Origin: a bacterium
GTDB taxonomy: Bacteria; JALSQH01
Reading direction: 5' to 3'
Assembly: GCA_026985515.1 (NCBI GenBank)
Contig: JALSQH010000032.1
Span: 1 to 18,368, forward strand
DNA: 18,368 bases
Translations under genes and position numbers: made by a program
Shown here: piece after piece, positions 1 to 18,368 of the stretch
How positions within the stretch are numbered: the first letter of the stretch is position 1
How the letters are laid out: each line of letters opens with the position of its first letter
Notes under the pieces: model-generated
Seen by the model: the letters and a program-made list of their open reading frames with translations, nothing else
What the model was told of the DNA's origin: nothing
The model's database searches: none

Positions 1-31
1 CTCCACCACCAAGTGCAAGTGCTACCTTCAT
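1..31 (-). CDS. Patatin-like phospholipase, first codons only (partial)
   Basis: An ATG at 31..29 overlaps the TGA stop of the upstream HTH gene in an ATGA junction. A GGGAG Shine-Dalgarno lies about six bases before it. The ten visible codons read MKVALALGGG. This is the usual opening of bacterial patatin-like phospholipases, where the glycine-rich stretch is the start of the oxyanion-hole loop. The rest, including the GxSxG serine motif, lies beyond the left edge, so the family call rests on ten residues and context. If correct, it would be a lipid acyl hydrolase, translationally coupled to the HTH gene. Other proteins opening with a glycine-rich loop are possible. Confidence 0.55.
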   Translation of the reverse strand, partial: MKVALALGGG

Positions 32-609
32 TTTTTCTCCCTGTTCCATTCATCATACTTTTTCATGTAATCATTTACAACTTCATCAATATTTTTGAGT
101 TTAAGAAACCTTGCATAATTCATAACAAATCCCCTAACAAAAACTCTTGCCGGCAGTTCCTCGTAATTCTCTTCCTCTATTGCTTTTAAAAATGACACCT
201 GAATTCTCGTTACCCTGGCCACATCTTTCAAATCTATGCCCTTCAATTCCCTCACCCTGCGAAAGAGTCTTCCTCCAGTCACATTCTCCTCAAGCACCGG
301 TTCTTTCTCCTCTTTCTCCTCTTTCTCCTCTTTCTCCTCTTCCTCCCCCACCACTCCCAGTTCCCGTGAGGAATAAATCCCTTTATTCAGGAGTTCAAGA
401 TCATATTTTCTTCTCTTTTCTGGATCAAGGAGTACCTCTGCTGCCTGATCTATTTCTTCAACAATTTTTCTAACCCTATCTTCTTCATAAATTGAATAGA
501 GAGGAAGGCTCTGGGAAGTGTACAATCTTCTCAATCTCCTGTGTGCATCCTTTATTTTTTCCATTGAATCTCCAGGTCTGACTCCGAGCAATCTATAGTA
601 ATCTTTCAT
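28..609 (-). CDS. J-domain-like protein with RodZ-type HTH domain
   Basis: This is a predicted cytoplasmic protein of 193 residues. Residues 1-75 look like a DnaJ J-domain (it opens MKDYYRLLGV and ends with LLDPEKRRKYD), but the HPD motif that stimulates Hsp70 is absent from the loop near residues 30-36. A Glu/Lys linker at about 88-103 follows, encoded by a nine-base tandem repeat. Residues 111-183 match the HTH_25 domain of RodZ-like proteins (RELKGIDLKDVARVTRI, then ELPARVFVRGFVMNYAR). No membrane segment follows, unlike RodZ itself. I chose the ATG at 609, with GAGG just before it, over an in-frame TTG at 618 that has no ribosome site. It overlaps the ATPase gene by 17 bases and the patatin-like gene by 4, so the three are probably co-translated. 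Role unknown; an adaptor or DNA-binding partner of the ATPase is an inference. Confidence 0.85.
   Translation of the reverse strand: MKDYYRLLGVRPGDSMEKIKDAHRRLRRLYTSQSLPLYSIYEEDRVRKIVEEIDQAAEVLLDPEKRRKYDLELLNKGIYSSRELGVVGEEEEKEEKEEKEEKEPVLEENVTGGRLFRRVRELKGIDLKDVARVTRIQVSFLKAIEEENYEELPARVFVRGFVMNYARFLKLKNIDEVVNDYMKKYDEWNREKK
304..339 (-). repeat. Nine-base tandem repeat inside the HTH gene
   Basis: Four perfect copies of a nine-base unit (plus strand TTTCTCCTC) lie in tandem and continue into a degenerate copy. In frame they encode a Glu-Glu-Lys repeat forming the charged linker between the J-like and HTH domains. Because the unit is a multiple of three, slippage would change linker length without breaking the frame. 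Confidence 0.85.
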
Positions 610-1504
610 CTTCCTCAAAAACCAGTTCCTTACTTATTCTATCCACAACGTTTTCCACATCTCTTGTGAAAACAGAATCGGGAAAAGTGGCAGCTGCAAG
701 AACCTTTCTCCTGAGGCTCTCAACAACCCCGTTGTCATAACTCACATTTCCCAGAAATTTGAGCTGAATCCCGAGAAGATCCTCTGTAACTCTGGAGATG
801 TCATTTCCAAACTCTCTTTCATTTTTCACCATATTTACGATGAGATAGGGTCTGAAACTTTCAATGCGATTCTGCAACTTGTTATACAGATCAGGGAAAA
901 ATCGAGCAGTGTCTTCTCTCAACATTTCCAGATCATCGAAGTAAAAACTTCCCTTTTTATCCAGGTATTTCTTTACAAACTCTCTCCATTCCTTTCCACT
1001 TTTAATCTGAAGAATTCTTCTCGTAAAAGCAGCTCTCAGAAATCGGTAAAGATTTTCAACTGAAGCAGGGTCAGGTAAAGTTATCAGAATTCCCGCATCT
1101 ATGTTGAAAAAATCAAGGGTATGGGGACTTATTCCCGCACCAAGATCAATCAGAATAAAATCATAGGTGAGTTTTTTTAAATGTCTTATTAATTTTGAAC
1201 GCTGTGAAGCTGGAATTGAAACCTCAGGCAGAGCATTAACAAGGCCGGGAATAAAATCAAAAAAATAGGCATCAGGCTTTAAAATTATCTCTTCGAGACT
1301 TTTTGCATCTCTTCTGAAAAAATCGTGAATGGTCCTTCCTTTCGGGAAGACGCCAAGGATTGTGTGGAGATTTGCTCCACCCAGATCCAGATCCACCAGA
1401 AGTACTCTTTTCCCCTCCTTTGCAAGAAGATACGCAATATTGGCCGTCAGAACAGTTTTACCAATCCCTCCTTTTCCACCACCAAAAGCAATAATTCTTC
1501 CTAT
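593..1504 (-). CDS. FlhG/MinD/ParA-family P-loop ATPase, apparent ATA start
   Basis: This is a predicted 303-residue ATPase of the SIMIBI MinD/ParA class. It carries a deviant Walker A loop at residues 10-17 (GKGGIGKT), a Walker A' segment at 36-42 (LVDLDLGG, Asp38 and Asp40), and a Walker B strand ending in Asp120 (FILIDLGAG). The segment after A' (GANLHTILG) is typical of FlhG/MinD-like proteins. The frame is closed by a stop just upstream, and no ATG, GTG or TTG lies before the Walker A loop. The only well-placed codon is ATA at 1504..1502, six bases after GGAG, which gives the usual family opening MGRIIAFGGGKGG. The first standard start (GTG, 1396) would delete the nucleotide-binding loop. 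The gene lies 11 bases after the HNH stop and overlaps the HTH gene by 17. Its role may be polar positioning or envelope regulation; the partner is unknown. Confidence 0.88.
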   Translation of the reverse strand: MGRIIAFGGGKGGIGKTVLTANIAYLLAKEGKRVLLVDLDLGGANLHTILGVFPKGRTIHDFFRRDAKSLEEIILKPDAYFFDFIPGLVNALPEVSIPASQRSKLIRHLKKLTYDFILIDLGAGISPHTLDFFNIDAGILITLPDPASVENLYRFLRAAFTRRILQIKSGKEWREFVKKYLDKKGSFYFDDLEMLREDTARFFPDLYNKLQNRIESFRPYLIVNMVKNEREFGNDISRVTEDLLGIQLKFLGNVSYDNGVVESLRRKVLAAATFPDSVFTRDVENVVDRISKELVFEEDERLL

Positions 1505-1510
1505 AGTGTA

Positions 1511-1517
1511 CTCCTTT
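1511..1517 (-). promoter_or_regulatory. Shine-Dalgarno that decides the ATPase start
   Basis: On the minus strand AAAGGAG overlaps the TAA stop of the HNH gene and is followed after exactly six bases by ATA. This is normal spacing for an initiator. It supports translation starting at the non-standard ATA codon, possibly helped by ribosomes finishing the HNH gene. Confidence 0.7.
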
Positions 1518-2133
1518 ACTTGTTATCGTTTTCAAGCTCAACGTTCCAGTAGGCAGCATCAATGAAATTGAGAAACTGCTTCCACTCTTCTCTGATATTA
1601 TTTTTAGTGAAATTTTTGAGAAAATTCAAGTAGGAAGGCTTGTAAGGTTTCCTTATAAGTTTCATTCCCGCTTCTTCAGGAGTCCGATTCCCCTTACGGG
1701 AGTTACACTCAACACAGGCAGTTACCACATTCTCCCATACAGTTTTTCCTCCCCTTGACCTGGGTATAACATGATCAATGGTAAGTTCTTTTCGTGGTAG
1801 CTTTCTCCCGCAGTACTGACAGGTGTTGTTGTCCCTCAGAAATATGTTGTATCTGCTGAATCTAACCTCCCTCTTGGGAATCCTGTCATAACTCACAAGA
1901 AGAATAACCTGTGGAACTTTTATCACCCTGTTAACAGTTCTGATTCCAATTTCATCAGCTGCAACCCTCAATTCAAGCCATGAATCAATGGAAAAAAGGG
2001 TGTAATCAGGGCCTACCGCTTTTGCCACGCCTTTAAAAAGCATGGCAAAAGCCCTTCTCACAGTGGTCACATGAATAGGATAAAAAGATTTATTCAGTAC
2101 AAGAACGGGGGCATCAAGAATCGCGTCACTCAT
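1516..2133 (-). CDS. HNH endonuclease
   Basis: This is a 205-residue protein of the widespread stand-alone HNH nuclease family. The N-terminal part (LVLNKSFYPIHVTTVRRA) is characteristic of that family. The nuclease core lies at residues 103-150. Two zinc-knuckle pairs, CQYC (105/108) and CVEC (140/143), bracket the His-Me finger. Its residues are Asp120-His121 (LTIDHVIPRSRGG), Asn135 (WENVV) and the NSRKGNR end, so all expected catalytic positions are present. The protein is intact and should be an active metal-dependent DNase, but its biological role is unknown. No methyltransferase or other restriction partner is adjacent. The ATG at 2133 has no Shine-Dalgarno before it, and a promoter -10 element ends eight bases upstream, which suggests a leaderless transcript. 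Confidence 0.9.
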   Translation of the reverse strand: MSDAILDAPVLVLNKSFYPIHVTTVRRAFAMLFKGVAKAVGPDYTLFSIDSWLELRVAADEIGIRTVNRVIKVPQVILLVSYDRIPKREVRFSRYNIFLRDNNTCQYCGRKLPRKELTIDHVIPRSRGGKTVWENVVTACVECNSRKGNRTPEEAGMKLIRKPYKPSYLNFLKNFTKNNIREEWKQFLNFIDAAYWNVELENDNK

Positions 2134-2141
2134 TAAAAGTT

Positions 2142-2170
2142 AGTATACTCAACTGAAAGAGTTTTTACAA
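2142..2170 (-). promoter_or_regulatory. Predicted promoter of the HNH gene
   Basis: On the minus strand TTGTAA (2170-2165, overlapping the paaK stop) and TATACT (2147-2142) are separated by 17 bases, matching a sigma70-type promoter (4/6 and 5/6 to consensus). The expected transcription start falls at or within a couple of bases of the ATG at 2133. It would separate expression of the HNH-ATPase-HTH run from the transporter operon. This is sequence inference only. Confidence 0.5.
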
Positions 2171-3460
2171 CCTTCTCTTATCTATCACTCTTTTTGCCTT
2201 TCCTTCAAATCTCTGAAGTGTTTTCGGCTCAACCAGCTTGACTCTAACTTTCAAACCCAGTACCGAATATAGCTTTTCCTCTATTTCCTCTATGATCTGT
2301 TTTTGACGCTTCATTTCGTCGGAGAAGATTTTAGGTGAAACCTCAACCAGAACCGTCAGTGTATCTAGGCGTCCCTCCCTATCCACAATTATCTGATAAT
2401 GCGGCTCGGTTCCCTCAATATTGAAAAGAACCTCCTCAATCTGGGAGGGGAAAACATTAACACCCCTCACGATAAGCATATCATCTGTTCGACCCTTTAC
2501 CCTCTCCATTCTGGCAGTTGTCCTGCCGCACCCGCATTTTTCATAGTGCAAACGGGTTATATCTCTTGTCCTGTAGCGAATCAGTGGAAGTGCCTCTTTG
2601 GTAAGGGTGGTTATGACAAGTTCACCCTCCTCCCCGGGTGGGAGAGGCTCACCAGTTTCAGGATCAATAATCTCAACCAGAAAGTGATCCTCTGCTATGT
2701 GCATCCCGTTTTTCATTTCACACTCACCAGCCACACCGGGACCAATTATTTCGCTCAACCCATAATTGTCGTAGGCATCTATCTTTAATTTTGCTTCAAT
2801 CTCCTGCCTCATGGCCTCTGACCAGGGCTCTGCTCCAAACAGACCAATCCTCAGGGAAAGACTCTGGGGGTCTATTCCCAGCTCCTCAATCCTGTCAGCA
2901 ATGACAAGGGCATAACTCGGGGTGCTTACCAGAACTGTTGTGTGGTAATCCTGCATTATCATTATCTGCCTGTCTGTGTTGCCGCTTGATATGGGAATAA
3001 CAGTTGCACCGATCTTTTCTGCTCCATAGTGGAGGCCAAAACCACCTGTGAAAAGACCGTACCCAAAGGAAATCTGGATAATGTCATCCTTTGTTACCCC
3101 TGCAGCCACCATTATTCTTGCTACTAAATTGCTCCACAGTTCAAGATCATTCTTTGTATAACCAACAACTGTTGTTTTCCCGGTTGTACCGGATGAGGAG
3201 TGAATCCTCACAATATCCCTCAGTGGAACGGCAAACATTCCATAGGGATAATTCCTCCTCAGATCCTCTTTGGTTGTAAAGGGTAATTTTCGCAGATCGT
3301 CCAGAGATTTTATATCCTCTGGCGAAATCTTAAGCTCACGAAACTTTTCATTGTAGAATTTCACATTTCTGTAAACCCTGTTAACAACACTCTGGAGCCT
3401 TTCAAGCTGAAGTTGCCCCAGTTCGCTTCTTTCCATTGTTTCATACTTTTCTTCCCACAT
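2165..3460 (-). CDS. paaK: Phenylacetate-CoA ligase
   Basis: This is an ATP-dependent aryl-acid CoA ligase of the ANL superfamily, 431 residues, the usual PaaK length. It joins phenylacetate (or a related aryl acid) to CoA through an acyl-adenylate in the cytoplasm. Visible motifs are the P-loop SSSGTTGKT (about 88-95), YGLSE (233-237), the C-terminal hinge region RYRTRDIT, a CGCGRT cysteine pair near 309-311, [24 protein letters not shown], and a terminal lysine in EGKAKR (Lys421), the likely adenylation lysine. The ATG at 3460 is chosen because GAGG lies seven bases before it and the [11 protein letters not shown] start fits the family. A GTG two codons earlier is too close to the ribosome site. 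It is the last gene of the Liv operon, which suggests the imported compound yields, or is, an aryl acid. In anaerobes PaaK also serves aromatic amino acid breakdown with indolepyruvate oxidoreductase. Confidence 0.93.
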
Positions 3461-3477
3461 CTTCACACCTCGCTCAG

Positions 3478-4215
3478 TTATTCAAAGAAATCACTTTTAC
3501 CAAGATAAGCTCTCTGAATCTCCTTGCTTTTTTTCAATTCTTCTGAACTTCCGGAATATACGAGGCTTCCCGACTCAAGCACATATCCTCGATCTGAAAT
3601 TTCAAGAGCCTTTCTGGCGTTCTGTTCCACCAGAAGTATTGTGACACCCATATCTTTTCTCAATTCCTCAATTACCTTGAAGATTTCATTTACAATGACC
3701 GGTGCAAGTCCCATAGAGGGTTCATCAAGAAGCAAGAGCCTTGGTCTGCTCATAAGTGCCCTACCTATGGCAAGCATCTGCTGTTCTCCCCCACTCAGCG
3801 TACCTGCCAGCTGATCGCTTCTTTCTTTTAGCCTCGGGAAAATTGCAAATACCTGCTCAATCCTATCCTTCACAATCTTACTGAAATCGCCATTTTTTTT
3901 CAAATAGGGATACGCTCCCAGAAGGAGATTATCCCGAACAGTTAAATTGGGGAACAATCTCCTCCCCTCCGGCACATGAGAAATTCCCATATTTACAATA
4001 ACATGAGGGGGTAATCCATTTATCCTTTCATTTTCAAAGATGATTTCTCCCCTTGTTTTAACCATTATTCCTGATATTGCTCTGAGAGTTGAAGTCTTCC
4101 CGGAACCATTGGCACCAATAATTGTGACAATTTCACCTTCGTTAACATGGAAGGAGAGAGATTTAACTGCTCTCAATTTGCCGTAAAATACCTCCAGATT
4201 CCTCACAACCAGCAT
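3478..4215 (-). CDS. livF: Branched-chain amino acid-type ABC transporter ATPase LivF
   Basis: This is one of the two cytoplasmic ATPases of a HAAT-family (Liv) importer, 245 residues. It has Walker A GANGSGKT (34-41), a Q-loop region, signature LSGGEQQ (140-146), Walker B LLLLDEP (160-166) and the H-loop region VEQNARKAL. The sequence [14 protein letters not shown] is diagnostic of LivF. The longest frame opens with TTG at 4227, but GGAG sits six bases before the ATG at 4215, which follows the livG stop by one base, so I use the ATG. Translation is probably coupled to livG. Liv systems carry branched-chain amino acids but also aromatic acids, amides or urea, so the substrate is not fixed by this subunit. 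Confidence 0.94.
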
Positions 4216-4216
4216 T

Positions 4217-4984
4217 TCATTCTCCAAGATAGGCTGCTATTACCTGCGGGTCTTTTTTAATCTCATCCGGTGACCCCTCAGCTATTACCCTGCCAAAGTT
4301 AAGGACCACCACTCTCTCTGCAAGGTTCATAAGGAAATCCATATCATGCTCCACAACAAGGATTGTGAGATTGTGTTTCTCCTTTACTTTGAAGAGAAGC
4401 TCCATCAGGTCAAGAGTTTCTGAAGTATTCAAACCAGAGGCTATTTCATCAAGCAGAAGAAGCTCCGGCTCAGTGACAAGGGCCCTTGCTAACTCCACCA
4501 GCCTCATTTTTCCAAAGGGGAGATCTCCCGCAGGGGTATTTCTGAAATCCTGCAGACCCACCTCCTCAAGAAAATACTCTGCCTTTTCAATTGATTCCCT
4601 TTCACTTTTCCAGATTGAGGGGAAAGCGAACAAGTTGGAAAAAAAACCGGCAGAGGTAAGAACATCTGCTCCCACCATAATATTTTCAATGACGCTCATT
4701 TCAGAAAAAACTCTCAGATTTTGAAATGTCCTGCTCATACCCATTCTTGCTATTTTATGCGGCGGATGAGAGGTTATATCAACACCTTTAAAGATTACCT
4801 TTCCCCCATCAGGTTTTATAAAACCTGAAATTATGTTGAAAAGTGTGGTTTTCCCCGCTCCATTTGGACCAATCAAACCAAGTACCTCTTCCTGAGAAAT
4901 GGAAAGGGAAACATCGTCAAGAGCCTTAACACCACCAAAATGCTTAACGATCCTCTCTGCCCCCAGTATTTTTGAATTTCCCAT
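4217..4984 (-). CDS. livG: Branched-chain amino acid-type ABC transporter ATPase LivG
   Basis: This is the second ATPase of the Liv importer, 255 residues. Walker A is GPNGAGKT (39-46). SRTFQNLRVFSEMSV carries the Q-loop. The signature motif is the divergent LPFGKM (about 155-160) that LivG proteins have in place of LSGGQ. Walker B is LLLLDE (Asp179, Glu180) and the H-loop is VVEHDMDFL. The ATG at 4984 has GGAGG six bases upstream and lies inside livM (41-base overlap), so translation is probably coupled. It should pair with LivF on the LivH/LivM permease. Confidence 0.94.
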   Translation of the reverse strand: MGNSKILGAERIVKHFGGVKALDDVSLSISQEEVLGLIGPNGAGKTTLFNIISGFIKPDGGKVIFKGVDITSHPPHKIARMGMSRTFQNLRVFSEMSVIENIMVGADVLTSAGFFSNLFAFPSIWKSERESIEKAEYFLEEVGLQDFRNTPAGDLPFGKMRLVELARALVTEPELLLLDEIASGLNTSETLDLMELLFKVKEKHNLTILVVEHDMDFLMNLAERVVVLNFGRVIAEGSPDEIKKDPQVIAAYLGE

Positions 4985-5903
4985 AAATATCCTCCACTGC
5001 TCCGGCTATACCGCCCGGCATGAAGATTATAACAAGAATCAACAATGAACCATAAACGATAATATCGTAATCTTCGAAAATCCTCAGAAATTCAGGGAGA
5101 TAGGTTAAAAAGATTGCTCCTGTAACCCCACCCCAGATATTTCCCATACCTCCCACCATTACCATTGTAACAAGCTGGATTGACCTCTTAAAACCAAAGG
5201 AAGCGGGACTGATAAATATAACCGTGTGAGCATAGAGGCTGCCGGCAATACTTGCAAAGACTGCACTGACAACAAAAACGAGGACCTTGTAGTGATAGGT
5301 ATTCACACCAAGAGCCACCACAGCTTCTTCGTCCTGATGAATAGCCCTGAATATTCTGCCAGCTTTGAATGAAGCAAGATTTTTAGAGAGCCAAATAATC
5401 ACAAATGTGATCATTGCAGTAACCACATAAATTGTGGAGTAAGATGAGAATGTCAAACTTCCAAATCTCATGTATGGAATTCCCACGAAACCTGATGGTC
5501 CACCCGTTATGTCAACAAGTTGACTGAAAAATATGTATAGAATCATACCAAGCCCAAGTGTTGCCATGGCGAGGTAGTGACCTCTGAGTTTGAGTGTTGG
5601 AAGTGCAACAAAAAATGCAACAATCCCCACAAGGACAAAAGCAGTTATCATTGCAAGCCAGCAGTTCCAGTGGTAGGTGGCAGTAAGAATGGCGGATATG
5701 TAGGCACCAAGACCCACAAAACCAGCGTGACCAAGAGATATCTGACCTGCATACCCCATGAGGAGATTCAGTCCTGTCACAGTAATGATATTCTCAAGGG
5801 CAAAAATTCCCACATTGAGTCCGTAATTGTCTGTAATAATCAAAGGATATGCAATCAAAAGAAGTGCAAAGATCAGGATATCGGCGTATCTTTTCAATCT
5901 CAC
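4944..5903 (-). CDS. livM: Branched-chain amino acid-type ABC transporter permease LivM
   Basis: This inner-membrane permease has 319 residues and about eight to ten hydrophobic segments. The LivM hallmark GYAGQISLGHAGFVGLGAY lies near residues 50-68. The cytoplasmic coupling loop is near 160-200 (AGRIFRAIHQDEEAVVALGVN) and a GGMGNIWGG motif near 250. The start is GTG at 5903, overlapping the livH stop as GTGA, a classic coupled junction. An in-frame TTG two codons later is an alternative. It should form the translocation path with LivH. Confidence 0.93.
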   Translation of the reverse strand: MRLKRYADILIFALLLIAYPLIITDNYGLNVGIFALENIITVTGLNLLMGYAGQISLGHAGFVGLGAYISAILTATYHWNCWLAMITAFVLVGIVAFFVALPTLKLRGHYLAMATLGLGMILYIFFSQLVDITGGPSGFVGIPYMRFGSLTFSSYSTIYVVTAMITFVIIWLSKNLASFKAGRIFRAIHQDEEAVVALGVNTYHYKVLVFVVSAVFASIAGSLYAHTVIFISPASFGFKRSIQLVTMVMVGGMGNIWGGVTGAIFLTYLPEFLRIFEDYDIIVYGSLLILVIIFMPGGIAGAVEDIYGKFKNTGGREDR

Positions 5904-6772
5904 ACCCTTTCCGCTTTAATTTCTCCAACAATTCCCTGGGGTCTCATGTAGAGGAAGAGAAGAAGCAGACCAAAAGTTATGGCATCCTTATAACCGGATG
6001 ATATTAATCCTGCGCTGAAAGATTCCACAATGCCGAGAATTATTCCACCCACCAGTGCCCCACTCATCCTGCCGAGTCCGCCCACGACAGCGGCAGCGAA
6101 GCCTTTGAGGCCAAGGGAAATACCAATATCGTAAGATGTCAGGGTAACTGGTGTCATCAGGGCTCCTGCCATTCCGCTGAAGAGAGCGCTGATAAAAAAA
6201 GAATACATGGTAACTCTTTCAACATTTATCCCCACAAGCCTTGCGGCAACGGGGTCTACAGAACTTGCAAGCATAGCTTTTCCCGTAATGGTGTAGCGAA
6301 AAAATCCACCTAACAGAAGCATGGATATAATGGAGACCACGATAATCCATATATACTGGGGAGAAACTGCAGCACCTAAAAATCTTATGGGGATATCCCC
6401 TGAAAATGAGGGAAGGGCATGTGAATTTTTATCCCAGACCAGCATGGCAATTCCTCTTATGAGAATTGAATCACCAATCGTTACAATGATGAGGGAAAGT
6501 ATTGATGCATCTCTGATGGGTCTGATGGAAAGTCTCTCCACCAAAATACCAGTTACTCCTGCAAGGAGTATTCCGGACAAGATTGCAAATATAAGGGGAA
6601 AGTGAAGGTAATGATAGAAATAAACACTCCCCATCCCTCCCAGCATAACAAATTCACCCTGAGCAAAATTGATTATACCTGTGGCGTTATAGATCAGATT
6701 AAAGCCAATGGCAATCAGTGCGTATGCACTGCCAATACTGATACCTGAGACAAGATACTGAATGAGATCCAT
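5900..6772 (-). CDS. livH: Branched-chain amino acid-type ABC transporter permease LivH
   Basis: This inner-membrane permease has 290 residues and about eight hydrophobic segments. It has the LivH motifs LVSGISIGSAYALIAIGFNLIY (residues 7-28), GIINFAQGEFVMLGG (32-46) and VVGGLGRMSGALVGG near 230. The start ATG at 6772 has only a weak upstream site (CGGAAAA). It is the first gene after the intrinsic terminator that follows the binding-protein gene, so its expression, and that of livM, livG, livF and paaK, depends on read-through or an unseen internal start. Confidence 0.93.
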   Translation of the reverse strand: MDLIQYLVSGISIGSAYALIAIGFNLIYNATGIINFAQGEFVMLGGMGSVYFYHYLHFPLIFAILSGILLAGVTGILVERLSIRPIRDASILSLIIVTIGDSILIRGIAMLVWDKNSHALPSFSGDIPIRFLGAAVSPQYIWIIVVSIISMLLLGGFFRYTITGKAMLASSVDPVAARLVGINVERVTMYSFFISALFSGMAGALMTPVTLTSYDIGISLGLKGFAAAVVGGLGRMSGALVGGIILGIVESFSAGLISSGYKDAITFGLLLLFLYMRPQGIVGEIKAERV

Positions 6773-6781
6773 TTTTCCGAT

Positions 6782-6806
6782 AAAAAAGAGGGGGTGAGAC
6801 CCCCTC
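6782..6806 (-). terminator. Rho-independent terminator between livK and livH
   Basis: On the minus strand a perfect seven-base-pair stem GAGGGGG/CCCCCTC with a five-base loop is followed directly by six T residues. It lies just after the stop of the binding-protein gene and just before livH. The downstream genes are clearly the same transporter, so it most likely acts as a partial terminator that lets the binding protein be made in excess of the membrane parts. Confidence 0.88.
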
Positions 6807-6811
6807 AGAAA

Positions 6812-8008
6812 TTACTCCTCTAAAAGTTCCCAGTTTCCATTGTGTATTCTTACAAGTACAAAAGCATCCTTTGAGAGACCCTCATGATCCTGCGGAGAGA
6901 GATTGTAAATTCCACCGGTGCCGGGGAAATTCTTAATGGTTTCAAGGGCGGCAACAATCTTATCTCCATTGGTGCTCTTTGCCCTCCTTATTGCTTCAAA
7001 GAGTAGATGGAGGGCATCATATGCATGACCACCGAAGGTTGAAGGCTCACTACCATATCTTGCCTTATACTTTGCTATGTAATCCAGGAGCAATTTTTTC
7101 TGTGGATCTGTGTCAGGAAGCTGATCAGCCACAATTAACCTGCCGGCAGGGAGGATTATTCCCTCAGCTGCATCTTTCCCGGCAAGTTCTATGAATTTCT
7201 TTGAAGCAACTCCATGGCTCATGAAGAGAGGTGTTTTAATCCCGAGCTGCAGACGGTTCCTGGCTATAACAGCGGGACCAGGATTTGTACCCCATACCAC
7301 AATGGCGTCTGGATTGAGTCCCTTTATCTTTGTGAGCTGAGCAGTCATGTCAGTGTCCTTTGGACCATAGATTTCATCTGCCACGATTTCAATCCCATAT
7401 TTTGGTGCCAGGAGTTTCAGCTGCTCCCTGCCGCTTGCACCGAAGCCATTGTTAACGGTGAGAATGGCGATTTTTTTGTATCCCTTTTTGTTGAAGTACT
7501 CGTAAAGTTTCTCTACCGCAAAAGTATCAAGCTGAGGAACGGTAAATACATACTTTCTCTCACTTACAGGCTGAACGATCTTCCTGCTTGCGGCACAGGA
7601 AATAAGTGGTATCTTCGCTCTCATAACGATTGGAATCACTGCCAGCGTAGTTCCTGATCTGCTTGGTCCAATTATTGCCACAACTTTATCCTTCTGTATC
7701 AATCTGTTAACAGCCATAACAGCCTTCTGTTCCTGACCTTCCGTGTCGTAAACAATCAGCTTAACCTTCTTTCCAAGCAAACCACCAGATTTGTTGATCT
7801 CATCCACAACCATAAGAGCCGTATTTTTCTCTGGCTGACCGAGAAAGGAAGCAGGACCAGTGACTGAAAATACTGCTCCAATTTTAATTACATTTTCCTC
7901 TGCAGGTTTTGCCTTAGCCTGCTGTTCCTTACTCTTCTTCTTGCAACCGGTGGAAACCAGACCGGCAAGAAGGAAGAGAACAAGTAATATTTTTAAATTC
8001 TTCCTCAT
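6812..8008 (-). CDS. LivK-type periplasmic substrate-binding lipoprotein
   Basis: This is the substrate-binding subunit of the Liv transporter, 398 residues (Leu/Ile/Val-binding type, Peripla_BP_6). A hydrophobic signal ends in LVSTGC, making Cys22 the probable lipidated residue, followed by a Lys/Gln/Ala-rich tether. The mature protein opens IKIGAVFSVTGPASFLGQPEKN, a standard family start, and holds the conserved AIIGPSRSGTTLAVIPI segment around 110-128. Lys23 after Cys22 is not an inner-membrane retention Asp, so the final membrane is uncertain. A GGAGG lies eight bases before the ATG. The gene is 17 bases after the porin-like gene. Ligand unknown: a branched-chain amino acid or an aromatic/organic acid would both fit. 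Confidence 0.9.
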   Translation of the reverse strand: MRKNLKILLVLFLLAGLVSTGCKKKSKEQQAKAKPAEENVIKIGAVFSVTGPASFLGQPEKNTALMVVDEINKSGGLLGKKVKLIVYDTEGQEQKAVMAVNRLIQKDKVVAIIGPSRSGTTLAVIPIVMRAKIPLISCAASRKIVQPVSERKYVFTVPQLDTFAVEKLYEYFNKKGYKKIAILTVNNGFGASGREQLKLLAPKYGIEIVADEIYGPKDTDMTAQLTKIKGLNPDAIVVWGTNPGPAVIARNRLQLGIKTPLFMSHGVASKKFIELAGKDAAEGIILPAGRLIVADQLPDTDPQKKLLLDYIAKYKARYGSEPSTFGGHAYDALHLLFEAIRRAKSTNGDKIVAALETIKNFPGTGGIYNLSPQDHEGLSKDAFVLVRIHNGNWELLEE

Positions 8009-8025
8009 TTTCTACACCTCCCTTT

Positions 8026-9498
8026 TTACATGTAGAAGAAAACGAATTCAATGAAGAAAACATCATTCTTTACTTTATTCCACTTCACATCTCCCTTTGG
8101 ACCCTCAAAGTTAAAGTAGTACTCTGTCTGAATCCATGCCCATTTAGCGAGGTAGGTCTTGAGTGAAAGCTGGATCTGCCTCTTATTCCAGAGGGCACTG
8201 TAAGCCTCAGAATCAAATCTGTGGTTACTGAAATCCTCGTGGGTGTCGAGTTCCGCATATCTTGCAAGAAAATCAAATCTTCCGGGAAGAACCTTATAGA
8301 CCCCAAGTATGTGAAAACCTGTGATCTCCAGTCCACCTGTGTATCCGTAGAAAAATTCTGCATCAGAGGAAAATCTTCCGAGGATCACCCTCATATCTGC
8401 ACCGGCACGGTATTTATTTCTGTTTTTAAACAAATCAACAGGTATATTTAGCTTATTAGAATCAGTAAGTGTTTTTAAATCACCATTAGTGAGTCTGTTT
8501 CCATTGGTTCCGAATATATCAAACTGAAAATACTTTCCATTTGAATGATAAGCTTTTGAATATGATACACCTGCAGGCCACTGATAACCAAGTTTAACAC
8601 TTACTCCTTTATTTTTGTCATTATCTGTGACTTCGGACAATGGCCCAGGACCAACTCCAAACATCTCTCTGTCAGCAATTATTTTCACCTTTGGTGGATT
8701 TACAGGGTTGTTGGGACCAAAGGGTCTATCCCCTATTCTTAACCCATTGAAAACTGAAACTGCAAAGTTTATCATTCCGCTGAAGGAAGAAATATACTCA
8801 ATTCCGGTAACCCTGTCATGAGTGAAGGCTTCTGCTACGAGGCTGTAATCTGAAATTTTTCTGTTTGGATACTTGGGAGGAATACCAAAAGCTGAACGAT
8901 ACCACTTACCTATCCTGAAGGATTGCGTATATTTACCAAGGGTAGGTAATTTTAACTCCGCCTGCGCTCGTTCAAAATAGGTGTATCCTATCATTTCGGA
9001 AGGATAGTATGGAGGAACACCCGATAACACGTTGGAAAGAGATATCTGATTTGGATGCCACCAGACATTTATCCAGGCAGTGATATAATCAGCAGGATGA
9101 TAGGCCAGATTGAATGTGATTTCTTCAAGACTTATGGCAGAGTATGTTTTATCAAGGCTGTCAACATACCTCATTCTGAGATATCCCCAGAATTTCAGAT
9201 TACCAAGAACAAGATGGGTATCTTTATTCTCAAGAACTTTCACCTTTTTCTCAAGTTCATCCAGGCGGGCTTCAAGATCCTGGATTTTCTTCTCCTTTTC
9301 CTGCATCATCTTCTTCATTTTTGCATTCATACCTGACATACCGGCAGAATTCACAGAGACGGTTACGGGGTTTTGCATCGCTTTCATCATTCCCATGCTC
9401 TGTTTTGAACCCTGATTTTTACCCATATCCATTTTTCCCTGTGCCAGCAATCCCAGAGGTAACAGGAGCAGGACCCATAAAATTAAAACTCGTCTCAT
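8026..9498 (-). CDS. Porin-like outer-membrane beta-barrel protein with coiled coil
   Basis: This is a 490-residue exported protein. A signal peptide (MRRVLILWVLLLLPLGLLA, cleavage after Ala19) is followed by a methionine-rich segment (11 Met between about 22 and 65), a heptad-type coiled coil (about 65-95, EKKIQDLEARLDELEKKV), and then a long region of alternating polar and aromatic strands typical of a beta-barrel. It ends in FFIEFVFFYM, aromatic-rich but lacking the usual terminal Phe. Coiled coils before the barrel occur in several trimeric porins. AAGGAGGTG lies four bases before the ATG. It is the first gene of the Liv/paaK operon, so it probably carries the same solute through the outer membrane. 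I do not recognise a specific named family. Confidence 0.8.
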   Translation of the reverse strand: MRRVLILWVLLLLPLGLLAQGKMDMGKNQGSKQSMGMMKAMQNPVTVSVNSAGMSGMNAKMKKMMQEKEKKIQDLEARLDELEKKVKVLENKDTHLVLGNLKFWGYLRMRYVDSLDKTYSAISLEEITFNLAYHPADYITAWINVWWHPNQISLSNVLSGVPPYYPSEMIGYTYFERAQAELKLPTLGKYTQSFRIGKWYRSAFGIPPKYPNRKISDYSLVAEAFTHDRVTGIEYISSFSGMINFAVSVFNGLRIGDRPFGPNNPVNPPKVKIIADREMFGVGPGPLSEVTDNDKNKGVSVKLGYQWPAGVSYSKAYHSNGKYFQFDIFGTNGNRLTNGDLKTLTDSNKLNIPVDLFKNRNKYRAGADMRVILGRFSSDAEFFYGYTGGLEITGFHILGVYKVLPGRFDFLARYAELDTHEDFSNHRFDSEAYSALWNKRQIQLSLKTYLAKWAWIQTEYYFNFEGPKGDVKWNKVKNDVFFIEFVFFYM

Positions 9499-9604
9499 AC
9501 AACACCTCCTTTGAGTTTTGGATTTTTCTGGGCCAGCGAAAGCTCCATTTACCCCTGGACGGGTAATATGGGCCTCCCCTGCCAGCCTCCGGTTTTTCAG
9601 TGTC
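9499..9604 (-). promoter_or_regulatory. Structured 5' leader of the porin-liv operon
   Basis: About 105 transcribed bases lie between the predicted start of transcription and the porin ATG. On the minus strand a strong hairpin pairs CCAT and TTACCC (9571-9561) with GGGTAA and ATGG (9554-9545), with one bulged base and a six-base loop. A short AGC/GCT hairpin (9544-9535) is next to it. GGCC at 9574-9571 can pair with GGCC at 9534-9531, closing both as a three-way junction (it competes for one base of the outer CCAT stem). The ribosome site AAAGGAGGTG follows. I could not match it to a known riboswitch class. It could be a protein-binding or metabolite-sensing leader, or simply a stabilising 5' structure. 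Confidence 0.4.
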
Positions 9605-9611
9605 CTGAATT

Positions 9612-9640
9612 TTTATAACATAAGGTAACTGTTCTGTCAA
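9612..9640 (-). promoter_or_regulatory. Predicted sigma70-type promoter of the porin-liv-paaK operon
   Basis: On the minus strand a perfect -35 TTGACA (9640-9635) is separated by 17 bases from TATAAA (9617-9612), five of six bases of the -10 consensus. Transcription would start near 9605 and give a leader of about 105 bases before the porin gene. Confidence 0.75.
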
Positions 9641-9641
9641 T

Positions 9642-9658
9642 CCCTGGAGAGATCAGGG
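9642..9658. repeat. Inverted repeat just upstream of the operon promoter
   Basis: CCCTG and CAGGG are separated by seven bases, immediately upstream of the -35 element and directly after the end of the solute-binding protein gene. It has no T-tract, so it is a poor terminator. Its placement suits an operator, but no regulator is known. Confidence 0.35.
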
Positions 9659-10633
9659 TTACTGGAGAGGGGTTATTTTATAACCATTCTGGGAAGCAAA
9701 CATTATAGCATTTGTGGCAATCTGGGTGAGGTTGAGGAGCCTTGCAACCTGTACATTAACGGCTATCTCAAGGCCCCTGGGATACTCATACGGGATCTGG
9801 GAGGGGGGTATTCCGCTGAATATACGCTGGGCTATCTCGCAAGCCTGAGCTCCAAGACTTACATAATCACCCACGGTGAGGGCAATGAATGCTCCACTCT
9901 TTACCAGCGCCTTTGAAAAAACGAAGAAGGGAATCTTCTTCTCATTTGTGAACTTTAAAATTTCAACAAAGGACTTCCTGGTTACCACAGTTGGATCAGG
10001 AATTAGCCAGTAGGCATCAATTCCCCCCGCAAACAGCTGAAGAGCATCAAGAGTGTCATCCTCTGTTTCAACTCTTCCTGCAATGAGCTGAAGTCCAAGT
10101 TTCGCAGCAACCCTCTTCGCTTCCTTTATGATGTTCTCGGAGTTACGGGGATTGTACAGTACACCAATCTTTTTTATATTGGGGACAATTGCCTTTATTG
10201 TCTTGAGCTGGACTTCAACAGGAATTTCAAGTCTAACACCGGTTATATTTGGAGCCTTAATATTCAATCTTTCTGGATTAAGTACCACTGTGAAAACGAT
10301 GGGGATTGAACTGCTTATGTAATTTTTCGCGGCTATAAGAGCCCTTGCACCAACTGCAAGTACGAGATCAGGATGTTCTGCATTTATTTGATCTGCGTAG
10401 GTCTTTGCAATGGCATAGTTGTTGTTGATGTTGAATTCCTTATACTCCCCGGGACAGTTGCTTTTGAAACCGGCAATGGCATCATTGTAGAACTTGTTGT
10501 CCATGCTTTTTAATATGTAAATACGCTTCTTTCCCTGAGCGAAAGTTGTACTCAGTGTGAAAAAAATAAAACCAATCAGGAGAAAAAATGTTATTGAAAT
10601 TAATGTGGTAACATTTCTGCTTTTAACTATCAT
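9659..10633 (-). CDS. PF04392-type ABC substrate-binding protein, no permease nearby
   Basis: This is a 324-residue exported solute-binding protein of the PF04392 (ABC_sub_bind) type. A long signal peptide runs to Ala32 (TTFA, then QGKK). The periplasmic fold has two alpha/beta lobes: LVLAVGARALIAAKNY, IPIVFTVVLNPERL, ITGVRLEIPVEVQLKTIKAIVPNIKKIGVLY, and in the second lobe AYWLIPDPTVV and PFFVFSKALVKSGAFIALTVGDY. The start is ATG 10633, six bases after AAAGGG, rather than the in-frame TTG two codons earlier. A promoter lies just upstream. In transporters this family pairs with a permease and ATPase, but neither is adjacent. It follows a TonB receptor gene instead, suggesting a sensory or scavenging role. 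Ligand unknown. Confidence 0.85.
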   Translation of the reverse strand: MIVKSRNVTTLISITFFLLIGFIFFTLSTTFAQGKKRIYILKSMDNKFYNDAIAGFKSNCPGEYKEFNINNNYAIAKTYADQINAEHPDLVLAVGARALIAAKNYISSSIPIVFTVVLNPERLNIKAPNITGVRLEIPVEVQLKTIKAIVPNIKKIGVLYNPRNSENIIKEAKRVAAKLGLQLIAGRVETEDDTLDALQLFAGGIDAYWLIPDPTVVTRKSFVEILKFTNEKKIPFFVFSKALVKSGAFIALTVGDYVSLGAQACEIAQRIFSGIPPSQIPYEYPRGLEIAVNVQVARLLNLTQIATNAIMFASQNGYKITPLQ

Positions 10634-10650
10634 TATCAACCCTTTTTAAA

Positions 10651-10679
10651 ATATTAACGCAAAAATGCCCGCCTGTCAA
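10651..10679 (-). promoter_or_regulatory. Predicted internal promoter before the solute-binding protein gene
   Basis: On the minus strand TTGACA (10679-10674) is 17 bases from TAATAT (10656-10651), in the gap after the TonB receptor gene. The -35 is perfect and the -10 is 4/6. It would allow expression of the solute-binding protein apart from the kinase and receptor genes. Confidence 0.5.
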
Positions 10680-10689
10680 TAAAACACAT

Positions 10690-12936
10690 TTAAAAAGTTG
10701 CCCTCACAAACCCCATGAGAATCCTCGGGATCTTTGATCCTCCAAATGTCTGGGGGACTGAATCTGGTGTGAATTTCAGGTTATCGTCACCTGCAAACTC
10801 TCTGTGACCGGGGGCCACAAGATTTTTACCGTAAAAGCCAATCTCTATTTCCTTCGTAACCAGAAAAGAAAGTTTCAAACTCAGATCCAGATAATTCCCC
10901 AGTTCCTGATTCTCCACATAGGGCACAAAGACACTCCCCTTGATGGGGTTAGTGAGCTCTACATATCTTTTGGAAATATAATGTCCAAGTAAAGCGTAAC
11001 TTAATCGATCAGAGATGTTGCCCAGGACTCCAAAATTAACGCTGTTTTCGGGGTGGGTATCTTCATAGGTATTAAGATTGACATTTTTCACTTTAAGATA
11101 TGAATAATTAACGAATCCACCTATCATTTTTGAACCATACCTAAAACTTATTTCACCACCGTAGTAATCTCTGTCGTTACCAGTGTTTGTGAAAAGCAAC
11201 CTGCTTCCAGAAAATTGAATCGCCTTTCTGTGTTGATTGTAAAAAAGGTCAATATTGAATCTCAAATTCTTACCATACTTGGCAGCGTAGCCAAGTTCGT
11301 AGGCTGTCATCTCCTCATTTTTAAGTTCAGGGTTGGCCCATGTGAGATTTAAATTTTCAAGTCTTTTTAACTTCATCTGATTCTGGTAAAAAGATGGTTT
11401 CAGGAAAGCTTTTGAATAACTGATTCTAAATGAATTGTTATTTATGGGTGTTATTATCAAACATACTTTGGGGCTGAAAGCAGGTTCCTTAGTTGTGGAG
11501 TTCCAGTCGTAACGGGCTCCGAGGGTCAGAGTGACAAGATCCACAGGATACCACTCATTCTGGAGGTAAACTCCCACCCTCTTTTCATCAGAATACTGTG
11601 GGTCAAATATTTCAGATTTATAAAATGAATATCTAACATTCACACCGCCAGTCAGCCTGTCAACCTTGCCAACTTCTCTGGAGTAAAGGAAATCTCCATC
11701 AAACATGTCATTGGTACCATAGATATTTCCAAGCAGTGACTGGAAAAGGGGATTCTCAATCTTAACATCAGCATAAGTATCTGACCAGAATACCCTTGCT
11801 TTAAAATTCTCAAGTGTGTAAATGGCATTAATATAGTTGATTTTCCCATGGGTGGGTACCTCGCCTAAGTTCGAAAATATGTCTGCATACGCATCTATAA
11901 CTCCACCACTAAGTTTCAGGTATGATTGTTCATAAAACTTGTACTTGACAACGCTCCTCATTAACTTAGCCTCAAAGCCAGTTTCATTTCTGTCATAAGC
12001 CCTTGATTTTCTATACATTCCTGTTAGAGAATATGAGAGAGATTCATTCTTTTTGGCACTGAGGCTCACTGTGGAATAAAGGGTGTCATAGTTCCCCACA
12101 TAGGTGGCAAGGTAGTAACCCTGCTGTTTATCTGGATCAATGGAGATTATGTTTATAACAGTGGAGAAAGCATTGGCTCCATAAAGAGCTGAACCGGGAC
12201 CCCTGATTATTTCAATTCTTTCTACATCATGAAGAGAAATTGGAATTACTTCACTAAACGCAATTCCAAACATTTGATTATTTAATTCCATTCCATCGAG
12301 CAAGAAAAGAGACATGTTGTTCGATTCATCTGCCATTCCTCTGGCCCCAACTATATAATAACCAGGGGTAAATTGATAAACTTCCATGCCAGGAACATAC
12401 TTTAGTAATTCCGCAAATGAAAAAGTCCCTGTTTTCCTAATAAATTTTTTATCAAGAACAGTAATTGCAGCCGGTGCTTTTGTGGCTTTCTGTTTGTGAC
12501 GGGCAGCAGAAACAACGACATCCTCAGCCTGGAAAAGTTCAAATTCCTCTTCCAGCTCTGATCGCTTTTTCGACTGCAGGGTAACTTTAATTTTGAATGG
12601 TTTGGCTGCGCTGGCAAAAAGGAGATGCGTCTGACCGTTCAAATCCATATAGTAAATGAAAAGGGAAATTTCAGGGGGTATGACATCCTTTCCCGGTATA
12701 TATCCAACAAAATATCCATTACTTCTGCTCAGAACAACAGTTTTGTACCTTGATTTTGCATTTTTGTAACTGACTATTATCTGGGAAACCTGGGATGGAT
12801 TGCTTACTCTCAACTGTATTTTGACATCCTCACCCTCCACCACAGTAAGAGGTGGGAAAAATTCAACCAGTTTCACAGCGGCTTTAAGGCTTGCTGTGAA
12901 GAAAAAGATGAGAAGAAGATATTTAAGGAGTTTCAT
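10690..12936 (-). CDS. TonB-dependent outer-membrane receptor with extra N-terminal domain
   Basis: This is a 748-residue outer-membrane receptor. A signal peptide ends near Ala19 (FFFTASLKA). Residues about 22-120 form a beta-rich domain not found in minimal receptors (PPLTVVEGEDVKIQLRVSNPSQ, Ig/fibronectin-like in appearance). A TonB-box-like EDVVVSAAR lies near 138-146. The plug follows (about 150-260), with LLKYVPGMEVY, YYIVGARGM, FLLDGMELNNQ and VERIEIIRGPGSALYGANAFSTVINI. The remainder is a beta-barrel ending in VRATF, the expected terminal Phe. The ATG at 12936 is chosen because AGGAGG sits exactly six bases before it; the longer frame from 12960 would overlap the kinase gene and put the ribosome site inside the protein. 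It starts 10 bases after the kinase stop. Substrate not predictable; no haem or cobalamin genes are near. Confidence 0.92.
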   Translation of the reverse strand: MKLLKYLLLIFFFTASLKAAVKLVEFFPPLTVVEGEDVKIQLRVSNPSQVSQIIVSYKNAKSRYKTVVLSRSNGYFVGYIPGKDVIPPEISLFIYYMDLNGQTHLLFASAAKPFKIKVTLQSKKRSELEEEFELFQAEDVVVSAARHKQKATKAPAAITVLDKKFIRKTGTFSFAELLKYVPGMEVYQFTPGYYIVGARGMADESNNMSLFLLDGMELNNQMFGIAFSEVIPISLHDVERIEIIRGPGSALYGANAFSTVINIISIDPDKQQGYYLATYVGNYDTLYSTVSLSAKKNESLSYSLTGMYRKSRAYDRNETGFEAKLMRSVVKYKFYEQSYLKLSGGVIDAYADIFSNLGEVPTHGKINYINAIYTLENFKARVFWSDTYADVKIENPLFQSLLGNIYGTNDMFDGDFLYSREVGKVDRLTGGVNVRYSFYKSEIFDPQYSDEKRVGVYLQNEWYPVDLVTLTLGARYDWNSTTKEPAFSPKVCLIITPINNNSFRISYSKAFLKPSFYQNQMKLKRLENLNLTWANPELKNEEMTAYELGYAAKYGKNLRFNIDLFYNQHRKAIQFSGSRLLFTNTGNDRDYYGGEISFRYGSKMIGGFVNYSYLKVKNVNLNTYEDTHPENSVNFGVLGNISDRLSYALLGHYISKRYVELTNPIKGSVFVPYVENQELGNYLDLSLKLSFLVTKEIEIGFYGKNLVAPGHREFAGDDNLKFTPDSVPQTFGGSKIPRILMGFVRATF

Positions 12937-12946
12937 CCTCATCCTC

Positions 12947-15097
12947 CTAATAATTTGCATCCTTACAGCATCTGAAACCTATATCTTTATCATGCCTGAA
13001 ATATGCCTTCGGTCTCCTGGCAGAACATCTTGATTCACCTTTTGTTCTTCTGTAAGATCCACCCTTTGTGACAAACATATTCTGTGCAGTCATGGTAGCA
13101 GTCCACTCAAGGAGATTGCCACTCATGTCATAAACACCAAAACCACTTTTACACCCGGGAAGGGAACCGGAGGGAAGTATTTTTCCAAATCCTGCCTCAG
13201 AGGTGTTGCAGGCTCTGTTTTTGAAGCTCATCCCGTAGGGGAAGAGATTGTTTGAAGGACCCTTGCAAGCTCTCTCCCACTCAGCTTCGGTGCATAATCT
13301 TTTTCCCTGTGCTTTGCACAGATTATATGCCTGGGTATAGGTCACTCCTGATCGGGGAACAGCACCCTTTTTGTTGGGGTACTCATATTTATCTATGCAG
13401 AATCCCTTTATGTATGTTCTGCCAAAATACTTATCAAAGAAACTGTCACGATACGGGTCATCGGGAGGTGAACCGTAAATAAAGTAACCTCCCGGGATAT
13501 ACACCATACCGGGGGGACAGCGGGGAGGTTTTGCCATGGCCACTTTTTCAGGCTTCTGTTCTTTACTTACAGACTCCTTTTTCCCACCTGCCTCTGCCTT
13601 CACAGTTTCTTTTACTCTTTTCTTTTCCTCAGAGGCCACTTTCTTCTCGGTTTTTCTGACCTTAACTTTCTGAGCAGTTTTCTCCACCTTTCTTTTAGAT
13701 TCTGCCACATTTGCCTGTTTTTTTACCTGATTTGTTGAAGCTTTTACAGTTAACTGAGGCGTGGCAATACTTTTTCTGGCGACTCTTTGTGTAGTTTTGG
13801 GTGAAGTTAAACTACTTTCAGATTTATTTCTTCCCTTCCCCTGAAGAAAAACAAATGCTCCAGCCCCTCCTGCAAGTATCAGGAGAATAAGAAGTATCAG
13901 TGCCAGAGGGGATTTTTTCTTCTCAGGCTTCCTTTCAATCCTCTCCTCTTCTTCCGGAGAAATCAGTTCTTCTTCAAACAGCAACTCCTTTTTCCGTTCC
14001 TTCTTTTCTTCCTTCTCTTCCCCCATTTCCTCTTCTGCAAACAGATCAACTTTCTTTGAAGGTTTCTCCTCTTCTGGGGGTTTCCCTTCCACTCCAGGTC
14101 CCTCTTCTTTTTTCTCCGGTTTTGCAGCTTTCCTCTGCTCCTCTTTCTTTTTCTTTATTGTTTCCTTCAGCAGTGACACCTTGCCTTCTCTTCCAGCAAC
14201 GCGGCCAAATTCGTAGTGAAATTCCTCAATACAGCAGAACCTCTTTTCGGGATCCCTTGAAAGAGCTTTGAGAACTATTTCATCCACATCCCCTCTGATA
14301 TCCGGGTTTATGGAAGAAGGAGGAGCAGGTTCAGCTTTGGGGATTGAGCAGGTGAGCATTTCATAAAGAATTACACCGAGGGCGTAAATATCAACTTTCT
14401 GGTCTATCTGGTCTGGAGCAGTGATATACTCCGGAGAAAGGTAGTAGTAAACATCTCCCAGAGCAAGCTGTACAGATACGAAATCCTGGGGAGGTAGAAC
14501 TCTGCTGATCACATAATCGGTGACCTTTACACCACTGGCAGTTATGATCACATTTTCAGGTTTAAGATCACCGTGAAAACTGAATGTATGAATTTTCTCA
14601 AGGGCTTTTGCAATTCCATCAAAAATGGGAAATATCTCACTCAGAGAGAAAAACTGCTGTTTGTTCTTCTTTGCATTTATAACTTTCCTCAGGTCGATTC
14701 CGTCAATGTACTGTGTTACAATGAAGGGAACTCCCCTGAATTCGTCAATTTCAAAGTACTTGACCAGATTCTCATGATCAACTTCAAGAACCTTTCTGTG
14801 TTCATCAAAAAATCTATTTCGGATTTCCTGATCCTCGCAGAACTCCCTGTTGAGCATTTTAACTATGGAAATGACATCATACTTTGTGTCGTAAACTTTA
14901 AAGACGGTGCCTATTCCTCCGCTCCCGAGATTCTGCCTGATTTCAAAACGATCCTTTATCAAATCCCCCTCTTTGAGTGTCGAGGGATCAAGGATTTTGT
15001 CTCTGTCAATCTTTAAAATGGGCTTGATAATCTGACCACAGTATGGGCAAACTTCAGCATCATCGGGAACTTCCTGAAGACACCTGAAGCATTTCAC
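12947..15097 (-). CDS. Zinc-ribbon Ser/Thr protein kinase with FGE-sulfatase-like domain
   Basis: This is a 716-residue, single-pass membrane protein. Residues 1-22 form a zinc ribbon (Cys3, Cys6, Cys17, Cys20). Residues 51-300 are a Hanks-type kinase: glycine loop GSGGIG (58-63), Lys80, HGDLKPEN (Asp177, Asn182), Asp194 in TDYV replacing DFG, and SPE at 221-223. A charged Glu/Lys region follows (311-395), then a membrane segment (397-419), a Lys-rich linker (425-520) and an FGE-sulfatase/SUMF1-like domain (526-713: GMVYIPGGYFIYGS, LCTEAEWERAC, YDMSGNLLEW, KGGSY, IGFRCC) expected outside the inner membrane. The copper-binding cysteines of true formylglycine enzymes are not at their usual places, so that domain is probably binding or structural. 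The start is GTG at 15097 with AAGGAG seven bases upstream. It leads an operon with the TonB receptor, suggesting envelope sensing linked to phosphorylation. Confidence 0.92.
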   Translation of the reverse strand: MKCFRCLQEVPDDAEVCPYCGQIIKPILKIDRDKILDPSTLKEGDLIKDRFEIRQNLGSGGIGTVFKVYDTKYDVISIVKMLNREFCEDQEIRNRFFDEHRKVLEVDHENLVKYFEIDEFRGVPFIVTQYIDGIDLRKVINAKKNKQQFFSLSEIFPIFDGIAKALEKIHTFSFHGDLKPENVIITASGVKVTDYVISRVLPPQDFVSVQLALGDVYYYLSPEYITAPDQIDQKVDIYALGVILYEMLTCSIPKAEPAPPSSINPDIRGDVDEIVLKALSRDPEKRFCCIEEFHYEFGRVAGREGKVSLLKETIKKKKEEQRKAAKPEKKEEGPGVEGKPPEEEKPSKKVDLFAEEEMGEEKEEKKERKKELLFEEELISPEEEERIERKPEKKKSPLALILLILLILAGGAGAFVFLQGKGRNKSESSLTSPKTTQRVARKSIATPQLTVKASTNQVKKQANVAESKRKVEKTAQKVKVRKTEKKVASEEKKRVKETVKAEAGGKKESVSKEQKPEKVAMAKPPRCPPGMVYIPGGYFIYGSPPDDPYRDSFFDKYFGRTYIKGFCIDKYEYPNKKGAVPRSGVTYTQAYNLCKAQGKRLCTEAEWERACKGPSNNLFPYGMSFKNRACNTSEAGFGKILPSGSLPGCKSGFGVYDMSGNLLEWTATMTAQNMFVTKGGSYRRTKGESRCSARRPKAYFRHDKDIGFRCCKDANY

Positions 15098-15130
15098 AAC
15101 ACAACTCCTTTTGCTTTTCGATTCATAATG

Positions 15131-15159
15131 AAGATAGCATAATAGGGGTACATTTGCAA
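15131..15159 (-). promoter_or_regulatory. Predicted promoter of the kinase-TonB receptor operon
   Basis: On the minus strand TTGCAA (15159-15154) is 17 bases from TATCTT (15136-15131), preceded by a TG one base upstream of the -10 (extended -10 type). Each hexamer matches 4/6. It lies in the 102-base gap shared with the plus-strand glycosyl-1-phosphate transferase gene. Confidence 0.4.
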
Positions 15160-15182
15160 GGGGTGGAAGAAGGATAAAAGTT

Positions 15183-15191
15183 TGATATAAT
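15183..15191 (+). promoter_or_regulatory. Extended -10 promoter of the WecA-like gene
   Basis: TGATATAAT combines the extended TG with a perfect TATAAT (15186-15191). No good -35 is seen at 16-18 bases, which extended -10 promoters tolerate. The ATG at 15200 lies eight bases after the -10, so transcription should begin at or almost at the start codon. Confidence 0.6.
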
Positions 15192-15199
15192 GGTTTTTG

Positions 15200-16780
15200 A
15201 TGATAGAAGTAGAATCAATAGTCGCCATACTTGTTCTTTTTTTGGTTTCTTTTTTCTTAAGCCTGATACTGAATAGATTTACAATTTTTGTCGGGAAAAA
15301 GATTAAAATTCTAGACATACCTGATCACAGGAAAATACATACACAATCTACACCAAGGTGGGGTGGAGTGGCTTTATTTCTTTCAACCTGGCTAACAGGC
15401 CTTCTGGTTCTTCCAGGTTCTAAGCTTTTTATTTCGCTTCTGCTCGGGAGTTCAATTTTAATAATTATTGGTACCCTTGACGATAAATGGGGAGTAAGGG
15501 CGAGCTGGAAACTGTTCTTTCACCTTTTGAGCTCAATGATCTTTGTGATCATAACAGGTTCAAAATTTTCTTTTATTACCCTTCCATTAACAGGTATGAT
15601 CAAGTTCCCAGCATCTCTGGGATATATTTTAGCTATCTTCTGGATAACTTTAACTATAAATGCTTTTAACTTGATTGATGGACTTGATGGACTGGCCTGT
15701 GGCCTTGCAATTATAGCACTAATCGGCACCGCTGCTCTTTCCAGTAATTTCACGACTTTTAATCTCACAATAATCCTCACCGGATCACTTCTGGGATTTT
15801 TGTTTTACAATTATCCACCGGCAATGGAATTTCTGGGAGATACGGGATCAATGTTTATTGGTTTTATGATTGGAAGTTTAACTTTAGTTTCGGGAAGCAA
15901 AACTTACTCTTTTTTCTCCATCTTCCTTCCCCTTTCACTGATTCTGATTCCGGTTCTGGATACCACCTGGGCTTTTATAAGAAGAATAGCAAAAAGAACT
16001 CCACCCTTTCAGGCAGATAAATTGCACATACATCACCGGTTACTCCAGCTTAATCTCGAAAATAGAGAGGCCCTTGTTATAATTCTTTTTATCAGCGCCT
16101 CCATAGCAATTGCAGGAATTCTTCTCTCATTCTCAAGAAGTTTATTGTCAATATTTTCTCTTCTGATTCTTGCTTCTTCTTTTATTCTTATTGTGCTTAT
16201 ATATTCTGAATATTTCAGGTTGGGAAAATTGACAAGTGATATAAAACATTTTTTTGGAGTAATAGCCCAAAAAAGAAAAAAATTAAAAAAACCTGCATTC
16301 CTCGAACTTGTCGTAAACCTTTTAATTGCAGGTTATTATCTGATCCTGCTCTTTAGAAGTGTTGGGATAACCCATATGATAATGATAGTCGATATGACGT
16401 TCATCCTGATAATAGGGTATGTCTTCTACTTAAAGACGAAATTCCAGAGAAACCTTGGTGTTGTTCTTTTTCTCTCCGGGATATTGCTTGTGGCGAATCT
16501 GTTAATCTATTTAATTACCCTTCCTTCCTTTGATCCCTTTGCAGCTAAAAAAGATGTCATCCTTATAATAATCCTTGGGTATCTTTTTTATGAATTCTTC
16601 TTCCTGTATTATTACAATCTGCTCCTCCCCTATCCTGAGGATGTATTATTTGCTTTTTTGGCTGCAATTATTTCACTTTCAATAAAATCTTTTATTCCTT
16701 CATGGTGGTCAATTATTATGGTAGGAGGCATTATGTATCTGGCAGTAAAGCTTCTGCTTCTCAAAATTGAAGAATGGTGA
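15200..16780 (+). CDS. WecA/MraY-family glycosyl-1-phosphate transferase, extended C-terminus
   Basis: This is a polytopic inner-membrane enzyme of 526 residues that transfers a sugar-1-phosphate (typically GlcNAc-1-P) from a UDP-sugar to undecaprenyl phosphate, the first step of many surface glycans. Family motifs are present: DHRKIHTQSTPRWGGVAL (about 42-59), the LDD pair (Asp94, Asp95), NAFNLIDGLDGLA (154-166), EFLGDTGSMFIGF (210-222) and ADKLHIHHRL with the cytoplasmic His motif (272-281). WecA/MraY proteins are usually about 320-370 residues. Here another 170 or so residues with about six hydrophobic segments follow a basic loop (AQKRKKLKKP near 356-365). The ATG at 15200 is preferred over a TTG one codon earlier. 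No Shine-Dalgarno is visible and the mRNA is probably leaderless. Its stop abuts that of the convergent GT4 gene. Confidence 0.92.
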   Translation: MIEVESIVAILVLFLVSFFLSLILNRFTIFVGKKIKILDIPDHRKIHTQSTPRWGGVALFLSTWLTGLLVLPGSKLFISLLLGSSILIIIGTLDDKWGVRASWKLFFHLLSSMIFVIITGSKFSFITLPLTGMIKFPASLGYILAIFWITLTINAFNLIDGLDGLACGLAIIALIGTAALSSNFTTFNLTIILTGSLLGFLFYNYPPAMEFLGDTGSMFIGFMIGSLTLVSGSKTYSFFSIFLPLSLILIPVLDTTWAFIRRIAKRTPPFQADKLHIHHRLLQLNLENREALVIILFISASIAIAGILLSFSRSLLSIFSLLILASSFILIVLIYSEYFRLGKLTSDIKHFFGVIAQKRKKLKKPAFLELVVNLLIAGYYLILLFRSVGITHMIMIVDMTFILIIGYVFYLKTKFQRNLGVVLFLSGILLVANLLIYLITLPSFDPFAAKKDVILIIILGYLFYEFFFLYYYNLLLPYPEDVLFAFLAAIISLSIKSFIPSWWSIIMVGGIMYLAVKLLLLKIEEW

Positions 16781-17941
16781 TCATCTCTCAACCGAAGTGT
16801 ATATCTCCATAAGGTCAAGATAATTTCTACTTTCTCCAAACCTCTCAACGAATGCATTGTAAGCCTGTCTAGATATCTTTTTCCATCTTGCTTTTTTCTT
16901 CAAGTTATGTAAATACTTTTTTAACTTTTCACCATCTTTCACCGGGAAAAGAAATCCATTTACTCCATCCTGAATCATAGACTGGAGTGCCCCAACCTTG
17001 CTCGCCACCACCGGAGTGCCCACTGAAAAAGCTTCCATGATAATCATTCCAAATGTCTCATACCACACCGATGGTACAATCAGGGCTATTGCTCTTTCCA
17101 TATAATCGTAAACCTTTTCATGGGGAACATAACCAGCATAGGTAATGTTTTTAAATTTTTTCGCATAATCTCTCACCATATTTTCCAGCGGACCGGAACC
17201 CACTATCACAAGTTTCTCAGGAATCTTTTCCCATGTTTTCAAAAGAAAATCCACACCCTTTTCAACAGAAAGCCTGCCCACATATAAAAAAAACTCTCTA
17301 TTTCTGTTGCTGTAACCTCTGGCATTTGGCAGGAAGTGTGGCTTTACTCTTATCTTCTCTTCAGGTATTCCCAGTTCCACAAATTTCTCTTTGCCAAATT
17401 CCGTAAAGACGATAAATAATGAAATCAAGTCAAACACCTTCCTGTACTTCACAACATAGAGAGGTAAAGTAGCAAGAAAACTTTTTAAATAGGAATTCTC
17501 ATAGCATCTGTTCAAAATAGCGTTATGGAGCCCTTCTCTGGCACATTTTTCACAGATTCTTCCGTTTCTGAAGAAAAAAGCAACGGGACAGAAAAATCTG
17601 AAATCGTGAAGAGATTGCACAATAGGGATTCCTTCTTCGTAGAGAGCAAAGTAGATGGAAGGTGAAAGCAGGGGAAACCAGGTATGCACATGAGCAATAT
17701 CAAAATTTTTCTCTTTTAAGAACTTTTTTAACCTGTAATAACTCTCCCATGACCATGGAATCTGGCCAAGGTGAAGAAATTTTCTGAAAAATGAAGATCT
17801 ATCCACTTCGCTGTTATAACGGGCGAAAACCTCTACATTGTGGCCATGATCCTTCAGCAGTCTGACCTCATTTCTCACCACTACATCATCACCACTTGCG
17901 GAACCCTCTCTATGGAAATTGTGGATGAAGAGGATGTTCAT
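16781..17941 (-). CDS. GT4-family glycosyltransferase
   Basis: This is a 386-residue GT-B retaining glycosyltransferase. The acceptor half opens MNILFIHNFHREGSASGDDVV, with HVHTWFPLLS and LHDFRFFCP. The donor half has GRLSVEKGVDFLL (222-234), LVIVGSGPL, and the E-x7-E motif ETFGMIIMEAF (Glu295, Glu303) followed by VGTPVVASKVGALQSMIQDG. Four cysteines in the acceptor domain (118, 130, 133, 146) form a C...CxxC...C pattern seen in one GT4 subgroup. It is cytoplasmic, acting on a nucleotide sugar and a lipid-linked or soluble acceptor. Start ATG at 17941 overlaps the acyltransferase stop by four bases (ATGA), so the two are probably one operon for surface polysaccharide. Exact sugar not predictable. 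Confidence 0.93.
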   Translation of the reverse strand: MNILFIHNFHREGSASGDDVVVRNEVRLLKDHGHNVEVFARYNSEVDRSSFFRKFLHLGQIPWSWESYYRLKKFLKEKNFDIAHVHTWFPLLSPSIYFALYEEGIPIVQSLHDFRFFCPVAFFFRNGRICEKCAREGLHNAILNRCYENSYLKSFLATLPLYVVKYRKVFDLISLFIVFTEFGKEKFVELGIPEEKIRVKPHFLPNARGYSNRNREFFLYVGRLSVEKGVDFLLKTWEKIPEKLVIVGSGPLENMVRDYAKKFKNITYAGYVPHEKVYDYMERAIALIVPSVWYETFGMIIMEAFSVGTPVVASKVGALQSMIQDGVNGFLFPVKDGEKLKKYLHNLKKKARWKKISRQAYNAFVERFGESRNYLDLMEIYTSVER

Positions 17942-18368
17942 TTTCTGTCTCTTATCTTCCTGGCAGGAATTCCAACATTAACGGAATAAGGTTCAACATC
18001 TTTATTTACCAGAGATTTTGCACCAATCACTGCCCCCTTCCCTATTTTCACACCCCCAAGAATTGTAACATCAGCACCTATCCACACATCATCTTCAATC
18101 TCAACTGGCAAAATCTCAACACCCTGCTCTGCAATTGGAAGATTTTCATCATAAAAATTGTGCTTTTCAGAAATTATTGTTATACCCGGACCCATTAATA
18201 CATTTTTCCCGATCCTTATACCACCTGTTGCACCTATAAAACATCCATAATTGAAAGAACTTCCCTCCTCCATTATTAAATATCCATCACTTGACTCAAT
18301 ATTTCCAGTTCTCACATATGAATTTTTCCCAATGGTAACACCATCCTTTAAAATAATTCCTTTTTCTG
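17938..18368 (-). CDS. Hexapeptide-repeat acyltransferase (5' end beyond window)
   Basis: This is a left-handed beta-helix acyltransferase of the LbetaH/WcaF-Maa type. The frame is open to the right edge, and isoleucine-patch repeats (GIILKDGVTIGKNSYVRTG) lie upstream of the first internal GTG at 18315, so the true start is outside the window. About 142 residues are visible. Hexads run through FIGATGGIRIGKNVLMGPGITI. The likely catalytic His is in ISEKHNFYDENLP, and the family ending is DDVWIGADVTILGGVKIGKGAVIGAKSLVNKDVEPYSVNVGIPARKIRDR. Such enzymes O- or N-acetylate sugars. Being coupled to a GT4 gene, this one probably modifies a surface polysaccharide. Confidence 0.92.
   Translation of the reverse strand, partial: EKGIILKDGVTIGKNSYVRTGNIESSDGYLIMEEGSSFNYGCFIGATGGIRIGKNVLMGPGITIISEKHNFYDENLPIAEQGVEILPVEIEDDVWIGADVTILGGVKIGKGAVIGAKSLVNKDVEPYSVNVGIPARKIRDRK

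Follow-up and report, generated by a model that had tools for sequence, protein, structure and literature searches.

A Ser/Thr kinase, a TonB-dependent receptor and an orphan substrate-binding protein encoded side by side: a candidate sensing module of the bacterial envelope

The stretch of bacterial DNA analysed here (the window; 18,368 nucleotides, contig JALSQH010000032.1 of assembly GCA_026985515.1) encodes a Ser/Thr kinase with a domain related to formylglycine-generating enzyme (FGE), a TonB-dependent receptor and a substrate-binding protein (SBP) of family PF04392. The reading that fits the trio best is that of a widespread TonB–SBP–sensor-kinase signalling module in a version with a Ser/Thr kinase. 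Its conserved core is the kinase-FGE together with the SBP. The TonB receptor lies outside this core, as an addition specific to certain lineages: the window's family and one remote genome are the only places where it was seen.

Gene layout and domain composition

The three open reading frames lie on the reverse strand in the sequence kinase, TonB receptor, SBP (Table 1). The first-pass annotation had described them as a kinase with an envelope-facing domain, an outer-membrane receptor and a binding protein, and both the open reading frames and the Pfam matches agree with this. It had also placed the ribosome site of the receptor over the end of the kinase gene; the kinase stop codon TAG is indeed contained in AGGAGG. 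The spacing of about 55 bases before the SBP gene was measured as 56 nt, from the TonB stop to ATG 10633. The kinase and TonB genes are likely in one operon. The promoter-like site in the gap between the TonB and SBP genes means that the SBP gene may also be transcribed from a promoter of its own, and the single operon of three genes that was first proposed is therefore kept for the kinase and the receptor but not in its strict form. No sigma/anti-sigma pair is present among the window genes, as had been stated. The accompanying claim that permease and ATPase genes are missing is correct for the trio itself but not for its neighbourhood, where a complete Liv-type ABC system is encoded downstream. 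On the other side, a divergent glycosyltransferase gene is located beside the kinase.

Table 1. Features of the trio and of the region downstream (positions in the window)
Feature	Position	Strand	Description
Kinase	15097..12947	-	716 aa; Pfam Pkinase (5e-31) and FGE-sulfatase (2e-22)
FGE-like (SUMF1-fold) periplasmic domain	12950..13519	-	10 cysteines
TonB receptor	12960..10690	-	756 aa; Pfam TonB plug and barrel; likely start ATG 12936
Promoter-like TTGACA-N17-TAATAT	10679..10651	-	TonB–SBP gap; TTGACA kept in the sister genus
SBP	10639..9659	-	326 aa; Pfam ABC_sub_bind PF04392 (6e-34); signal peptide; likely start ATG 10633
Promoter-like TTGACA-N17-TATAAA	9640..9612	-	3' of the SBP gene; conserved in the sister genus
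Porin-like outer-membrane gene	9498..8026	-	Coiled-coil/beta-barrel; after the SBP gene, same strand as the trio
Liv-type ABC system, complete	8008..3478	-	Own binding protein

A wider arrangement with histidine kinases

In a sample of 386 genomes, 66 related SBP loci from 41 families were scanned for same-strand neighbours at a distance of up to 3.5 kb. A TonB receptor is near 32 of the 66 loci (20 of the 41 families), a rate that should be taken as indicative because the TonB profile was partly built from such loci. A histidine kinase is near 22 loci (17 families), and both genes are near 13 (12 families), with a permease of the PF04392-transporter type near only three. The corresponding numbers for 80 control FGE loci are zero for the TonB receptor and two for the histidine kinase. 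The window's own genome contains an example (C255, locus L053), where overlapping genes encode a TonB receptor, an SBP, a histidine kinase and an NtrC regulator; L160, L187–L189 and L197 are further loci with the TonB–SBP–histidine-kinase arrangement. The window trio shares with these operons an outer-membrane TonB receptor next to an orphan PF04392 SBP of the non-TATDN type (see below), a membrane kinase and the lack of a permease. It differs in the output, as the Ser/Thr kinase-FGE takes the place of the histidine kinase and response regulator. The literature searched gave no description of a TonB receptor with an SBP and a histidine kinase, of an orphan SBP with a TonB receptor, or of FGE kinases, although such descriptions may still exist; the TonB–SBP–histidine-kinase module is apparently undescribed.

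The TonB receptor

The receptor has the plug, 22-strand barrel and TonB box of a TonB-dependent receptor and is of the BtuB/Cir type, with a TonB-box-like EDVVVSA ahead of the plug. Foldseek matches its model to BtuB (TM(target) 0.89). These features place it in the transporter class. The N-terminal domain (approximately residues 30–127) is all-beta in the model, and Pfam finds no STN signalling domain in the receptor. Paralogues carrying the same N-terminal domain are found away from SBPs, so this domain is not peculiar to the module. We also considered naming the substrate by homology, but the similarity of the plug is generic and the nearest fold is that of BtuB, which is insufficient for this purpose.

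The substrate-binding protein and the downstream transport genes

The structural relatives of the SBP in the PDB are 3lkv, 3lft and 6hni. In TrpX, the residues of the amino-acid ligand site are T108, A127, T129, D152 and N233 (PMC9382623). At these positions TATDN is found in 3lkv and in each of the three ABC-transporter-linked SBPs, whereas none of the TonB-, kinase- or orphan-type SBPs in a set of about 65 has TATDN, and the window SBP has AVLLP. The window SBP thus lacks the amino-acid pocket seen in the transporter class. An aromatic amino acid as ligand, hinted at by the PDB relatives and by the PaaK-like protein encoded downstream, is unsupported since all five pocket residues differ. 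Plasmid searches returned distant SBPs only, annotated as transporter components; the annotated records examined give such proteins the plain name 'ABC transporter substrate-binding protein'.

These data bear on whether the trio could belong to an ordinary uptake system, with the receptor and the SBP feeding either a distant permease or the downstream Liv permeases and the kinase acting as a loosely linked regulator. The Liv genes do follow on the trio's strand (Peripla_BP_6 lipoprotein LivK, LivH, LivM, LivG and LivF, then a PaaK-like CoA ligase), and PF04392 proteins with the canonical pocket do serve ABC permeases. However, no cognate permease or ATPase gene is adjacent to the SBP gene, and the Liv unit has both a binding protein of its own and a conserved promoter-like site. 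This site and a structured leader at the porin–Liv start (RNA fold z = -2.2) are common to the window and the sister genus, and for this reason the porin–Liv genes look like a separate unit; the site at 9640..9612 is the probable start of this unit and the boundary of the module. A terminator was looked for 3' of the SBP gene and none was found, and Rfam gave no matches in the window or in the porin leader. As the SBP has also lost the pocket signature of the transporters, and as the pairing with the kinase is kept in other lineages without any permease, we regard ordinary uptake as unlikely.

The kinase

The kinase begins with a zinc ribbon (CxxC...CPxCG), followed by the kinase domain (residues 52–264), a single transmembrane helix (398–419) and the FGE-like domain (about 527–716). 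Both the kinase and the FGE domain are modelled by AlphaFold with a pLDDT of about 90; the linkers are long, disordered, rich in Lys and Glu and of low confidence. The kinase domain resembles PknB/PknI in Foldseek, and the Hanks-type fold is accompanied by K80, D177, N182 and D194. The catalytic motifs are HGDLKPEN and, at the DFG position, DYV, in which YV replaces FG. The Asp of HxD is lost in several of the SBP-linked relatives (L067/G015, G049, G150 and the Corallococcus loci L080 and L100), some of which are, from their sequences, predicted pseudokinases; phosphotransfer is therefore not a universal output of the family. Together with the long low-confidence linkers, this loss would suit a kinase that is mainly a scaffold or pseudokinase, sensing the SBP or the state of the envelope and recruiting partners in place of phosphotransfer. 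For the window we consider this decidedly unlikely, since its kinase retains the four residues named above and HxD is kept in most of the SBP-linked relatives.

Conservation of the gene order

The three-gene order was followed in the same sample of 386 genomes, which includes the window's genome (G000) and a sister genus (G001), the only relative from the same family. In the sister genus, the SBP and TonB genes are ordered as in the window, and the contig ends directly upstream of the TonB gene with no more of a kinase than its final codons (IGFRCCKDAK-stop). A second contig carries the 5' part of this kinase, next to the same divergent glycosyltransferase gene that neighbours the kinase in the window. 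The second occurrence is in G049, which is related to the window's genome at domain level only. Here a kinase-FGE (9683..7425) and a TonB receptor (7377..4954; 2e-101 against the window receptor) are followed by an SBP in the window order. Recurrence in these two genomes makes the three-gene order more than chance. The order is real, so far in two deep lineages, and the three genes are neighbours in relatives both close and remote, one of the points on which the first-pass annotation had let its proposal stand or fall.

The pair of kinase-FGE and SBP is found more widely. When named genomes were scanned with the kinase-FGE alignment, 80 loci were obtained, of which 27 are kinase-FGE fusions. 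A PF04392 SBP follows directly after 13 of the 27 fusions and after none of the 53 FGE loci that lack a fused kinase (Fisher p = 6e-8, a value that overstates independence because Myxococcaceae dominate the count). The fusions followed by an SBP include those in Myxococcus xanthus, Citreicoccus, Corallococcus, other Myxococcaceae and a Bdellovibrionales MAG (Bdellovibrionota). In the 386-genome sample, the adjacency occurs in the independent lineages G000/G001, G015, G029 (Citreicoccus), G034, G049, G150 and G179; at least five lineages besides G000/G001 and G049 have the kinase-FGE directly followed by the SBP, with no TonB gene. The two genes often overlap by 4 nt, as do the stop and start codons in Citreicoccus. 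Among SBPs that had not gone into the profile, the four best matches (G049, G021, G168 and G150) are all in genomes that carry a kinase-FGE.

The pairing is not fixed. An adjacent SBP is absent at 14 of the 27 fusions; both genes are present but unlinked in the f21 genomes, and in some relatives of Myxococcus the SBP is missing and purB is located directly after the kinase-FGE. Adjacency switches at least seven times on the kinase tree and must therefore have been gained or lost often. The kinase-linked SBPs are scattered on the SBP tree rather than forming a single clade. The unlinked genes of f21 and of many other relatives are what coincidental neighbours with no functional coupling would predict. 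The two genes are, however, adjacent in at least seven deep lineages and in many cases overlap, which largely refutes this explanation; we consider it very improbable.

The FGE-like domain

The catalytic CHRSYC loop that precedes the conserved RC in SUMF1 is missing in the window domain. The catalytic Cys pair of SUMF1 is absent from all of the approximately 40 relatives aligned, which have structural cysteines only. Despite the Pfam match to FGE-sulfatase, we reject an enzymatic role on these grounds, and a formylglycine-generating or other oxidising enzyme that acts on a periplasmic partner is contradicted by the sequence to the point where it hardly merits consideration. A sensor or docking role is likelier.

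Proposed mechanism

We favour, as the probable reading, an envelope-spanning sensing module, the Ser/Thr version of the TonB–SBP–histidine-kinase arrangement. The fold, plug and TonB box of the receptor suggest that it would bring one particular compound, present in small amounts, through the outer membrane. The orphan SBP, with its changed pocket, would capture this compound in the periplasm. The loaded SBP would then dock on the non-enzymatic FGE-like domain, a step suggested by the conserved gene pairing and by the loss of the catalytic cysteines. The single transmembrane helix would relay the signal to the PknB-like kinase domain, which, given its active-site residues, is predicted to phosphorylate putative cytoplasmic targets. 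We hold more tentatively to a stricter form of the model, a possibility of somewhat less than even weight, with a continuous Ser/Thr phosphosignalling chain from the outer membrane to the cytoplasm, in which a ligand supplied by the TonB receptor reaches a dedicated SBP that directly switches the kinase via a repurposed FGE fold. The trio would then belong, as one branch, to a large and undescribed family whose members can exchange a histidine kinase for a Ser/Thr kinase.

The first-pass annotation had already suggested that a ligand enters through the receptor, is captured by the binding protein and is reported to the cytoplasm by the kinase. The SBP and receptor as sensor input gain from the commoner TonB–SBP–histidine-kinase arrangement, but the kinase as reporter does not extend to all relatives, in which it is not universally active.

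Comparison with known systems

The stimulation of membrane receptors by SBPs, with Ser/Thr kinases among the receptors, is an accepted general mechanism (PMC9602780). In GlnH–GlnX–PknG of Actinobacteria, a ligand-loaded SBP has been proposed to control a Ser/Thr kinase (PMC6069109, PMC9769921), and here, as in the trio, a periplasmic SBP gene is linked to the kinase gene. PknG, a kinase with a TPR domain, is not a membrane sensor, and the signal reaches it through GlnX, a separate protein with four TM helices, whereas the trio kinase itself spans the membrane; no GlnX-like mediator and no TPR gene or domain is found in the window. The trio further differs in its FGE-like ectodomain, its PF04392 SBP and the added TonB receptor (Gram-negative type envelope). 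BctC–BctE (PMC9602780) is a further case of a membrane sensor kinase that responds to a loaded SBP, as is proposed for the trio from the gene pairing. However, BctC is also a transporter component and the output is a histidine kinase, whereas the trio has an orphan SBP and a Ser/Thr kinase. FecA and FpvA place a TonB receptor within a signalling chain, which is also proposed for the trio, but they use an STN domain and a sigma/anti-sigma pair, and the trio has neither. The TrpXYZ importers (3lft, PMC9382623) share the SBP family PF04392; they have a cognate permease and ATPase and the ligand residues, whereas the trio SBP has no permease or ATPase alongside and its pocket residues are replaced.

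SBP-regulated Ser/Thr kinases are already known, and what is new is the one-piece transmembrane kinase, the other SBP family and the TonB receptor. The first-pass annotation had known of no described system of this make-up, and the literature searched gave none for the TonB–SBP–kinase combination.

What stimulates the Ser/Thr kinases of bacteria has been called an outstanding question (PMC6069109). The kinase–SBP pair in the genetically tractable Myxococcus xanthus is a concrete candidate for an extracellular input to such a kinase. With the TATDN signature, PF04392 proteins can be sorted by sequence into a signalling class and a transport class. If true, the TonB–SBP–sensor-kinase module would carry signalling by SBPs as far as the outer membrane; this family as a whole may merit more attention than the single window.

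Solute-binding proteins and kinases

The pocket signature divides the PF04392 solute-binding proteins (SBPs) cleanly across all SBP loci of the set compared. The TrpX-type signature TATDN is confined to ABC-linked SBPs, and none of the TonB- or kinase-linked SBPs in this set carries it. The catalytic aspartate of the HxD motif is gone from the SBP-linked FGE kinases of L067, L144, L145, L080 and L100, which are predicted from sequence to be pseudokinases. In the kinase tree, locus L079, from a record titled Comamonas sp. KCTC 72670, falls inside Myxococcus; the assembly is probably mislabelled or contaminated.

Features in the window and at other loci of its genome (G000)
Feature	Location	Positions	Strand
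Porin-like barrel protein, first gene of Liv-PaaK cluster	window	8026-9498	-
5' leader	window	9499-9600	-
Orphan PF04392 SBP, directly followed by FadL/TodX-type outer-membrane channel gene	L052 (G000:C241)	1256-3851	
Two tandem TonB receptors	L060 (G000:C250)	1992-7077	
TonB receptor-PF04392 SBP-histidine kinase-NtrC-type regulator operon	L053 (G000:C255)	8927-14412	

Porin-Liv unit and its leader

The porin-like protein, to which Pfam assigns no family, has an N-terminal coiled coil and a Met-rich N-terminal end. The leader preceding this unit has a predicted structure, occurs once in the genome and is kept in the sister genus (G001), with the shared pattern CCGGAGGCTGG...GCCCA.ATTA...AGGGGTAA.TGGAGCTTT. 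An Rfam search with it gave no matches. It is a candidate cis-regulatory RNA of no assigned family.

TonB-linked neighbourhoods

Both tandem receptors resemble the window receptor, N-terminal region included. L052 is a further case of an SBP paired with an outer-membrane protein without a permease. The genes of the histidine kinase operon (L053) overlap. TonB-PF04392 SBP-histidine kinase neighbourhoods without a permease are widespread (L164-L203 and L158-L162), and possibly represent an undescribed signalling family.
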